Positions 1 through 64,000 of a stretch of DNA of 64,000 nt are shown here, piece by piece. A program made the position numbers and the translations under genes. Position 1 is the stretch's first letter; each line of letters starts with the position of its first letter. Origin of the DNA: Leptolyngbya sp. NIES-3755 (GTDB taxonomy: Bacteria; Cyanobacteriota; Cyanobacteriia; Leptolyngbyales; Leptolyngbyaceae); the NCBI GenBank assembly GCA_001548435.1, contig AP017308.1:1497030-1561029 (forward strand), written 5' to 3'. The notes under the pieces are model-generated. The model saw nothing but the letters and a program-made list of their open reading frames with translations. It did no database searches and was not told where the DNA came from.

Positions 1-1
1 T

Positions 2-766
2 GGGTTGCGCTATAAAGAGCAGGAATTTCAGCCGATCGTGGCACGAGTGAATGCGTCTTCGATGAATCTTGCCGTGATCGCACTCTTATTGCCAACAGCG
101 GTCAATATCACATCATCGGGGATCGAATCCAAGACTTTACAAACGCTGTCGGTAGCAGTTGCGATCGTACTGATCATGGTTTACGCACTCACGCTCTTAT
201 TCTCGATGAAAACTCACACTTATTTGTATGATGTGGGGACCGCAGAGAGTAAAGCGGAAGAACTTGCAGAGGCGAATTTATCTCATGATGGTAAAAAGCC
301 AAATTTAGTCTTATGGTCGATCGTGCTTCTGGTCTGTACGGTTTTTGTTGCGATCGAATCAGAACTACTCGTCGATAGCTTGGAAGTGGCGACCGAAAAA
401 TTAGGTCTGACTGCGCTCTTTACAGGGGTAATTCTGTTACCGATCGTTGGAAATGCCGCAGAACACGCAACCGCTGTAACCGTTGCAATGAAAGACAAAA
501 TGGATTTATCACTCTCAGTTGCCGTGGGATCAAGTTTGCAAATCGCGCTCTTTGTTGCGCCTGTTCTGGTCATCGTAGGCTGGTTTATTGGACAGCCGAT
601 GGATCTCGATTTCAATCCGTTTGAATTGGTCGCGGTTGCGGTCGCAGTTCTGATTACAAATTCGATTAGTTCAGATGGTCGATCGAATTGGTTAGAAGGA
701 ACGTTGCTTCTTGCAGCCTATTTGGTTCTCGGACTCGCTTTCTATTTTCATCCCGTAATGGCGTAA
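2..766 (+). CDS. Calcium/proton (CaCA/CAX family) antiporter, C-terminal part
   Basis: The gene is open to the left window edge, so the start and the first alpha repeat are missing; about 255 C-terminal residues remain. It reads as an integral membrane protein with several hydrophobic helices. The second CAX repeat is recognisable from GNAAEHATAV, followed by MDLSLSVAVGSSLQIALF and the terminal NSISSDGRSNWLEG segment. CAX proteins exchange cytosolic Ca2+ (or other divalent cations) for protons across the membrane and help with calcium or salt homeostasis. Family assignment is firm; the ion specificity is inferred. No co-directional gene follows closely. Confidence 0.9.
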   Translation, partial: GLRYKEQEFQPIVARVNASSMNLAVIALLLPTAVNITSSGIESKTLQTLSVAVAIVLIMVYALTLLFSMKTHTYLYDVGTAESKAEELAEANLSHDGKKPNLVLWSIVLLVCTVFVAIESELLVDSLEVATEKLGLTALFTGVILLPIVGNAAEHATAVTVAMKDKMDLSLSVAVGSSLQIALFVAPVLVIVGWFIGQPMDLDFNPFELVAVAVAVLITNSISSDGRSNWLEGTLLLAAYLVLGLAFYFHPVMA

Positions 767-1120
767 ACTGCTTCCTTGAAGGTCTCTCAAGACATTACGA
801 TCGATGGAGATTCGGTTTAATTTTGAAGTCGAGCATTTTCCTTAATCTAGAGGAACTGCTCGACTTGATATTCTTGAAGCGTAGATAAACTCCCGGCATT
901 GATCCGGATCACAGCCCTCGATCGCGGAAAATTAGAAACAAGAGCGGTAGTAAAAGATACGTGGAGACAATGCGGATTTCTGTGTGAAGTCTTTGTGAAG
1001 TGATACAGATTACACCGAGTCTTCACGGATTTCATTACGATAGCCATACTTTGACCTTGCCCCGGTCAAGTCCAATTCAATTGATGTTCCTGAAGTCTGG
1101 GGTTGAGGAGTGCTGAAACC
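767..1120. other. Intergenic region, 354 bp, no gene recognised
   Basis: No convincing coding sequence is seen. It holds a perfect 12-bp palindrome TGATCCGGATCA at 900-911 and an 11-bp-spaced direct repeat TGTGAAGT around 980-1000, which could be an operator for the following gene. At 1023-1047 it contains a 25-bp stretch that matches 24 of 25 bases at the start of the small gene at 49464. Confidence 0.4.
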
Positions 1121-2377
1121 ATGAACGCTGGGTCGATTCATCAAAGTCGCGGAATTACACCTGAAGAGCAGCGACTCTATGATCATTTATTAAAGTTAGT
1201 TCAATCAGAATCCCCTCAAGTTCTGAATGAGCGGTTTCGCCTTCTGTTTGTGGAAGCAACTGGCTATCCGGATCTCGCATTTCAGCAAGATCTCGATCGC
1301 TTAGTTCAAGCTACGATTTCCGCCCAAGAATTCCGCTTCATTCTGAATCGTTGCTGCCACATTCTGATCAACCGCTGGCAGTCCCGTCCGCAGTACTATG
1401 GCGCGATCACAGATCTGGTTGCCTTGTTTGAATCGGCTCCGACTCGTCCAATTACAGCGGATTTTTCTCGATCGCGCATCATCAAACAACAGCGCACTCT
1501 GATTCAGGAGTTTCAGCAAACAGAGCAATATTTGACCCTGAAGCGTCTTGCCACTGTTCTCCAGCCTGCACCGACCGAGACCGAATCGTTTGGCACACTA
1601 ATCCGCCGTTACCCTTACCTGTACGAACATTGCCTTGTCGCTGAGGGAACGCCAGATATTCAGCAGGCTTCGATTCGCCAACTTCAAGCCGATCGACAAA
1701 AACAATTCGAGCTTGATCTCTCAAAATACGTGACTTATCAAGTTCGACGGGCATCAAGTAATCGGGTCATTCATCCGGTCAAAAATCCGACCCTGTTAGA
1801 TGATCGATCGCTCAGTCAGGCGCTCCATCAATTCACCGGAAAAGTACACGGAAACGATACCTGTCGCGAAGTTGCCCAGCGATTTTTAACTCATTGTCAA
1901 GGCGTTCGATCGTACAAAGAATTCAAAGCTGAGTTATATCACTATCTCACCGATACTGTGAATCCCGCCTACGGGAAGCGCCATTTCAATCAGCAATTCG
2001 GCAACTTATTAGTCAATGCGTATCCACAAAGCGACTCACAACCGCTTTCGGATTTCCTCATGGTACGGACGTGTAGCCAACTGTTGAATTTCCTAGTCGT
2101 AGAGAGCATCCACCGACCGCAGCACTTTGTCTTTGTCGATCTGCTTTCAAACCTAGGAGCCACTTCAACCACACAACTCTTACTGCAAATTGTTTTACTT
2201 TGTCGGCGAGTGAAGCCTTATTTAGAGAAGCGGTTTTCGATTTTATTCCATCACTATGAAAGCTACAGTCGCGATCGCGTTCAATGGCTCATTGCGGCGA
2301 TGGAAAACCTACAAATCGCGCTCAGTACCAATTTCAGCGCTTTAAATTTATGTTTTGTCAATCAACTGGTGCGCTAG
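1121..2377 (+). CDS. Conserved cyanobacterial hypothetical protein, 418 aa
   Basis: I do not recognise a named domain. The protein is soluble-looking, rich in Gln, Arg and Leu, with long helical stretches and no signal peptide or membrane segment. The start is placed at ATG 1121 because GAGGAG lies 10 bases upstream; an in-frame TTG at 1103 would overlap that ribosome binding site. Base composition and CGATCG density match the surrounding chromosome, so it is probably a resident gene. It stands alone, followed by rpsU after a 130-bp gap. Confidence 0.75.
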   Translation: MNAGSIHQSRGITPEEQRLYDHLLKLVQSESPQVLNERFRLLFVEATGYPDLAFQQDLDRLVQATISAQEFRFILNRCCHILINRWQSRPQYYGAITDLVALFESAPTRPITADFSRSRIIKQQRTLIQEFQQTEQYLTLKRLATVLQPAPTETESFGTLIRRYPYLYEHCLVAEGTPDIQQASIRQLQADRQKQFELDLSKYVTYQVRRASSNRVIHPVKNPTLLDDRSLSQALHQFTGKVHGNDTCREVAQRFLTHCQGVRSYKEFKAELYHYLTDTVNPAYGKRHFNQQFGNLLVNAYPQSDSQPLSDFLMVRTCSQLLNFLVVESIHRPQHFVFVDLLSNLGATSTTQLLLQIVLLCRRVKPYLEKRFSILFHHYESYSRDRVQWLIAAMENLQIALSTNFSALNLCFVNQLVR

Positions 2378-2509
2378 AGTCTAGGATTTGTGCTAATCTT
2401 CATGATGGTAGGTTGCGCGTTCTAGAAAGCTGTGCATACTTAGGTGTGGACGGCAATTTTTAGTCTGACTGGAATCTACAACTTTTAATCTACTGGAGGA
2501 TACTACAGC

Positions 2510-2689
2510 ATGACCCAAGTGGTTTTAGGAGAAAACGAAGGCATCGATTCAGCGTTGCGCCGCTTTAAGCGCCAAGTCTCAAAGGCTGGAATTTTGGCAG
2601 ATCTGCGATCGCACCGTCATTTTGAAACACCGCTGGAAAAGCGCAAACGCAAAGCGATCGTCGCTCGACGCAATCGCCGCTACCGTTAA
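2510..2689 (+). CDS. rpsU: 30S ribosomal protein bS21
   Basis: A 59-residue basic protein that reads [20 protein letters not shown] and ends in the arginine-rich RRNRRYR tail typical of bS21. bS21 sits on the small-subunit platform near the anti-Shine-Dalgarno end of 16S rRNA and assists initiation. A strong ribosome binding site GGAGGA lies at 2495-2500, nine bases before the ATG. A factor-independent terminator follows directly, so it is probably a single-gene transcript. Confidence 0.95.
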
Positions 2690-2696
2690 CGGTGAC

Positions 2697-2727
2697 AGTC
2701 GATTCTTCATATAAGGATCGATTTTTT
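2697..2727 (+). terminator. Rho-independent terminator of rpsU
   Basis: AGTCGATTCTT (2697-2707) pairs with AAGGATCGATT (2713-2723), 11 pairs with two G-U wobbles around a five-base loop, and runs into a T tract at 2722-2727. Confidence 0.75.
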
Positions 2728-2795
2728 CGTCTAAGACCGTTTATCGGCAGCATTGCTAGGATGTGAGAAGTGCAGATTACTTCTCTCGTGAATTT

Positions 2796-4265
2796 ATGAC
2801 TGACTCCATTTCCGATGCTGGCAAACCTTTGGATCAGGAGCTAGACGAAGCGATTTCCGGGTTCGATGAGATCCAAAATGAGCTAAATTATCGACAAGCT
2901 CAAACGACGCTACGGGAGCTAGTCGAAAATCTCGATTTAACTGACCAAGAGCGATCGGGATTGGAGTCAGAAATTCACGGACTGGAGACGATGCTAGAAA
3001 AGCTTGATCGTCTCGTGGTTCAAATTGCAGCATTTGGCATGGTCGGGCGCGGCAAGTCTTCGCTACTGAATGCGTTGCTCGGTCAACAAATCTTTGAAAC
3101 AGGTGCAATTCACGGAGTCACGCGATCGCAGCAGTCGGCTCAGTGGAGCGTGGCAAGTGAAGCGATCGAGGGCAGTGATCAAGAAATCCTCCGCGTCACA
3201 CTTCCCAGTACGACAAATTCTCAAATCGAATTAATTGACACGCCTGGAATCGATGAAGTCAACGGAGAAGCCAGAGAAGCCTTAGCGCGTCAAGTGGCTC
3301 AACAAGCCGATCTGTTACTCTTCATTGTCTCCGGTGATATCACCAAAGTCGAATTCCAAGCACTTTCAGAATTACGCGACGTTGGAAAGCCGATCATTCT
3401 GGTATTCAACAAAATCGATCAGTATCCCGATGCCGATCGTATGAGCATTTATCAAAAAATTCGCGATGAGCGTGTCAAAGAACTGCTTTCCCCTGATGAG
3501 ATTGTAATGGCTGCGGCTTCTCCGTTAATTGCACGAGCGGTAAAACGTCCTGATGGTCGCATGTCGCCGCAAATGATCAAAACAGAGCCGCAAGTTCAAG
3601 ATCTCAAACTGAAAATTCTTGAAGTTCTGCATCGAGAAGGTAAATCGCTAGTTGCGCTCAATTCGATGCTATTTGCGGATGACGTGCACGATCGCTTACT
3701 TCAACGCAAACTTACCATTCGTGAACAAAACGCCAATCGAGTGATCTGGAACGGTGTCATGACGAAAGCGATCGCGACTGCGGTAAATCCGGTGATGGTT
3801 CTCGATATTCTTAGCAGTGCTGCGATCGATGTGGCGCTAATCATGAGTTTATCCAAGCTCTATGGCATTCAGATGACCCAGCAAGGAGCCTTGAAATTAC
3901 TCCAGCGAATTGCGATCGCGATGGGGGGCATTAGTGCGACTGAATTGTTAACGAATTTAGGATTGAGTTCGCTGAAAGGCTTGTTAGGGTTATCGGCTCC
4001 GGCAACTGGGGGATTGTCGATCGCGCCTTATGTGACAGTGGCACTGACTCAAGGAGCGGTGGCGGGCGTTTCGACTTATGCGATCGCTCAAGTGACGAAA
4101 GCGTATCTTGCGAATGATGCTTCTTGGGGGACAGAAAGTCCGAAAGCGGTCGTGACTCGAATTCTCGCTTCACTGGATGAGGATTCGATTATGAATCGGA
4201 TTAAGGATGAACTCCGGGCAAAGCTTGACCTTCATGCGAGACAAGCGAAAGCAAATAAAAACTAG
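2796..4265 (+). CDS. Era/dynamin-like GTPase with C-terminal membrane (DUF697-like) domain
   Basis: About 489 residues from ATG 2796 (a GTG at 2763 is also in frame; neither has a clear ribosome binding site). After an N-terminal helical region, the G domain shows the P-loop GMVGRGKSS at about 81-89, DTPG at 148-151 and NKID at 205-208. The C-terminal third is hydrophobic and glycine-rich, like the YcjF/DUF697 segment found in membrane-associated GTPases. Such proteins hydrolyse GTP at the membrane and are tied to membrane remodelling or envelope stress in relatives; a specific role here is not known. No operon partner is evident. Confidence 0.85.
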   Translation: MTDSISDAGKPLDQELDEAISGFDEIQNELNYRQAQTTLRELVENLDLTDQERSGLESEIHGLETMLEKLDRLVVQIAAFGMVGRGKSSLLNALLGQQIFETGAIHGVTRSQQSAQWSVASEAIEGSDQEILRVTLPSTTNSQIELIDTPGIDEVNGEAREALARQVAQQADLLLFIVSGDITKVEFQALSELRDVGKPIILVFNKIDQYPDADRMSIYQKIRDERVKELLSPDEIVMAAASPLIARAVKRPDGRMSPQMIKTEPQVQDLKLKILEVLHREGKSLVALNSMLFADDVHDRLLQRKLTIREQNANRVIWNGVMTKAIATAVNPVMVLDILSSAAIDVALIMSLSKLYGIQMTQQGALKLLQRIAIAMGGISATELLTNLGLSSLKGLLGLSAPATGGLSIAPYVTVALTQGAVAGVSTYAIAQVTKAYLANDASWGTESPKAVVTRILASLDEDSIMNRIKDELRAKLDLHARQAKANKN

Positions 4266-4290
4266 GGAGCCACTAATTCTTAGTCAATGA

Positions 4291-4695
4291 TCGCGTCTTC
4301 AAGGAAGAATCTTAAGCAAGAGGGAAATTTATACACAGATTCGAGTGCCTTACTACATCGTATTTGACCCGCTGCAACAGATTCAAGGCGGAAACGAAAT
4401 GAATGGCGCTTTGTTACGAGTTTGGTCGATCTCTCCCAGTGGCTACACGGAGTTAACGCCCATCTAAGGAATGAGTGCGATCGGAGAGGTCATTTGGCTC
4501 GATGCCGTTGGATTAGGCTTAACCTTATGGGAAGGACAATTTGAAGATGAATTAGATCGAGTGTGGTTGCGGTGGTGCGATCGTCATGGAAGCGTGATTC
4601 CCACTGGAGCCGAACGAGCAAATGAAGCAGAGGCGAAAGCGCAACGACTGGCAGAACGGCTGCGACCGCTCGGAGTCGATCCGAATGAAATCTGA
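4291..4695 (+). pseudogene. Uma2/DUF820-family nuclease-like gene, truncated and interrupted
   Basis: The reading frame 4291-4695 reads as the C-terminal half of a Uma2 (DUF820) protein: VPYYIVFDPLQQ, then LRVWSISPSGYTEL, then WLDAVGLGLTLWEG and VWLRWCDRHGSVIPTGAE with the usual charged AEAKAQRLAERLR tail. A stop codon TAA at 4465-4467 breaks the frame between the two parts, and the N-terminal half with the catalytic core is absent (a TGA lies at 4288). Uma2 proteins are a highly expanded PD-(D/E)XK-like family in cyanobacteria, so decayed copies are common. The fragment from ATG 4471 alone would lack the active site. Confidence 0.8.
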
Positions 4696-4798
4696 GAAAT
4701 TCAACGAATTGTAAACAAATATTACAGTAGGTAGATCTAATCATGAAACCTTAGACAGAGTTCGCTACGCTCTAAGATAGAGAAGGAGGAATCAATCC

Positions 4799-4927
4799 AT
4801 GACGACCGTGCCTGACAGCATTAGCTTGCTTGATCTATCAAGACTGTGGATTCAGAAAGCGTTAGAAGAGATTGCAGCAGAAAATCAACAGGCTGAAGAA
4901 GGGATCGAACTGGAAGAGGAAGAATAA
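4799..4927 (+). CDS. Small acidic protein, 42 aa
   Basis: A short open frame starting MTTVPDSISLLDLSRLWIQ and ending in a run of glutamates (IELEEEE). It is preceded by a very strong ribosome binding site, AAGGAGG, about ten bases upstream of the ATG, which is the main reason to believe it is translated. A predicted amphipathic helix with an acidic tail resembles small antitoxin-like or adaptor peptides, but no family is recognised. A long hairpin with a T tract follows at 4953-5022. Confidence 0.6.
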   Translation: MTTVPDSISLLDLSRLWIQKALEEIAAENQQAEEGIELEEEE

Positions 4928-4952
4928 ATCCTCACCGTGATTCAGAAAATTC

Positions 4953-5022
4953 AATGGTCTAGACCCGTAGATCTACAAGGCTTAAGAGGTTTTGCAGATT
5001 TACAGATCTAGACCATTCGTTT
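4953..5022. terminator. Long hairpin, probable bidirectional terminator
   Basis: AATGGTCTAGA at 4953-4963 is perfectly complementary to TCTAGACCATT at 5007-5017. An inner stem, GTAGATCT with AGATTTAC, adds eight pairs after a three-base internal loop. A T tract follows on the plus strand. It lies between the converging small acidic gene and doxX. Confidence 0.65.
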
Positions 5023-5484
5023 TTAGGAACGATCCTTCGAGAGCAAATGGTCGATCGAATAATTCCCGCCACCGCCGATCGCATACAGCAGATAAATCAG
5101 CAGATACAGCGAAGCGGTTTCCAAAGGTCCAATATCCAATCCGGTCTTTTTCAAATGAAAGTAAACCGCGATGAACATTGTGAATGCGAGTGACACAGCA
5201 CTAATTCGCGTCAGAAAGCCAAAGATTAATAGAATTGACGAGCCAATTTCCGCGAAGGCTGCACAGTAAGTAAAAAAGACCGGAAACGGAAAGCCAATCA
5301 CGGTCATTACATGATCCACAAAGCCTTGCACATCCGCCAACTTACTAAAGCCATTGTGAATCATCAAAGCGCCCACTACGACGCGCACCGTTAACCATGC
5401 CGCTTGAAAGGTGGAATTCGGGCTAAGGTCAGATTGTAAAAGAGAAGTTAAGATCGATCGTTGCTGAGACTGTGTCACGGTCAT
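5023..5484 (-). CDS. DoxX family membrane protein
   Basis: About 153 residues from ATG 5484; an upstream TTG at 5526 is in frame but gives a less plausible N-terminus. Four hydrophobic segments are visible, with the DoxX signatures VVVGALMIHNGFSKL, FAEIGSSILLIFGFLTR and a C-terminal LLIYLLYAIGGGGNYSID. DoxX-like proteins are small quinone- or thiol-linked inner membrane proteins; function here is not predictable. It converges on the upstream small gene. Confidence 0.85.
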   Translation of the reverse strand: MTVTQSQQRSILTSLLQSDLSPNSTFQAAWLTVRVVVGALMIHNGFSKLADVQGFVDHVMTVIGFPFPVFFTYCAAFAEIGSSILLIFGFLTRISAVSLAFTMFIAVYFHLKKTGLDIGPLETASLYLLIYLLYAIGGGGNYSIDHLLSKDRS

Positions 5485-5679
5485 GAGTTGGTTTCTCGCA
5501 TACAGCACTTGAATTTTAGCGAACAATCGGTCTGCAAATCGTTACATAACTCAACCCCGCTCTTTGAAGTCTGTCCTAAGATTTAAAAAGAAGTCTTTAG
5601 ATAGACGGTCGCGCTCATCTATCGCTGCTACCGTTAACAAACAAGTAAACACCACTCAAACTAAGCAAGGGATAAACGT

Positions 5680-6036
5680 ATGTCACACTTTAGTACACTC
5701 CGCAGCAAGATCACCGATGCCGAACTGCTCAAAGCTTCATTGCGCGACCTCGGTTTCACGGTTGAAACCAACACCGAAGTGCGGGGAATGGGCTGCCAGC
5801 GCGTTCATGCTGACATTGTTGCTGTGCTGGATGGCAGTTATGACATTGGTTGGGTACACAATGAAGATGGTACGTACAGCATCGTAGCAGATTTGTGGGG
5901 TGTGGCGAGAAAGCACAACCTTGCAGAACTGATGACCTCGGTGAATCAAAAATATGCAGTGCAGCAAACCCTCAGCGCAGTTGCAAAACGCCCTGGTTTG
6001 CAGAATGCAAATATTCAAGTGAAGGTTCGCGGCTAA
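5680..6036 (+). CDS. ycf35: DUF1257 / Ycf35 family protein
   Basis: 118 residues beginning MSHFSTLRSKITDAELLKAS, the hallmark start of Ycf35, followed by LRDLGFTVETNTEVRG and DIGWVHNEDGTYSIVADLWG. Ycf35 is conserved in cyanobacteria and red-lineage plastids. Its role is unknown; it is soluble and is often suspected to serve photosynthesis or gene expression. It is monocistronic, with a strong terminator 25 bases after the stop. Confidence 0.85.
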   Translation: MSHFSTLRSKITDAELLKASLRDLGFTVETNTEVRGMGCQRVHADIVAVLDGSYDIGWVHNEDGTYSIVADLWGVARKHNLAELMTSVNQKYAVQQTLSAVAKRPGLQNANIQVKVRG

Positions 6037-6059
6037 TTGCCCAACTTTTAGAAATTATT

Positions 6060-6106
6060 AATCCTTTACGGAGTCCTGATTGCACTCTGTAAAGGATTAT
6101 TTTTTT
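6060..6106 (+). terminator. Rho-independent terminator of ycf35
   Basis: AATCCTTTACGGAGT at 6060-6074 pairs with ACTCTGTAAAGGATT, ending near 6098, with a short loop, followed by ATTTTTTT. Confidence 0.85.
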
Positions 6107-6191
6107 GAGCCGTTCCGAAAAATCTACCTCAAGATGCTTCGGAGCTAAGATTGGTAGAGGCTACGCTGTGCAAGGACGATCGAGGTAACTT

Positions 6192-7514
6192 ATGGTAGAT
6201 GCAATTTTGGCGCGATCGAATGAACTCAAACAAGCGCTGACGGATTTTGTATATGACGCGGAAGGAGAGTTAGCGATCGCGTTTGAGAAATTTGTCGCGG
6301 ACAGGTTAGCTCAATCCCAATCGAAAGAGACTAAACATCGAGATACTGTTGTTGATATCTTTCTGACGCATGGACAGGTTGGCACGAAAACCCCACTGGA
6401 ATTGTTTATCGAACAGGAACCGGACTTATCGGAGAGCGATCGACAATTACTTCTAAACTGGAAGCGCAACTTTTCAGGACTGTTCGCGATTCAAGAGATC
6501 TTGCCTGATGGTTTCAAAGTGATGAATTGGCTCACGACCAAAATGTACATTGTGAAGCCGAGTGATTTAGAAGCAATGTCGCGATTAAAGCAGGGTGAAA
6601 TGTTGGTTACGCGAATTGCACCTGTGGAAGATTATTGGATGATTTTTAGTCCTTACGTGCAGCTTGGAAATTTAGGAAAACCGAAATTAGCAGTCGCGAT
6701 CGGCAATTTCCGTCAGAACTATAAATCAGATCTTTATGGGGATGCTCCTGAGCTATTAGAAGAAGCTTGGAAATCGGTGGAACGCTACCATCAGGATTTT
6801 CTCGACTTTTTTGGCAGTGATCAAGTTACGATGTCGGGCTATCACTTAGGCAAAAAGATTGCTGAGTTTCAGGATTTTCTCACTCAGAGACGCATGGATG
6901 AGGTAGGACTTGATTCTAATAAATCGCTTGCAGAACTCGCTCAAGATGCAGGCATGAGCGACGAAGAACTGACCGAAATGGCGGAAGCAATGGGACTCGA
7001 TGCGGAATCTGCTGCCAAAATGGTTCAAAACAAAGCAGCGGCAAAAATGGTGACACCGCAAATTGATCTACCACCAGAGTTGAAGAAAGCTGAAGAAGTC
7101 ACAGTTCTTGCACATCCGCGTTGGGGACAGATGTTGCTGACGACTTACACCCAGTTTGAATCACTGTTAAATGCTGAAGATTGGAAATCTATCAAAGGTG
7201 CAGACAAACTGATTCGGAAGTATCTCACCGAGGCTGAAGTGAACTATTTTGTTTGGCATCGGTTAGCAGAACAGTATCCGACACAATTAGAAAGTTTGCT
7301 CAGATCGTTTCTCGATCGACCAGAGTTCACCCTTGAGAAAGATCTCGATCCATTGTTGCAGCAATACCATAAACCTTTAGTACCTGAACTTCCAGATATT
7401 GCTAGTGTTCCGCTGCATTTGCATAATCTCTTCCAAGAAGCATTAGCAGAAGTGAGTAAAACGAAGGCAAAAGAGAAAGCAAAACAGCCATCAAAAGGAT
7501 TCAAACGGGGTTAG
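6192..7514 (+). CDS. Conserved hypothetical protein, 440 aa
   Basis: No named domain is recognised. The protein is soluble, acidic to neutral, helix-rich, and ends in a lysine-rich tail (KTKAKEKAKQPSKGFKRG). A Glu/Met/Ala-rich segment around residues 255-285 looks like a small helical bundle (GMSDEELTEMAEAMGLDAES). A GAGG ribosome binding site precedes ATG 6192. The MFS gene begins three bases after the stop, so the two are probably co-transcribed. Confidence 0.75.
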   Translation: MVDAILARSNELKQALTDFVYDAEGELAIAFEKFVADRLAQSQSKETKHRDTVVDIFLTHGQVGTKTPLELFIEQEPDLSESDRQLLLNWKRNFSGLFAIQEILPDGFKVMNWLTTKMYIVKPSDLEAMSRLKQGEMLVTRIAPVEDYWMIFSPYVQLGNLGKPKLAVAIGNFRQNYKSDLYGDAPELLEEAWKSVERYHQDFLDFFGSDQVTMSGYHLGKKIAEFQDFLTQRRMDEVGLDSNKSLAELAQDAGMSDEELTEMAEAMGLDAESAAKMVQNKAAAKMVTPQIDLPPELKKAEEVTVLAHPRWGQMLLTTYTQFESLLNAEDWKSIKGADKLIRKYLTEAEVNYFVWHRLAEQYPTQLESLLRSFLDRPEFTLEKDLDPLLQQYHKPLVPELPDIASVPLHLHNLFQEALAEVSKTKAKEKAKQPSKGFKRG

Positions 7515-7517
7515 ATT

Positions 7518-8702
7518 GTGCAATTAAAGTCTCGAACCAACGATCGATTATGGATTGGTGTTGCTCTAATCTTCTACTCGTTCGTTGCGATCGGGATTGC
7601 TGAAGGGGGCTTGGGTGTCCTCTTACCCTCGATTCTTGAAACCTATAAGCTCACACCCGGAACAGTGACATTATTGTTCATCAGTCAAGTTTCGGGATAT
7701 GCGATCGCAGCAACCACGACAAGTTTACTCACGCATCGATTCGGATTAGCTCGAACAATGTTGATTGGTGCTATCATGCTCACCAGTGCTTTGAGTCTCT
7801 ATGCTTTAACGACTCATTGGATAGTAATGATTGCAACCGGATCATTGTTGGGATTCGGAATTGGACTAATTGATGCGGGTGGCAATACCTTTATTGCAAG
7901 TGATCAACGCAATGCGAATCTGATGGGAATGCTTCATGCCTTTTATGGAGTAGGAGCGCTTTCGGGTCCAGTATTGGCGACGACATTACTCACTTTTGGA
8001 ATGGGATGGCGGCAGGTTTATGGCGTGTTTTCGACTATTGTAAGTTTGTCGATCGTAGGTTTACTCTGGGCAGTTTTGCATCGATACTCACCGTTACAGC
8101 AGAAATTCATTGGTGAAAATAGTGGTCGATCTAACCTTGCAGCAGCAGCTAAAAATCCACTTGTGATTGTTTCCGCGATTTTATTAGCCCTTTATGTTGG
8201 AACTGAAGCAGGCATCGGAAACTGGGCATATACCGTACAGCATGTGAGCCGAGGAATTCCAACTCAGATCTCAGGCTACAGTGTTGCAGGCTATTGGGTT
8301 GGATTAACGATCGGGCGATTGAGCTTTGGACAATTAGTCAATCGACTTGGAGCCAATCGAACGATTACTTATTCACTCGCATTGCTGATTGTTGGATTGT
8401 TCATCTGGTGGCAAATTCCGAGCGCATGGCTAATCTTGCCAGTTTTAGGATTTGCACTTGCAACGATCTTTCCCGCAGTTATGTGGCTAACACCGCAGCG
8501 AGTCGATCGAGCAATGGTTCCAGCCGCGATCGGGATGCTTGCGAGTATGGGCAGTGTCGGAGCCGCCATCATTCCTACTGGAATTGGCTGGATGGCAGAC
8601 CGGGCGGGAATTGGTGTGATTCCAGGATTGATGTTGCCATTAGCGATCGTCATGTTCGGTTTGCATTGCTGGTTAAAAGGTCAGAGATCATCGATCGCCT
8701 AA
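7518..8702 (+). CDS. MFS transporter
   Basis: 394 residues with about twelve hydrophobic segments. The first helix pair is joined by a loop with SLLTHRFGLARTML (MFS motif A region), and the symmetric loop in the second half reads GRLSFGQLVNRLGANR. The start is GTG 7518, three bases after the preceding stop. The overall pattern resembles FucP/sugar or multidrug MFS members; the substrate cannot be read from sequence. It lies in the inner membrane. Confidence 0.85.
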   Translation: MQLKSRTNDRLWIGVALIFYSFVAIGIAEGGLGVLLPSILETYKLTPGTVTLLFISQVSGYAIAATTTSLLTHRFGLARTMLIGAIMLTSALSLYALTTHWIVMIATGSLLGFGIGLIDAGGNTFIASDQRNANLMGMLHAFYGVGALSGPVLATTLLTFGMGWRQVYGVFSTIVSLSIVGLLWAVLHRYSPLQQKFIGENSGRSNLAAAAKNPLVIVSAILLALYVGTEAGIGNWAYTVQHVSRGIPTQISGYSVAGYWVGLTIGRLSFGQLVNRLGANRTITYSLALLIVGLFIWWQIPSAWLILPVLGFALATIFPAVMWLTPQRVDRAMVPAAIGMLASMGSVGAAIIPTGIGWMADRAGIGVIPGLMLPLAIVMFGLHCWLKGQRSSIA

Positions 8703-8810
8703 GAACTTTGAATCTAATCGAACTTGTGCTCTGGTCATCACTTGTGTGTCAGAGCTTACATTGTTCATCGTCCATCCTGAAGAATTCATAAGAGATCTAT
8801 CCTATGAGTT

Positions 8811-8845
8811 TCATATTTTCTTGTCCTATTGTGATAGCACAGTAA
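8811..8845 (+). promoter_or_regulatory. Recurrent TCATATTTT element (copy A)
   Basis: TCATATTTTCTTGTCCTA at 8811-8828, then GCACAGTA about ten bases later, 105-140 bases before the secreted-protein gene at 8951. The same word occurs upstream of several other genes in the window (see findings). Its role as a binding site is inference. Confidence 0.45.
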
Positions 8846-8950
8846 TCTCCGCAATGCCCTAGTTCTGCTAGTAGCAAAGGTAGCTTACAGATTAATTTAG
8901 AGAACTTACAGATCTTTAGATTCACAATTGCTTACACAAAGGAACGACTG

Positions 8951-9559
8951 ATGAAAAATTACATGACCCAAACGATCGCCATTGGATTCACTGGAATGAG
9001 TTTGACGATCGCAGGTACAGTTTTCTCTCCTGCTCATGCAGCCCAGCAATTGTCTTGTACTGGAAGAAAATCAAACGGCTGGAGCTACAATGCAAAGTTC
9101 GTAGATGGTCGCTTTACACAAATTACTTGGAATCGAGCAGGACAACCGCCACAAGTTTCTCCACTCACGTTCTTTCGCACGAATGCACAGGGAGAGCCTG
9201 TTTACCGGGGATCATTCCAGGGAGCCACTGCGGTAACACTTGTAGATTTAGGACAAGGCAATGTTCGTCCGGGTTCGCAAATCTCGGTTGGGGTCGAAGA
9301 ATGGGGCTGGTCGAGAGGAACTTGTGCGATCGCAACTGGCGGCGGTGGCTCGACCGACTGGTTTAGCGATATTCAACTGATGATGATCGGCAATGAACAA
9401 TGGCGGGAAGCGATGCGGGCACAGGGATTTATCTTTGATAGAACGGTGCAGCACACAAATACTCAAATTGTGGAACGCTGGACGCGCCCTTCGGATCGAG
9501 CCACGGTAGATGTAGTGCTCGTGAACAAGCAAGTCACAGATGTGCGACGAGTGAATTAG
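8951..9559 (+). CDS. Secreted hypothetical protein
   Basis: 202 residues with an N-terminal hydrophobic signal segment (IAIGFTGMSLTIAGTVF) and a likely AHA cleavage site near residue 34. Two cysteines in the mature part (SCTGRKSNGW and GTCAIATGG) could form a disulfide. No family name is recognised. AAAGGAACG lies upstream of the ATG, and a recurrent TCATATTTT element lies further upstream. Confidence 0.75.
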   Translation: MKNYMTQTIAIGFTGMSLTIAGTVFSPAHAAQQLSCTGRKSNGWSYNAKFVDGRFTQITWNRAGQPPQVSPLTFFRTNAQGEPVYRGSFQGATAVTLVDLGQGNVRPGSQISVGVEEWGWSRGTCAIATGGGGSTDWFSDIQLMMIGNEQWREAMRAQGFIFDRTVQHTNTQIVERWTRPSDRATVDVVLVNKQVTDVRRVN

Positions 9560-9645
9560 CGGAATCAATGCCGAAGAAATCTTGACAGATTGTGGGCTTG
9601 TTTTGAAAGTCGCTGTATGGTCTAAGAACTTCAATTAAGGGCTAA

Positions 9646-12600
9646 ATGTTGAGAGTTGAAACAATGATTGTTCCCTTTCTGAATCAACTTGGCGAACTCA
9701 TTCGCGGTGCACTTTATCTGAGTCAGGATGCTTTTCGGGGCGTGGCTCGTAATCCTGAAGGACAAGCGATCGCGCTTTTGGTTGTGCTATTGGCTGGACT
9801 GTCTTTGGGAATTGGGCAGAGCGTGATTCTGTTCGCGAACCGAGTGAAACCCGTCCGATTTCTGTTGAGCTTGCTGCTGAATGCTGTTTTGTTTGCCTTT
9901 GGGTTTCTGTTCTTGGTGTTCAGTACTTGGTTAATCGGGTGGTTTCCTGGATTCGCACACATTGCTTGGAGCGATTTAGTAGAAGCACTTGGATTGAGCT
10001 ATACGCCGCTGTTATTTGGATTTTTAGGAGCATTGCCGCATTTAGGCAGTCCGATTCTTAACTTGCTCTCGGTTTGGCATTTGCTTCAGATGGTGACTGC
10101 GGTAAGTGGAGTGGCGGAAGTAGGGGGTGCGAGTGCGTTTACTCATGTTGCTTTTGGTTGGATTGTGCTGCAATTGCTTCAAGGGACGATCGGGCAACCG
10201 ATTGCAAGATTGGGACAAAAGCTCGATCGTACTGTTGCAGGGGTGGATTTAGTAAAACAGCGATCGAGATTAGCAGAACGAGTGCAAGCAGGGGGAGAAA
10301 CGCGAATTTCATCTGTAGAAGCTCGATCGACTAACCTTTCTAGTGAGACGATTGCTCAACCGGCTGGAACAGCTACACTTGAACTTCCAACTCCAGAGAT
10401 TCAATCGATCGGCGTTCAGCTAGAAAATCGATTGCAAGGCATTCCTCAAGCAATTCGACTGGGGTTGATTCTATTGGGAATGGTCTTGCTGTTTGTTGTT
10501 GTTGCGATCCTACTGCGTCCGATTCGGCTCAGTCTGTTTAGCTGGTATGAAACCTTGCCGCGTGTAGTGCGTTGGACATTTGATCTCACTTGGATTGGCA
10601 TTGTCGCGCTGGTCTTTGCAGGATTGCTTGCACCTTTAGAAACATTGGGCTGGTGGGCAGGTTGGTTCGGGGATGAAGTAGAAACGGAGGGCTTTGCTCA
10701 AAGTTCAATCGTTCGAGGGGTGAATCGTCCCGATCGATATGTGGTCTACCTCGATGGTGTTGGTCAGTCTGGGGAAGCTTACACCCCTGATATTGAAGAC
10801 TTTCTCACAGCGCTTCAGCCTGCGTTACCAGAGCGAATGGAGCTAGTGAGAGGATTGATGCTCTACTCGGTGCGAAATCAGGCGTTAGTGTCTGATCGAC
10901 CTTTATCGTGGGTGTGGCGACTTGCCGATCGAATGCGTTGGGAAAATCCAATGGCATTGCTCGGATTGATGGTAAATATCCGTAATGCTTGGATTGTGGC
11001 GGTTTCAGCCGATAAACGGTATGGACCCATTTACAATCAGGGTATTGCTCAAGTGATTTACAATGGCTTGATTCAGCGAGGCTATCAGCCGAAAGAAGGG
11101 ACACCGATTACGCTGATTGGGTATAGTGGGGGCGCTCAGATGTCGGTGGCAGCGGCTCCTTACCTTAGACGTGCTCTAGAGACTGAGATTGAAGTGATCT
11201 CGCTCGGTGGTGTGATGAGCGCGAACAATAACTTTCTGAAGCTAGAGCATCTTTACCATTTAGTCGGGGAGAAAGATAGTGTTGCGGCTTTGGGTCCGAT
11301 CTTGTTTCCAGGGCGGCGAAAATGGTTTCCGCTGTCTTACTGGAATCGGGCACTTCGTAAAGGTAAGATTAGCGAAATTTCGCTGGGTCCAATGGGACAT
11401 CAAGTTCCCGGTGGCATTATGGACCCGAATGCTGATTTGCCCGATGGACAAAGCCATCTTGATTATACGATCGCTCAAATTCAATCAATTCTCAATGCTG
11501 ATTTTCTAGTCAATACTCCTCCTCGCCCTAAAACAACTAGCAACTACGAACTCTACAAGCAAGCACCTTTTAACAATCACCCTTATTACCCGCTAGATCA
11601 ATCGATCGAGCCACAGTGGTATCGCCCGATCGCGCCTTGGATGGGTCGCTTGATTTTGCCTCAACCTTCAGACCGTCGCCATGTTCGAGGTGCTTGGTTT
11701 GAAGTGCATCATGCGCCTGCTGGCTATGAATCATTGATTGGGCAGAAAGTGATGTTGCGCTGGGCAGAGAATTCGATCGTCAAACAATGGGTTCGAGCCG
11801 TGACGCATGATGTTCATTTCAGTGTGGATGCAGAGTATTCCAGTCAGTACGGCGGTACGATTCATCCCGATCGAGTCAATCACTGGCAACAAGTCGGACC
11901 GCTCGAATCTCTAGCTGCTTCACATCCGATTGATGATCTGACGGTGATGTTGCAAGATCCGGTTGAAATAGAGGGTTCAACCCTATACATTCATCATCCG
12001 CCTTCAGAAATTACTGGGCGCTACTATGGTTTAGTTCGGTTTGAAGCTGCGATCGCAGAAACCGATCGCTTTCAGGTGAGCCACTTTAATCGAGCCACTC
12101 GCGACTTCGATCAAGGATTAGAAGAAGTTCGCTTGCCTGAAGTGGTGGTTGCTCAGTGTTATGGCAGCACTCCTTCAACTGCAAATCAGATCGAACGATC
12201 GCCCCTGAATGAGATGGGATGGTATATCTATGGTGCGAAAGATGCAACAGGAACCTTTGTTGTACAGTCGCTTGCACCCCGATCGCTGTTTCGCCTCCAG
12301 CCCGATCGTGTTGTTTTTGGTAACAAAGCCTCTTATCGCTACATTCGGCGCGAATCTTGGGCAAACGCAGTCGAGCGAAAAGGAAATATTTCATCTGTAC
12401 TCTGTTCGGGTCGGCGTTTTGAGAGCAATCAAACTGCGATCGACGAATGGAAAATTGGCGATCGAGCTTTGCTCCTTCATGTCTATGGCGGCATCGGTGG
12501 CAATAAAAAAGAACCTTCCGCAGCAACTCCAATCTTTTTTGGTCACTTTGCTTATGGAGTTGCAACAGTCGTTCATGATCCGATTAGTGATGAGCGCCGA

Positions 12601-13296
12601 TTTGAAATTCAGTATTACCAGGTCTACACCCACAATACAGATGGTTTAACATCAGGAACATTGCATTGGTCGCGTTACATGGGCGATCGACAATTTGGCT
12701 GGTTGGGCACTCGTCCAGTTTGCGATATCTTAGTCAAGTTTGATCCGTTTACCGGGAGCTTTGACATCAATGGAAATCATCGATCGCCCTTAGATGGAAT
12801 GATTCGACAGCTTGAAGCGATGACGGCTCGTTATCGGATTGGAGATGGAACTGGGGCGACGTATGTTGGACCTGCGAACAATTGTGCTCAGGATGCGAAT
12901 CAAGCTCTGTTTGCAAGTATTCGATCGCTTTCTCACGAGATTGCAACCAATCAATTCCGATTACAAACTTGGCTCAGTCAGAATCCGGATCAAGCTGGAC
13001 GCTATCAACAACTCATTGCAGTTAACAATAGATTGAATTCACAATTGCAGCCGTTTGGTTCTCCACGTCGAGACTGGCAAACGAACGAATTTAAGCTTGG
13101 AACAACGCTGGAAGATGATCCACTGCGGAATTTATGGATTGGGTTAGGGAGTTGGCGAACACTCCTGCCGCGTAAAGCGAGTGATGCGATCGTTAAAGCG
13201 TTCTTAGATCAAGGCGCTTCTGTTTGGGTGCTGCGAACGAATCAAGCTGGAGGATATGATCCAGAAATTGAACCGATCGCGCCTATGACCCTTTGA
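9646..13296 (+). CDS. Large membrane-anchored alpha/beta hydrolase fusion, 1216 aa
   Basis: Start ATG 9646 has AAGGG just upstream. The N-terminus (about residues 30-190) has several transmembrane helices resembling a Yip1-type module; more helices lie at about 270-345. The middle contains an alpha/beta hydrolase core: nucleophile elbow LIGYSGGAQ (Ser about 494), GEKDSVAALG (candidate Asp) and GPMGHQVPGG (candidate His), a complete triad. The C-terminal half (about 630-1216) is a large domain with NNCAQDANQALF and LWIGLGSWRTLLPRKASD. I associate that tail, from memory only, with proteins labelled predicted Abi (CAAX) family protease. The substrate is unknown, and no neighbour explains it. Confidence 0.75.
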   Translation: MLRVETMIVPFLNQLGELIRGALYLSQDAFRGVARNPEGQAIALLVVLLAGLSLGIGQSVILFANRVKPVRFLLSLLLNAVLFAFGFLFLVFSTWLIGWFPGFAHIAWSDLVEALGLSYTPLLFGFLGALPHLGSPILNLLSVWHLLQMVTAVSGVAEVGGASAFTHVAFGWIVLQLLQGTIGQPIARLGQKLDRTVAGVDLVKQRSRLAERVQAGGETRISSVEARSTNLSSETIAQPAGTATLELPTPEIQSIGVQLENRLQGIPQAIRLGLILLGMVLLFVVVAILLRPIRLSLFSWYETLPRVVRWTFDLTWIGIVALVFAGLLAPLETLGWWAGWFGDEVETEGFAQSSIVRGVNRPDRYVVYLDGVGQSGEAYTPDIEDFLTALQPALPERMELVRGLMLYSVRNQALVSDRPLSWVWRLADRMRWENPMALLGLMVNIRNAWIVAVSADKRYGPIYNQGIAQVIYNGLIQRGYQPKEGTPITLIGYSGGAQMSVAAAPYLRRALETEIEVISLGGVMSANNNFLKLEHLYHLVGEKDSVAALGPILFPGRRKWFPLSYWNRALRKGKISEISLGPMGHQVPGGIMDPNADLPDGQSHLDYTIAQIQSILNADFLVNTPPRPKTTSNYELYKQAPFNNHPYYPLDQSIEPQWYRPIAPWMGRLILPQPSDRRHVRGAWFEVHHAPAGYESLIGQKVMLRWAENSIVKQWVRAVTHDVHFSVDAEYSSQYGGTIHPDRVNHWQQVGPLESLAASHPIDDLTVMLQDPVEIEGSTLYIHHPPSEITGRYYGLVRFEAAIAETDRFQVSHFNRATRDFDQGLEEVRLPEVVVAQCYGSTPSTANQIERSPLNEMGWYIYGAKDATGTFVVQSLAPRSLFRLQPDRVVFGNKASYRYIRRESWANAVERKGNISSVLCSGRRFESNQTAIDEWKIGDRALLLHVYGGIGGNKKEPSAATPIFFGHFAYGVATVVHDPISDERRFEIQYYQVYTHNTDGLTSGTLHWSRYMGDRQFGWLGTRPVCDILVKFDPFTGSFDINGNHRSPLDGMIRQLEAMTARYRIGDGTGATYVGPANNCAQDANQALFASIRSLSHEIATNQFRLQTWLSQNPDQAGRYQQLIAVNNRLNSQLQPFGSPRRDWQTNEFKLGTTLEDDPLRNLWIGLGSWRTLLPRKASDAIVKAFLDQGASVWVLRTNQAGGYDPEIEPIAPMTL

Positions 13297-13303
13297 GAGA
13301 TTG

Positions 13304-14974
13304 CTAATTGTTCTCCTGACGGGATGGATATTTAGGCAAAGTCGTAGCAAGCAGAAAACAAAGTCCGGTAAACACCAGTGCAAGCAACAAAGAAGTCCGT
13401 AGTCCTGAAGTTGCTGCTTCCTGACTGATTTGGCGCAGAAAAGGAACAACCGATGCGGGCACTTGGTTCACGACAGCGGTGTTCAAATCGCGGCGGGAAA
13501 GCGTTTGGATCATTTCTTGCAGCGTCGCAATCAACCGAACCCGATCGACCGGATTGAGCGTCTTTCCTAACTGTTGTGAAACTCCATCCACAACACCCCG
13601 CGAAGTATAGAAGATCAGCGATGTTCCTAAGATTGCTCTGCCCAGCGAATTCCCCAAATTCTGAACCGGATTGTAGATGCCTGTCCCCTCGATTTTGCCG
13701 TTCTCTGCGGCTGAATAAGTCAATCGACTCACATAAGGACTAAACAAACCTGAGCCAATTCCCATCACAACTAAACCGGGAAGTAAATCGATCGAGGATA
13801 CACGAAGGCTCAAACTTTGATAGAGCATGAAAATTCCGATCGCGAAAAGCACTGTTCCCGTAAATACGATCGACTTCGGTGATAGCCGCTGAAATAGACT
13901 ATCTCCATTACGATTGCTCGCCAGTTTCAAAAACTTCAGCGCTCCAATCACAACCAAGATCTTTGTAATATTCAACGGCATGATTGTTAATGCAGTGCGG
14001 TAGGGATCAAGTGCTAGTGTCAAAGGAACATACTGAAATAGATTGAACTGCACCCCCGCAAGAATCAGAGTATGAATCATCGCCGCCAACGTTCCCAACA
14101 CAAATCCGGGCTTTCGTAACAAGCCTGCTCGTAAAATCGAAGCTTCCCCTTTTCTAGCTTGTCGCCGCTGCCAGAAAGCAAAAAAGCCTAGCAGAATCAA
14201 TCCCACTGCGATTAGAGTTGGCACGATCGATAAAGGAAACGGTGGCAGAACGACATTACCAATTGAAAACACCCGCTTCGGCTCCCACCAGCCAAATTCC
14301 ATTGCAAGACTCACACCGCTTAGAATCAGCCCCAGTCCCAGAAACGAGAGCAATCCACCAACCCAATCGATCGGCTGTTGGCAGTAGATACTAATATTCG
14401 GCAGCATTCGTCGTCGCAACCAAATCACAATCAGTGCAACGATCGACGGTACGAATGCCCAACGCCAACCAATCTGAGACGCGAGAAATCCACCGAGCAG
14501 TGATCCCATCAAACTTCCCAGCGTAGATACCACAATCAATCCGACGGTGGCTTGCTCTCCAGTTTTTCCTCTGTAAATCAGGTCTACAAATGTCCAAGGC
14601 GTACTGACTAGCGGTGTGGCAGCTAGACCCGTCAACACCGCAAAGCTGAGTGCCAAAATCACGATCGACGAACTCAGAGCCGTGAAACTAATTCCTAGCC
14701 CGTATAGCACCAATCCCACGAGAAACACAGGAGTTCGACCAAAATAGCGGCAAAGATTTTCTGTTGTCGGGGCAAACGCCGCAGTCGTCAGCGAAAACAA
14801 GACCAGAACAGTTTGAATAGAGCCGATACTCGAATCAAATTCTTGCACGATCGCAGGCATGATCGCAGGCAAGACTCCGATGTTATAGGAAACCATCCAA
14901 ACCGTTAGACTGATCACCCGCAACGGGGAAGTGCGGCTCCAAATTTGTGGCTCTGGCGCGATCGATTCACTCAT
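13304..14974 (-). CDS. MFS transporter, DHA2 (14-helix) type
   Basis: 556 residues with about fourteen hydrophobic segments, longer than the usual 12-helix MFS protein and matching drug:H+ antiporter family 2. Motif A is replaced by ENLCRYFGRTPVFLVG, and helix 5 holds the antiporter-like GSLLGGFLASQIGWRWAF. It starts one base after the stop of the upstream Ntn hydrolase gene (both minus strand), so the two form an operon and may handle the same amide- or bile-acid-like compound. Confidence 0.85.
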   Translation of the reverse strand: MSESIAPEPQIWSRTSPLRVISLTVWMVSYNIGVLPAIMPAIVQEFDSSIGSIQTVLVLFSLTTAAFAPTTENLCRYFGRTPVFLVGLVLYGLGISFTALSSSIVILALSFAVLTGLAATPLVSTPWTFVDLIYRGKTGEQATVGLIVVSTLGSLMGSLLGGFLASQIGWRWAFVPSIVALIVIWLRRRMLPNISIYCQQPIDWVGGLLSFLGLGLILSGVSLAMEFGWWEPKRVFSIGNVVLPPFPLSIVPTLIAVGLILLGFFAFWQRRQARKGEASILRAGLLRKPGFVLGTLAAMIHTLILAGVQFNLFQYVPLTLALDPYRTALTIMPLNITKILVVIGALKFLKLASNRNGDSLFQRLSPKSIVFTGTVLFAIGIFMLYQSLSLRVSSIDLLPGLVVMGIGSGLFSPYVSRLTYSAAENGKIEGTGIYNPVQNLGNSLGRAILGTSLIFYTSRGVVDGVSQQLGKTLNPVDRVRLIATLQEMIQTLSRRDLNTAVVNQVPASVVPFLRQISQEAATSGLRTSLLLALVFTGLCFLLATTLPKYPSRQENN

Positions 14975-14975
14975 T

Positions 14976-16052
14976 TCAAGCAGTGGGAGTGACCTGTAAA
15001 AACTTCATCGGCTCTGTGGACTGAAACTGATCTGAAGTATCACCCGCAAAGATTGAACCCTCTGTTAGCGTCAGCTTTTTAACTGGACTCCCTTCGGTGA
15101 AATCTAAATTGTTTAGCTCGACCCAGAAGACATTCGGACTCCGAACCGACTCAAAGAAATAGCGCTTATTTTTATGATCCGCAACCGTTCGCCAAACCGT
15201 TGAGGAAATATTCGGTTGGTCAGGAGTACTAATTCCCATTGGCACTGACGCATTTCGGATCACTGAAAATACACCTGCAACCCCTTCGATCGCACTTGCC
15301 GTTTTGGGAATGGCATTAATGTAGAACGACGCTCGAACAAACCGATCAGAGGCTCGATTCGTCCCAGGTAGCATCGTAGTTCCACCAATCGATCGCCAGT
15401 ACTCATTCAGAGCAAGCTGCCGACTGTAGATTGGAGAGTTCGTCATCACCTGATAGTCCGGATTGTGGTGAATCATCAGCTTACCTTTCACATATTCAAA
15501 GATTGCTGAATCACCGGAGGCATCAGAAATAGAGAGATGAATCGTTCCGGGCTTCCCATCGGGTGAAGTGACAGGAACAATGTAAAACGGTTCTTGTTCG
15601 ATCGCCGTGACTGCTTCCTTTACGGTTGCGAAATTATCGAGTAGGTACTGTGCCCAGAGTGATAAAGATAAAGACTGACGTGAATCATCTGAGGTGGGAG
15701 TAGGATACTCGCTCTCAACGAGATACAGCAGATTTGCAAACAGTCCTTGCTCGTTCATGCCGTCAGCGATACCAACATCCCATCCTGCAACGCCCACACT
15801 GCCATATTTTGAAACCCAGCAAATCGAGTTTGCGCCCGCCGCACCATCTCGCTCAATCCCGCGTGGAAACGCCCAGAGATTGCTCTTGAGATCATTGAGC
15901 CAATCCATTGTTCGTCCAGTGATCACTAAACCGTCTAGTCCTTTGTAGACTGCCCGTGTACAGCCTAGAAAGATGGGAATCATCATGAACCCGGTTAAGC
16001 TATCGAATACAGTGTTGAGATCCAGATGTAAATCGAATGCGAATTGCAGCAT
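14976..16052 (-). CDS. Linear amide C-N hydrolase (choloylglycine hydrolase / penicillin V acylase family)
   Basis: 358 residues in the Ntn-hydrolase fold. The catalytic Cys is in GCTRAVYKG (about residue 31) and is followed by the family motif VITGRTMDW. VAGWDVGIADGMNEQGL and the Asn/Arg positions of the family are visible. Members cleave N-acyl amide bonds (bile salts, penicillin V, acyl-homoserine lactones). Maturation exposes the Cys as the N-terminal residue, so the roughly 30 residues ahead of it are a propeptide or a signal; a start at the MM pair near 15986 is possible. It is paired with a DHA2 exporter one base downstream. Confidence 0.85.
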   Translation of the reverse strand: MLQFAFDLHLDLNTVFDSLTGFMMIPIFLGCTRAVYKGLDGLVITGRTMDWLNDLKSNLWAFPRGIERDGAAGANSICWVSKYGSVGVAGWDVGIADGMNEQGLFANLLYLVESEYPTPTSDDSRQSLSLSLWAQYLLDNFATVKEAVTAIEQEPFYIVPVTSPDGKPGTIHLSISDASGDSAIFEYVKGKLMIHHNPDYQVMTNSPIYSRQLALNEYWRSIGGTTMLPGTNRASDRFVRASFYINAIPKTASAIEGVAGVFSVIRNASVPMGISTPDQPNISSTVWRTVADHKNKRYFFESVRSPNVFWVELNNLDFTEGSPVKKLTLTEGSIFAGDTSDQFQSTEPMKFLQVTPTA

Positions 16053-16228
16053 AGATAAAGATCGCAGATGAATCTGATACTTAGTTCAAGAGTACATCGA
16101 ACCTGCTTGAAGCGATCGTTCGTGACAAAAATCTAAGGATTGCTGGTTAATACTACTGTGAGTTCATCCAAGAGCTATGATTCGGATATTGAATCGATCG
16201 CGCCCCTGATTCTCTATGAGCCTGCTTT

Positions 16229-17155
16229 ATGTTGCGATATCTTCGATCGACTGTTCTTCCCTCCAAGCCCGCCCAACTTCTGATCAGAACAGGACTGAAG
16301 TGGGATCAAGATAACTGTCCAGGAATGGCGGCTTCGCTGTCCTATTTTGCGCTGTTCTCTTTATTTCCATTACTTCTGATTCTGCTCAGTGTTGTGGGTC
16401 GGCTGATTGCACCTGGAACAGAAGCATTTCAAGAAATGCAGGTCGCGATGCGGCAATATTTACCCCCAGAAGTTCATGAACTGATTAGAGGAACAGTCAT
16501 TTCGCTCAATCAAAACAGTGTAGGAGCCGGAATTATTGGATCGAGTGTTTTGCTATGGACTGCGAGCGCTGTGTTTAGCATTCTCAGAAGCTCTGTGAAT
16601 AAAATTTGGCAGTCTCCTAGTCGCGCTTCTGAAACGGGATCGATCGCGAAAACAGTGGTTTTCTTTGTGTCAAATAAGCTATTTTCGTTTCTATTAGTGT
16701 TTGGAACAGGATTGCTTCTGTTTGCTTCACTGATTTCCAGCATTGTGATCAAAGCAATCTTACAAGTGGTTACAACCTTTCAGGAGCAGTTCCCTTGGCT
16801 TCAGATTGATGAAACTCAATTATCTAGAGGATTGCAAACGGGATCATCGTTTTTGATTTTAGCGATCGTCCTTTGCATTCTCTACAAAATCCTGCCTACG
16901 GTCTATGTGGCGTGGAATGATGTTTGGCTGAGTGCGCTTTTGGTTGCGCTCTTACTGGTTGGACTTCAACAATTGGTGAGTAATAGTGTGATCTCGATCG
17001 GAAGTCATTTTTTATCGTATGGGGTGATCGGGGGTGTGATGATTTTGCTGTTATGGATTTTTCTCACGGCTCAAATCTTTCTGTTCGGCTGTGTGCTTTC
17101 CTATATGTATGCTCACTTCTTTGGCAGTCGTCGCCATCAAGGGTTAAATTCTTAG
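16229..17155 (+). CDS. YihY/BrkB (UPF0761) family membrane protein
   Basis: 308 residues, six or so transmembrane helices. Diagnostic segments are GMAASLSYFALFSLFPLLLIL near the N-terminus, TASAVFSILRSSVNKIW in the middle and the C-terminal VMILLLWIFLTAQIFLFG. Formerly misnamed RNase BN; the molecular role is uncertain. The stop codon overlaps the stop of the opposing AI-2E gene by four bases. Confidence 0.88.
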   Translation: MLRYLRSTVLPSKPAQLLIRTGLKWDQDNCPGMAASLSYFALFSLFPLLLILLSVVGRLIAPGTEAFQEMQVAMRQYLPPEVHELIRGTVISLNQNSVGAGIIGSSVLLWTASAVFSILRSSVNKIWQSPSRASETGSIAKTVVFFVSNKLFSFLLVFGTGLLLFASLISSIVIKAILQVVTTFQEQFPWLQIDETQLSRGLQTGSSFLILAIVLCILYKILPTVYVAWNDVWLSALLVALLLVGLQQLVSNSVISIGSHFLSYGVIGGVMILLLWIFLTAQIFLFGCVLSYMYAHFFGSRRHQGLNS

Positions 17156-18183
17156 TTGTCGCTTCCGATTTCATTGATCTGAGAGGAAGAATCAGATTGC
17201 ATCCACAAAGCAATCATGCCAGCGATCGGGATAGATAGAAAAATTCCTAACAATCCTGCCACTCGTTCCCCAATGAATAGTGCTAGAAATAATAGAACCG
17301 GATTGAGTTCTAAAGCATCTCCCATCACTTTAGGGCGAATGATATTGTCTTGAATTTGAATCAAGATAATGCAAGCAACAAAGACTTTTAGCGCGATCGC
17401 ACTTCCTTGAGCCGTAAACACTAAAAACGTCACCAGAATTACGCCTAAAGTTGCTCCAACGCCGGGGATCGCATCAATGAGTCCAAGAATCACTGCCAGA
17501 ATCAGCGAATAGTCCACGCCTAGAAATGGAAGAATCAGCAGCGATGTAGTAGATAGAAATAGCATTAATAACAGTTGTCCTCGAATAAAGCCGAGAAAGC
17601 TTTTCTGAAACGTTTTTGCAAATCGATCGCGATTCGTTTCTGGAATTCGCTTCACAAACATGCGCCAGAGTTTTTCCCCATCGATCAGCATATACAAGCT
17701 AATCACTGCCCCAAAAATCCCAACAAAAACGCTAGATAGCAAACTTTTTACAAGACCCAAACTGGTTGCTAAACTCGTTTTCAGAGTGTTCACGACTGTC
17801 TCAATGTTCAACTGATCCAAAAGATTTTGAACGAGTAAGGGCTGTTGATCCAGTGCATCTCCAATTTGAGCCAACAGTCCTTGTCCTTGACTCATGAGTT
17901 GCAAACCGATCCCAACACTCAAGCCGATGAACACTACGATCGCAATCATAAATGTCAGTGCGATCGCGATTCCTCTCGGAATGTAGCGGGAGAGCCAGAC
18001 CACTGGATAGTTCAGTAAAGCTGCGAAGATAGCAGCAACGCTAAAAAGCGCGATCGTGCCATAAAAGTAATCAATCAACAGCACTGTAATCCAACCGCAG
18101 GCAAAGAGCAGAATGTATCGGACTAGCCAAGATTGACTCAAACTTTGAAATCGGGGAGCGTTCGGAAATAAGGGAGGACGCAT
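17152..18183 (-). CDS. AI-2E family transporter (PerM-like)
   Basis: 343 residues with paired N-terminal helices and the conserved C-terminal block FVACIILIQIQDNIIRPKVM, preceded by LGLIDAIPGVGATLG. Relatives export autoinducer-2 or act as Na+/H+ antiporters; the substrate here is unknown. It is transcribed toward the yihY gene and overlaps its stop codon. Confidence 0.88.
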   Translation of the reverse strand: MRPPLFPNAPRFQSLSQSWLVRYILLFACGWITVLLIDYFYGTIALFSVAAIFAALLNYPVVWLSRYIPRGIAIALTFMIAIVVFIGLSVGIGLQLMSQGQGLLAQIGDALDQQPLLVQNLLDQLNIETVVNTLKTSLATSLGLVKSLLSSVFVGIFGAVISLYMLIDGEKLWRMFVKRIPETNRDRFAKTFQKSFLGFIRGQLLLMLFLSTTSLLILPFLGVDYSLILAVILGLIDAIPGVGATLGVILVTFLVFTAQGSAIALKVFVACIILIQIQDNIIRPKVMGDALELNPVLLFLALFIGERVAGLLGIFLSIPIAGMIALWMQSDSSSQINEIGSDN

Positions 18184-18314
18184 AGCGATCGTGATAAATG
18201 TTCTACAATGCAGGGCAAGGATGAAGCGCAGTAATGCTTAGAATAACATTGATGGACTCAAAGCAATTTAGCATCTGCAACACTAGCAAAATTGTGTCTC
18301 TTTTGTAATGTTTT

Positions 18315-19367
18315 ATGTTTAAATTCAATCGACGCACCCTTCTCTTCAGTGGGCTAACGACTGGTTTCTCAGTCAGCACGATCGCTCAATCTGTACAAGC
18401 TCAATCTCCTCAAGCCGAAACCACCGATGGAACAATCGACGCACTATTTGGAGCAGACAGCGATCGCGCTAACCCTCAAAAAAACCTCAGCGCTCAGATC
18501 ATTTCACCCTCTGTTGCTTACGATCGAGTGATGTCCAGAGTTTTGATTCGATGCAGTCAAATTGGCATGGAACAGTTCGAGCAGAAACAGCGCGACCCAA
18601 GATATAACGGCGAAATTCGATCGCTACCAAGCTACAGTAATGATCTGAGTCAATATGCTCAAGCCAGTACATTCAATATTCGATTAGATGCGACAACCAC
18701 TTTACTCACGAATCTTCGTCCCTTGGGCAATCGAATTGTTCAACGCGTCGTGAATCCAACCCAGACTTTTATCGGATTTGTCTTAACTTCTCCGACTCAC
18801 AACATCATTGTTTTTCGGGGAACATCGAATCCAAAAGAGTGGGTGGCGAACTTTCAAGCCTCGCAAAGTGATTACCTGCAAGCTGGCACGAGACGAGGTA
18901 GAGTCCATACAGGCTTTCTGCGGCTCTACAATCAGCTTTCAGAACAAGTTCGCAGTGCAGCAACTCGATTTAATCCAGCACTGCCTTGCTTTATCGTTGG
19001 ACACAGTTTGGGGGGAGCATTGGCAACATTAGCAGCGGCAGATCTCGCTCAAAATTCTGCGCTGAAGAATCAACTGCGGTTATATAGCTATGCGGCTCCG
19101 AGAGTCGGCGATCGAGCGTTTGCTGAATTTCTCAACGGGATCGTTCCTAACAGCTATCGAATCATCAATTTAGCGGACATTGTGCCGATGGTTCCGCCTT
19201 CGACTCTGAGAAAACAAGAGTACAGCCATACAGGGCAAGAATGGGTGTTTTTGGACTATGCAGGCGGCGAAATGGGACCGATTCATGCCGTCTCGCTTTA
19301 TCGATCGGCAATTGTTAAACAGATCGAAACGAATCAGATCCCCACATTCCCAACCGCCTGTCGCTAA
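18315..19367 (+). CDS. Secreted lipase, class 3 family
   Basis: 350 residues. The N-terminus MFKFNRRTLLFSGLTTG has a twin-arginine-like RR followed by a hydrophobic stretch and an AQS/AQA cleavage region, suggesting export. The class 3 lipase core is clear: FRGTSNPKEWVANF, the nucleophile GHSLGGALATLAA, AAPRVGDRAFAEF, NLADIVPMVPP (Asp) and GPIHAVSLY (His). It should hydrolyse acylglycerols or other esters outside the cytoplasm. Divergently transcribed from the AI-2E gene. Confidence 0.88.
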   Translation: MFKFNRRTLLFSGLTTGFSVSTIAQSVQAQSPQAETTDGTIDALFGADSDRANPQKNLSAQIISPSVAYDRVMSRVLIRCSQIGMEQFEQKQRDPRYNGEIRSLPSYSNDLSQYAQASTFNIRLDATTTLLTNLRPLGNRIVQRVVNPTQTFIGFVLTSPTHNIIVFRGTSNPKEWVANFQASQSDYLQAGTRRGRVHTGFLRLYNQLSEQVRSAATRFNPALPCFIVGHSLGGALATLAAADLAQNSALKNQLRLYSYAAPRVGDRAFAEFLNGIVPNSYRIINLADIVPMVPPSTLRKQEYSHTGQEWVFLDYAGGEMGPIHAVSLYRSAIVKQIETNQIPTFPTACR

Positions 19368-19381
19368 TCATCCTACAAGTT

Positions 19382-19401
19382 TCATATTTTAATTCAGTAC
19401 T
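19382..19401 (+). promoter_or_regulatory. Recurrent TCATATTTT element (copy B)
   Basis: TCATATTTT at 19382-19390 followed by AATTCAGTACTGTG, in the 64-bp gap between the lipase stop and the ATG of the first DUF1400 gene. CAGTACTG is itself palindromic. Confidence 0.4.
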
Positions 19402-19431
19402 GTGGAAGGCATTCATCAGTCCCCTTTAGCG

Positions 19432-20070
19432 ATGTTTCCAGCCACAGTTAAACCTATCCAGCTTAGCGGCTTAGGAACGAGCCTATTTCTCATGATCGCT
19501 GCAAGTTTGATCTTCAGTCCTCGCGCTCGTGCGATCGAAACGGTTACCTTAGTGTTCAACGAATCCCGGACTTCTGTTCCCTTTAGCGATTTTCGTCGAT
19601 TTGTTGAAACGGGTGAAACACAGCGATCGACGTTACAGAATTTCATCTCAAGACTTCCGAATACGTCACAGGCAATTCGTACCCCGTTCACTCGTGAGAT
19701 TGCGATTCCGCGTCCGTTGAGCGATCGAGGATTTAATAATACGATCGCTGATTTTTTACTCCTTCAACTCAGTAGCGCTCTTACGGTTCCTGATAGTTTA
19801 CAGCCTTTGCGATCGGCATTAGTCGCTTCTTACAGAAACAATCAAAGCATCTCAATGTTAGAAGTGATAAGCAACTATCCGATCGATGATCTTGTCGTCC
19901 AGCTTCCACGTGTTGAACGGGCTTACAATCGAGTCACCGCAATTGCTCAGAGAGTTCCGACGGCTTTGGAATCGAATGAGTTCTTATTCAATCTCATCTG
20001 TAGTTGTCCAACTTCTACGGCTCCGATGAGTCAACTACCCCACCGTGAAGACGGTGGGGCTTGTCCCTAG
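19432..20070 (+). CDS. Stand-alone DUF1400 protein, C-terminus altered by a TnpB element
   Basis: About 212 residues from ATG 19432 (an in-frame GTG lies at 19402). A signal-like hydrophobic stretch is followed by the DUF1400 pattern TVTLVFNESRTSVPFSDF, FVETGETQRSTL and a C-terminal LICSCPTS. DUF1400 normally precedes an alpha/beta hydrolase domain; here it stands alone, as in the paralogue at 21432. The last eleven or so residues (LPHREDGGACP) are encoded by the right-end hairpin of the inserted transposon, so the native stop was replaced. Likely still functional, since the homologous region is complete. Confidence 0.75.
   Translation: MFPATVKPIQLSGLGTSLFLMIAASLIFSPRARAIETVTLVFNESRTSVPFSDFRRFVETGETQRSTLQNFISRLPNTSQAIRTPFTREIAIPRPLSDRGFNNTIADFLLLQLSSALTVPDSLQPLRSALVASYRNNQSISMLEVISNYPIDDLVVQLPRVERAYNRVTAIAQRVPTALESNEFLFNLICSCPTSTAPMSQLPHREDGGACP
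20038..20059 (-). other. Right-end hairpin of the TnpB element, likely within the guide RNA scaffold
   Basis: CCCCACCGT (20038-20046) and ACGGTGGGG (20051-20059) form a perfect 9-bp stem with a GAAG/CTTC tetraloop. It begins eight bases beyond the tnpB stop. In studied TnpB systems the omega RNA covers the 3' end of tnpB and the right end, and the flanking host DNA supplies the guide. That function here is inference. Confidence 0.5.
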
Positions 20071-21185
20071 CCGTGTTCGGCTGAAACAATAGGCGGATTG
20101 ACTGCCGCCCGAAGCTTGAGAAAATCTGCCCGAATATTCATCGCAGCGTTGTAATCCGCATGGCATTCATACCCACACTGCTTACACCGAAATTCAGCTT
20201 GAGACGGACGATTCCCGCGCTCAATGTGTCCGCACTTGGAACACTTTTGACTGGTGTAGCGTGGATCAACGAATCCCACACTGATGCCTCTGGCTTCAGC
20301 TTTGTAGGTTACGAATGCTTGGAACTGAGCAAAACTCCATCCATGCAACCTGCGGCGTTGAGCCTTTCTCATCTTGGCTCTGCCCCGAATATTCGTCAGG
20401 TCTTCAAAAACCAATGTTGCGCCTTTCTGTACCGATTGCACCAGTCGCTTACTCAGCACATGGTCGCAATCTTTTCTGAAACGTCTCTGTCTGCCCGACA
20501 GCTTCTTGAGATGTCGTTTAGCGGACTTCGTGCCTTTAGATTGCAGTCTACGGCGCAACTCAAATGTCCTATCCTCTACCTCCTTCCAATGGTCAGAACC
20601 GTAGTGACTTCCTCTGCTATCGACCGCAGGCGAAGCAATTCCCAAATCCACGCCAACAAATTCATCGGTTGCATTAGTTTCTGGAGTTTCAATCTCTATC
20701 ACGATATGCAGCCACCAACGTCCTTTACGGTCTTTGAGCAAGTCTGCACTGGTGTTTTTCCAGTTCAAATATTGCTGGTAATACTCAGCAACCTCAAAGG
20801 ACAGTTTCACCCGTCCGTTGATGCCCAAAAGCGTCACTTCCGAGCGGTCAAACCAAACGGTGTAAGACCGCGCATCGTACCGAATGGGACAACGCTTAGA
20901 AGCTGGACAGCTAACCGTCTTGCCTTTCTTCTTCAGACTCTTAGCCGATTTCAAAGCTTCAGTTGCTTTGACTCGTGCAGCACAGACCAATTGAGACGGC
21001 AAGCCAGTGAAGGCTCGATGGTCGTAGTAAGTGGCTTTATGCAACTCGACCCCGCTCGTCAAATCGTTTTCCCATCCATGCTTGCACACGGCATTAAACG
21101 ACCAGGTGTATTGCTCAATCGTTTGAGACAGTACCTTAGCCGTTTCGATGTCGGGTTGAAGTTGGATGCGAATCGTTCTTTGCAT
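20067..21185 (-). CDS. tnpB: TnpB, RNA-guided endonuclease / IS605 OrfB family
   Basis: 372 residues, full length. The RuvC-like catalytic residues are all present: Asp180 in FVGVDLGIAS, Glu261 in LVFEDLTNI and Asp344 in CHADYNAAMNI. The C4 zinc ribbon is intact (Cys315, Cys318, Cys334, Cys337), with DPRYTSQKCSKCGH ahead of it. The N-terminal OrfB helix-turn-helix region reads QTIEQYTWSFNAVCKHGW. TnpB uses an RNA from the element's right end to cut DNA next to a short motif. With no tnpA nearby, it would need a transposase in trans to move. No frameshift is seen, so it may be active. Confidence 0.93.
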   Translation of the reverse strand: MQRTIRIQLQPDIETAKVLSQTIEQYTWSFNAVCKHGWENDLTSGVELHKATYYDHRAFTGLPSQLVCAARVKATEALKSAKSLKKKGKTVSCPASKRCPIRYDARSYTVWFDRSEVTLLGINGRVKLSFEVAEYYQQYLNWKNTSADLLKDRKGRWWLHIVIEIETPETNATDEFVGVDLGIASPAVDSRGSHYGSDHWKEVEDRTFELRRRLQSKGTKSAKRHLKKLSGRQRRFRKDCDHVLSKRLVQSVQKGATLVFEDLTNIRGRAKMRKAQRRRLHGWSFAQFQAFVTYKAEARGISVGFVDPRYTSQKCSKCGHIERGNRPSQAEFRCKQCGYECHADYNAAMNIRADFLKLRAAVNPPIVSAEHG

Positions 21186-21417
21186 ACGGATATACTACCA
21201 TCATGTAGAACTGGGGTTATCTGTAAATTGCAAAGATTATGTGTTGATTTCGGGGCATCGAACCCCTCACACAGCTTTGCTGCGCCGAAGGCTGCAACGC
21301 TCCTATCCCTCCCCGACTTGCTCCAAAGCTTCAGATCAGCACGGCTAAGCGGGGCGAAGACGGGGTGTCCCGGAGGTTCCGATGAAGTTGCACAAACAGC
21401 CAATGCGAACTGTCCAT
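21186..21417 (-). other. Structured GC-rich left leader of the TnpB element
   Basis: About 230 bases upstream of tnpB with no credible gene. On the tnpB strand it contains several stems, including GGGGTTCGATGCCCC, a 4-bp stem with a 7-base loop that resembles a tRNA T arm, and GCCTTCGGC. Open frames through it on both strands look like by-products of GC richness. It is more GC-rich than the neighbouring genes. It may hold the tnpB promoter and left-end structure. Confidence 0.45.
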
Positions 21418-21431
21418 AATCTATTTCTAAA

Positions 21432-22046
21432 ATGATGTTGATATCAAAATGGCTGAAAGGTACGTTATTGGCGGGGATCAGTACTGGAGTGGTGAGTTAT
21501 GCAGTTCCGTCGATCGCAGCCGAACGAGTAATCCTGACCTATGGGTTTTTCCAAGAAACCTTCTCAATTCAAGATATGCAAACCTTCGTCGAAACAGGTC
21601 AATTAGCTCCCGTTCGACAGTTTCAATTAAGACTCGCTGGAGCAGATCCAGAGGCGTTGCGGAGCTTTCTCAATCAAGAGGTGAATGTTAATTTTCTCAC
21701 TCTAGATCGAACGCTCAACTCTTTACCAGGAGAGTTTTTGTTACAGCAACTCGGACAGGTAATTTACAATCGTCGCCGAGTCGCTCCGATTCAATCGTTA
21801 AGATCTGCGATCGTACTCTCGGCAAAAGATGACAATACGGTTTCGATGCTACAATTTCTGCAAAATTACCCGCTACCTGAAGTGTTTTTTGATGGTCGGC
21901 AGATTGCTCGAACCAGTCAGAAAGTCAGCACTGTTCGTGAAACAGCAAGGAATCAACTGCAAACTATTACTTCTATGATGCAGCAAGTTCTGGGTGAACC
22001 GCTTTGTCGCTGTGATTCTGAAACGATTACTACAGAAAAACCTTAA
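21432..22046 (+). CDS. Stand-alone DUF1400 protein (paralogue)
   Basis: 204 residues with a signal peptide (LLAGISTGVVSYAVPSIAA), then RVILTYGFFQETFSIQDM, FVETGQLAPVRQ and a C-terminal LCRCDSE. It aligns along its length with the protein at 19432, so the pair arose by tandem duplication and was later split by the TnpB insertion. No hydrolase domain follows. Seven bases separate it from the DUF3611 gene, so they are probably co-transcribed. Confidence 0.8.
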   Translation: MMLISKWLKGTLLAGISTGVVSYAVPSIAAERVILTYGFFQETFSIQDMQTFVETGQLAPVRQFQLRLAGADPEALRSFLNQEVNVNFLTLDRTLNSLPGEFLLQQLGQVIYNRRRVAPIQSLRSAIVLSAKDDNTVSMLQFLQNYPLPEVFFDGRQIARTSQKVSTVRETARNQLQTITSMMQQVLGEPLCRCDSETITTEKP

Positions 22047-22053
22047 CTGTCCT

Positions 22054-22653
22054 ATGTCCAACCTCTTTAATCCTGAAGCTCCTAGTCTAACGCCTCGACA
22101 GATTGCTCGGTCTTTCCGCTGGCTCGGTTGGATTGGTTTCGGGTTGCAATGTGTACTAGGCTTCATTCCGATTTTAGTGGTAGTGGCAAATGTGCTAATG
22201 CGACCCGGACAAGTCGGATTTTCGCTGGGACTGTGGATGGCGATCGCTTGCTTGTTCATTCTATTGTTCAGTATCTACTGGTGTCTTCGCTACACTTTTC
22301 TTGCCAATCAGCTAGAAAATCGCGATTCGCGTCCTGCTAAATCTGAAGTGATTCGAGATGTAAGACTGGGACTTGTGACGAACATTGCGATTATGTCGAT
22401 CGCGCTTTTGATCGCACTCTTTCGGGTCGGAGAATTAACCATCCGAATGTTGACCTTACCTCAGGGTGCAACAGTTGTGACTCCAAATCAAGTCGGAACA
22501 ACGTTGGGATCAGCCGGGACATTGATTACCCCTTCCAACATGATTGCGATTCAAGCCATGATTAATACGATCGCGGCTGGACTCGTCGGGCTAATTGTTT
22601 CGATGTTACTGCTATACCAAGTTAGACAGCATCGCAGTTCCTACATTGATTAG
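22054..22653 (+). CDS. DUF3611 family membrane protein
   Basis: 199 residues from ATG 22054. Four hydrophobic segments, with the family start LTPRQIARSFRWLGWIGFGL and the C-terminal NMIAIQAMINTIAAGLVGL. The family is cyanobacterial and plastid-related with unknown function. It begins seven bases after the DUF1400 stop. Confidence 0.82.
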   Translation: MSNLFNPEAPSLTPRQIARSFRWLGWIGFGLQCVLGFIPILVVVANVLMRPGQVGFSLGLWMAIACLFILLFSIYWCLRYTFLANQLENRDSRPAKSEVIRDVRLGLVTNIAIMSIALLIALFRVGELTIRMLTLPQGATVVTPNQVGTTLGSAGTLITPSNMIAIQAMINTIAAGLVGLIVSMLLLYQVRQHRSSYID

Positions 22654-22670
22654 ATCGCATCATATCAGTT

Positions 22671-22709
22671 TCATATTTTATTGTTCTACGCTGCAAATAT
22701 CACACAGTA
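22671..22709 (+). promoter_or_regulatory. Recurrent TCATATTTT element (copy C)
   Basis: TCATATTTTATTGTTCTA at 22671-22688 and then CACACAGTAC, 60-95 bases upstream of the hdeD-like gene. It closely matches copy A at 8811, including the trailing CACAGTA. Confidence 0.45.
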
Positions 22710-22765
22710 CTTATCTCAGGTCACGATCGCGCTCAGTTTGCAACCGTTTTAGAAGCGAGGTTCCT

Positions 22766-23338
22766 ATGATTAGTCCACCAGAACTTCAACTTGATGTCCA
22801 TGTTAAAAAATCAACGGGTTGGATTATTGCGCTCAGTATTGCTTTAATCATTCTCGGAATTGCTGCGATTCTGCTTCCAGGAATTGCTTCAGCCTTTTTT
22901 ACCTCAATGATTGGTTGGATTACGCTGATTAGCGGCGGAGTCATGATTGTTCAATCGTTTCAGTCGAAGCCTGTTCGGGGATTTTGGTTGAATCTATTGG
23001 TTGGTATCGCTTATGCCATTGCAGGTTGCTATATCCTGTTTAATCTCGGAGCCGCACTGTTGGTATTAACCTTCACATTCGGTGTTCTGTTCATTGCAGA
23101 AGGAATCTATACGATCATTATGGCGTTTACGAATCGGGCAGGGCATCGGATGTCTTGGCTCGTTGCACTAAACGGGGTTGTGACTCTGATTCTTGGCATT
23201 ATGGTGCTAAATCGGTTTCCCTTCAGCGCGATTTGGCTCATTGGTCTATACATGGGAATTAGTCTGCTGATGAGCGGTACTTCCCTGCTTGTTGCTGCTC
23301 TAGCAATCCGACGATCTGCGGCTAGGTTATCAGCTTAA
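22766..23338 (+). CDS. HdeD family (DUF308) membrane protein
   Basis: 190 residues from ATG 22766, which has GCGAGG upstream. Six short hydrophobic helices in three DUF308-type pairs: IILGIAAILLPGIASAF, YAIAGCYILFNLGAALLVL and VVTLILGIMVLNRFPF. HdeD of E. coli belongs to the acid-resistance island; in cyanobacteria the homologues are often stress-induced. Its leader holds a recurrent TCATATTTT element. Confidence 0.85.
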   Translation: MISPPELQLDVHVKKSTGWIIALSIALIILGIAAILLPGIASAFFTSMIGWITLISGGVMIVQSFQSKPVRGFWLNLLVGIAYAIAGCYILFNLGAALLVLTFTFGVLFIAEGIYTIIMAFTNRAGHRMSWLVALNGVVTLILGIMVLNRFPFSAIWLIGLYMGISLLMSGTSLLVAALAIRRSAARLSA

Positions 23339-23371
23339 GTTTTAGCACTCTCAAACATTCAAAACAGAACA

Positions 23372-26107
23372 ATGACAACAGAAGATCAAAGACTCAAACA
23401 AAACCGTACAGGTCAAGTCGATTGGTACAAGTGGGGACCGTATCTTAGCGAACGCCAATGGGGAACGGTACGCGAAGATTATAGTTCTGATGGCAACGCT
23501 TGGAATTATTTTCCACATGACCATGCTCGATCGAGAGCCTACCGCTGGGGTGAAGATGGTTTAGGCGGCATCACGGACAACCACAATTTACTCTGTTTTG
23601 CGATCGCCTTGTGGAATGGTAAAGACCCGATTATCAAAGAGCGATTGTTTGGGTTAACTAACAGTGAAGGCAATCACGGCGAGGATGTGAAAGAGTATTA
23701 TTTCTACCTCGATAGTACGCCCACACACTCGTACATGAAGTATTTGTACAAGTACCCGCAGGCGACCTTTCCTTATGCGGATCTGGTTGAAACGAATCGA
23801 AACCGCGATCGCTATGAGTTAGAGTACGAGTTGCTGGATACAGGCATCTTTGATGACGATCGCTATTTTGATGTGTTCGTGGAATACGCTAAGGGGGATG
23901 CTGAAGATATCTTAATTCGGATTAGCATTGCAAATCGTGGTCCTGAAGCGGCTCCAATTCATCTATTACCAACACTCTGGTTTCGGAATACCTGGTCTTG
24001 GGAAAATGGTGGCGCAAAGCCCGTCATGACCCGGATCGAGGGAACGGGAAACAGTGTCGTTCATGCTCATATCAACGATTCGCTACTCGATAAGTATGTG
24101 CGTGATTACTACTTTTATTGTGATGGCGTAGCTCCATTGCTGTTCACTGAGAATGAAACGAACAATGAACGGCTCTTTGGCACAACGAATGCCAGCCCTT
24201 ATGTCAAGGATGGAATCAACAGTTATGTTGTGCATGGGCAGAAAGATGCTGTGAATCCGCATCATGGGGGCACGAAAGTTGCACCGCACTATGAAATGTC
24301 GATCGAGGCTGGAGAAACGAAGGTCATTCGCTTGCGGCTGACGAAATACAATCCAACCGAGATGGGTGATCCGTTTGGAATTGGTTTCGAGCAATCCTTT
24401 GCCGCACGAGTCAAGGAAGCAGACGAATTTTATGCAACAGTAATTCCGCCTGCGGTTCAAGAAGATGACGATCGAGCCAATGTGATGCGTCAAGCGCTCG
24501 CGGGCATGATGTGGACGAAACAATACTTTTACTATGATGTCGATCAGTGGCTCAGAGAACGAGGCGTAACTCCTTGGACAACGATCAAAGAGCGTCAGCA
24601 CATTCGGAACAATGATTGGTTCCACATGCTGAACGATGACATTGTTTCGATGCCTGATAAGTGGGAGTATCCTTGGTATGCCGCGTGGGATTTAGCGTTT
24701 CATGTGATTCCCATTAGCTTGATTGATCCCGATTTTGCGAAAGATCAATTGATGCTGATGTTACGAGAAGACTACCTGCATCCAAATGGGCAAATTCCCG
24801 CATATGAATGGAACTTTGGGGATGTGAATCCTCCGGTTCATGCGTTCGCAACTTGGGAAATTTACACCCGCGATCGAGAACGCAACAACGGTAAAGGCGA
24901 TATCGATTTCCTCAAATACGCTTTTTCTAAACTGGTGATTAACTTTACCTGGTGGGTGAATCGCAAAGACGAAGGCGGTAACAATCTCTTTCAAGGTGGA
25001 TTCCTCGGTTTAGATAACATTGGAGTGTTCGATCGTAGTGCGGCTCTTCCCACAGGTGGACACTTAGATCAAGCTGATGGAACCGCGTGGATGGTGTTCT
25101 TCAGCCAGCGAATGTTCCAAATTGCGATCGAGCTTGCTTTACACGATCCCTTGTACGAAGACTTTGCTATCAAGTTCTTTGAACACACGATGTGGATCGC
25201 AGGAGCAATGGATCGGATTGGCGACAATCATGATGAACTCTGGGACGAAGAAGACGGATTTTTCTATGATGTGTTGCACTTCCCGGATGGGCAATCGACG
25301 CGATTGAAAGTACGATCGCTCGTCGGTCTACTCTCGCTGATGGCAGTTGCAGTCTTTCCAAAAGAAGCCTTTGATAAACTTCCTCGCTTCAAAGAAGCTG
25401 CTCAGAAGTTCATCATGCAGCATCCCGAATTGACGCACAACATTCACTTACCGAATCAGTTTGGTGAACGCGATCGATTAATGCTGTCGGTCTTGAATGA
25501 GCATAAACTCCGACGTGTCTTGCACTATATGTTAGATGAATCAGAGTTTCTGAGTGACTACGGCATTCGTTCTTTATCGCGCCATCACTTAGAGAATCCC
25601 TATCGCTTCCACCACAATGGTCAAGAATACAAAGTGGGCTATGTTCCGGGTGATTCGACTTCTGGAATGTTTGGTGGCAACTCGAACTGGCGAGGTCCGA
25701 TCTGGATGCCTGTGAATCTGTTGTTACTACGATCGCTGTTGCAACTCTATAGCTACTACGGCGATAACTTCAAAATTGAGTACCCCACTGGATCAGGAAA
25801 TCAGAAAACGCTGTTTGAAATCACTCAGTGTATTAGTGAACGAATTGTCAGTATCTTTCTCAAAGATGAATCCGGTCGTCGCCCGGTTTATGGTGGGACG
25901 AAGAAGTTTCAGACTGATCCCCACTGGCGCGATTTAATTCTGTTCTATGAGTACTTCAATGGGGATGACGGAGCGGGTGTGGGAGCAAGTCACCAAACAG
26001 GATGGACGGGCTGTGTGGCTCGGATTATTCAAGCATTGGGTTATTTCACGCCAGAAACAGTGCTGAATACGATCGCACCTGGAGAACTGGAGAAGTATCG
26101 GGTTTAA
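23372..26107 (+). CDS. GH63-like glucosidase (MGH1-type glycoside hydrolase), 911 aa
   Basis: Starts MTTEDQRLKQNRTGQVDWYK and continues with GPYLSERQWGTVREDYS and FPHDHARSRAYRWGEDGLGG, a signature block of a bacterial family annotated as glucosidase or MGH1-like. The C-terminal (alpha/alpha)6 barrel half contains YPWYAAWDLAFH, GGFLGLDNIGVFDR and SNWRGPIWMPVN, as in GH63. No signal peptide, so probably cytoplasmic. It should cleave an alpha-glucoside or mannosylglycerate-like osmolyte; the exact substrate is not known. Monocistronic by spacing, 34 bases after hdeD. Confidence 0.85.
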   Translation: MTTEDQRLKQNRTGQVDWYKWGPYLSERQWGTVREDYSSDGNAWNYFPHDHARSRAYRWGEDGLGGITDNHNLLCFAIALWNGKDPIIKERLFGLTNSEGNHGEDVKEYYFYLDSTPTHSYMKYLYKYPQATFPYADLVETNRNRDRYELEYELLDTGIFDDDRYFDVFVEYAKGDAEDILIRISIANRGPEAAPIHLLPTLWFRNTWSWENGGAKPVMTRIEGTGNSVVHAHINDSLLDKYVRDYYFYCDGVAPLLFTENETNNERLFGTTNASPYVKDGINSYVVHGQKDAVNPHHGGTKVAPHYEMSIEAGETKVIRLRLTKYNPTEMGDPFGIGFEQSFAARVKEADEFYATVIPPAVQEDDDRANVMRQALAGMMWTKQYFYYDVDQWLRERGVTPWTTIKERQHIRNNDWFHMLNDDIVSMPDKWEYPWYAAWDLAFHVIPISLIDPDFAKDQLMLMLREDYLHPNGQIPAYEWNFGDVNPPVHAFATWEIYTRDRERNNGKGDIDFLKYAFSKLVINFTWWVNRKDEGGNNLFQGGFLGLDNIGVFDRSAALPTGGHLDQADGTAWMVFFSQRMFQIAIELALHDPLYEDFAIKFFEHTMWIAGAMDRIGDNHDELWDEEDGFFYDVLHFPDGQSTRLKVRSLVGLLSLMAVAVFPKEAFDKLPRFKEAAQKFIMQHPELTHNIHLPNQFGERDRLMLSVLNEHKLRRVLHYMLDESEFLSDYGIRSLSRHHLENPYRFHHNGQEYKVGYVPGDSTSGMFGGNSNWRGPIWMPVNLLLLRSLLQLYSYYGDNFKIEYPTGSGNQKTLFEITQCISERIVSIFLKDESGRRPVYGGTKKFQTDPHWRDLILFYEYFNGDDGAGVGASHQTGWTGCVARIIQALGYFTPETVLNTIAPGELEKYRV

Positions 26108-26170
26108 AGACGCGAGTGAATACCTTGTGGGGTGCAGCAATCTCAATCATCGAATTCGGAGCAAACAAAA

Positions 26171-26647
26171 ATGAAATCTCAATCTTTAGTTCAATTCACG
26201 TCGATTTTCGCGGCTGCAAGCTTAGCCTTGCTACTATTACCCGCTACGGCTCAAGTCACTCCTGAAGCCACTCGATCGACACCCGGAAGATTCCAAGGTC
26301 GGGGAGTTGCCCAAGGGTCTGCATTCACCAGAGGACGCAATGCGAGCGTTGGACTGACCCTTGATCGAGATAACTTTAGCCTCGATATGACAGAACCTTC
26401 TAATCGAGGAGCGAGATTGCAGTATCGCGGAGTGATTTCTCGTCGTAACAATGATGCGAACAATCCGAACAGTTTCACGATCGATACACGAGTGCGAAGC
26501 TTTAATTCGTCCGCTGACTTGAGAGTCCTGAACAATACGACCGGAACTTGTCGGATTGAAATCTTTGATGCCCGAATCATTTCAAGCTCCTGTACAACCG
26601 TTGCTAACGATAGTTCATCTCGGTTCATGGGATTGGAGCAGTTTTAA
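26171..26647 (+). CDS. Secreted hypothetical protein, 158 aa
   Basis: Starts at ATG 26171 with a signal peptide (SIFAAASLALLLLPATAQ). The mature protein is basic and Arg/Asn-rich with no recognised family; one cysteine pair (TCRIEIF, SSCTTV) could form a disulfide. The META-domain gene begins three bases after the stop, so the two are almost certainly one transcript. Confidence 0.7.
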   Translation: MKSQSLVQFTSIFAAASLALLLLPATAQVTPEATRSTPGRFQGRGVAQGSAFTRGRNASVGLTLDRDNFSLDMTEPSNRGARLQYRGVISRRNNDANNPNSFTIDTRVRSFNSSADLRVLNNTTGTCRIEIFDARIISSSCTTVANDSSSRFMGLEQF

Positions 26648-26650
26648 ATC

Positions 26651-27112
26651 ATGAAGGCTTTACTGAGAAACTCGATCGGGATGATTAGCGCGATCGCATT
26701 TTTTGGAACGAATTCAGCGAGTGCAAACACAATGATTTCACTTTCTGGGAGTTGGCAGCTTGCAAATATGACCGCAGGGAACTCACCGATGCCGATGCTG
26801 CCTGCGGGTGACATTCCGTTAAGTGCAGAATTTTCAGACGGTCAGATTTTTGGTTCAGGCGGATGTAATCGATTTATTGGCGGTTATGAAGCAAAATCAG
26901 GAACCGTTAAGATTAGTACTCTTGCTTCTACCTTTATGGCTTGTGAAGAACCTATAATGAGCCAAGAAACACGGTTTCTCACTGCGCTGCAAGGTGCAGA
27001 ACGGTACGAGGTTGATCAAGGACAATTAACGATTTTTTATAAAACTGAACAGGGAGAAGGTGTTTTGCGCTTTGTCTCGCAAGGCTCCCAACCTGTTCCA
27101 GCTATGTGGTAG
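26651..27112 (+). CDS. META domain protein (HslJ-like), exported
   Basis: 153 residues: a signal peptide (MISAIAFFGTNSASA) and one META domain, recognised from SGSWQLANM, FSDGQIFGSGGCNRFIGGYE and the paired Cys in MACEEPIMSQETRFLTAL. META proteins include HslJ, involved in heat-shock and novobiocin response in E. coli. It is the middle gene of a three-gene run with the upstream secreted protein and the downstream ferredoxin-CNB protein. Confidence 0.85.
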   Translation: MKALLRNSIGMISAIAFFGTNSASANTMISLSGSWQLANMTAGNSPMPMLPAGDIPLSAEFSDGQIFGSGGCNRFIGGYEAKSGTVKISTLASTFMACEEPIMSQETRFLTALQGAERYEVDQGQLTIFYKTEQGEGVLRFVSQGSQPVPAMW

Positions 27113-27123
27113 GAGTTCTATTC

Positions 27124-29919
27124 ATGTTCGCACAACTGCCTGAACGCCGGATGCACTGGGTACGGTGGGTCTTAACGATCGGTTGGCTCCTCGTCATCGC
27201 TTCTCTGTTTTATGATCCTTGGACGGCAGCACTGACAGATCCCGCTCACCCTTGGAGTCCATTGCGGCTTACGGATCAGTGTGTTCAGGTGCAAGGCAGA
27301 TGTGTGGAACAACAGCCTTACCCGATTGGCGCAACGTTATTTTGGGGTGCGATCGTACCGTCTGGAATTTTCATTTTGCTGGTGTTTGGACATGAACTCT
27401 GGCGGCGAATTTGTCCACTGTCGTTTTTGTCCCAGATTCCAAGAGGATTGGGGAAACAGCGACAGTTCAAACGGGAAAATGCAAAAACGGGTAAGGTTCG
27501 CTATGAAATTGCAAAAGTGCCCTCTGATTCTTGGTTGGGCAAGAACTATCTCTATCTACAATTTGGGTATTTATTTATCGGACTATGCGGAAGAATTCTA
27601 TTCTTTAATGCCGATCGATTAGTTTTAGGACTGTGGCTCTTGTTGACGATTGGAGCCGCGATCTGGGTGGGTTACTACTATGGTGGTAAGTCCTGGTGTC
27701 AATATTTCTGTCCGATGGCTCCAGTGCAGACGATTTTTAGTGAACCGCGAGGATTGCTCGGAAGTAAGGCACACATGAGCGAACAGCGGATCACACAATC
27801 AATGTGTCGAACTGTGGAGTCTGATGGTAATGAGCAAAGTGCTTGTGTTGCTTGTCAGAGTCCTTGCATTGATATTGATTCCGAGCGGACTTACTGGAAC
27901 GGCTTGAACAATCCTGAAGAAGCTGTGATTCGATATGGTTATGTTGGTTTAGTCGTGGGTTACTTCGTTTACTACTACTTATATGCGGGGAACTGGGACT
28001 ATTACTTTTCGGGCGTGTGGAACCGCGATCCAAATCAGCTTGCCTCATTAATGAGTCCAGGATTGTACTTGTTTGGGCAACCGATTAATATTCCAAAGCT
28101 CTTTGCTGTACCGCTTGTTCTGGGCGGATTTAGTGCGATCGGGTATTTTTTGGGAACCTGGATCGAACGGCAAGTTAAAGCATACGATCGACAACATCAC
28201 AAGAACTCAGATCCCGATCTAATTCGACATCGGATTTTTGTGATTTGTACCTTTGCAGTGTTCAACTTCTTCTTCTTGTTCGCAGGTCGTCCGTTACTCC
28301 AACTCACTCCGATTTGGGTGCAGTACGGTTTTGATCTCAGCATTGTTTTTCTCAGTACCTTGTGGCTGCAAAAATCTTGGCGACGTAGCGCTGATCTCTA
28401 TTCACGAGAAAATCTAGCAAGCCGATTTCGGAAGCAGCTTGAGAAATTACAGATTAATGTCTCTCAGTATCTCGATGGTCGATCGCTCGATGATTTGAAC
28501 ACCAATGAAGTGTATGTGCTTGCAAAAGTTCTTCCTGGTTTTAGCCAAGAGAAACGGCACGAAGCTTACAAAGGTGTAGTTCGAGAAGCATTAGAAGAAG
28601 GCTATGTCAGTACTTCTAGTAGTCTTGAAGTTCTCCAGCAAATGCGCCATGAGCTAGGCATTTCTGATGATGAACACCGAGAAGTTTTAGAAGAATTGGG
28701 CGTAGAAGATCCAGAATTGCTCAATCCTAACTATCAGCGATCGCTAGAAAATCAAATCCGTCTGACAGGCTATCAAAAATCCTTAGAGCGATTTCTCCGA
28801 TTGCAGCAGCAAATTAGTGCAACTGAGTTCACCCCCTCCACTGAAGAATCAAATGCGATTCGTGCGTTGCGGCGTGACTATTCGATTACTCCTCAAGAAG
28901 AAGATTGGGTACTGAGCGGATTTGCGCCAGATGCAGGCAATACTCAGAAGGCAGAATCGTTATTGGCTCGGTTAGCAGAGTGGAGTACGTGCGATCGTGC
29001 TCTCAATCATCCGAGCCTTGATTCTGCAATCTCACAGCTTTTACATCAAGGAGTTCAACACAAACGGGAATTGATTGTGCGATCGATTCTAGAAATTCTC
29101 GTGGCGCTGAAAGACCAACCGAGCGCGATCACCCTTGCTCGATCGCTCAAACAACTCTCGCCACAACTCACATCTGAATTAGTCAGTCAGAAACCTTGGC
29201 AAGCCCACTTAAACCGCAGCATTGTAGAGATACTAATTCAGCCTCAAGCGCTAGAGTCCACGAATGCAGACGTATCCACACAAGATACAGTCAGCTACCT
29301 CGAAACCTTGTTAGAACATTACAATCCGGTGATGCAAGTGGCAGCGCTATTTGCGATCGCTCAACTCGATTTCCAACGTGCTCAAACTCTGGCTCAAACG
29401 ATTCAGCCTGACTCGTCTTTATTGCGCGACACCGCAGAACGGTTACTCTCTTTGTCATCTTCCCCGGCTTTGACAGAGTTTCCAGCGCTCGAAAAGTTGG
29501 TGCATTTATCGAACAATGATTTCTTCGATCGAGTTCAGATTGATACTCTCATCGCATTAGGCGATCGCTCAGAGATGAAAACCTACACTAAAGGCAATGT
29601 GATCACTGAAGCAGGTGATACTTGTCGAGAATTGCTGCTGTTGATCGAAGGGGCTGCAATCATTCAAGGCACAGATGGAGAAACAACCACCAGAGTCGAT
29701 CGATTGCATCCTGGACAAATCTTGGATGAACTCGAAGCATTAACGCATAGCACTTTGGAGAATACGATTTTGGCGGAAAGCGATCGAACTCGAATTCTGG
29801 CAATTCCGGTCGATGCACTCGATGATTTATTAGAGCGCGATGTTAATTTTGCCCGACGATTTTTAGATCTTGAAGGTCGGCAACTTCAACGACTTGTGAA
29901 ATTAGGAGCGCAGGCTTGA
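27124..29919 (+). CDS. Membrane ferredoxin (NapH/CcoG-like) fused to HEAT-like and cyclic-nucleotide-binding domains
   Basis: 931 residues from ATG 27124, chosen because TAGGAG lies eight bases upstream and overlaps the META stop. The N-terminal ~420 residues carry several transmembrane helices and cysteine motifs of polyferredoxin-type membrane proteins: RRICPLSFLSQIPR, WCQYFCPMAPVQT and SACVACQSPCIDID. The middle is helical, with HEAT-like repeats (VMQVAALFAIAQLDFQRAQT). The C-terminus is a CNB/Crp fold (YTKGNVITEAGDTCRELLLL, LHPGQILDELEALT). It probably passes electrons to or from an Fe-S cluster, gated by a cyclic nucleotide; this is inference. It is the last gene of its run. Confidence 0.8.
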   Translation: MFAQLPERRMHWVRWVLTIGWLLVIASLFYDPWTAALTDPAHPWSPLRLTDQCVQVQGRCVEQQPYPIGATLFWGAIVPSGIFILLVFGHELWRRICPLSFLSQIPRGLGKQRQFKRENAKTGKVRYEIAKVPSDSWLGKNYLYLQFGYLFIGLCGRILFFNADRLVLGLWLLLTIGAAIWVGYYYGGKSWCQYFCPMAPVQTIFSEPRGLLGSKAHMSEQRITQSMCRTVESDGNEQSACVACQSPCIDIDSERTYWNGLNNPEEAVIRYGYVGLVVGYFVYYYLYAGNWDYYFSGVWNRDPNQLASLMSPGLYLFGQPINIPKLFAVPLVLGGFSAIGYFLGTWIERQVKAYDRQHHKNSDPDLIRHRIFVICTFAVFNFFFLFAGRPLLQLTPIWVQYGFDLSIVFLSTLWLQKSWRRSADLYSRENLASRFRKQLEKLQINVSQYLDGRSLDDLNTNEVYVLAKVLPGFSQEKRHEAYKGVVREALEEGYVSTSSSLEVLQQMRHELGISDDEHREVLEELGVEDPELLNPNYQRSLENQIRLTGYQKSLERFLRLQQQISATEFTPSTEESNAIRALRRDYSITPQEEDWVLSGFAPDAGNTQKAESLLARLAEWSTCDRALNHPSLDSAISQLLHQGVQHKRELIVRSILEILVALKDQPSAITLARSLKQLSPQLTSELVSQKPWQAHLNRSIVEILIQPQALESTNADVSTQDTVSYLETLLEHYNPVMQVAALFAIAQLDFQRAQTLAQTIQPDSSLLRDTAERLLSLSSSPALTEFPALEKLVHLSNNDFFDRVQIDTLIALGDRSEMKTYTKGNVITEAGDTCRELLLLIEGAAIIQGTDGETTTRVDRLHPGQILDELEALTHSTLENTILAESDRTRILAIPVDALDDLLERDVNFARRFLDLEGRQLQRLVKLGAQA

Positions 29920-30009
29920 AAAAAATGAGTGTTCTCTGAGAGAGTGGTCTGTAAGGTATGGAAAGGCTCTTCCGCCCCTAGAACAAATTCATTGGAGCGG
30001 GTTAATCCA

Positions 30010-31899
30010 GTGAACGACAATCTTGAAAGCACCATGATGCAACCTGATATTAACGATTGCAAAGCGATCGAACTTGCCTTAAAGCAGAGTGAAGCCCGCT
30101 ATCGTGCCATTGTTGAAGATCAAATGGATCTGATTGCTCGATCGCTTCCTGATACCACCCTCACGTTTGTCAATGGCGCTTTCTGTCGCTACTTTGATGT
30201 CCAGCCTGAAGAGGTTCTGGGGAAAAGCTTTTATCGAATGATCCATGAAGCCGATCGACCAGAAGTGATGCAACGAATTAGTACTTTGAGCCGCACAAAT
30301 CCGATGTTAGTGATGGAGAACCGGAATGTGGCAAAGGGACAAGTGCGTTGGATGCAATGGAGCGATCGACTCTTGTTTGATGAGCAGGGCAATGTTAAAG
30401 AATTTCAGATGGTGGGACGCGACATCACCGATCGCAAACAATCCGAAGCGGCTCTGCGGCAGAGTGAAGCGCGTTTGTCAATCGCTCAACGGGTGGCTCA
30501 AATCGGCATCTGGGAATGGGACATTGCAACCCAAAAGCGAACCTGGTCAGAACTAACCTATCAACAGTGGGGACGCGATCCAGCGCTTGGCGATCCAACC
30601 TACGACGAAGTTTTACAAATGGTACATCCTGACGATCGAGACATTGTACAAGCCTGCAATGATGCCGCGATCGATCAAGGGATGCCTTATTCGCTCACCC
30701 TGCGCGTTTTACATCCAGACGGTTCCATTCGTTATCTGGATAGTCGAGTTGAGCCGCTGTGTGATGAGCAAGGACAAATTTTCAAACTACTTGGAACCTC
30801 GATCGACATTACCGAACTAAAACGAATCGAAACCGCGTTACGCGAAAGTGAAGAGCGCTTCCGACGTGCCTTTAACGGTGCTCCGATCGGAATGTCTCTC
30901 GTTTCCCTCACCGGGCATTTTGTCAGAGTCAACCGGACTTACTGTGATCTCATGGGATATACCCAAGAAGAACTCTTCACTCGAACCTTTCGCGACCTGA
31001 CTCATCCCGCCGACAAAGAAGAAGATTGGCAGGGCTTTCAACAGATGTTAAACGGCGAAATTTCAGCCTTCCAGATGCAAAAACGCTACATCACCAAACA
31101 AGGCGAGGTCGTTCCCGTTCTGCTCAGTACTGCACCCCTTCGAGATGAGACAGGGAGAGTTCTCTATGTGGTGGCACACATTCAGGACATCCGCGATCGA
31201 CTCAAAGTAGAGCGGATGAAAGATGAATTTATCTCTGTGATCAGTCACGAACTTCGGACTCCGTTAACTTCGATTCGGGGAGCGCTCGGAATTCTAGCAT
31301 CGGGCGTATTCCACGATCGACCCACGCAAGCCGATCAAATGCTCAAAATTGCCCTGAACAATAGCGATCGATTAGTGCGTCTGGTGAATGACATTCTCAC
31401 ACTGGAGCGATTACAAAGTGGCAAAGTTCCGCTGATCAAGGAACCCTGTCAGGTGAGCGATTTGATTCAGCAAGCGATTGAGAGCGTTCGGGCACTTGCC
31501 GACCAGTCTAGCATTGTACTCTCTGTTAGTTCCGTTTCTGCCACGATCGTCGCTGCTCCTGATGCGATCGTGCAAACGCTCACGAATCTATTGTGCAATG
31601 CCATCAAATTTTCTGACTCAGGCAGCACAGTTTGGATTGATGCAGGACTACATGAAGATCGATCGCACTTTTGTTTCAAGGTGAAAGATCAAGGTCGTGG
31701 CATTCCCGAAGATAAGCTTGAGATGATTTTTGAGCAATTCCAGCAGGTGGATGTCTCTGATTCTCGGCAAAAAGGCGGCACAGGATTAGGACTTGCAATC
31801 TGTAAAAAGATTGTGCAAGAGCATGGAGGACAGATTTGGGTAGAGAGTCGGCTAGGTGAAGGAAGCACCTTTTACTTTGTATTGCCATTAACTAAATAA
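30010..31899 (+). CDS. PAS-PAS-PAS sensor histidine kinase
   Basis: About 629 residues from GTG 30010 (GGAG upstream); ATGs at 30034/30037 are alternatives. Three PAS/PAC units are seen, with VGRDITDRKQSEAALRQSEA, LGTSIDITELKRIETALRES and VAHIQDIRDRLKVERMKDEF closing each. HisKA carries the phosphorylated His in SVISHELRTPL; the ATPase has NLLCNAIKFS, DQGRGIPEDK and GGTGLGLAICKKIV. No transmembrane helix, so it is a cytosolic sensor. The single-domain receiver starts five bases after the stop and is its likely partner. Confidence 0.88.
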   Translation: MNDNLESTMMQPDINDCKAIELALKQSEARYRAIVEDQMDLIARSLPDTTLTFVNGAFCRYFDVQPEEVLGKSFYRMIHEADRPEVMQRISTLSRTNPMLVMENRNVAKGQVRWMQWSDRLLFDEQGNVKEFQMVGRDITDRKQSEAALRQSEARLSIAQRVAQIGIWEWDIATQKRTWSELTYQQWGRDPALGDPTYDEVLQMVHPDDRDIVQACNDAAIDQGMPYSLTLRVLHPDGSIRYLDSRVEPLCDEQGQIFKLLGTSIDITELKRIETALRESEERFRRAFNGAPIGMSLVSLTGHFVRVNRTYCDLMGYTQEELFTRTFRDLTHPADKEEDWQGFQQMLNGEISAFQMQKRYITKQGEVVPVLLSTAPLRDETGRVLYVVAHIQDIRDRLKVERMKDEFISVISHELRTPLTSIRGALGILASGVFHDRPTQADQMLKIALNNSDRLVRLVNDILTLERLQSGKVPLIKEPCQVSDLIQQAIESVRALADQSSIVLSVSSVSATIVAAPDAIVQTLTNLLCNAIKFSDSGSTVWIDAGLHEDRSHFCFKVKDQGRGIPEDKLEMIFEQFQQVDVSDSRQKGGTGLGLAICKKIVQEHGGQIWVESRLGEGSTFYFVLPLTK

Positions 31900-31903
31900 C
31901 TTT

Positions 31904-32287
31904 ATGGAAGAGACCAAGCGAATTTTAATCATTGATGATGAAGATGATATTCGGGCTGTGGTGCAAATTTCGCTTGAAGAATTTGGGGGATGGCAAACGA
32001 TCGCGGCTTCATCTGGGACTGAAGGGATAGCATTAGCTCGATCGGAGATTCCTGATGCAATTTTGCTCGATATTTCGATGCCTGATTTTGATGGCTATCA
32101 AGTGTGTGAAGTGCTGAAACAGGATGATCAAACTCAGGCGATTCCGGTCATTCTTTTAACTGCGAAAGTTCTACCTAGCGATCGACAACGATTTGCAGCC
32201 CTGAGCATTGTAGGTGTGATTACTAAACCCTTTGATCCGATATTAATTTGGCAAGAGGTGAGAGCCATCTTGGGATGGATAGTTTAA
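31904..32287 (+). CDS. Single-domain response regulator (CheY-like)
   Basis: 127 residues, one receiver domain: acidic pair Asp11/Asp12 in LIIDDEDD, phospho-acceptor Asp56 in ILLDISMPDFDGYQ, Thr86 in LLTAK and Lys108 in TKPFDP. No output domain. It follows the PAS kinase by four bases and is most likely phosphorylated by it. Confidence 0.88.
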   Translation: MEETKRILIIDDEDDIRAVVQISLEEFGGWQTIAASSGTEGIALARSEIPDAILLDISMPDFDGYQVCEVLKQDDQTQAIPVILLTAKVLPSDRQRFAALSIVGVITKPFDPILIWQEVRAILGWIV

Positions 32288-32306
32288 GTCGCGATTTCTC
32301 TCCTTT

Positions 32307-32330
32307 TCATATTTCTCCCATATCTTTTTG
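32307..32330 (+). promoter_or_regulatory. Recurrent TCATAT-type element (copy D)
   Basis: TCATATTTCTC followed 11 bases later by CCATATCTTTT, a direct repeat with OmpR-like spacing, about 100 bases before the second receiver gene. Confidence 0.35.
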
Positions 32331-32417
32331 CCTTAACGTGCTCGATTAATTAGTCCAAGTGTTGCCTTTTCAAGCCCACCAAATCCTATTTCCCTCTGCT
32401 CATGCAAGAGAGATCTC

Positions 32418-32825
32418 ATGCCCGATAAAACCATTTTGCTGATCGAACCTGAAGCGAGTATTTGTGAGGTTCTAGAGATCTGCTTGCGAGAGTTAGGAGG
32501 CTGGCGAGTGGCGGTTTCTAGTTCAATTCAACAAGGGATAGAACAGTGTGGAATCTCTCAGCCCGATGTGATTCTACTCGATGCTTCTACTGCGGAAACC
32601 GATGCTCTGATTTTTAGTGAGCAGCTTAAATATGATTCGATGATCCGATCGATTCCGATTTTGCTCGTTACTGCAAGGGCTAGTTGGTTTACCTTCGAGC
32701 AACTTCGGGCGATGGGATTTGCGGGAGCGATCGCGAAACCGTTCAATCCCCATACCCTGTCTGGACAAATCTTAGGTCTGCTGAAGCAATCTGGACTCGA
32801 TCGTCACCTCACAGACAGCGATTGA
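32418..32825 (+). CDS. Response-regulator receiver protein with altered acidic pocket
   Basis: 135 residues, receiver fold only. Asp55 (ILLDASTAETDA), Thr85 and Lys107 (AKPFNP) are present. The usual Asp-Asp pair after strand 1 is replaced by Glu10-Pro11 in LLIEPEAS, so Mg2+ binding and phosphorylation may be weakened. It is a diverged cousin of the receiver at 31904 (both have ELGGW/EFGGW after helix 1), suggesting duplication. It has its own leader of 130 bp with a TCATAT-type element, so it may be regulated separately. Confidence 0.8.
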   Translation: MPDKTILLIEPEASICEVLEICLRELGGWRVAVSSSIQQGIEQCGISQPDVILLDASTAETDALIFSEQLKYDSMIRSIPILLVTARASWFTFEQLRAMGFAGAIAKPFNPHTLSGQILGLLKQSGLDRHLTDSD

Positions 32826-32972
32826 ACAGCATTCAGATCGATCAGGAGAATCACCTTGTAGGACTTTCGATCGTGATTTAATGTCAAACTGAGTTTGTGG
32901 GATCGAGTCGATTAAATCAGGAACTTCCCGGTTTACTTGATTCAATTCAGCAAGAGCTTGTGGAGAGGTAAG

Positions 32973-34676
32973 ATGCCAAGGAACTATCGTAATGCTCCAG
33001 CCCGCTATTTGAGGCGCGTACAAGTTTGGGTGATGGTGAGTTTTGCGCTGGTATTTTTTGCGATCGCGCCCTTATCTCTCGCTCAGTCAGAAATTCCAAC
33101 CGGGAATTCGATCGATGGCTATCCGATCGTGCTTGATCAGCATGAACTATTTCGACTCAAGCAGGGAATTCCAGGAGTCGCATCGGCTGAAGAACGCGCC
33201 AGAATTGTCAACGATCGCTTAATTCGAGTTGCAGAGGATGAATCAATTTCACCCCAGTCGATTCGCGTGGAGGAACAAGACAGCGGCTCTGTGATCGTTG
33301 CTGAAGATACGGTGATTTTTACAGTACGAGAGAGTGATCGAACAGGGGATGACTCTCGATCCGCTACTGCAACTGAGAAAGTTCAGATGATTCAATCCGC
33401 GATCGTACAATATCGACAAGAGCGCAGCGCGAACAAGCTGATTCAAGGAATTGGACTCACCGTTTTCGGCACGATCGTACTGATTGGATTTCTCGCACTT
33501 CTTCAGCGATCGATCGCTCGACTGCTGCTCAAAATCGATGCGGCTCAGCGGAACAATGCACTCAGTCTGAGAGTTCAAAATCTTCAGCTTCTCGGCTCAG
33601 GTGCAACAAGTTATTTGCTGACTAATTTACTAGGTCTGTTTCGCCTGATCGTTATATTAGCTAGCTTGTATGTTTACATTCCCTTTGTGCTCAGTCAATT
33701 TCCAGCGACAAGGTCGATCGGAAGATCAGTCTTGAAGGATACTATCGATCGCTTAAGTCAAATCGCTGCCACCTTTGTAGAGTATTTACCAAACTTGGTG
33801 ATCATTGCGCTGATTGCTGTCTTCACGCATTACACCATTCAATTCGTCAAACTGGTTATCCTTGAATTAGGGCGAGGTGATGCTTATTCTTGGTTTTATC
33901 CCGAATGGATTCAGCCTACTAACCGTTTAGCAACAATTTTGCTAGTGGTAATTGGTTGTATTGTTGCTACGCCTTATCTTCCCGGCTTTAATTCACCTGC
34001 GTTCCAGGGAATTTCTCTATTTCTGGGTGCATTAGTCACGCTTGGATCATCATCAGCGGTGACAAATGCGATCGCAGGAATTATTCTGATCTACACTCGT
34101 GCTTTCCGCATCGGCGACATTATTGGCATTGGTGAAACGATCGGCGAAGTGGTTGAAAAATCTTTGTTTGTCACTCGCTTGGTCACGTTCAAACAACAAG
34201 TGATCACGATTCCAAATGCTTCAGTTCTCAATAGCAATGTGATTAACTTTAGTGCGGTTTCCCGTTTAAATACCGCATCTCACGAACCGAAGCGCTATCT
34301 AGTTCTTCACACGACCGTGACTCTTGGTTATGATGTCTCTTGGCGCAAGATTCATGAAGTTCTGATTCAAGCCGCAGAAACCACGATCGGGATTGTTTCA
34401 GATCCGCAGCCCTTTGTTTTACAGACTGCACTAAATGATTTCAATGTGAGCTATGAACTCAATGCGTATACAGATCATCCTGAGTTAATGCCTGTACTCT
34501 ATTCAGAACTTCACCAGAACATTCAGGACTACTGTAATCAAGCAGATATCGAGATTCTCTCTCCAACTTATACATCGCTCCGAGATGGCAATCATTCCAC
34601 GATTCCAAGCGACTATTTGCCGAATGATTACGCTGCTCCAACCTTCCAAATTCACACTCAGAATCAACATCATTGA
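32973..34676 (+). CDS. MscS-type mechanosensitive ion channel
   Basis: 567 residues from ATG 32973, selected for GGAGAGG upstream. A signal peptide (VMVSFALVFFAIAPLSLAQ) precedes a periplasmic domain, then several helices and the MscS pore/beta domain: LGSSSAVTNAIAGIILIYTR, FRIGDIIGIGETIGEVVE and IPNASVLNSNVINFSA. This opens under membrane tension to release solutes in hypo-osmotic shock. The long N-terminal extension resembles the larger cyanobacterial MscS relatives. Confidence 0.88.
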   Translation: MPRNYRNAPARYLRRVQVWVMVSFALVFFAIAPLSLAQSEIPTGNSIDGYPIVLDQHELFRLKQGIPGVASAEERARIVNDRLIRVAEDESISPQSIRVEEQDSGSVIVAEDTVIFTVRESDRTGDDSRSATATEKVQMIQSAIVQYRQERSANKLIQGIGLTVFGTIVLIGFLALLQRSIARLLLKIDAAQRNNALSLRVQNLQLLGSGATSYLLTNLLGLFRLIVILASLYVYIPFVLSQFPATRSIGRSVLKDTIDRLSQIAATFVEYLPNLVIIALIAVFTHYTIQFVKLVILELGRGDAYSWFYPEWIQPTNRLATILLVVIGCIVATPYLPGFNSPAFQGISLFLGALVTLGSSSAVTNAIAGIILIYTRAFRIGDIIGIGETIGEVVEKSLFVTRLVTFKQQVITIPNASVLNSNVINFSAVSRLNTASHEPKRYLVLHTTVTLGYDVSWRKIHEVLIQAAETTIGIVSDPQPFVLQTALNDFNVSYELNAYTDHPELMPVLYSELHQNIQDYCNQADIEILSPTYTSLRDGNHSTIPSDYLPNDYAAPTFQIHTQNQHH

Positions 34677-34733
34677 TGTGAATCGTTCCTTTATGACAGG
34701 CTTTCTAATCTCGATCGCTGTCTCTGTGGTTTT

Positions 34734-34754
34734 TCATATCACCATCATATTTTC
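34734..34754 (+). promoter_or_regulatory. Recurrent TCATAT element (copy E)
   Basis: TCATATCACCA at 34734 is followed exactly 11 bases later by TCATATTTTC at 34745, then ACTGTACTGTACTG. It is about 170-190 bases upstream of the DUF1269 gene. Confidence 0.4.
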
Positions 34755-34923
34755 TTACTGTACTGTACTGAGTATGTACAAAAGCTGCTAACCAAGCTTC
34801 GTAACAGTTTGGTAAAAGCGACTCTCTTTACATCGATTGCGAATGAACACAATCTGATCGAAGTCGCTTCACAAAATGGAAATTCTTAGCACGATCGACA
34901 AAACCATAACCTAGGAGAAGCTG

Positions 34924-35430
34924 ATGTCAACCTTAACGGTTTGGAAATTCAACACGGCTGATGGTGCAGAGACAGCACTGAGAAAGCTCGAAAGTTTAGA
35001 GAAACAGCAATTAATTCAGGTGCTCGATGCCGCAGTTGTGACTTGGGCAGAAGGACGGAAACGCCCTAAAACTTACCAGGCGATGAATACAGCGGGTGCA
35101 GGTGCGCTCGGTGGTGCATTCTGGGGAATGTTATTTGGCATTCTCTTCTTCACTCCCTTGTTAGGTCTCGTCGTCGGGGCAACCGCAGGTGCAATCTCAG
35201 GTCGCTTTACAGACTATGGCATCAATGATAGTTTTATCAAAGATCTGCAAAACAAAGTCACTGAGGGAACCTCTGCTCTGTTCTTGCTCACAGGTCAAGT
35301 CACGATCGATAAAGTAGAAGCTGCGTTTGCTCAAGACGAAAAAGGCGAACTGATTCAATCTAATCTGTCGAGCGAACAAGAAGCCAAGCTACGTGAAGAT
35401 TTTGGTGCAGAAGTCGGTGCACCCGCGTAG
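34924..35430 (+). CDS. DUF1269 family membrane protein
   Basis: 168 residues; MSTLTVWKFNTADGAETALRKL and a glycine-rich hydrophobic hairpin GALGGAFWGMLFGILFFTPL identify DUF1269. Members are small membrane-associated proteins, often stress-induced, of unknown mechanism. Start ATG 34924 has TAGGAGAAGC immediately upstream. It is preceded by a TCATAT direct repeat. Confidence 0.85.
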   Translation: MSTLTVWKFNTADGAETALRKLESLEKQQLIQVLDAAVVTWAEGRKRPKTYQAMNTAGAGALGGAFWGMLFGILFFTPLLGLVVGATAGAISGRFTDYGINDSFIKDLQNKVTEGTSALFLLTGQVTIDKVEAAFAQDEKGELIQSNLSSEQEAKLREDFGAEVGAPA

Positions 35431-35509
35431 TCAAATTTTCCATCAAAGGTAGAGCAGCCCTCTCTATCTCTGATCTCAGATTGACGATATATCTCAGAAC
35501 AAATCTTAG

Positions 35510-35567
35510 TCCCCTTCAGGGGAGTTCCCTCGATTAGCCCGGTCGGTTTAGCGCCGGGTGGGGATCG
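35510..35567 (+). other. Structured leader with competing stems, possible cis-regulatory RNA
   Basis: TCCCC (35510-35514) can pair with GGGGA at 35519-35523 (loop TTCA) or with an identical GGGGA at 35560-35564. Between them CCCGG/CCGGG (35538-35542/35554-35558) forms a second hairpin, with CGAT/ATCG outside it. It lies 45 bases ahead of the secreted-protein gene at 35611. No known riboswitch class is recognised. Confidence 0.35.
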
Positions 35568-35610
35568 CAAATAAACAAACTCGTCAAAATTACAAACCCG
35601 AAGAAAACCC

Positions 35611-36063
35611 ATGAAACCAGTTTTAACGATCGCGAGTGTCATATCGATCGCCGTTGTAGCCGCATCCTCTTCCCCCAACCCTGCCCAAGCCTTTCCTCCG
35701 GCTCCCGCAGGCTGTGTCTATCTCAACGAGATTACAACGGGAAGACCTGTCATTCGTAAGACCGTAGCTACCAATAACTCGAACGCGAACACAGATTTTG
35801 CAGTGCCAACCGGAAGACAGTTCAGAAGCTACATTGGCAGGCTGATTCCTGAAAACAATTCGCGCTTCACGGCACAAGTCAACCTCAAATACAATGATGG
35901 TTCGTCTTCAACGGCGGTTACGCGCACGATCGAGGCACGACGATTTTTCATGTACAATCAGCCATTCCAGACCCCAACGGATCGGCAACCGTTCCAAATT
36001 AACACTCGTGTTACAGGAAACCGCAACACTGCTTATCAAGTTGCAGTCTTAGCATGTCCGTAG
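35611..36063 (+). CDS. Secreted hypothetical protein, 150 aa
   Basis: Signal peptide VISIAVVAASSSPNPAQAF then a mature domain of about 125 residues with a likely Cys pair (GCVYLNE near the start and the terminal VLACP). Composition is basic and Asn/Thr-rich, suggesting a beta-rich extracellular protein. No family is recognised. A structured leader precedes it. Confidence 0.7.
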   Translation: MKPVLTIASVISIAVVAASSSPNPAQAFPPAPAGCVYLNEITTGRPVIRKTVATNNSNANTDFAVPTGRQFRSYIGRLIPENNSRFTAQVNLKYNDGSSSTAVTRTIEARRFFMYNQPFQTPTDRQPFQINTRVTGNRNTAYQVAVLACP

Positions 36064-36117
36064 TGATTCGGAGCGAGAGTAAGTCAAGGATGCGAATTTG
36101 GCTTGCTCTCAATTCCC

Positions 36118-37191
36118 CTATCGTTGTAGTGTCGAAGCAACTTCAACTGGATGCGGTTCAGCCAGGTCTTGCTTTAACTTCTCAAGCAATCGACTAAACT
36201 GTCTCACAGATTGCTCCTGATTGCTCACTTGATCCAACAACTGTTCGATCTCGTGGGCAGTTTTTGAAGCTTCAGCACAGCCAAATGTTCCTAAGCCCCC
36301 TGCTAATTTATGCGCTTCTGTTTGTGCTGTTAATCGTTGCTGTACTGTAAAGCTACCCGTTTGAAGCGATCGCTGTGCGGCTTCTAGTACGGCAATCCGT
36401 TGTTCGAGGGAAACGCGAAATCGATCAGCAATTTTCTCGATCGCGGATCTCGCTTGTGTCCTTCGATTCGCGGGCAAAATATCTGTCTCTACAGCTTGAG
36501 ATATTTCAGTTTGAGGGACTGGCTTTAAGCGATATCCTAATCCGTACACAGTTTCAATGATGTTTCCTTCGATTCCCGCAGCCTTTAATCGTTGTCTTAG
36601 GTCTTTGATTAGATTCGTGACTGATCCCTCAACCGGCGTTTCATCGATCGACCAAAGATGATCAATGATGCTACTTCGACTCAGAATATGGTGAGGATGA
36701 CGCAGAAAGAGTTCTAACAAACTGTATTCTTTAGCACGTAAGGGAATGATATTTTGCTCATAAGTGACTTGAACTAAAGCGGGATCAAGGCAAAGCTCAC
36801 CCCAACTTAGAACAGGCGATGAGGCAGAATTTTCATTACGACGAAGCAGAGCGCGAACTCTTGCCAAAAGTTGAGCAGGGGCACAAGATTTTGCAACATA
36901 GTCATCTGCGCCCGCATCTAATCCAGCAATAATATCTTCGTCTGAATCTTTAACGGTCAGCATCAAAATCGGGGTCTGACACCCTTGCCGACGCAACCGA
37001 CGACAGACTTCGATCCCGCTTAACTTCGGAAGCAATACATCTAACAAAATCAGATCGTAATTCCAATTCGCAGCTAACTCTAATCCAGAGTAACCCTCTG
37101 CGATCGCATCCACCGCATACCGTTGAGCAGTCAGCGTAGCGGCAAGCAATTGACTCGTATCGTAATCGTCTTCAATCAAAAGGATTTTCAT
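36118..37191 (-). CDS. Response regulator: receiver + OmpR winged helix + HPt domain
   Basis: 357 residues from ATG 37191 (GAGGAA upstream); an extension to 37356 has an unlikely N-terminus. Receiver: LLIEDDYDTSQ and phospho-acceptor Asp51 in LILLDVLLPKLSG. Winged helix: LRAKEYSLLELFLRHPHHIL, with IIETVYGLGYRLKP closing it. The C-terminal HPt domain carries the phospho-His motif EAHKLAGGLGTFG. Thus one chain can take, relay and act on phosphate. No kinase gene is adjacent; the partner is unknown. The converging secreted gene ends 55 bases away. Confidence 0.88.
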   Translation of the reverse strand: MKILLIEDDYDTSQLLAATLTAQRYAVDAIAEGYSGLELAANWNYDLILLDVLLPKLSGIEVCRRLRRQGCQTPILMLTVKDSDEDIIAGLDAGADDYVAKSCAPAQLLARVRALLRRNENSASSPVLSWGELCLDPALVQVTYEQNIIPLRAKEYSLLELFLRHPHHILSRSSIIDHLWSIDETPVEGSVTNLIKDLRQRLKAAGIEGNIIETVYGLGYRLKPVPQTEISQAVETDILPANRRTQARSAIEKIADRFRVSLEQRIAVLEAAQRSLQTGSFTVQQRLTAQTEAHKLAGGLGTFGCAEASKTAHEIEQLLDQVSNQEQSVRQFSRLLEKLKQDLAEPHPVEVASTLQR

Positions 37192-37520
37192 TATGCACTT
37201 CCTCGAATAAGCGTTGCTTTGTCCGAAAGTGGATGGATACAAGATGTAGAGTGCAATCGCGCCTTGATTTTTAAATGAAAGTGCGATCGCAGAAAACAGC
37301 TTTTTAATAAAGCTCACTGATCTTTGTATTTTTATTTTTGTGTTCATCAAAACCATCAGTAGCTTAATACATTCTTCTCAATAACACTATATTTTTATGA
37401 AGTGCTAAGCATTGCAAAGCCATCGATTCAAGTTGATAGCCTGCACCGATGGCGGTTGTTATAGTACGGGTTCAATTGTTTTAGATCAGAGTGTTACGTT
37501 CTCGAATTGTTTGTATTGAA
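37192..37520. other. Intergenic leader region, 329 bp
   Basis: No gene seen. It includes the AT-rich promoter side of the receiver-HPt gene (minus strand). An inverted repeat GCCATCG/CGATGGC with 21 bases between lies close to 37420-37455. The amylase gene ends at the right side. Confidence 0.4.
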
Positions 37521-38987
37521 TCACAGCGGGGGTTGAGGTTGCAGTTCAAAGACGTGATAGCTCCATGCAGGCAGATCAAAATAGAGACCGGATACTAAGC
37601 TGTCACCGGAGCGCTCATAAACCGTTGTACTCATCCGGTCTTTTAGGGAATACAGCTTACCTGCTAAATCTCGATCGAGCATTGTTACATAACCTTGACT
37701 TGCATGAGGCGCATAGTTCACGATGACTAATATTCGGTTTTGTGCTGCATCTTCCCAAGCAAAGCTAATCAAGTTAGTCCAAGTTGGATTACCGTCCCAA
37801 GCAGGATTACAGTTCAGAAGTTGCCAAGTTCCTGTTCGTAAAATAGGGGACTGTAAGCAAGACAAAAACTGACGATAAAACTTGTAGAGTTCTTGATCAA
37901 TTTGTTCAGCAGGTCCGCGCTGCAAATGAACTGAGATTTTATGTTGGAAGCCTTCTAATTGTCCTTGATGCAGAAAGCGTAGACCTGGACAAAGAAAGGT
38001 CAGAATTGCAGCAGCCCGATGGACTTCCACTGGGAAAACACCAGCCGCACGAGATTCATCATGATTTTCTAGAAATCGAGCCGATCGAGTCTGATAGTTC
38101 AAATCCGCCCAGAAATGCTTCCGAACAGAGTCAGCATGTTGTTCAAGTAATCGATCGTACAATCGCTTATCGTAAGTGTAGTCAAATCCTAGTTGTTGCA
38201 ATGTCCATTCCATGTCCCAGTAGACTTCTGCCATGAAGACAAAACCGGGATGCTGATGGCGCACTTTTTGAATTGCAATTTCCCAAAACGGTTCAACCTC
38301 GATTCCCCAAGTATTGTGAAAAATCTCTGGCAAAATCAGCATTGCCATATCACACCGCACCCCATCACAGAGGTGAGCAATGTTGAACAATTCGCCGATC
38401 ATTGCTTCTTGTAGTGCGGAATTACCATAGTTCAGTTGGAGCGTATCACACCAGCCTGCAAAGTAGGGATCGCGTCCATAAGCAAAGATCGTGTCTCCTA
38501 CTCGACAATAGTTCTGTGGCTGTTGGGTGAGTAATTCCTCTGTTCCATGCACAAAGAAATCTGGATGAGACTGTACCCATGGATGGTCTGGAGCCATGTG
38601 GTTTGGCACAAAATCGAGCATCAGTTTCAGTCCTCGATCGTGGAGTTGATCGCGCAATCGCTCTGCGGCTGAATTGCCTCCCATACGATCGCTGACTTGA
38701 TACGCGGTGATCGAAAAACAAGAGCCGCAAACATCCTCATCACTCAGATCAACCAACAATCGTTTATATTCCTCGACCCACTCTGGATTCGAGAGGGAAA
38801 CGGCTCGTCCTGCGTCTCCCATCTGCCAGACTCCGAGAAAATAAACCCAATCAAATCCCAAGCTCACCATCTCGTCTAAGGCGACATCTGGAATGTCATC
38901 TAAGGTCGCAGGGCGATTGAATTGCTTTGAGAGTTGTTGTATCCAGACGCGAGTGTTTACCTGATACAGCAGAGGATTGGTAGGCAT
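37521..38987 (-). CDS. Alpha-amylase family glycosyl hydrolase (GH13)
   Basis: 488 residues. The four GH13 regions are visible: LMLDFVPNHMAPDH (I), CDGVRCDMAM with the catalytic Asp (II), FMAEVYWDMEW with the acid/base Glu (III) and FLENHDESRAAG (IV). There is no signal peptide, so it is probably cytoplasmic and acts on glycogen-derived or osmolyte-like alpha-glucans. The ATG at 38987 is preceded by GAGAT. A TCATATTTTT element lies 35-60 bases upstream. Confidence 0.9.
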   Translation of the reverse strand: MPTNPLLYQVNTRVWIQQLSKQFNRPATLDDIPDVALDEMVSLGFDWVYFLGVWQMGDAGRAVSLSNPEWVEEYKRLLVDLSDEDVCGSCFSITAYQVSDRMGGNSAAERLRDQLHDRGLKLMLDFVPNHMAPDHPWVQSHPDFFVHGTEELLTQQPQNYCRVGDTIFAYGRDPYFAGWCDTLQLNYGNSALQEAMIGELFNIAHLCDGVRCDMAMLILPEIFHNTWGIEVEPFWEIAIQKVRHQHPGFVFMAEVYWDMEWTLQQLGFDYTYDKRLYDRLLEQHADSVRKHFWADLNYQTRSARFLENHDESRAAGVFPVEVHRAAAILTFLCPGLRFLHQGQLEGFQHKISVHLQRGPAEQIDQELYKFYRQFLSCLQSPILRTGTWQLLNCNPAWDGNPTWTNLISFAWEDAAQNRILVIVNYAPHASQGYVTMLDRDLAGKLYSLKDRMSTTVYERSGDSLVSGLYFDLPAWSYHVFELQPQPPL

Positions 38988-39020
38988 GATGCGATCTCCA
39001 AATCGTCGAACTCTGTCTCC

Positions 39021-39046
39021 ACTCAGGTTAGAACAGAAAAATATGA
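39021..39046 (-). promoter_or_regulatory. Recurrent TCATATTTT element (copy F)
   Basis: On the minus strand, TCATATTTTTCTGTTCTA runs from 39046 to 39029, 35-60 bases upstream of the amylase start. The layout matches copies A and C. Confidence 0.45.
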
Positions 39047-39092
39047 GGACGATATAACTTTTGAATCTGCTGTGTTTGAAATGACCCCTATC

Positions 39093-39836
39093 TCATTTTT
39101 GTTCCTGAACAGTTTCTATAGTCTGACGCACCATTGGATCGAGTCCAAACCGTTGCGCGAGTTGGTCTAACCCATTCGCAATCTCAACGGGAGAAGACAC
39201 TTGCAATCGCTCATAACAGCGCGATCGATACTCAGGGTTTGCTTGAAATTGCACAATCGATCGCTTCAAAGGATCAATGCTGCGATATGCCGATTCTGCT
39301 TTGTCGATCGCGGCTTGTGAAAAGTCAGTGTGCTGTTTCAACACGGCTAAATCAATTAAATCCCGCGAATCTACAGAAGTATCTTCCCAACGGTCTCCAT
39401 TTGCCAGCAGTTTCTCCGCTACTTGATCCACCACACTTAGACAAGGAACTGGAGACCAGTGTGGCATTGACGGCGAGTCCAGACCGATGCGACCCTCAGC
39501 GACAATCTTAAATTTCAGAATTGTTCGATCGACCTGAATTCCAAATCGAACCCCGTCCCGATCCGTTTTGATGCTTCCTGGCAATTGCAACTGTTCTTCC
39601 CACGATGGCAAAAATAACGCCGCATAGCCGCGATCGTAAATTGCTCTACGTAATTGCGAGAACTCAGCGCCGTAGGGACAAAGAAAATCAATGTCCTTGC
39701 TGAGGCGATACTCTCCGTAGTTCAATGCCAACATTGTGCCACCACCGAAGTAGGCGCGACAGGATGCGAGAAAGCCAGAATCGAGACAGTGCAAAACTCG
39801 TAGCACTTGGTTGTGGATCGTGTGCTTAAAGTTCAT
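39093..39836 (-). CDS. AbiEii/AbiGii-type nucleotidyltransferase (putative toxin)
   Basis: 247 residues. FGGGTMLALNYGEYRLSKDIDFLC carries the nucleotidyltransferase GG...DxD pattern with DID at the active site, and VVDQVAEKLLANGDRW...SRDLIDLAVL the downstream KxxA/RDxxDL motif of the AbiEii family. AbiEii toxins act on tRNA or other RNA by adding nucleotides in type IV systems, but many relatives are unlinked to phage defence. The start overlaps the preceding 72-aa gene by 11 bases, which implies co-translation. Confidence 0.82.
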   Translation of the reverse strand: MNFKHTIHNQVLRVLHCLDSGFLASCRAYFGGGTMLALNYGEYRLSKDIDFLCPYGAEFSQLRRAIYDRGYAALFLPSWEEQLQLPGSIKTDRDGVRFGIQVDRTILKFKIVAEGRIGLDSPSMPHWSPVPCLSVVDQVAEKLLANGDRWEDTSVDSRDLIDLAVLKQHTDFSQAAIDKAESAYRSIDPLKRSIVQFQANPEYRSRCYERLQVSSPVEIANGLDQLAQRFGLDPMVRQTIETVQEQK

Positions 39837-40044
39837 TTGCTAACCAAGACTGATACGCGATCGCTAACTGATAAACAAACATCTTTTCTGTCTCACTCAG
39901 ATCGGCGATTACGCCACGATAGCGCCAGTTCCGCTCATAGAGTTGAATGATTTCAGCATCGCTTAGTTTTTCGATCGACGGGTTCTCACTCTGCCAACAA
40001 ATCGATTGGAGAAAAGGTAAATCGGTCAGATTAAGCAGAGGCAT
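39826..40044 (-). CDS. Small partner of the AbiEii-type gene, 72 aa
   Basis: Starts MPLLNLTDLPFLQSICWQSE; overall acidic with helices, no recognised domain and too short for the classic AbiEi winged-helix antitoxin. It is read directly into the nucleotidyltransferase (11-base overlap), so it is likely functionally tied to it, possibly as antitoxin or targeting subunit. That role is inference. Confidence 0.65.
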   Translation of the reverse strand: MPLLNLTDLPFLQSICWQSENPSIEKLSDAEIIQLYERNWRYRGVIADLSETEKMFVYQLAIAYQSWLANEL

Positions 40045-40096
40045 GACGCTGAATCAACCATGAACAACAAATAAATAGTATTCGACATCCCCTCAT

Positions 40097-40133
40097 GAAA
40101 AAGCCCGATCGCGAAATCACGATCGAGCCTTGG
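40097..40133 (-). terminator. Terminator of psb30
   Basis: On the minus strand AAGGCTCGATCG pairs, with one bulge, to CGATCGGGCTT and is followed by TTTTTC. It lies about 55 bases after the psb30 stop. Confidence 0.6.
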
Positions 40134-40186
40134 AGCTACTCTCTCTTAAACCTGATAAAACTTTGATGTCACACCAATCGAAGGTC

Positions 40187-40315
40187 TTACAAATCGCCGC
40201 CTCGAAACGCCAACAAGAAAATGACCACTGGTCCTGCCAGCATGATCATGGCAATCAAAGTCAATTGAACGATCGCTTCAAAGTTAACATCGTTCAGAAA
40301 ACTTAAAAACTCCAT
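40187..40315 (-). CDS. psb30: Photosystem II protein Psb30 (Ycf12)
   Basis: A 42-residue single-helix protein: [20 protein letters not shown], a hydrophobic stretch and the C-terminal [10 protein letters not shown], which is the Ycf12/Psb30 signature (NxExIxQLT...GP...RGG). Psb30 is a small subunit at the PSII periphery near cytochrome b559. The N-terminus is about nine residues longer than the shortest homologues. A GGGGGG-rich ribosome binding site precedes the ATG. Confidence 0.88.
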
Positions 40316-40538
40316 CTGTTCCCCCCGTTTGCGCTTAGCCCTAATAGAAATTTGTGAAGCTTCGATACAAGTTATTTTATCGGTCGATCGCTCCGTTCCT
40401 AAGGAAGTTTACAAAACTCCATAATCCGTAAAACGATCGCGATAAAAGTCCTTAAATTGAAAAATCCGACCTTCTTCGAGTTGTCAAATTGATACACTCA
40501 GAGCTATACCAGTTGTGACCTTCTAGCGCCCGGTGACT

Positions 40539-41243
40539 ATGGAAATTTTGATTGTCGAAGACGAAGCCGAAATCGCTCAACTGATCCAACTTTACCTCGA
40601 AAAAGAAGGCTTTTCGTGTCGAACTTGTCGCGATGGCATTTCCGCTTTGCAAGTCTTCCAAGACCAAAAACCGGACCTGATTATTCTCGATTTGATGATT
40701 CCTGGACTCGATGGATTGGAGGTTTGTGCCCGTGTTCGTCAAAAACCAGGAGCCAAAGATCCGTTTATTCTGATGTTGACGGCGAAAGGGGAAGAAATCG
40801 ATCGAATTATCGGTCTCTCAACGGGTGCGGACGATTATATGGTGAAACCCTTTAGCCCAAAGGAATTGGTAGCGCGAGTCCGGGCACTTTTGCGGCGAAC
40901 CATGCGACAAGGTGGACAATCTCAGGTGTATCGAACCCAGAATTTTGTTTTAGACGTGGATCAGCGATCGGCATCTCGACAAAAAGGCGAGCAAACTGAA
41001 CCTTTAGATTTGACGACGCTCGAATTCGATTTGCTCTCCACTTTTATGAGCTATCCAGGACGAGTTTGGAATCGCACTCAATTGATCGATAAACTCTGGG
41101 GCAGTAACTTCTTCGGCGATGAACGAGTCGTGGATACTCATGTCGCTAGATTAAGAAAGAAAATCGAACCCGATCCTGCAAACCCAACGTTTGTTAAAAC
41201 GGTAATCGGAGTCGGCTACAAATTTGAAGACATTGCCGCATGA
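40539..41243 (+). CDS. OmpR-family response regulator
   Basis: 234 residues from ATG 40539 (a GTG two codons earlier is also in frame). Receiver: ILIVEDEAEIAQL, phospho-acceptor Asp in LIILDLMIPGLDGLE, LTAKG and VKPFSPKELVARVRALLRR. Winged helix: LDLTTLEFDLLSTFMSYPGR, ending VDTHVARLRKKIEPD and GVGYKFE. Its stop overlaps the kinase start in ATGA, so the two are translationally coupled. It could bind the 11-bp repeat at 42372 downstream of the kinase; not tested. Confidence 0.9.
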   Translation: MEILIVEDEAEIAQLIQLYLEKEGFSCRTCRDGISALQVFQDQKPDLIILDLMIPGLDGLEVCARVRQKPGAKDPFILMLTAKGEEIDRIIGLSTGADDYMVKPFSPKELVARVRALLRRTMRQGGQSQVYRTQNFVLDVDQRSASRQKGEQTEPLDLTTLEFDLLSTFMSYPGRVWNRTQLIDKLWGSNFFGDERVVDTHVARLRKKIEPDPANPTFVKTVIGVGYKFEDIAA

Positions 41244-42364
41244 GTAAACCCAGCCTCCGAACCCGTCTATTTTTGTCCCACATGATTGTGATGGTGGTTG
41301 GGATTAGCACCCTCCTGACCGTTGGAAAGGTCTACTCGCCTCGATTGTTTCTCTTGCATTTAGAACAGTTGCAAGGTGCGGATTTTAACATGGTGCGATT
41401 CAAGGGGAGGCTAGTGGATGGATTTGAATCGGCTTGGAGTCGGGGCGCGTTCTGGTCTGTCATTGTCGGCGGCACAACTGCGATCGGGTTAAGTTACTGG
41501 GTGTCGAAGCGCATCATGCAGCCTTTGATTCAAATGGAGGAAATCACTCAACGATTTGCATCAGGTCACATGGAAGAACGGGTTCCTGAGAACGAAATTC
41601 CTGAACTGAATCGACTGGCGGAAAGCTTTAACCGAATGGCTCAAGATCTTGAAGGAGTAGAGCAGCGGAGACGAGATTTAGTTGGGGATTTAACCCACGA
41701 ACTTCGGACTCCTTTGACCGTACTCGAAGGTTATTTAGAAGGATTGGCAGATGGCACGATCGAGCCAACTCCTGATATTTATCAACGTCTTGCCAGAGAA
41801 ACCGTTCGCCTCCGTCGATTAGTGAATGACCTGCAAGAACTCTCAAAAGCGGAAGCAGGCTATTTACCGATTCAACTCCAACCGCTGCAAATTCGACCTT
41901 TACTTGTGTCGATCGTTGAAAAATTCTCAGATCAATTAATGGACGATAGCCCAACTCTAAAAGTGGATTGTCCTGAATCGTTGCCCTCTGCAATGGCGGA
42001 TTCTGAAAGAGTCGAACAAGTCTTAATGAATTTAGTCGGAAATGCCCTGCGCTACACGTCCGAAGGCAGTATTACTTTAAGAGCTTGGACAGACTCCGAC
42101 AAATTATGGATCGCGGTCGAAGATACGGGACAGGGAATCAAAGCCGAAGATTTGCCGCATGTCTTTGAGCGATTTTGGCGATCGGATCGATCCCGCGATC
42201 GCAATTCGGGCGGAACTGGAATCGGACTTGCCATCTCGCGTCGCCTGATCGAACTTCAAAAAGGCTCGATCGGGGTCGCAAGTGAATTCGGCAAAGGCAG
42301 TACATTTCGGTTCTGTTTACCGCTCGTTCCTGAAAAATCTAAACTTCTATCTTTACGGGAATAA
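41240..42364 (+). CDS. HAMP sensor histidine kinase
   Basis: 374 residues with two transmembrane helices (about 10-30 and 75-90) flanking a short periplasmic loop, a HAMP domain (YWVSKRIMQPLIQMEEITQR), HisKA with DLTHELRTPLTVLEGYLEG and an ATPase with LMNLVGNALRYTSEG, DTGQGIKAEDLPHVFERFWR and GGTGIGLAISRRLIELQKG. The short input loop suggests membrane or small-ligand sensing. Couples to the upstream regulator by a 4-base overlap. Confidence 0.9.
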   Translation: MSKPSLRTRLFLSHMIVMVVGISTLLTVGKVYSPRLFLLHLEQLQGADFNMVRFKGRLVDGFESAWSRGAFWSVIVGGTTAIGLSYWVSKRIMQPLIQMEEITQRFASGHMEERVPENEIPELNRLAESFNRMAQDLEGVEQRRRDLVGDLTHELRTPLTVLEGYLEGLADGTIEPTPDIYQRLARETVRLRRLVNDLQELSKAEAGYLPIQLQPLQIRPLLVSIVEKFSDQLMDDSPTLKVDCPESLPSAMADSERVEQVLMNLVGNALRYTSEGSITLRAWTDSDKLWIAVEDTGQGIKAEDLPHVFERFWRSDRSRDRNSGGTGIGLAISRRLIELQKGSIGVASEFGKGSTFRFCLPLVPEKSKLLSLRE

Positions 42365-42371
42365 GAAGACT

Positions 42372-42393
42372 GTCATTTTCTTGTCATTTCGTT
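42372..42393 (+). promoter_or_regulatory. 11-bp tandem repeat, candidate OmpR-type binding site (copy G)
   Basis: GTCATTTTCTT at 42372-42382 is followed immediately by GTCATTTCGTT at 42383-42393, then GTGATAGCCCAGT, which resembles the tail of copy A (GTGATAGCACAGT). It sits between the kinase and the small membrane-protein operon. Confidence 0.45.
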
Positions 42394-42456
42394 GTGATAG
42401 CCCAGTCAAACGAGTTTCTTAAAATAACAGAGTCACAAACTCCTAACCCCTCTGTT

Positions 42457-42576
42457 ATGGTTCCTATAGCTCTTGCCGTGTTGATCATTGGCGCGATTAC
42501 TCTTTGGGGACTCGCCTCAATGCGCTACTTATTCCCGCAGAGTCATCGTCCTTATCCCCACCGAAAATTTAGATGA
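42457..42576 (+). CDS. Small single-helix membrane protein, 39 aa
   Basis: MVPIALAVLIIGAITLWGLA forms one transmembrane helix, followed by a basic/aromatic tail (SHRPYPHRKFR). The stop overlaps the start of the alpha/beta hydrolase gene in ATGA, which argues that it is translated. AACAGAG (42426) and CTCTGTT (just before the ATG) form a hairpin that could hide the initiation region. Family not recognised. Confidence 0.65.
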   Translation: MVPIALAVLIIGAITLWGLASMRYLFPQSHRPYPHRKFR

Positions 42577-43379
42577 CGCGATCGACCGCCCTTTCCAGCC
42601 TAGACGGAGCACCGATTAAACTCGGCAAAGTCACGTTACAAGTCGCTCATTCTCCAGGGACATCTCCCGCGATCGTGTTCGTCCACGGCGGATTAGGCAG
42701 TCGATTAAATTGGTGTTTGCAGTGGGAATATTTCCAATCTCAGGGTCAAGAAATTCTCACGTATGATTTAGCCGGACACGGACAATCCGGACGTTACAGC
42801 CGCTATTCGGTCGGACGACATCGCCGCGATTTGACTCGATTAATTCACCATTTCAAGCTGCATCGTCCGATTCTTTGCTGTCATAGTTACGGCGTTCCAG
42901 TTGGATTAGAGTGGGCAAGACGACACGCCGCCACTGCACTGATCGCGATCGGAGGCGGAACTCACAATCTCACGCCTTGGTGGGAAATTCCGTTAATTAA
43001 ATTTTTTGCGATCGGCGGTCATCATCTTTACCGCTGGCAATTTGTCCAGGAATTTTTGCGATCGCTAATGGTATCAAATGAAGCAATGGCAGAATTTCAC
43101 GATCGTAATCCGGTTCCCAGTGATGCTCATCCGTATGAAGCGATCGAAGCCTTTTGGGGCTACAACGCTCAGCACCATCCGCTAAAATGCCCCGTCACCG
43201 TGATCACAGGTGGAGATGATCCGATGTTTCCTCCTGCAATGGGTCACGAATGGTTAGCAAATTTGCTACACGACCAACCTCAGAGCCACCATATTACCGT
43301 TCCAAAAGTGGGTCATTTAGTCATGGCAGAAGCTCCAGAAGTCGTAAATCAAGCGATTTCTAATTGGATTAATGTTTAG
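42573..43379 (+). CDS. Alpha/beta hydrolase
   Basis: 268 residues with an oxyanion-hole HGGLGS segment (FVHGGLGSRLNW), LAGHGQSGRYS, the nucleophile Ser in CHSYGVP, a candidate Asp in TGGDDPMFPP and His in VGHLVMAEAPE. Cytoplasmic, single domain. Coupled to the small membrane protein upstream, and the C-terminus overlaps the converging protease-like gene by eleven bases. Confidence 0.88.
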   Translation: MTRSTALSSLDGAPIKLGKVTLQVAHSPGTSPAIVFVHGGLGSRLNWCLQWEYFQSQGQEILTYDLAGHGQSGRYSRYSVGRHRRDLTRLIHHFKLHRPILCCHSYGVPVGLEWARRHAATALIAIGGGTHNLTPWWEIPLIKFFAIGGHHLYRWQFVQEFLRSLMVSNEAMAEFHDRNPVPSDAHPYEAIEAFWGYNAQHHPLKCPVTVITGGDDPMFPPAMGHEWLANLLHDQPQSHHITVPKVGHLVMAEAPEVVNQAISNWINV

Positions 43380-43785
43380 AAATGAGTGTGAAGACTTGGT
43401 TTGAACCATCAAAGCAAATTTGAAACTCCTGAAAAAAGTTGAGTTGTCCGAGAATTAACGGCGCAGAGTTATTTCTTGTCCAAACGAAACCTAGACGAAC
43501 TGGAGGAAACTCTTGCACAAGTCCTGTAATTAGGACTCCTCGTGATTCAGCTTCAGCCAAATTGCCCGCCAATTGCGGAGCAGGAATTTGTTCTTCCCAT
43601 ACGATCCCAAGTTGTATTCCTAACTCATACGGAATCACATTGACGATCGCACCTGTGTCCAAAAGTGCATTGGCTGTGATGGCTCGTCCTCGATATCTTA
43701 AGGTAATTGGGAGATAGGGAAGTCCGCTTCTTTGCCGCTCTGTAGCATTTGGAGGAATATAAGAGAATGATGCAGGTTCAGGCAA
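43369..43785 (-). CDS. Retropepsin-like aspartic protease-family protein
   Basis: 138 residues with the active-site signature ANALLDTGAIVNVIP (LLDTGA) and a downstream hydrophobic GLVQEF/GQLNFF, as in single-domain retroviral-type aspartic proteases that would act as dimers. Proteins of this type are common small orphan genes in cyanobacteria. It overlaps the start of its partner (43778) by eight bases, as in two-gene modules. Confidence 0.78.
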   Translation of the reverse strand: MPEPASFSYIPPNATERQRSGLPYLPITLRYRGRAITANALLDTGAIVNVIPYELGIQLGIVWEEQIPAPQLAGNLAEAESRGVLITGLVQEFPPVRLGFVWTRNNSAPLILGQLNFFQEFQICFDGSNQVFTLISKH

Positions 43786-43993
43786 GTTCTTCTCCTGGAT
43801 CGTTTTCGAGTAGCTTTAGAAGAACTTGTGCAGCCTCAGTGCCCTCGTAAGGAGACCAGATCTCGATCGTGGGAACTGCATGACTATTTTCTGTTTTTTG
43901 AGATTCCAAAAGTTCTAGAAACTCAATGACTTGTTCTTGTTGAGAAGTTGGCAAATTTCGCCACTTTTCGAGGAGTTGCTGTTCAGAAACCAT
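43778..43993 (-). CDS. Small acidic protein paired with the aspartic protease-like gene, 71 aa
   Basis: From ATG 43993 with CGGAGAATC upstream: MVSEQQLLEKWRNLPTSQQE, a helical start often found in small cyanobacterial genes preceding toxin-like or protease partners. It ends EAAQVLLKLLENDPGEELA. The stop overlaps the next gene by eight bases. An antitoxin or substrate-adaptor role is possible but not shown. Confidence 0.65.
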   Translation of the reverse strand: MVSEQQLLEKWRNLPTSQQEQVIEFLELLESQKTENSHAVPTIEIWSPYEGTEAAQVLLKLLENDPGEELA

Positions 43994-44246
43994 AAGATTC
44001 TCCGATCGACATCCTTTCATTTTAGAGTAGTACAACGTTGAGATTTTCAGACGAATTCCAGTATCGATTCACACCACAAGCCTTACAGCGAAGTTGATTG
44101 GGCGATAGTACGCATCTGAAGAAACTCCAAAATTTTGCCGATCGACCTCTAGAAGCGGTATCCTGCTTAAGACTGAACAAATCAGGACAAGTGTGCTAAA
44201 ACACAGGTCAGATTTGATTGTGATTCCGTGGGCGAACCGAAATCGT

Positions 44247-46052
44247 ATGAAACCGTCTTTTGAATTACTCGCTTTAGGTGTGGGAGTGTGGCTGAGCGTT
44301 GGAACGATCGGAGCGGCATCTGCCAATCCTGTTCCCAAATCAGACGAACCGGACTCTTCCCCACCGAATATGACGAATGCTCGTTCTGTTGCGACTCCAT
44401 TAACCTTAAGCGCACACCGCGACACGGATGGCGATCCGACTCCCCCGTTTGCATTAACGGCACTGCAAAGACCGTCCGCGCTGACTCCCAAACCCAGCGC
44501 ACCCGATACGATCGCACAAGCGTCTCCTGTCAGCAAACCGACTGCCGCCAAGCAAACGACGGCTCAAGGCACTCCTCCTTCTGCCCCGCTGCCCACGACC
44601 GGATCACCCACCCCTTCGAGTACTCCTGCCCCCAGCAATCCGACGGGCGCACCCGCGACACCCAGCGCCCAGCCTCCCACTCCCCTCACACCAGGAACCG
44701 GAGGAGCCAACCAACTCGTTCCCGTTCCACCCGGTCTCGAACCGTCTTCAAACCGTCTTCAGTTCCCCACTCGACCCGGAGAAGTTCAAGTTCGCAACGT
44801 CCAGCCAATCAGTCTCCAGCAAGCGCTCGAACTAGCAGAACGAAATAATCGCGATTTAGAAGTGGCACGTCTGCAAGTCGAGCAAGGTCGAGCGGCAATT
44901 CGAGAAGCCAGAGCATCGAACTTTCCAACTCTGGCGCTGACTGCCAATCTCAGTCGATCGGGCAATGTTTTTATTTCACAGCAGCCGACTCTAGCACAGC
45001 AATTCTCAGGAGCCGATCCCAATTCGACCAGTACCGCTTTCAGTACGGGGCTTCAACTCAATTACAGTTTGTTCACCTCTGGATTGATTCAGGCACAGAT
45101 TCGATCTGTAGAACGCCAATCTCGATCGCAGGAATTGCAGCTTGAACAAACTCGCGAACAGTTGCGGCTCGATGTCTCAACGAATTACTACAACTTGCAG
45201 AACGCTGATTCTCAGGTCGCGATCTTTGAGGCAGCCGTTCGGAACGCAGAAGCCAGCTTGCGAGATGCCAGAGCACAAGAAGCCGCTGGTCTTGGGACTC
45301 GATTTGCTACGCTGCAAGCCGAAGTCAACTTGGCAAACGTGCAGCAGCAGTTACGAAATGCTCAAGCGAACCAGGAAATTGCTCGTCGTCAATTGGTTCA
45401 AACGTTGAGCTTGTCAGAAACGGCAACGCTCACCGCCGCTGATCCGGTTGAACCTGCTGGGATCTGGACGATTCCGCTCGAAGACAGCATTGTTTTGGCA
45501 TACCGCAACCGAGCAGAGTTGGAACAGCAACTCGTTCTCCGAGAAGCCAGCCAAGCGCAAATTCAAGCCGCACGTGCCCGAAACGGTGTCTCTCTCAATC
45601 TAGTCGGCGCTTATGACTTTCAGCGATCGGGAACGACAGGCACGATTGCCAACAACTCAGACAGCTACAGTTTGGCGCTACAAGCCCGCTGGAATCTGTT
45701 CGACGGCGGTGCGACGAATGCGATTATCAGTCAGCGAGAACGCGATCGTGATATCGCAGAAGCTCGATTTGCCCAAAACCGCAACCTAGTCCGGTTCCAG
45801 GTCGAGCAAGCGTATGCCAACCTGCAAGCGAACCTGGCGAATCTGAACACAACTCAGCAATCGGTGGCACAGGCACAAGAAGCTTTACGACTGGCTGCAC
45901 TGCGATTTCAGGCGGGAGTTGGCACTCAAACCGATCGGATCGCTGCTGAAGCGGCTCTCACTCAGGCACAAGGCAACCGGATCAGCGCGATTATCAATTA
46001 CAATTTGGCACTTGCCCAACTCCGACGGTTCGTGAGTAACCTGAGTCCTTGA
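44247..46052 (+). CDS. TolC family outer membrane protein
   Basis: 601 residues from ATG 44247 with a signal peptide (FELLALGVGVWLSVGTIGAASA). Residues about 50-170 are a Pro/Thr/Ser/Ala-rich, low-complexity linker. The TolC core follows: ISLQQALELAERNNRDLEVA, LQLNYSLFTSGLIQAQIR and, in the second repeat, LALQARWNLFDGGATNAI, LAALRFQAGVGTQTDRI. It should form the trimeric outer membrane exit channel of a secretion or efflux system; the inner membrane partners are not nearby. The long linker is common in cyanobacterial TolC proteins. Confidence 0.88.
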   Translation: MKPSFELLALGVGVWLSVGTIGAASANPVPKSDEPDSSPPNMTNARSVATPLTLSAHRDTDGDPTPPFALTALQRPSALTPKPSAPDTIAQASPVSKPTAAKQTTAQGTPPSAPLPTTGSPTPSSTPAPSNPTGAPATPSAQPPTPLTPGTGGANQLVPVPPGLEPSSNRLQFPTRPGEVQVRNVQPISLQQALELAERNNRDLEVARLQVEQGRAAIREARASNFPTLALTANLSRSGNVFISQQPTLAQQFSGADPNSTSTAFSTGLQLNYSLFTSGLIQAQIRSVERQSRSQELQLEQTREQLRLDVSTNYYNLQNADSQVAIFEAAVRNAEASLRDARAQEAAGLGTRFATLQAEVNLANVQQQLRNAQANQEIARRQLVQTLSLSETATLTAADPVEPAGIWTIPLEDSIVLAYRNRAELEQQLVLREASQAQIQAARARNGVSLNLVGAYDFQRSGTTGTIANNSDSYSLALQARWNLFDGGATNAIISQRERDRDIAEARFAQNRNLVRFQVEQAYANLQANLANLNTTQQSVAQAQEALRLAALRFQAGVGTQTDRIAAEAALTQAQGNRISAIINYNLALAQLRRFVSNLSP

Positions 46053-46077
46053 GCCATTTTCTCGAATTCCCGGCAAA

Positions 46078-47031
46078 ATGAAGTCTGAGCTTCTCGATTC
46101 GCTGTTGTTCTCTATAAATCGTCCTATGACTCAACCTCTCTTAAATGCCACTTTCGCCCTGCGAGTTCTTTTGCTTTCGGGACTGGGCAGTTTGATTGGA
46201 TTCAGCGAAATCAGTCGCGCTCAAACTCCTGCGGCAATTGATTCGATTCCTCAAACTCCTGCCGCTAAAATTACGATTCCTGCCGGTGGCGATGCGTTTA
46301 TCGATCGAACCGATTACAGTTTGGGAGCGACCGAACGAATTGAACCAGAAAAAGCGATCGCAAAACCGGTTCCCGCTGCTCCAAAGTCTTATGCTGCATC
46401 TGATCCGGTGAGTGTCGCTCCCGTTGAAGTGGCTGGCTTTAGCTTGTCGTCGAGTGGAATTTCCTGGAATACGACCGCACCCGCGAACCCGATCGGGTCT
46501 ACTTACGGAACCGTTCAGAATTATTACAATCGCACCGTTCGCCCGATCGGAAGAATCGGAAACGGCGATCTGAAGCTGATTTTCCCGTTAGCGATTCCGG
46601 CTCCCATTACATCCATGTTCGGTTGGCGACTGCATCCGATTAGTGGGGATGCTCGACTTCATACCGGAACAGATATTGGTGCACCGCTCGGAACGCCTGT
46701 GTTAGCGGCTTTAACAGGTCGAGTGATCATGGCGGATTTCTTTGGAGGATACGGCTTATCTGTCGCACTCGAACACAATGCTGGTGCACAACAAACGTTG
46801 TATGCTCACTTGTCCGAACTTTTTGTTAAGCCCGGTGAGATCGTGAAGCAAGGTTCTGTGATCGGGCGAGTGGGCAGCACTGGAAATTCGACTGGACCTC
46901 ACTTGCACTTTGAAGTCCGACAACAAACGACCGAAGGTTGGGTCGCGATGGATGCAGGCGTTGTTCTAGAAACGGCGATGGCGGAATTGGTGAAGTCGAT
47001 GCAGGTTGCTCAGGCTCCCAAAACTCGTTAG
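46078..47031 (+). CDS. M23 family peptidoglycan endopeptidase, exported
   Basis: 317 residues; ATG 46126, which starts a better signal peptide (ALRVLLLSGLGSLIGFSEI), is an alternative start. The peptidase M23 core shows the zinc ligands: HTGTDIGAPLGTPV, LYAHLSELFVKPGE and GPHLHFEVR. It should cleave peptidoglycan cross-bridges in the periplasm. Gene spacing (25 bases) suggests co-transcription with tolC. Confidence 0.88.
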   Translation: MKSELLDSLLFSINRPMTQPLLNATFALRVLLLSGLGSLIGFSEISRAQTPAAIDSIPQTPAAKITIPAGGDAFIDRTDYSLGATERIEPEKAIAKPVPAAPKSYAASDPVSVAPVEVAGFSLSSSGISWNTTAPANPIGSTYGTVQNYYNRTVRPIGRIGNGDLKLIFPLAIPAPITSMFGWRLHPISGDARLHTGTDIGAPLGTPVLAALTGRVIMADFFGGYGLSVALEHNAGAQQTLYAHLSELFVKPGEIVKQGSVIGRVGSTGNSTGPHLHFEVRQQTTEGWVAMDAGVVLETAMAELVKSMQVAQAPKTR

Positions 47032-48023
47032 TCCTCGATCGTGCCATCGGGTCGGGTCATGCCTTGGACGATCGCATTTCTCAAAAGCGCACTACTCATT
47101 TCGGCTCGTGTAAAGTTCGCATGAGTCAGGTTGGCTTCTCGAAGGTCTGCGCGTCCAAGATAGGATTCGACTAAAACTGCATCAATGAGAATTGCAGAGT
47201 GGAGGTTGGCGCGACTGAGATCAGCGTGATTCAATTTTGCGCGGGTCAGAATTGCCTGAGTTAGATTTGCTTTGTGCAATTTAGCGTGGTGCAAGGTTGC
47301 GTCTGTGAGATTTGCAGATTGGAGATTGGCTTGAACGAGTGTCGATCGATTTAATTTCCCATCTCTAAGATTGGCTTCACTCAAGTTTGCCTCGGTTAAA
47401 TCGGCATCGGTGAGAAACGCCCCGGTCAAAATTGTTTCACTTAAGTTTGCTTGAATCAGTTTGGTTTCTCGGAGATTGGCATCGCTCAAATTTGCGCCTG
47501 CGAGATTCGATCGAGTTAAATCCGCTCCGGTCAAATTCGCCCCACGCAAGTCTGCCCCTCGTAAATCTGCTCCCCGTAGAATTGCTCCTTCATAGCCGCG
47601 TTTCTCTTCTCGAAAATTCGCCCCGCGTAAATCTGCCCCCCGTAAATCTGCTCCACTAAAATTTGCATTTCGTAAGTCTGCCCCACTCAAATTCGCATCG
47701 AGAATCATAGCGAGTGAAAGATCAGCCCCCCGTAAATCTGCTCCACAAAAAATCGCGCCATGTAAATCTGTGTCTCGTAAATTGGCATTCATAAGCGTTG
47801 ATTGACTCAGATTTGCTCCGCTCAAAACCGCATAAGCGAGATTTGCTTGAGTTAGATTTGCTCGATTCAAATAAGCAAATGTTAGAACGGCATGATTGAG
47901 ATCTGCCTGAGATAAATTTGAGCCAATTAAATCAGCATCGGTCAGATCAATTCCTCCCAAGTTTTTGCCGACAAAATCTAATTGACCTGCGTTGTACCGT
48001 TGGATCAATTCTTGAGCATTCAT
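47028..48023 (-). CDS. Pentapeptide-repeat protein
   Basis: 331 residues from ATG 48023. The whole protein after residue 20 is a run of A(D/N)LXX pentapeptides (for example ADLRGADLRGANL), folding as a right-handed quadrilateral helix. One insert (EEKRGYEGAIL) interrupts the run. Such proteins are abundant in cyanobacteria; roles are mostly unknown. An in-frame TTG-type start at 48083 would overlap the upstream repeat protein; the ATG is preferred. It is the second gene of a two-gene minus-strand unit. Confidence 0.85.
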   Translation of the reverse strand: MNAQELIQRYNAGQLDFVGKNLGGIDLTDADLIGSNLSQADLNHAVLTFAYLNRANLTQANLAYAVLSGANLSQSTLMNANLRDTDLHGAIFCGADLRGADLSLAMILDANLSGADLRNANFSGADLRGADLRGANFREEKRGYEGAILRGADLRGADLRGANLTGADLTRSNLAGANLSDANLRETKLIQANLSETILTGAFLTDADLTEANLSEANLRDGKLNRSTLVQANLQSANLTDATLHHAKLHKANLTQAILTRAKLNHADLSRANLHSAILIDAVLVESYLGRADLREANLTHANFTRAEMSSALLRNAIVQGMTRPDGTIED

Positions 48024-48036
48024 AGTGATGCAACCT

Positions 48037-49044
48037 TTATAAAGCGGGTTTTGTTGAACTGGCTTGAGTTCTATCAGCGACACTGCTAGTTTTGAGCGAA
48101 GCTAAAAGATTTTGGCGTAACTGAGTGTAATTTGATTTAAGCGATCGTACTAAGATCGGCACGACTTCCAAATAGCCTTCTGGTTCTCTCAAGTAGCTGG
48201 CTTTCTCGTTCAAAAGCTGCTCGAATTGCTCGATCGTTTCTGCCTGAGTTAGAACAGTTCGCAGCAATCCATCCAAGCTATAGAGTTTCAAGTTCGACCA
48301 ATCTTGTGAACAGAATTCAAACAGATAATAAACTGATGAAAACAATAAAATCTTGGCTTTCAGAGGATTCGCATACTTGAGGATTTCTTGGCGGACATTG
48401 AACAAATCAACTCGCTCAATTTGTTCAACAACAGGTTGAGAATTCTTTGTCCCATAAATTGGCTCAACTTCGCGCAAAATAATCTCAGCGACTACTGCAT
48501 ATTCAGCAGGTTTATTGAGAGTTTTAACCACGATATTCAAGCCCGATCGCACTTCTTCAAAAGTTGAATATTGCTCCATCAACTCATTGAGCAATTCTGA
48601 AGTTGCGGTTTGCTCAATAATATAAGAATTAGCTTCCCAATATTTTCGACAAGTGTAAATCAAGAGCTTTTTAATTCGGCTCACATTTACATCTTGATCG
48701 AGTTTTGGAATTGTGATCTCTGTCGTTGCTTCTTGGGCATAAATCCGCTCAAACACAGATAAGACAATTTGCCCAATGAGTGCATATTCAGCCGATTTAT
48801 TCAGCGTTCCGATTTGATGAGCTAAGCGCGATCGCAATAATTCAAGGGTTGAATATTTTTCGCGAACTTCTTCGATTAGCGATCGCCAACTGGCAACATC
48901 CAGCCGAGTACTATCACTTTCCCAACGATTTCTACACACATAGATCAACAGTTTTTGAATGCGAACGGCATTGGGATCTTGTTCAAACTGGTGAATCACA
49001 CTCATCGGCACAGTACACCGAGTCGGGGCTATCGAATCGCGCAT
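48037..49044 (-). CDS. Protein with tandem internal repeats, unknown function
   Basis: About 335 residues from ATG 49044. Two clear copies of a 75-residue unit are visible: one with RIQKLLIYVCRNRWESDS and LNKSAEYALIGQIVLSVFERI, the other with RIKKLLIYTCRKYWEANS and LNKPAEYAVVAEIILREVEPI. A third, more diverged copy (residues ~220-310) keeps LKAKILLFSSVYYLFEF and LREPEGYLEVVPILVRSL. Soluble, all-helical. It ends 14 bases before the pentapeptide gene, and they likely form one operon. No family is recognised. Confidence 0.72.
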   Translation of the reverse strand: MRDSIAPTRCTVPMSVIHQFEQDPNAVRIQKLLIYVCRNRWESDSTRLDVASWRSLIEEVREKYSTLELLRSRLAHQIGTLNKSAEYALIGQIVLSVFERIYAQEATTEITIPKLDQDVNVSRIKKLLIYTCRKYWEANSYIIEQTATSELLNELMEQYSTFEEVRSGLNIVVKTLNKPAEYAVVAEIILREVEPIYGTKNSQPVVEQIERVDLFNVRQEILKYANPLKAKILLFSSVYYLFEFCSQDWSNLKLYSLDGLLRTVLTQAETIEQFEQLLNEKASYLREPEGYLEVVPILVRSLKSNYTQLRQNLLASLKTSSVADRTQASSTKPAL

Positions 49045-49109
49045 TATTTTCTGTCCATTCCACACCTCGATAGCATTCCCGAATCGATCAGAGCGTTAAC
49101 CGAAGACCG

Positions 49110-49115
49110 TATAAT
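49110..49115 (+). promoter_or_regulatory. Likely -10 box of the ferredoxin operon
   Basis: Perfect TATAAT at 49110-49115, about 29 bases before the ferredoxin ATG. No good -35 is seen 17-18 bases upstream. Confidence 0.5.
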
Positions 49116-49143
49116 GAGGATCTTTGACTAGACACGTTTAGAT

Positions 49144-49467
49144 ATGGCGAACACCTACACTGTTGAAATCTCGCACCAAGGGCAAACTCACACGATCGAG
49201 GTTCCTGAAGATAGAACGATCCTTGAAGTTGCAAACGATGAAAAAGGCTTAGATTTACCCGTTTCTTGTACTGCGGGTGTTTGTACGACTTGTGCTGCTT
49301 TAATTACTGAAGGAACGGTCGATCAAGCGGATGGAATGGGAGTCAGCACTGAACTTCAAGCACAAGGATATGCACTGCTTTGTGTTTCTTATCCTCGATC
49401 GAATATCAAACTTGTCACCGAAAAAGAAGAAGAGGTGTACAAGCAACAATTCGGAAAGCAAGGATGA
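49144..49467 (+). CDS. Plant-type [2Fe-2S] ferredoxin
   Basis: 107 residues. The cluster ligands are CTAGVCTTC with the fourth Cys 30 residues later (ALLC), the CX4CX2CX29C spacing of plant-type ferredoxins. It differs from PetF by Thr/Val in place of the usual RAGAC/ST pattern and has a charged C-terminal tail (EEEVYKQQFGKQG), so it is probably a specialised isoform, not the main PSI acceptor. It overlaps the next gene by four bases (ATGA) and heads an operon with the DUF3326 gene. Confidence 0.9.
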   Translation: MANTYTVEISHQGQTHTIEVPEDRTILEVANDEKGLDLPVSCTAGVCTTCAALITEGTVDQADGMGVSTELQAQGYALLCVSYPRSNIKLVTEKEEEVYKQQFGKQG

Positions 49468-49631
49468 TCACGGATTTCATTACGATCGCCATTCCACTCC
49501 AAGCTACAGTTCGAGACCTTCATCAAGCGATCGACCAAGAGTTGCGAATCTTTGGAGAGCCACTACGCTGGGCAATTACGCGAGTCACTTCAGAAACCGT
49601 TGAAATCGAAGCGGTGGTGACTCGTGACTAG
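49464..49631 (+). CDS. Small protein between ferredoxin and DUF3326 genes, 55 aa
   Basis: ATG 49464 overlaps the ferredoxin stop, and the stop overlaps the DUF3326 GTG by eight bases. The sequence MITDFITIAIPLQATVRDLH to VEIEAVVTRD has an alternating hydrophobic pattern suggesting a small alpha/beta fold. Double overlap and codon use argue that it is real. Function unknown. Confidence 0.7.
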   Translation: MITDFITIAIPLQATVRDLHQAIDQELRIFGEPLRWAITRVTSETVEIEAVVTRD

Positions 49632-50679
49632 ACCTTACACAGTTGGATTGATCATTCCGACAGGAATCGGAGCCGCGATCGGAGGTTATGCGGGTGATGC
49701 GCTTCCGGTTGCTCGTGCGATCGCTCAAGTTGCCGATCGATTGATCACGCATCCAAATGTTCTCAATGGTGCACAGCTTTACTGGAATATTCCGAATGCA
49801 CTTTATGTAGAAGGCTATGGTTTAGATCAGTTTGCAGCGGGACATTGGGGATTGCTGCCAGAACGATCGAATCGAATTGGAATTATTCTCGATCGTGGAA
49901 TTGAACCGGATTTGCAGTTGAGGCATCTCCAAGTCGCGGATGCTGCGAGAGCGACATTAGGACTGAGTTTGACCGATTACATTGTGACCGATCAACCCTT
50001 GAATGTAGAACTGAGAACGGCGAAATCTGGAGCAACTTGGGGCACGATCAAACATCCAGATAGTTTGCTGAGAGCCGCTGAGAAGTTGATCAAAATTGGG
50101 GGAGCGGATGCGATCGCGGTTGTTGCGAGATTTCCTGATGATCCAGACAGCGAAGCTTTACAGAGCTATCGACATGGGCAAGGGGTTGATCATTTGGCGG
50201 GCGCGGAAGCGGTCATTAGTCATTTAATTGTTCGATCGTTCAAAGTTCCTTGTGCTCATGCACCTGCCTTGTCTCCATTGCCGATTGATCCGAATTTATC
50301 TCCTCGATCGGCTGCCGAAGAACTTGGTTACACCTTTCTCCCGTGTGTGTTAGTTGGATTAAGCCGCGCTCCTCGATTTACCGATGTTCCGAATCCTCAT
50401 GCAATTTGGGCGGATGAAGTCGATGCTTTAGTGATCCCCGCTTCGGCTTGTGGGGGAAGTGCCACTTTAAGCTTGAGCCAGACGAATACTCGAATCATTG
50501 CAGTTCAGGAGAATTACACCAAGATACAAGTGCCACCGGAAGCATTGGGAATTCGATCGACGATTGTAAAGTCTTATCTCGAAGCGTTGGGCGTTTTGAT
50601 TTGCGATCGAGCGGGGATCAATACGGCATCATTCAGTCCGGAGATGGCTTCGATCCAGTCTCAAATTTTAGGAACTTAA
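49624..50679 (+). CDS. DUF3326 family protein
   Basis: 351 residues from GTG 49624. The glycine-rich start VGLIIPTGIGAAIGGYAGDA and the later GADAIAVVARFPDD and AHAPALSPLPID blocks are typical of DUF3326, a cyanobacterial/algal family with no known function. Third gene of the ferredoxin operon, so an electron-dependent reaction is plausible but unproven. Confidence 0.82.
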   Translation: MTRPYTVGLIIPTGIGAAIGGYAGDALPVARAIAQVADRLITHPNVLNGAQLYWNIPNALYVEGYGLDQFAAGHWGLLPERSNRIGIILDRGIEPDLQLRHLQVADAARATLGLSLTDYIVTDQPLNVELRTAKSGATWGTIKHPDSLLRAAEKLIKIGGADAIAVVARFPDDPDSEALQSYRHGQGVDHLAGAEAVISHLIVRSFKVPCAHAPALSPLPIDPNLSPRSAAEELGYTFLPCVLVGLSRAPRFTDVPNPHAIWADEVDALVIPASACGGSATLSLSQTNTRIIAVQENYTKIQVPPEALGIRSTIVKSYLEALGVLICDRAGINTASFSPEMASIQSQILGT

Positions 50680-50755
50680 TCGCCTGGTTTCCTTTCTGAG
50701 TCTTGAGTTATACTATGAGCCTCGTTGTCCAGACAGCTAGATCAGATAGATTCCT

Positions 50756-51340
50756 GTGGCAGAACAAATTCCCGATACTCCGGAGATGCAGCCACTCACC
50801 CGTATCCAAGTTCTGATCGCGATGGGTGTGACTGCCGTTGTTTTATTAGTAATTTCTAAAGTTTGGCTCCATTTCAGTACAGTTCCATTGCTTGCGGTTC
50901 GATTCTCAACTCCAGCTTTGCTTCAAGGCATCGGATTGGGAATTGGAATTTCTGCTGCAAGTGCGATCGTCTACCGAGTTTGGGGCGAGTACCGCAAAAG
51001 TGCCGATCAATACCTTGCAATGGTATTAAAACCGTTATTGCTTCCTGATATTCTCTGGCTCGGATTGTTACCCGGAATGAGTGAGGAATTGCTGTTTCGG
51101 GGCGTGATGCTGCCAGAAGTCGGATTGGATTTTATTGGTGTCTTAATTTCGAGCCTCTGTTTTGGAGTGCTACACATGAGCAATCTGAAACAATGGTCTT
51201 ATGTGGTGTGGGCATCGATCGTCGGAATTGCGTTGGGTATGAGTGCGGTTTGGACAGGAAATTTACTTGTCCCGATCACGGCTCATGTGCTGACGAATCT
51301 TCTTTCTGGGCTGATTTGGAAATTTAGCGATCGTACCTAG
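50756..51340 (+). CDS. CPBP family intramembrane metalloprotease
   Basis: 194 residues from GTG 50756. Several transmembrane helices and the CPBP (Abi/CAAX-like) motifs: GMSEELLFRGVM with the paired Glu, FGVLHMSN with His, and ITAHVLTNLL with the second His/Asn. It acts within the membrane; substrate unknown. A bidirectional terminator follows. Confidence 0.87.
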   Translation: MAEQIPDTPEMQPLTRIQVLIAMGVTAVVLLVISKVWLHFSTVPLLAVRFSTPALLQGIGLGIGISAASAIVYRVWGEYRKSADQYLAMVLKPLLLPDILWLGLLPGMSEELLFRGVMLPEVGLDFIGVLISSLCFGVLHMSNLKQWSYVVWASIVGIALGMSAVWTGNLLVPITAHVLTNLLSGLIWKFSDRT

Positions 51341-51348
51341 AAATTTTT

Positions 51349-51377
51349 AAGCCCTGAAACTCAAAATCAGGGCTTTT
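51349..51377. terminator. Bidirectional terminator between CPBP protease and helicase-HNH genes
   Basis: AAGCCCTGA (51349-51357) pairs with TCAGGGCTT (51367-51375) and is flanked by TTTT on one side and AAATTTTTAA on the other, serving both converging genes. Confidence 0.8.
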
Positions 51378-51410
51378 CGTCAATCGCTGAATTTCTCTGC
51401 TATGCGCTAC

Positions 51411-53702
51411 TTAAGTTGTATAGCACCCCACTTTGTTCAAGTTTTCTAGATTTTCTAAACGAGTTTTTTCCGTGTGCGCTTTACGAGACAAGACTTGAAG
51501 GTTCTCCAGCGTGGTTAACCCTCCTTTTGCCATCGGTGTAATGTGATCAATCTGAAAGTCGCGCCGCATTCGACTTCTGAATCCACTGGCAGCACAAGTA
51601 ATAAATCCCTTCACATCTGTGTATTTTGCAAACACAGCGTCTTTAATGTCTCGATACTCGGCTGGATCTCGCTCTCTCATTTCCTCAAGTGAAAGAGTCT
51701 CCAAAGGTACATCGTCAGGAATTACGATCGGTGGCATTAACGTCAAATCAGGATAGATTCCAAGCAGTTTGTTGATTTCAATGTCCACTTGTTTCTTGAA
51801 GTACAAGTAGTTATATCCAAACAAAACTTGCCAGAAGGATTTGTCGTCATTCCATAGAGATGTAAGGTATTCAGTGACCTGTTTAAGAGTGAGATCATTC
51901 TCATAGATGTGCCTTGCCACGATCGACAGATTGCACTTTCTACGTTCACTAAACGCGATGAATTCTGGCTCTATCTGTTTCTGAGCATAGAAGCGTAAAA
52001 TGTTCTTCACATCAGCATCTCTATAACCAAGCAAGAATGAATGATCAGGAAAATAGAGTTCCTTCGTCAGATTCAATAGATAATCGAGTTCTTCATCAGT
52101 CAAGTATTCTCGATTTTCAACATCAACGCCTTGAAACACTTCTTCTAAATCATTCACGAAACTGTCATAAGCCTCTTCAGTGTCGTTGTACAAAAGCACA
52201 TCGTAATTTCTAGAGGCAGGTTCACCAGATTCAGAAGGCTCCAGAATAGAAAAGCGATAAATACCAACGGGAACTCGTCTTAGAAAATCTAGCTTTTCTA
52301 GTGCTGTAGTATCAATTGAATCATCCATCATTCGGGCAAATTCTTCAATCTTTTCAATCGAGATGAGTCGAGCAATTTTCTTCATCGTCTCGATCTTTTT
52401 GTCCGTAAATTCCCCCTCACTGATCAGCTTCTCAGGATTAACCCAATTAATCTTGTCTTCCCAATTGTCAATGAAGCTAACAACATAGGCTTTCTCTGTC
52501 CCCCCGGCTGATTGACCCCGTAAAGCCCGCCCAATCATCTGGGTCATCAGAATCGTAGAAGTAGTTGGGCGTGTTAGAAAAACAGTCTGGACGTTTGGTA
52601 AATCGGTTCCTTCGGTCAGCATTTCTACATTGATCAGAACCTCCAGATCTCCTCTTCTAAATCGCTTGATTTTCTCAGAGTTCTCTTTGACAGAAACCGT
52701 AGCTCCTGTGTTTAGATCTGTAATTTTTGATGCTACAAAATCAGATTTAATTCCCCGCTGCTGAAATAAACCATTTAATTCGATCGCGTGTTGAACATCA
52801 ATTGCAAAAACTAACAGCGGTTTGTACTTGTCACGATTCTGAACATAGTGATCAACGATTCGCCTATTACGGATCTTAGACTTTGCAATCCGTTCAGCAA
52901 TCTTCTCAGGCAGTTTATCAAATGCCTCGATCGCTCTAATATCCTTTTCAGTCAACTCCTGATAAAAATCGAGTTCTGTCGCTAGATTTTCAAAGATTGG
53001 ATCAGCAAGAATTCCCCTAGTAATCAGCGTTCTCAAGTGTTCTGAAAAGAGGATGTCATTGGGAAAAACCATCTTAAGCAGACCTTTTTCACCGTCATCT
53101 GTTCTAAACGGAGTGGCTGTCAGACCCAGCATTTTGAAGGAATCTGCCTTTCCTCTAGCCTCAAAATTTTGTCCGATCGCATTAATCAGCTTGCGATACG
53201 TTTTTGCTGTCGCGTGATGTGCTTCATCAACGACCAAAAGAATTGAATCAGAATGCTCAACCCAATTATCTAGAAGGTAATGCACTCCGCTGTTGAGGCT
53301 GTCCTTACTAGCAATAATAATATCGTCGGTTGGCTGAATATTAACAGGACGATCGTGTTTGGGATGACCAGAGATCACGCGATACCTAAACTTCCCCACA
53401 TCATTCAGCAAAGATGGATACGCACTGAACTTTAGAGTTTCAAAAGCTTGATCAAGTAGTTCGTGACGATGGGCAATCCACAAAACCTTCTTGCGCCTAC
53501 CGATGAAGTTCCGTAACAACCAATGCACTGCCGTCAGAGTCTTCCCGCCGCCTGTCGGCAAAACTAGCAAGCCTTTAAACGCCTCCTTGTTTGCTTCATC
53601 CAGTTTTTTGATTGCCTCATTCTGATGAGCGTAAAGTTCTCTGGGATTTGTACCTGAGTTGACTCGAATTTCACCTGCGTACTCAACTTGAACCATCTGC
53701 AT
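51411..53702 (-). CDS. SF2 (DEAD/DEAH) helicase with C-terminal HNH nuclease
   Basis: 763 residues. Helicase motifs in order: Walker A LPTGGGKTLT (Lys54), IAHRHELLDQ, motif II VVDEAH (159-162), LTATPFR, IIINVEMLTEGTDLPNV-like motif V (VLINVEMLTEGTDLP) and MIGRALRG. The last ~60 residues form an HNH module: CAASGF, FQIDHITPMAKGG, LENLQVLSRKAHTEK. The order resembles type III/UvrB-like restriction helicases or solo anti-phage nucleases, but there is no methylase or specificity subunit beside it. Codon use looks more AT-rich than the neighbours, which suggests transfer. It is next to a tRNA gene. Confidence 0.85.
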   Translation of the reverse strand: MQMVQVEYAGEIRVNSGTNPRELYAHQNEAIKKLDEANKEAFKGLLVLPTGGGKTLTAVHWLLRNFIGRRKKVLWIAHRHELLDQAFETLKFSAYPSLLNDVGKFRYRVISGHPKHDRPVNIQPTDDIIIASKDSLNSGVHYLLDNWVEHSDSILLVVDEAHHATAKTYRKLINAIGQNFEARGKADSFKMLGLTATPFRTDDGEKGLLKMVFPNDILFSEHLRTLITRGILADPIFENLATELDFYQELTEKDIRAIEAFDKLPEKIAERIAKSKIRNRRIVDHYVQNRDKYKPLLVFAIDVQHAIELNGLFQQRGIKSDFVASKITDLNTGATVSVKENSEKIKRFRRGDLEVLINVEMLTEGTDLPNVQTVFLTRPTTSTILMTQMIGRALRGQSAGGTEKAYVVSFIDNWEDKINWVNPEKLISEGEFTDKKIETMKKIARLISIEKIEEFARMMDDSIDTTALEKLDFLRRVPVGIYRFSILEPSESGEPASRNYDVLLYNDTEEAYDSFVNDLEEVFQGVDVENREYLTDEELDYLLNLTKELYFPDHSFLLGYRDADVKNILRFYAQKQIEPEFIAFSERRKCNLSIVARHIYENDLTLKQVTEYLTSLWNDDKSFWQVLFGYNYLYFKKQVDIEINKLLGIYPDLTLMPPIVIPDDVPLETLSLEEMRERDPAEYRDIKDAVFAKYTDVKGFITCAASGFRSRMRRDFQIDHITPMAKGGLTTLENLQVLSRKAHTEKTRLENLENLNKVGCYTT

Positions 53703-53720
53703 AATTTTGGGAGCCTAAGT

Positions 53721-53783
53721 AAAACTGCGGTTAAGGGTACTGCGCCAGACTTTCATCCTTACAGCACCCTCACCCGCAGTTTT
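53721..53783. repeat. 63-bp imperfect palindrome upstream of the helicase-HNH gene
   Basis: AAAACTGCGG (53721-53730) is the exact reverse complement of CCGCAGTTTT (53774-53783). Inside, AGGGTACTG pairs with CAGCACCCT with one mismatch. It lies 19 bases from the helicase start codon; it may be a regulatory hairpin, a terminator-attenuator or a small non-autonomous element. Confidence 0.5.
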
Positions 53784-53841
53784 CCCAAACCGATTGCAAC
53801 CAGCACTAAACTTAGAGCAACTGAAAATGTAGCGATCGAGC

Positions 53842-54055
53842 TTAAAAATCTGCCAAACCTTGATCCTCAATTTGGATTTCAGGGTTTTTCGTCATCAGCA
53901 TCCAAGCATCGCGATATTTGGCAGAGCGCGGCTTACGCTGACGTTTTTCTGTTTCAACAAGATGGATCTCGCTGCCATAGTGAATAAAAACCTCATTTGA
54001 GCGCATGAAGAATCGCTGCTTGCTCTGCAATGTCGCCTCTGAGTTTGGTGTCCAT
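53842..54055 (-). pseudogene. Collapsed PD-(D/E)XK homing-endonuclease gene (group I intron-associated type)
   Basis: On the minus strand ATG 54055 opens MDTKLRGDIAEQAAILHALK, then stops at TGA 53993-53995. In another frame the tail continues VFIHYGSEIHLVETEKRQRK, PRSAKYRDAW and stops at 53842. I recognise both as the two ends of the PDDEXK_5 (group I intron-associated PD-(D/E)XK endonuclease) family, related to I-Ssp6803I. The middle, which carries the catalytic residues, is deleted and the ends are fused out of frame. Normal members are about 150-200 residues; about 70 codons remain. It lies just downstream of the tRNA-fMet gene and past its terminator. Confidence 0.72.
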
Positions 54056-54075
54056 TCCTTGATTTCTCTAATGCA

Positions 54076-54105
54076 AAAAGCCCCAGCTTTTACACTAGGG
54101 CTTTT
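54076..54105 (-). terminator. Terminator of the tRNA-fMet gene
   Basis: On the minus strand AAAAGCCCTAG pairs with CTGGGGCTTTT (one mismatch) a few bases beyond the tRNA CCA end, followed by T residues. Confidence 0.7.
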
Positions 54106-54109
54106 CATT

Positions 54110-54428
<319 letters not shown>

Positions 54429-54449
54429 TCGTTTTTTACCAACTCATCT

Positions 54450-54479
54450 AGTATAACCACAAGTTCCCAAAAGTTGCAA
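54450..54479 (-). promoter_or_regulatory. Sigma-70-type promoter of tRNA-fMet
   Basis: On the minus strand TTGCAA (54479-54474) and TATACT (54455-54450) are 18 bases apart, with the tRNA 5' end about 22 bases further on. Confidence 0.6.
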
Positions 54480-54529
54480 TACCCAATTTAAAACGAGAAG
54501 ATAGAGAGGTTCTTTTTCGATCTGCACTT

Positions 54530-54880
54530 ATGGCGACTTGGCGCTGCGTTAAATATTGTGGGGCTTGCTGCAACCTTGATCCGAGCGATCGACCCGATTT
54601 GGAAGAGTACCTCAACCCTGAAGAACTCCATCTGTATCTGAGTATGGTGGGCGAGGATGGCTGGTGCGTCAATTTTAATCAGATGACGCGAGAATGCAAC
54701 ATTTATGAAACTCGTCCTCGGTTCTGTCGGGTGACTCCTGAGACGTTTGAGAAAATGTTTGGGGTGGAACCGGACGAATTGAATGATTTCGCGATCGACT
54801 GTTGCCGTGAACAAATTGAAGCGGTGTATGGCGATCGAAGTTTGGAACTCTTGAAGTTCGAGCGGGAAATTGGCGTATAG
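54530..54880 (+). CDS. YkgJ family cysteine-cluster protein
   Basis: 116 residues with the zinc/iron-binding cysteine set: WRCVKYCGACC, CNIYETRPRFCRV and FAIDCCREQ. YkgJ-like proteins are small metal-binding proteins of unknown role. Separate transcription from the tRNA promoter on the opposite strand; the intergenic distance is about 100 bp. Confidence 0.85.
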   Translation: MATWRCVKYCGACCNLDPSDRPDLEEYLNPEELHLYLSMVGEDGWCVNFNQMTRECNIYETRPRFCRVTPETFEKMFGVEPDELNDFAIDCCREQIEAVYGDRSLELLKFEREIGV

Positions 54881-54939
54881 CAAAAATCTCCGATTCCGGG
54901 TATAGTGCTAGATAATGAAAAGAAAATGAAAACAAGTTC

Positions 54940-55299
54940 ATGTCTTCCACGAACCTACCCGTTACTGAAACCCAGGAATTGCTGATCCTCGAACAGACCC
55001 AGCCTGCGAAAGCAAAATCGAACTTTCTCAGTGTGTTTGGCTCGACGTTTATCACCATTTTTCTCGCAGAGCTTGGAGACAAGACCCAGCTTGCGACTTT
55101 ATTAATGAGTGCCCAGTCACATGCACCCTGGACTGTGTTTGCAGGGGCGGCTTCTGCGCTGGTGGCAACGAGCTTAGTCGGAGTTTTGGTTGGACGCTGG
55201 TTGTGTCAGAACGTTTCGCCCAAAACCTTGGAGAAGGCAACAGGCGGAATTTTGCTCTTAGTCTCAGTGCTGTTGGTTCTTGATGTCGTGAGGATGTAG
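54940..55299 (+). CDS. GDT1/TMEM165 (UPF0016) half-protein A
   Basis: 119 residues with three transmembrane helices and one copy of the signature FLAELGDKTQLATLL. GDT1 proteins move Mn2+ or Ca2+ with H+; in Synechocystis a full-length homologue (Mnx) exports Mn2+. The usual protein has two such motifs in one chain; here it is split. The partner starts four bases after the stop. Confidence 0.88.
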   Translation: MSSTNLPVTETQELLILEQTQPAKAKSNFLSVFGSTFITIFLAELGDKTQLATLLMSAQSHAPWTVFAGAASALVATSLVGVLVGRWLCQNVSPKTLEKATGGILLLVSVLLVLDVVRM

Positions 55300-55302
55300 A
55301 TA

Positions 55303-55599
55303 ATGGACTGGCAACTCTTGGGAATTAGCTTTGTGACGGTGTTTTTGGCGGAATTGGGAGATAAAAGTCAGCTTGCCGCGATCGCACTCAGCAGCGATTG
55401 TCGCAAGTCTACAAAAGCGATTTTTCTTGGAAGCGTTACGGCTTTGATTTTGGCGAGTTTAATCGGCGTTGTGTTGGGAGAAGGAACGGCGCAACTGTTA
55501 CCGACGAAATGGACAAAGATTATAGCTGCAATCGGGTTTGCAATTCTCGCGGTTCGGCTGCTTTGGTTTAGGAACGACGAAGAAGAAACGATTCAATAG
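55303..55599 (+). CDS. GDT1/TMEM165 (UPF0016) half-protein B
   Basis: 98 residues with the second motif FLAELGDKSQLAAIALS. It and half-protein A probably form a heteromeric transporter equal to one full GDT1. Starts three bases after the stop of A, in the same transcript, and is followed by a terminator. Confidence 0.88.
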   Translation: MDWQLLGISFVTVFLAELGDKSQLAAIALSSDCRKSTKAIFLGSVTALILASLIGVVLGEGTAQLLPTKWTKIIAAIGFAILAVRLLWFRNDEEETIQ

Positions 55600-55631
55600 A
55601 AAAAAGCCTCCCGAACAAGGAGGCTTCTTTA
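55600..55631 (+). terminator. Terminator of the GDT1 operon
   Basis: AAGCCTCC (55604-55611) pairs with GGAGGCTT (55619-55626), followed by CTTT. Confidence 0.75.
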
Positions 55632-55657
55632 ATGGAGTTCACCGCATCCAAACTTGA

Positions 55658-56128
55658 TTAAAATTCGCGCTTGATTAGCCAACCACCTGCGACGAGTTTC
55701 ATCGCTTCGAGTATCCAGTAGGTGATGTGGAGTTGATTCATTCCAGTCGGAATTTGCGCGGGTTCAAAGAGATTGAGATTAAGACCGATCGCACTCATTT
55801 GAGGAGAGAGAAAGTAGGTGCAAGCGATCGTAATCGTAAATAAAATGCCTGCAAGACTAAGCGAAATTGGTGATTTCTCGAACTGTTGACGTACTAAAAC
55901 CGCAGTCAAAACAAACGCGGCACAGAGTAATTCTAAGCGATTAAACACCCAGAAAATTCCATAACCAGCCGCTGTAAAGTCTGGCTGAGTCATCATTCCA
56001 GCCGCAAAAAGACTCGGCATAATCACGAAATCAAGCAATACACTACTGCTGACCCAGAACGCTAAAACGAGAACTAAACGTTTATGCCAGTTAACAGAAT
56101 TGAAATTGGCTCTTGAAGCGATAGCCAT
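55658..56128 (-). CDS. Membrane protein of unknown function, 156 aa
   Basis: Four hydrophobic helices (LVLVLAFWVSSSVLLDFV, LELLCAAFVLTAVLV, LAGILFTITIACTYFLS and the C-terminal LEAMKLVAGGWLI). It resembles small DUF4149-like membrane proteins in cyanobacteria, but I could not settle the family. It converges on the GDT1 operon. Confidence 0.7.
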   Translation of the reverse strand: MAIASRANFNSVNWHKRLVLVLAFWVSSSVLLDFVIMPSLFAAGMMTQPDFTAAGYGIFWVFNRLELLCAAFVLTAVLVRQQFEKSPISLSLAGILFTITIACTYFLSPQMSAIGLNLNLFEPAQIPTGMNQLHITYWILEAMKLVAGGWLIKREF

Positions 56129-56226
56129 TATCTAGACCTATGCTTGAAATGTTCTAAATTCAGACTAACAAATCTGCCTCGAAGCGGTTGAATTGGGATA
56201 AGAAACTTAGCAAAGAATTAAACCAA

Positions 56227-56262
56227 AATAAAGGGTCTAGCCAAATGAACTAGACCCTTTAT
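56227..56262. terminator. Perfect 14-bp hairpin, terminator-like
   Basis: AATAAAGGGTCTAG and CTAGACCCTTTATT flank a nine-base loop. Both ends have AT tracts, so it could end transcription on either strand, yet no gene ends here, hinting at an unannotated transcript. Confidence 0.5.
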
Positions 56263-56511
56263 TAGAACGAAAGTAATGTGAATCGAGGTGGACTAGAATC
56301 TGCAACTCTTGAATTGAAGAGATAGAAATTCCTCCTTGAAAGTCAACGGTAATGAAATTAATCAACAACGTATCGAAATCGTGGAACAATTGAGTTGCAG
56401 GAGCCTTGAGAGGGAAGACACAGATCTCAAAGCAGTGGTGTGGAGATTGAGGAGATATCTCTTCTGTGCCATGTATTTAAATTAGCATTCCTCTCCTCGA
56501 TCGAGCCTTGC

Positions 56512-56570
56512 TTTTAACAGTTAAAGACCGAACTTAATACAAGTTAACCTTCTCTTAATATGGTTAAGAA
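56512..56570 (+). promoter_or_regulatory. Cluster of PyTTAAPyPy-like repeats, candidate Pho box
   Basis: GTTAAAGA, CTTAATAC, GTTAACCT, CTTAATAT and GTTAAGAA start at 56520, 56533, 56543, 56554 and 56563. The roughly 10-13 base spacing and (C/G)TTAA(C/T) core resemble the cyanobacterial Pho box bound by SphR/PhoB. It is 53-110 bases upstream of the DUF2808 gene. Confidence 0.4.
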
Positions 56571-56622
56571 TTCGGCTCGAAAAAGAATCGATAGACTAAA
56601 GATATTGCTCTAAAACCGTTGT

Positions 56623-57207
56623 ATGAAGCGCTTTCTTCGTAATTTTATTATTCCGATCAGCATTACTTTGGGTTCGATTTTCTCTAATACGACGATTCCT
56701 GTTCAAGCCGTTCAGATTCGTGGCACGACTTATTTTGTGTCGCCACCGCGATTGGTCGATTCTTCCAGCACTCAGAATTATGTGTATGCTTGGAGCGCAA
56801 CCTATTACTTCACGCTGGATGTTCCAGAAAATTCGGGTGAACCCTTGCAGCGAGTGACGATCGCACAAGATGGAGGGGTCGATCGTGTTCGTTTCAATCT
56901 CAGAGAAACCGAAGCGTTTGACGGCGATCGACGTTCCAACACCAAATTGGGCTTAGGCGAAGTCACTCAAGATGAAAAAACCAGAGCGATTACGGTGAAT
57001 TTCAATCCGCCCGTTTCCCCTGGAAAACGAGTCACGATCGCGCTTTCACCGTATCAAAATCCCTCTACTGGCGGTGTTTATCTCTTTGGTATTACGGCGT
57101 TTCCGCAGGGTGAGCCAGCGTATGGGCAATTTCTCGGCTTTGGACGGATCTCAATCTACGAAAGTGGTAATGATTCGGTGTTCTTCAGACCATTCTTCCG
57201 CCACTAG
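56623..57207 (+). CDS. DUF2808 family secreted protein
   Basis: 194 residues with a signal peptide (PISITLGSIFSNTTIPVQA) and the DUF2808 pattern: FVSPPRLVDSSS, ATYYFTLDVPENSGEPLQRV, IAQDGGVDRVRF and the C-terminal LFGITAFPQGEP. The family is cyanobacterial and exported; function unknown. The stop overlaps the stop of the converging MIF-like gene by four bases. Confidence 0.85.
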   Translation: MKRFLRNFIIPISITLGSIFSNTTIPVQAVQIRGTTYFVSPPRLVDSSSTQNYVYAWSATYYFTLDVPENSGEPLQRVTIAQDGGVDRVRFNLRETEAFDGDRRSNTKLGLGEVTQDEKTRAITVNFNPPVSPGKRVTIALSPYQNPSTGGVYLFGITAFPQGEPAYGQFLGFGRISIYESGNDSVFFRPFFRH

Positions 57208-57557
57208 CCAAAAGTCGTCCCGTTCCAACCCCACAGGTAGCCTTTCGCATCTGCGAACTCGATGTAGATGCGATCGATAGGAACCTTCAAAGCTTGCTCA
57301 ATTTGCTGACAAAACTCTTGGCTCATTAATTTCGTTTGATCCGGAGTCATTGAGCCAACACTTTTGACTTCGATGTAGCAAGTCGGATCGGTTGTGCCAC
57401 CAAAGGTCATTGGGACAGCAGCTTCAAACGCAGTCATCACATACGATTCAGGTTTGCGAGTATGTTTTGCCAGTGCCGCAGAAAGTTGTTTGAGCAGATC
57501 CGTAACTTGAACGGCATCAGGATTCGCGATCGAGGTTTGGACTTTGATCAGAGGCAT
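57204..57557 (-). CDS. MIF-like tautomerase family protein
   Basis: 117 residues from ATG 57557, so that the catalytic Pro follows Met (MPLIKVQTSI). AALAKHTRKPESYVM and FGGTTDPTCYIEVKSVG match the macrophage migration inhibitory factor/phenylpyruvate tautomerase fold, ending FADAKGYLWGWNGTTFG. Extending the start upstream would bury the catalytic Pro. Confidence 0.9.
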   Translation of the reverse strand: MPLIKVQTSIANPDAVQVTDLLKQLSAALAKHTRKPESYVMTAFEAAVPMTFGGTTDPTCYIEVKSVGSMTPDQTKLMSQEFCQQIEQALKVPIDRIYIEFADAKGYLWGWNGTTFG

Positions 57558-57698
57558 CGATTTCACATCAAACTCAACGAGAAGAATTGTAGTTCCTGAT
57601 GTGTCCGTGCCACTTGCAGAACAGGAACAGGATCTTGGACAGTCTCGATTGCGACTGGTCATACTGAAGATAGCTATGAGTCCCCAGGAGTGAACACT

Positions 57699-58115
57699 AT
57701 GCAAGCTTCTCTACGTTGGTCTGTTTTACCCACTGCGATCGCAGCCGTCGTCGCCATGTCTAATATGGCACTGAGTCAGGTTGTCTCGATCGCCCAAAAC
57801 TCGCAACCGATTACCCTGAGTGGCACATCGGGCGGCGATAAGAAAGATGCGAGTTGTGCAGGCTTTATCAGCGATCAACCGAATCATACGGTGCAAGTGG
57901 CCGCTGATAGTAACTTAAAATTCACGCTACAAGGCAGCGGAGAACCGACGCTACTAATTACAGGTGCAGGACAAACTTTCTGTGTCCAAGCCGATCGCTT
58001 ATCGAATGGTAAAGTCGAAATTCCGGGACGCTGGACAAAAGGAAATTACTCGGTGTTTGTGGGCGATCGGGGCAGAGGGAGAAATCCTTATAGCTTGTCG
58101 ATCGCGCCTCAGTAA
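57699..58115 (+). CDS. Secreted protein with PPC-like beta domain
   Basis: 138 residues from ATG 57699 (AGGAG nine bases upstream; a GTG three codons earlier is in frame). Signal peptide LPTAIAAVVAMSNMALSQ, then a compact beta domain with Cys near GFISDQPNHTVQV and TFCVQADRLS, ending GNYSVFVGDRGRGRNPYSLS, as in the bacterial pre-peptidase C-terminal fold. It has no enzyme part. Confidence 0.7.
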   Translation: MQASLRWSVLPTAIAAVVAMSNMALSQVVSIAQNSQPITLSGTSGGDKKDASCAGFISDQPNHTVQVAADSNLKFTLQGSGEPTLLITGAGQTFCVQADRLSNGKVEIPGRWTKGNYSVFVGDRGRGRNPYSLSIAPQ

Positions 58116-58119
58116 AACT

Positions 58120-58283
58120 AGACTTCCTGCACGAATTGAAGATGCCCACCGAATGGAATTCGGGGCTATACAGACAAAATGTGCCTTCGCACATTAACAG
58201 CCATTTTTGCATTAGTCCGTGCAGGCGGACTTCGTTTGTATAGCCGCGAATTCTATTCGCAAAGGCATTCATGCAGGAAGTCT
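58120..58283. repeat. 164-bp imperfect palindrome, MITE-like
   Basis: AGACTTCCTGCA at the left is the exact complement of TGCAGGAAGTCT at the right. Inner arms also pair: GGCTATACAGAC/GTTTGTATAGCC and GAATGGAATTCG/CGAATTCTATTCG. Smaller hairpins AATGTGC/GCACATT and GTCCG/CGGAC lie in the centre. Such structures, including the core word GGACTTCGTTTGTATAGCC, I recall as dispersed in cyanobacterial genomes; I cannot confirm copies elsewhere. Confidence 0.7.
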
Positions 58284-58325
58284 GATGTCTCTGCTTGCCC
58301 CAGATTGAGGTCAGGCGATTAAAAC

Positions 58326-58365
58326 AAAATCCACTAAAGGGTGTTGTTCCTTCAGTGGATTTTTG
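58326..58365. terminator. Bidirectional terminator between PPC-like gene and gltD
   Basis: AAAATCCACTAAAGG and CCTTCAGTGGATTTT pair, with one mismatch, around a short loop and have T/A tracts on both sides, between converging genes. Confidence 0.8.
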
Positions 58366-58370
58366 TTGGA

Positions 58371-59849
58371 TTAAGGCAGATCGGTTTCACCCATGAGGTA
58401 GCGATCGCATTCTCGTGCGGCTCCTCGACCTTCATTGAATGCCCAGACGACTAAGCTTTGCCCACGTCGGCAATCTCCTGCTGCGAATACGCCTGGAATA
58501 CTGGTTGTGTATTTGCCGTATTCCGATTTGATGTTGCTGCGGGGATCTCGATCGAGTCCCATTGCATCAAGTAACGGTTGCTCAGGACCTAAAAAGCCCA
58601 TTGCTAACAGAACAAGTTGCGCTGGCAATACTTTCTCAGTTCCTGGAATGTGCTTCGGAATAAATTGTCCTTGCTCGTTGCGCTCCCACTGCACTTCGAC
58701 GGTGTGGATTGCTGTTACGTTACCGTTTTCGTCGCCTTCAAACTTCGTTGCCGTTCGCAGATAAGCTCGTGGATCGGCTCCAAATTTGGCGGCAGCTTCT
58801 TCTTGTCCATAGTCCATTTTGTAGACTTTGGGGTATTCGGGCCAAGGATTGTTCGCAGCGCGTTCTTCGGGAGGTTGAGGCATAATTTCCAATTGCACGA
58901 CACTGTTACAGCCATGCCGAATTGAAGTGCCAACGCAGTCGGTTCCAGTATCACCACCGCCAATGATCACGACATCTTTTCCTTGAGCGGAAAGTTCGGG
59001 ATGATTGCCGTCTAAAACGGATTTGGTATTTGCAGTGAGGAAATCCATTGCAAAGTGAATCCCTTTGAGTTGACGACCTTCGATCGACAAATCACGCGGC
59101 TTGGTGGCTCCGGTACAAAGCACGACTGCATCATGGTTTTTGATCAAGTCTTCCGCAGAAATATCCCTGCCAATTTCAGTATTGCAGACGAATTTCACGC
59201 CCTCAGTTTCGAGAACATTTAATCGCCGCATGACCACGTTTTGTTTATCGAGCTTCATGTTCGGGATGCCATACATCAGCAATCCACCCGGACGATCGGC
59301 GCGTTCGTAGACTGTTACCCAATGTCCCGCTTTGTTCAATTGAGCCGCAGCACACAATCCAGCAGGACCCGAACCGACGATCGCGATCTTTTTCCCGGTT
59401 CGTTTTTCGGGTGGCTCTGGAGTAATCCAGCCTTCATCCCAACCTTTATCTACGATCGAGTATTCAATATTCTTGATCGTCACAGGCGGATTGTGCATTC
59501 CTAACACACAGGAACCCTCACAGGGAGCGGGACAGACTCGTCCCGTGAATTCGGGGAAATTGTTCGTTTTGTGTAATCGATCGAGGGCTTCTTTCCACAG
59601 TCCGCGATAGATTAAATCATTCCACTCAGGGATGAGATTGTTGATCGGACAACCACTTGCCATACCGCTGATCAGTGTTCCGGTATGACAGAACGGGATG
59701 CCACAATCCATACAGCGAGCGCCCTGAGTGCGTAGATTCTCTTCGGGCATTGGTAAATGGAATTCGTCCCAGTTACGAATGCGATCGAGCGGTGCAAGTT
59801 CAGACGGCAGTTCGCGGAGAAATTCGATAAATCCAGTCGGTTTTCCCAT
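58371..59849 (-). CDS. gltD: Glutamate synthase small subunit
   Basis: 492 residues. N-terminal Fe-S ligands [10 protein letters not shown] and [15 protein letters not shown] site [20 protein letters not shown] site [32 protein letters not shown] near the end. It passes electrons from NAD(P)H to the GltB flavin to make glutamate from 2-oxoglutarate and glutamine. It lies 84 bases downstream of gltB on the same strand, the usual gltBD order, and ends at a bidirectional terminator. Confidence 0.95.
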
Positions 59850-59933
59850 AGTTCAAAATTGAATTGTGTAGAGAGATTTTGATAGATGAAGGAGGGGAGC
59901 AGAGGTAATTTTGGCTTGCTGTCCCCCATTTTT

Positions 59934-62900
59934 CTAGCTGCCACCAACCCGCGCTACATCTCGCGCATTTTCTTCAAACGCGGCTGAGAGTGCATCATCA
60001 CCACTTAAGCCCGCCTCTTCTGCCCGTTTCAGAGCTTGTAGAACTCGCTTGTAGTCCTTCGGCATGACTTTGACAAAGCGCGATCGTACTTCGTCCCATT
60101 GTTCCAAGAGTTCTTTTGCTCTCTCGCTGTGGGTTAAGTTGGCGTGATTTTGGATCATCTGACGCACGATCGCGATGTCCTCTGGATCGTCAAAGGCTTC
60201 GAGTGCAACCATTTGAGTGTTACAACGAGTTGCGAAATCGCCTGCCTCATCATAGATAAAAGCGGCTCCTCCACTCATTCCCGCTGCAAAGTTGCGTCCT
60301 GTTTTTCCAAGAACGACAACTGTACCGCCTGTCATGTATTCACAACCATGATCGCCCACACCTTCGACAACAGTATTCACACCAGAGTTGCGAACACAGA
60401 ATCGTTCACCTGCAATGCCGTTGATGTATGCTTCTCCTTTGGTTGCCCCATAGAAAGCAACATTACCAACAATGATGTTTTCTGAAGCTTTGAAGGTTGA
60501 TGCTTTGTGCGGATAGACAATGATTTTTCCACCGCTTAAACCTTTGCCTACATAGTCATTGCCATCGCCTTCGAGTTCGAGTGTGACTCCTTTTGGAACG
60601 AATGCACCAAAGCTCTGTCCAGCACTTCCTTGGAAATGGAGTTGAACGGTATCTTCGGGTAGTCCGTTCCAGTGGCGTTTAGTGATCTCGTTGCCGAGAA
60701 TAGTTCCAACGACTCGATTGGTGTTTTGAATGGGTAGAGTCGCTTTCACAGGTTTGCCGTGTTCGATCGCATCTCGACAAAGTTCTAGAAGCACTGACAA
60801 ATCAAGCGATTTCTCTAAACCATGATCTTGTGGAATCTGACAATAGAGACCTACAGACGGATCAACATTCGGTTGGTAAAGAATCTTAGAAAAGTCTAAG
60901 CCTTTTGCTTTCCAATGGTCGATCGCTTGTTTCGGTTCTAAAACATCAGTTCTTCCAACCATCTCATTGAGCGATCGAAATCCAAGCTGTGCCATCAATT
61001 CCCGAACTTCTTGAGCAATGAATTTCATGAAGTTCTCGGTGTACTGTGGATCGCCTGTAAAGCTCTCACGTAAATGTGGATCTTGAGTCGCAATGCCAAC
61101 TGGACAAGTATTGAGATGGCAAACGCGCATCATAATACAGCCCAGTGTGACGAGAGGTGCAGTTGCAAACCCGAACTCTTCAGCACCGAGTAATGCAGCC
61201 ATCACGACATCGCGCCCGGTTTTCATCTGACCATCGGTTTCAACGACGATTCGCGATCGCAGATTGTTCAAAACTAAAGTCTGATGCGTTTCAGCCAATC
61301 CTAATTCCCAAGGCAGTCCCGCATGTTTGATCGAAGTCTGCGGTGATGCTCCAGTTCCGCCATCGTAGCCAGAGATTAAGACCACATCCGCGTGAGCTTT
61401 TGCAACTCCAGCCGCGATCGTGCCAACGCCAACTTCTGAGACTAACTTGACGCTGATTCGGGCTGCCCTGTTCGCGTTTTTCAAATCGTGGATTAGTTCG
61501 GCAAGATCTTCGATCGAATAAATGTCATGGTGCGGAGGTGGCGAAATTAAGCCGACTCCGGGTGTGGAATGTCGAACTTTTGCAATCCAAGGATAGACTT
61601 TACGACCGGGTAACTGTCCGCCTTCTCCCGGTTTTGCACCTTGAGCCATCTTGATTTGGAGTTCTCTTGCTTGAGAAAGATACAAGCTCGTTACTCCAAA
61701 GCGACCCGATGCAACTTGTTTGATTGCACTATTCTTGGAATCACCGCGATCGTTTGTCCAAGTGTAGCGATCTGGATCTTCGCCACCTTCGCCAGTATTG
61801 GATTTGCCGCCGATTCGGTTCATCGCGATCGCTAAAGCTTCATGCGCTTCTTTCGAGATCGATCCATAGCTCATTGCACCTGTTTTGAAGCGGCTCATAA
61901 TTGCTTCAATTGGCTCTACTTCTTCGAGTGGGATGGGTTGTTGAGCTTTAAACTGCAACAATCCACGTAAAGTAAAGTGCTGTTGATTCTGTTCATTTAC
62001 CAATGCAGCATATTGCTTGAACAGATCATAGTTTCCTTCTCGAACGGCTCTTTGCAGCGTGTGAATGGTTTGAGGGCTGAATAGATGTGCCTCACCTTCT
62101 TTACGCCATTGATATTCTCCACCGACATCGAGCGTATGTCCGTTAGTTTGACGATCGGGAAACGCATGATGATGGCGTAACAATGCTTCTTTGGTGATCA
62201 CTTCCAAATCGGCTCCTTCCACGCGAGAAGCAGTCCAAGTGAAATATCGATCGACAACCGAATGATTTAGCCCGATCGCTTCAAAGATTTGCGCTCCTCG
62301 ATAGCTCTGAATCGTGGAAATTCCAATCTTAGAAGCCACCTTGATCACGCCTTTGGTTACAGCTTTGATGTAGTTCTTACACGCTGTTTTATAGTCCACT
62401 CCAACGACTGAACCTTGAGCGATCATCGAATCCATTGTTTCAAAGGCAAGATACGGATTAATTGCACCGCATCCATAGCCGATTAACATTGCAAAGTGAT
62501 GAACTTCGCGGGGTTCACCAGATTCGAGAACTAAACCGACTTTGGTTCTTGTACCTGCTCGGATTAAATGGTGATGTAAACCTGAAACTGCTAACAATGC
62601 GGGAATTGGAGCATTTTGAGCATTCACACTACGATCGCTCAAAATCAGAATGTTTACACCCGACTCGATCGCACTATCGGCTTGCTTGCAGAGATTGACG
62701 ATCGATTGTTCCAATCCAGTCACACCAGACTTCGGATCAAACACGATCGGTAATACGATCGACTTAAATCCTTGCTCATTGATGTACTTCAGTTTTGCCA
62801 GTTCTTCATTGCTGAGAATCGGTGTTTTTAGCTCGATTAAATGACAGCTTTCGGGTTCGGGTTTGAGCAAGTTTCGCTCTGATCCGATCGTGGTCTCTGC

Positions 62901-64000
62901 GGAGGTAATGATCTCTTCGCGGATTGAATCGATCGGCGGATTTGTTACCTGAGCAAACAACTGTTTGAAATAGTCATAGAGCAGCTTTGGTCGATCGGAT
63001 AACACGGCTAACGGGGTGTCGGCTCCCATTGCTCCGGTTGCTTCTACACCATCTCGCGCCATTGGAGTCAGCAACAATCGCAACTCTTCAAAGGTATAGC
63101 CAAATGCGAGTTGTCTTTGAAGAACTGTGTTGAGATCAGATTGCGGTAGGTCTGGAGCATCTTTGAAATCAGAGAGTCCGACCATGTTTTGATCGAGCCA
63201 TTCTTGGTAGGGTTCAGCCGTGGAAATGTCTTGTTTAATTTCTTCATCTGAGACAATTCGACCCTGCTCCATATCCACCAAGAACATTCGACCTGGCTCT
63301 AAGCGTCCTTTCAGAGTAACATTCTCAGGCGCAACAGGTAGTACACCCGCTTCTGATGCCATGATCACAAAATCATCTTTCGTGACATAGTAGCGCGACG
63401 GGCGTAAACCATTTCGATCGAGCACTGCGCCCATCATTCGACCATCGGTAAACGCGATCGAGGCAGGACCATCCCAAGGCTCCATCAAACACGAATGATA
63501 CTTGTAAAACGCTTTGCGCTCTGGAGGCATCGATTCGTGAGCCGTCCAAGGTTCCGGGATCATCATCATCACCGCATGAGGCAGCGATCGACCGGATAAA
63601 GTCAACAGCTCTAAAGCATTATCAAAAATGGTGGAATCACTGCCATCAATGTTAATGACAGGTTGCGCTTTTCTTAAATCGTCACCAAATAAATCAGATT
63701 CAAACAACGCTTGTCGAGCATTCATCCAGTTGATGTTGCCCCGCAGCGTATTGATTTCGCCGTTGTGAGCAATGTAGCGGTAAGGATGCGATCGCTCCCA
63801 ACTTGGAAACGTGTTGGTACTAAACCGAGAATGCACCAAACCTAAAGCACTTTCTAAATCGGGATCGCTCAAGTCGGGGTAATATTCGCCCACTTGCAGC
63901 GGCATTAACATTCCTTTGTAGACGATCGTGCGGCAAGAAATACTTGCTGGATACCAAAACGAATCAATCCCAGTCGATCGAATGGCACTATGCGATCGCT
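59934..64000 (-). CDS. gltB: Glutamate synthase large subunit, C-terminal 1355 or so residues (partial at window edge)
   Basis: The frame is open to the right edge, continuing upstream of the internal Met at 63911 through SCRTIVYKG, so the N-terminal Cys and about 160 residues lie outside. Visible: [20 protein letters not shown] and [10 protein letters not shown] of the glutaminase domain; the FMN region with [13 protein letters not shown] and [13 protein letters not shown]; the [3Fe-4S] site [13 protein letters not shown]; and the GXGXG-type C-terminal helix with [10 protein letters not shown]. It makes glutamate with GltD. Adjacency to gltD favours the NAD(P)H form over the ferredoxin-dependent GlsF. 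Confidence 0.93.

Follow-up and report, generated by a model that had tools for sequence, protein, structure and literature searches.

The closest described systems to the protein analyzed here are the membrane proteins NapH/MauN, CcoG (RdxA/FixG), NosR and RdhC/PceC, in which transmembrane helices with Cys-Pro loops are followed by a set of Fe-S-type cysteines. The 4Fe-4S motif of NapH and NosR is spelled CxxCxxCxxxC. In the part of PMC5928378 available to us, the membrane module of NapH, NosR and RdhC is defined by two CX3CP motifs, and in NapH and NosR the membrane part is followed by two motifs that bind 4Fe-4S clusters. The present protein shares this general plan. Unlike these systems, its family has one CX3CP motif and not two, with HxxWxxxCP in the other loop, a C-x12-CxxCxxxC arrangement in place of CxxCxxCxxxC motifs, and eight predicted helices fused to a solenoid and a cyclic-nucleotide-binding (CNB) domain.

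Gene, homologues and membrane module

The gene occupies positions 27124-29919 (+) of the window, the whole 64,000-nucleotide stretch of Leptolyngbya sp. NIES-3755 DNA that was analyzed. The open reading frame and its translation gave a single open chain of 931 amino acids, bearing out the one fused protein described in the first-pass annotation. Its N-terminal part is a membrane module of eight helices in which nine cysteines are conserved; a helical solenoid follows, and a CRP-like CNB domain closes the chain.

Of the 200 loci (L031-L230) from which the homologue sample started, 26 duplicates were removed, and greedy gene calling left three others (L061, L067 and L088) without an anchor. The remaining 171 comprise 119 full-length orthologue loci and 52 other homologue loci, of which a tree placed 39 as true paralogues and 13 within the orthologue clade, the latter being shortened or fragmentary (L060, L069, L070, L086, L181, L186, L187, L189, L190, L192, L208, L209 and L210). 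Loci L001-L030, which are short stretches, were left out of the neighbour counts. Neither the window protein nor G041 is among the 119, and no orthologue is claimed in PCC 6803.

The membrane module (27124..28413, +) has eight transmembrane helices predicted in AlphaFold models, at residues 7-29, 68-96, 137-161, 165-186, 264-288, 325-358, 364-386 and 397-419. Hydropathy and the positive-inside rule suggest that both of its termini are cytoplasmic. Each of the nine cysteines was kept in 168-171 of the 171 homologues. C53 and C60 (168/171, with 3 gaps) lie in a predicted beta-hairpin (27280..27303, +), and their spacing of six residues was the same in all 169 sequences holding both, window protein included. 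C97 (169/171, 2 gaps) belongs to the first C-P loop, H90-xx-W93-xxx-C97-P98 (27391..27417, +), whose HxxWxxxCP motif was found in 169/171 homologues. The second loop, C192-x3-C196-P197 (27697..27714, +), which falls within a Fer4_5 match, and the set C228-x12-C241-xx-C244-xxx-C248 (27805..27867, +) retained their cysteines in 171/171. One C-x(8-40)-CxxCxxxC arrangement was present in 168/171 homologues, and the loop of the C228-C248 set has low pLDDT in the model. C228, C241, C244 and C248 are likely ligands of a cluster, probably of the 4Fe-4S type, and the C53/C60 hairpin would lie on the opposite side of the membrane from these Fe-S-type cysteines.

The cysteines had been called typical of NapH and CcoG. 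Their conservation was confirmed; the motif pattern was not that of these proteins. Exactly one CX3CP motif was found per protein in 171/171 homologues, unlike the two-CX3CP module of NapH, NosR and RdhC, and CxxCxxCxxxC was found in 0/172 sequences, window protein included, so that the two 4Fe-4S motifs of NapH and NosR are not present in this form. The NCBIfam napH profile (TIGR02163) scored 12.7 bits against the window protein, with a curated cut-off of 213.05, and weakly matched 39/63 family members at E<=0.1; the ccoG profile weakly matched 13/63 at the same threshold (best E 0.008), and for the window protein no match to CcoG/RdxA/FixG (TIGR02745) was listed at E<=1. Pfam Fer4_5 matched 63/63 aligned members at E<=0.1, its score for the window protein (18.4 bits) being below the cut-off of 22. 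When the module was folded alone and searched against the PDB, no Foldseek match was obtained below E 0.6 and the best VIA Z was 4.7, a missing fold match that shows nothing by itself; a profile search against PDB sequences gave nothing below E 0.87. Any chemistry assigned to the module is thus a guess from its motifs.

The CNB domain and the paralogous subfamilies

HEAT-like repeats had also been proposed, and helices forming a solenoid at residues about 573-797 (28840..29514, +) were indeed present in the AlphaFold model; the sequence match to HEAT_2 was weak (16.9 bits, cut-off 27.7). The C-terminal Crp-type domain was confirmed by Pfam CNB (PF00027; residues 819-906, 43.6 bits, gathering cut-off 27.5), with the beta-roll at residues 817-895 (29572..29808, +) in the Pfam match, the model and the VIA alignment. 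Model residues 798-931 aligned with the CRP-family chain 7ets_A at VIA Z 14.6 (127 residues, rmsd 3.0), and known CNB structures gave Z 12.4-14.6 over 117-141 residues among the matches listed that lacked long insertions. The domain thus resembles the CNB of CRP/FNR and of PKG/HCN-type proteins in its beta-roll and C-helix. It differs from them in lacking the arginine of the phosphate-binding cassette and in carrying Cys834 (29623..29625, +), a cysteine found in 117/119 orthologues and 0/18 divergent paralogues; in contrast to CRP/FNR, no DNA-binding domain was found in the window protein.

In the degenerate cassette (29713..29775, +), Glu869 was kept in 119/119 orthologues, whereas the arginine column holds Leu878 in the window protein and arginine in only 1/119 orthologues (L188). 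Arginine was kept in 13/18 divergent paralogues. Its nearly complete loss among orthologues comes close to the result that the first-pass annotation had said would refute its proposal. These results led us to reject control of the window protein by cAMP or cGMP, as the first-pass annotation had proposed. Such control may hold for the paralogous subfamily that keeps the arginine: seven divergent members, all with the cassette arginine, were encoded near a Tll0287-heme/guanylate-cyclase gene. A related cyclase-like gene was also present at one orthologue locus without the arginine (L148).

The paralogues differed from the orthologues in their gene partners as well. A gene for an FHA+FAD+NAD+2Fe-2S reductase adjoined 20/34 short-called homologues, all 20 of which fall among the 21 short members that form paralogue clades on the tree, and 6/18 divergent paralogues; it was found in 0/119 orthologue loci, in a search for this reductase type only. 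A protein kinase gene often also adjoined the true short paralogues, and the panel's kinase, a protein with WD40 repeats, had matches in 6 full-length loci. The short paralogue L111, from the genome of the window, has the same membrane module (47% identity over 537 aligned residues) but lacks the CNB domain and has these other partners, the FHA-reductase and kinase genes. Given this pairing of short paralogues with a reductase, the membrane module plausibly handles electrons. The electron-transfer part of the earlier proposal agrees with the conserved cysteines and gains weight from the paralogues; its cyclic-nucleotide part found no support for the window protein.

Linkage to inorganic-carbon uptake genes

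A META-domain gene lies upstream (26651..27112, +; Pfam META 78.4 bits), with 11 bases between its stop codon and the ATG of the gene, a gap compatible with co-transcription. This neighbour is found in only part of the family: in 4/119 orthologue loci a META gene of the same orientation was located less than 500 bp upstream, and the secreted protein of 171 aa occurred in 2/119, and not in place. A conserved run of the three genes was accordingly rejected. In the window lineage the gene sits among SMP-30-like, GH63, META, SDR and signalling genes. No inorganic-carbon (Ci) uptake gene is linked at the window's own locus, from which the lead described below is invisible.

Near the gene, 31/119 orthologue loci carry a gene for Ci uptake or the relic of a cmpD, compared with 0/52 other homologue loci, and in 29 of the 31 the distance is about 1 kb or less; with the 13 short clade members counted as orthologues the figures are 31/132 versus 0/39. 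The linked genes belong to CmpABCD (22 loci), BicA (3), SbtA (3) and CupA/NDH-1 (7), some loci having two, and 88/119 orthologue loci showed no Ci gene within the fetched stretch. The gene panel was picked after the neighbourhoods had been seen and was run unchanged on all 171 loci; a further, more permissive scan of the same 171 looked for pieces of CmpD, and neighbour identities were checked on samples. Rough estimates, made partly by hand, put the chance expectation at about 2/119 loci, and the Ci label required 11 changes on the tree.

In six loci (L064, L089, L099, L104, L166 and L182) cmpD has the same orientation as the gene and stops about 26-300 bp short of it, an operon-like placement, and cmpD fragments were present in L063, L142, L144 and L170. 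Upstream genes in the same orientation were BicA in L049, L168 and L183, SbtA in L050, and CupA in L152, L153, L155 and L156. BicA equivalog scores were above cut-off in L168 and L049 and chpXY scores in L155 and L064; the SbtA of L170 scored 654 bits to 7cye. Complete ABC-ATPases of L038, L063, L078, L080, L132, L139, L149, L168 and L200 were not counted as CmpD, because of low identity (26-42%) or location elsewhere.

Since the ABC genes resemble nrtABCD, nitrate uptake was considered and rejected. The binding proteins of L104 and L064 scored far higher with CmpA (2i48; 629 and 532 bits) than with NrtA (2g29; 431 and 390 bits), and the cmp gene groups of L169, L172, L176 and L177 include a gene for an OprB porin (Pfam OprB confirmed for the L177 copy), an arrangement with a precedent in slr0040-slr0044 of Synechocystis. 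When the families within 3 kb were ranked without supervision, CmpC shared first place with an SMP-30-like gene, present in 10 full and 1 short locus, and CmpB was level with a response-regulator family.

Proposed role and alternatives

According to the available parts of PMC4275256, PMC11349869 and PMC13249358, BCT1 and BicA give no uptake in E. coli and may need outside regulators, and the dark/light control of cyanobacterial bicarbonate transporters is poorly understood. Other accounts of transporter control in print, as excerpted from PMC13249358, are phosphorylation, SbtB binding to each of the three HCO3- systems and a nitrate-sensing role of CmpC. Our literature search on light activation found nothing direct.

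We tentatively favour, at slightly less than even confidence, a role for the protein as an accessory of the cyanobacterial CO2-concentrating mechanism, acting as a redox-relayed switch of Ci uptake. The eight-helix module would hold its putative Fe-S cysteines on the cytoplasmic side and the cysteine pair on the other, and the solenoid would connect the module with a CNB-like domain in the cytoplasm, in which the arginine for cyclic nucleotides is lost. The redox state of the module would be set by electrons from ferredoxin, NAD(P)H or quinol as photosynthetic carriers. This state would pass on to the CNB-like domain, which would in turn activate CmpABCD, BicA, SbtA or the CO2-hydrating NDH-1 in the light and shut it down in the dark; the gene linkage is observed, the relay and the contact with transporters are inferred. 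A family match of any kind was found in only 151/291 genomes, indicating that the protein is not generally required for Ci uptake. Like SbtB, a PII-like carbon-control protein, it would regulate several Ci transporters, with a redox input; unlike it, SbtB is described in the accessible parts of PMC13249358 and PMC10117731 as a soluble PII-like trimer without a membrane or Fe-S part.

A more specific proposal, which we regard as speculative and rather unlikely, is that this is the missing light/redox activator: a membrane Fe-S protein that would sense photosynthetic electron pressure and license BCT1, BicA, SbtA or the CO2-hydrating NDH-1 through a nucleotide-independent CNB, the sister subfamily working similarly with a true cyclic nucleotide from the heme-domain cyclase encoded nearby. 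If true, it would help to explain the silence of BCT1 and BicA in E. coli and the stop of Ci uptake in the dark in cyanobacteria carrying the gene. Transporter control matters for the transfer of carbon pumps to crop chloroplasts, and one conserved gene repeatedly linked to four Ci uptake systems makes the question of control directly testable.

The protein could instead be an electron-transfer enzyme, an oxidoreductase that would pass electrons from ferredoxin or NAD(P)H to quinone, or across the membrane, and would thereby yield ATP via cyclic flow or act as an electron valve; the gene would then travel with low-CO2 genes because both are needed when CO2 is scarce. Conservation of the cysteines across all subfamilies and the reductase gene beside many short and some divergent paralogues speak for an enzyme, but that gene is absent from the 119 orthologue loci, and the large conserved half made up of solenoid and CNB is hard to square with a plain carrier; we consider it a serious, if unlikely, candidate. 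We give somewhat less credence to the idea that the linkage reflects hitchhiking or shared low-CO2 transcription of a protein that works elsewhere, in general redox or stress signalling. The 88 unlinked loci and the mixed neighbours of the window lineage would be expected in that case, but not the four different Ci systems in differing orientations, the 11 changes on the tree or the excess over the roughly estimated chance level.

Two further possibilities appear improbable. A maturation or assembly factor might use the outward C53/C60 pair to supply those proteins of the uptake systems that lie outside the cytoplasm with electrons or disulfides, the Fe-S-type cysteines being the cytosolic input, in line with conservation of C53-x6-C60 in all subfamilies and its predicted position opposite the other cysteines. 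The pair is, however, also present in paralogues without a Ci link, and BicA and SbtA are single membrane proteins that are not known to need such maturation. Electron transfer gated by cAMP or cGMP on the CNB, as first proposed, agrees with the confirmed fold and the invariant Glu869 and is the least credible reading of all, the arginine being lost from the window protein and 118/119 orthologues and its keepers belonging to other subfamilies.

The separation of the subfamilies by their neighbours is not entirely clean: besides the cyclase-like gene of L148, the SMP-30-like genes in both full and short loci and the kinase matches in full-length loci, one divergent locus (L201) has an NdhD-like gene. 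G041 carries a broken copy of the gene about 4.5 kb from a CmpA-type gene.

Conserved cysteines and the CNB domain of the orthologues

The window gene (27124-29919, + strand) encodes 931 residues without internal stops, and a cyclic-nucleotide-binding (CNB) domain was found above the Pfam cut-off at residues 819-906, confirming that the gene and domain noticed in the first-pass annotation are real. Weaker Pfam matches, below cut-off, were to Fer4_5 (residues 171-210), HEAT_2 and ENT, and no NCBIfam model reached its cut-off (napH, 12.7 bits against 213). The AlphaFold2 model of the whole protein, built with 64 sequences (mean pLDDT 82, pTM 0.61), places eight helices of membrane-spanning length N-terminal to residue 420, further helices at roughly residues 573-797, and a beta-roll at residues 817-895 plus a C-terminal helix. 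Its CNB part aligned to CNB domains of the CRP family and of channels, with Z up to 14.6. The membrane module modelled alone (pLDDT 77, pTM 0.80) showed no Foldseek match to solved structures below E 0.6 and a VIA Z never above 4.7.

A pattern-plus-tblastn scan of genome contigs revealed 196 relatives, the best 80 of which were retained and were all cyanobacterial by record title. Some family match (E<=0.001) was found in 151 of 291 genomes drawn evenly from the class, and the membrane module was matched (E<=1e-20) in 16 of 117 genomes drawn from the phylum, all 16 belonging to the class of the window organism. From loci L031-L230, 171 homologues were retained, the window protein itself standing outside this set: 119 full members (>800 aa, aligned past residue 880 and >43% identical), regarded as orthologues, 18 divergent long members and 34 called short, of which tree placement assigned 21 to paralogue clades and 13 to the orthologue clade as shortened or fragmentary members. 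One copy (G041:C53:32349-35239), with a CmpA-type gene roughly 4.5 kb away, looks broken into several parts, and another (L048, genome G001) looks split into two open pieces, its first 75 residues being in a separate frame.

C192, C196, C228, C241, C244 and C248 were kept in all 171 homologues, C97 in 169 (2 gaps), and C53 and C60 in 168 (3 gaps). Each protein carried exactly one CX3CP motif (171/171) and HxxWxxxCP was present in 169/171; CxxCxxCxxxC was found in none of 172 sequences, including the window protein. From hydropathy and the positive-inside rule, C97, C192, C196 and C228-C248 are predicted to face the cytoplasm, and C53/C60 would lie in a hairpin on the opposite side.

The phosphate-binding cassette of the CNB domain is degenerate in the orthologues: its Glu was present in 119/119 and its Arg in 1/119 (L188), the Arg being found in 13 of the 18 divergent members. 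Since a single orthologue has the Arg, the orthologue domain has probably lost cyclic-nucleotide sensing, and the control by cAMP/cGMP proposed in the first-pass annotation is not supported for the window protein. Cys834 of this domain was present in 117/119 orthologues versus 0/18 divergent members.

Linkage of the orthologues to inorganic carbon uptake genes

Genes for inorganic carbon (Ci) uptake were found near the orthologues. With a single gene panel, picked after the fact and run over all 171 loci, CmpA, CmpB and CmpC were each detected in 17/119 full loci, BicA in 3, SbtA in 3, CupA in 6 and NdhF3 in 6, versus 0/52 other homologues in each case, and NdhD3 in 7/119 versus 1/52. A second pass with CmpD and partial genes added Cmp in L063, L142, L144, L166 and L170 and CupA in L152, giving a union of 31/119 linked loci (Cmp 22, BicA 3, SbtA 3, CupA 7; some loci hold two). 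When the count was restricted to full loci flanked by 2.5 kb or more on each side, 24 of 86 were linked. CmpA rather than NrtA identity was supported in the samples checked (L104 and L064), BicA was beyond the equivalog cut-off in L168 and L049, chpXY was beyond cut-off in L155 and L064, and SbtA identity was supported in L170; the other Ci neighbours were identified by tblastn identity (CmpA 52-66% to L104).

A Ci gene or relic lay within about 1 kb in 29 of the 31 linked loci, the exceptions being L127 (cmp genes about 4.5-9 kb off, other strand) and L143 (SbtA 1.6 kb off, other strand). The end of cmpD is about 26-300 bp 5' of the co-oriented gene in L064, L089, L099, L104, L166 (where the contig end cuts it) and L182; cmpA is head-to-head with the gene in 10 loci (L169, L171-L174, L176-L180), and in L123 the gene precedes cmpA. 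BicA precedes the gene in the same orientation, at 0.14-1 kb, in L049, L168 and L183, and SbtA is directly upstream in L050 and 0.6 kb downstream in L170. CupA precedes the gene, co-oriented and 0.6-0.9 kb away, in L152, L153, L155 and L156, and is 1.7-4.2 kb off on the other strand in L064, L089 and L168. The gene is preceded by a 32-residue cmpD tail in L063 and by two cmpD pieces, out of frame with each other, in L170; in L142 and L144 a 72-residue cmpD tail follows it after 34 bp. These fragments look like remnants of a cmp operon otherwise lost. Six closely related loci with head-to-head cmpA (L172, L174, L176, L177, L178 and L180) share a co-directional DUF362 gene 119-175 bp 3' of the gene.

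If 3-5 Ci loci per genome are assumed, about 1-2% of randomly placed genes would be equally near by hand estimate, or about 2/119; the computed expectation with 2.8 loci per genome was 1.6. On a FastTree tree of the first 600 residues, in which several branches are weakly supported, the Ci label showed 11 changes among the full group, gains and losses together. When the 68 families present within 3 kb were ranked without supervision, the outcome was a counter-result: an SMP-30-like gene tied with CmpC for first place (6 changes), followed by CmpB and a response-regulator family (5), GH63, META and SDR (4) and CmpA, CupA, BicA and SbtA (3 each).

Among 96 genomes searched, CmpA/NrtA-type matches were found in 75, BicA/SulP in 61, SbtA in 42 and CupA/CupB in 90. 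By hand comparison of coordinates, with rows too weak for listing left unclassed, 22/96 had a full-type gene, and in 7 of these a Ci gene shared its contig at a distance of 10 kb or less (CmpA in G041, G050, G052, G083 and G094; CupA in G105; SbtA in G109); at least 2 of the 15 unlinked genomes have the gene on a contig that is short or cut (G068, G103).

Within the window the panel detected no Ci gene, its matches being META and GH63 only. Elsewhere the window's own genome holds CmpA-type matches with 70% and 60% identity to L104, and CupA/CupB at a distance of about 90 kb from the gene; no BicA at E<=1e-60 and no SbtA at E<=1e-40 were found there. If the function holds in this genome, the partner would be BCT1 (CmpABCD) or NDH-1, unlinked. 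The 911-aa MGH1-like/GH63 glycoside hydrolase (window 23372-26107) is 82-86% identical in 5 orthologue loci, and its gene shares a lineage island with genes of the SMP-30-like, SDR and META families.

Proposed redox-responsive control, possible electron transfer and the paralogues

We favour redox-responsive control of Ci uptake over a plain electron carrier, since the large second half of the protein is conserved and the linked systems have little in common apart from Ci uptake. The membrane module would hold Fe-S clusters and receive electrons, and a relay would lead from it to the transporter. According to three papers (PMC4275256, PMC11349869, PMC13249358), BCT1 and BicA give no uptake in E. 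coli, extra regulators are possibly needed and dark control is poorly understood; phosphorylation, SbtB and nitrate sensing by CmpC are named there as other controls, and the window protein is therefore not the sole candidate regulator. A literature search covering few subscription journals revealed no link of a membrane Fe-S/CNB protein to Ci uptake, nor of cmpABCD to cyclic nucleotides, and the passages of PMC10710835 on fused CNB domains concern MFS transporters and not this protein. The gene's family, for which no description was found in the literature searched, has a strong and testable link to the carbon-concentrating mechanism.

That the protein is a plain electron carrier is a serious alternative, since paralogues are paired with a reductase gene (FHA, FAD, NAD and 2Fe-2S). 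This gene accompanies 20 of the 34 called short, which are 20 of the 21 true short paralogues, and 6/18 divergent members, and was found near 0/119 full members. Clustering placed a kinase gene in 14 short loci, the copy tested having Pkinase and WD40 domains, and a looser tblastn count gave 21 short and 6 full loci. In the window genome (L111, C1:925983-927581) and at 19 other loci, a CNB-less short paralogue adjoins the reductase gene and often the kinase-WD40 gene too.

A gene encoding Tll0287 (heme-type) and guanylate-cyclase domains lies within the stretch, mostly adjacent, for 7 divergent members (L191, L194, L195, L196, L198, L200, L203), and all 7 carry the cassette Arg; at orthologue locus L148 a related gene is present and the Arg is absent. 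The overall pattern would fit a family in which membrane redox modules are equipped with differing signal inputs. The L022 paralogue, from the genome of L194, additionally bears an FHA domain.
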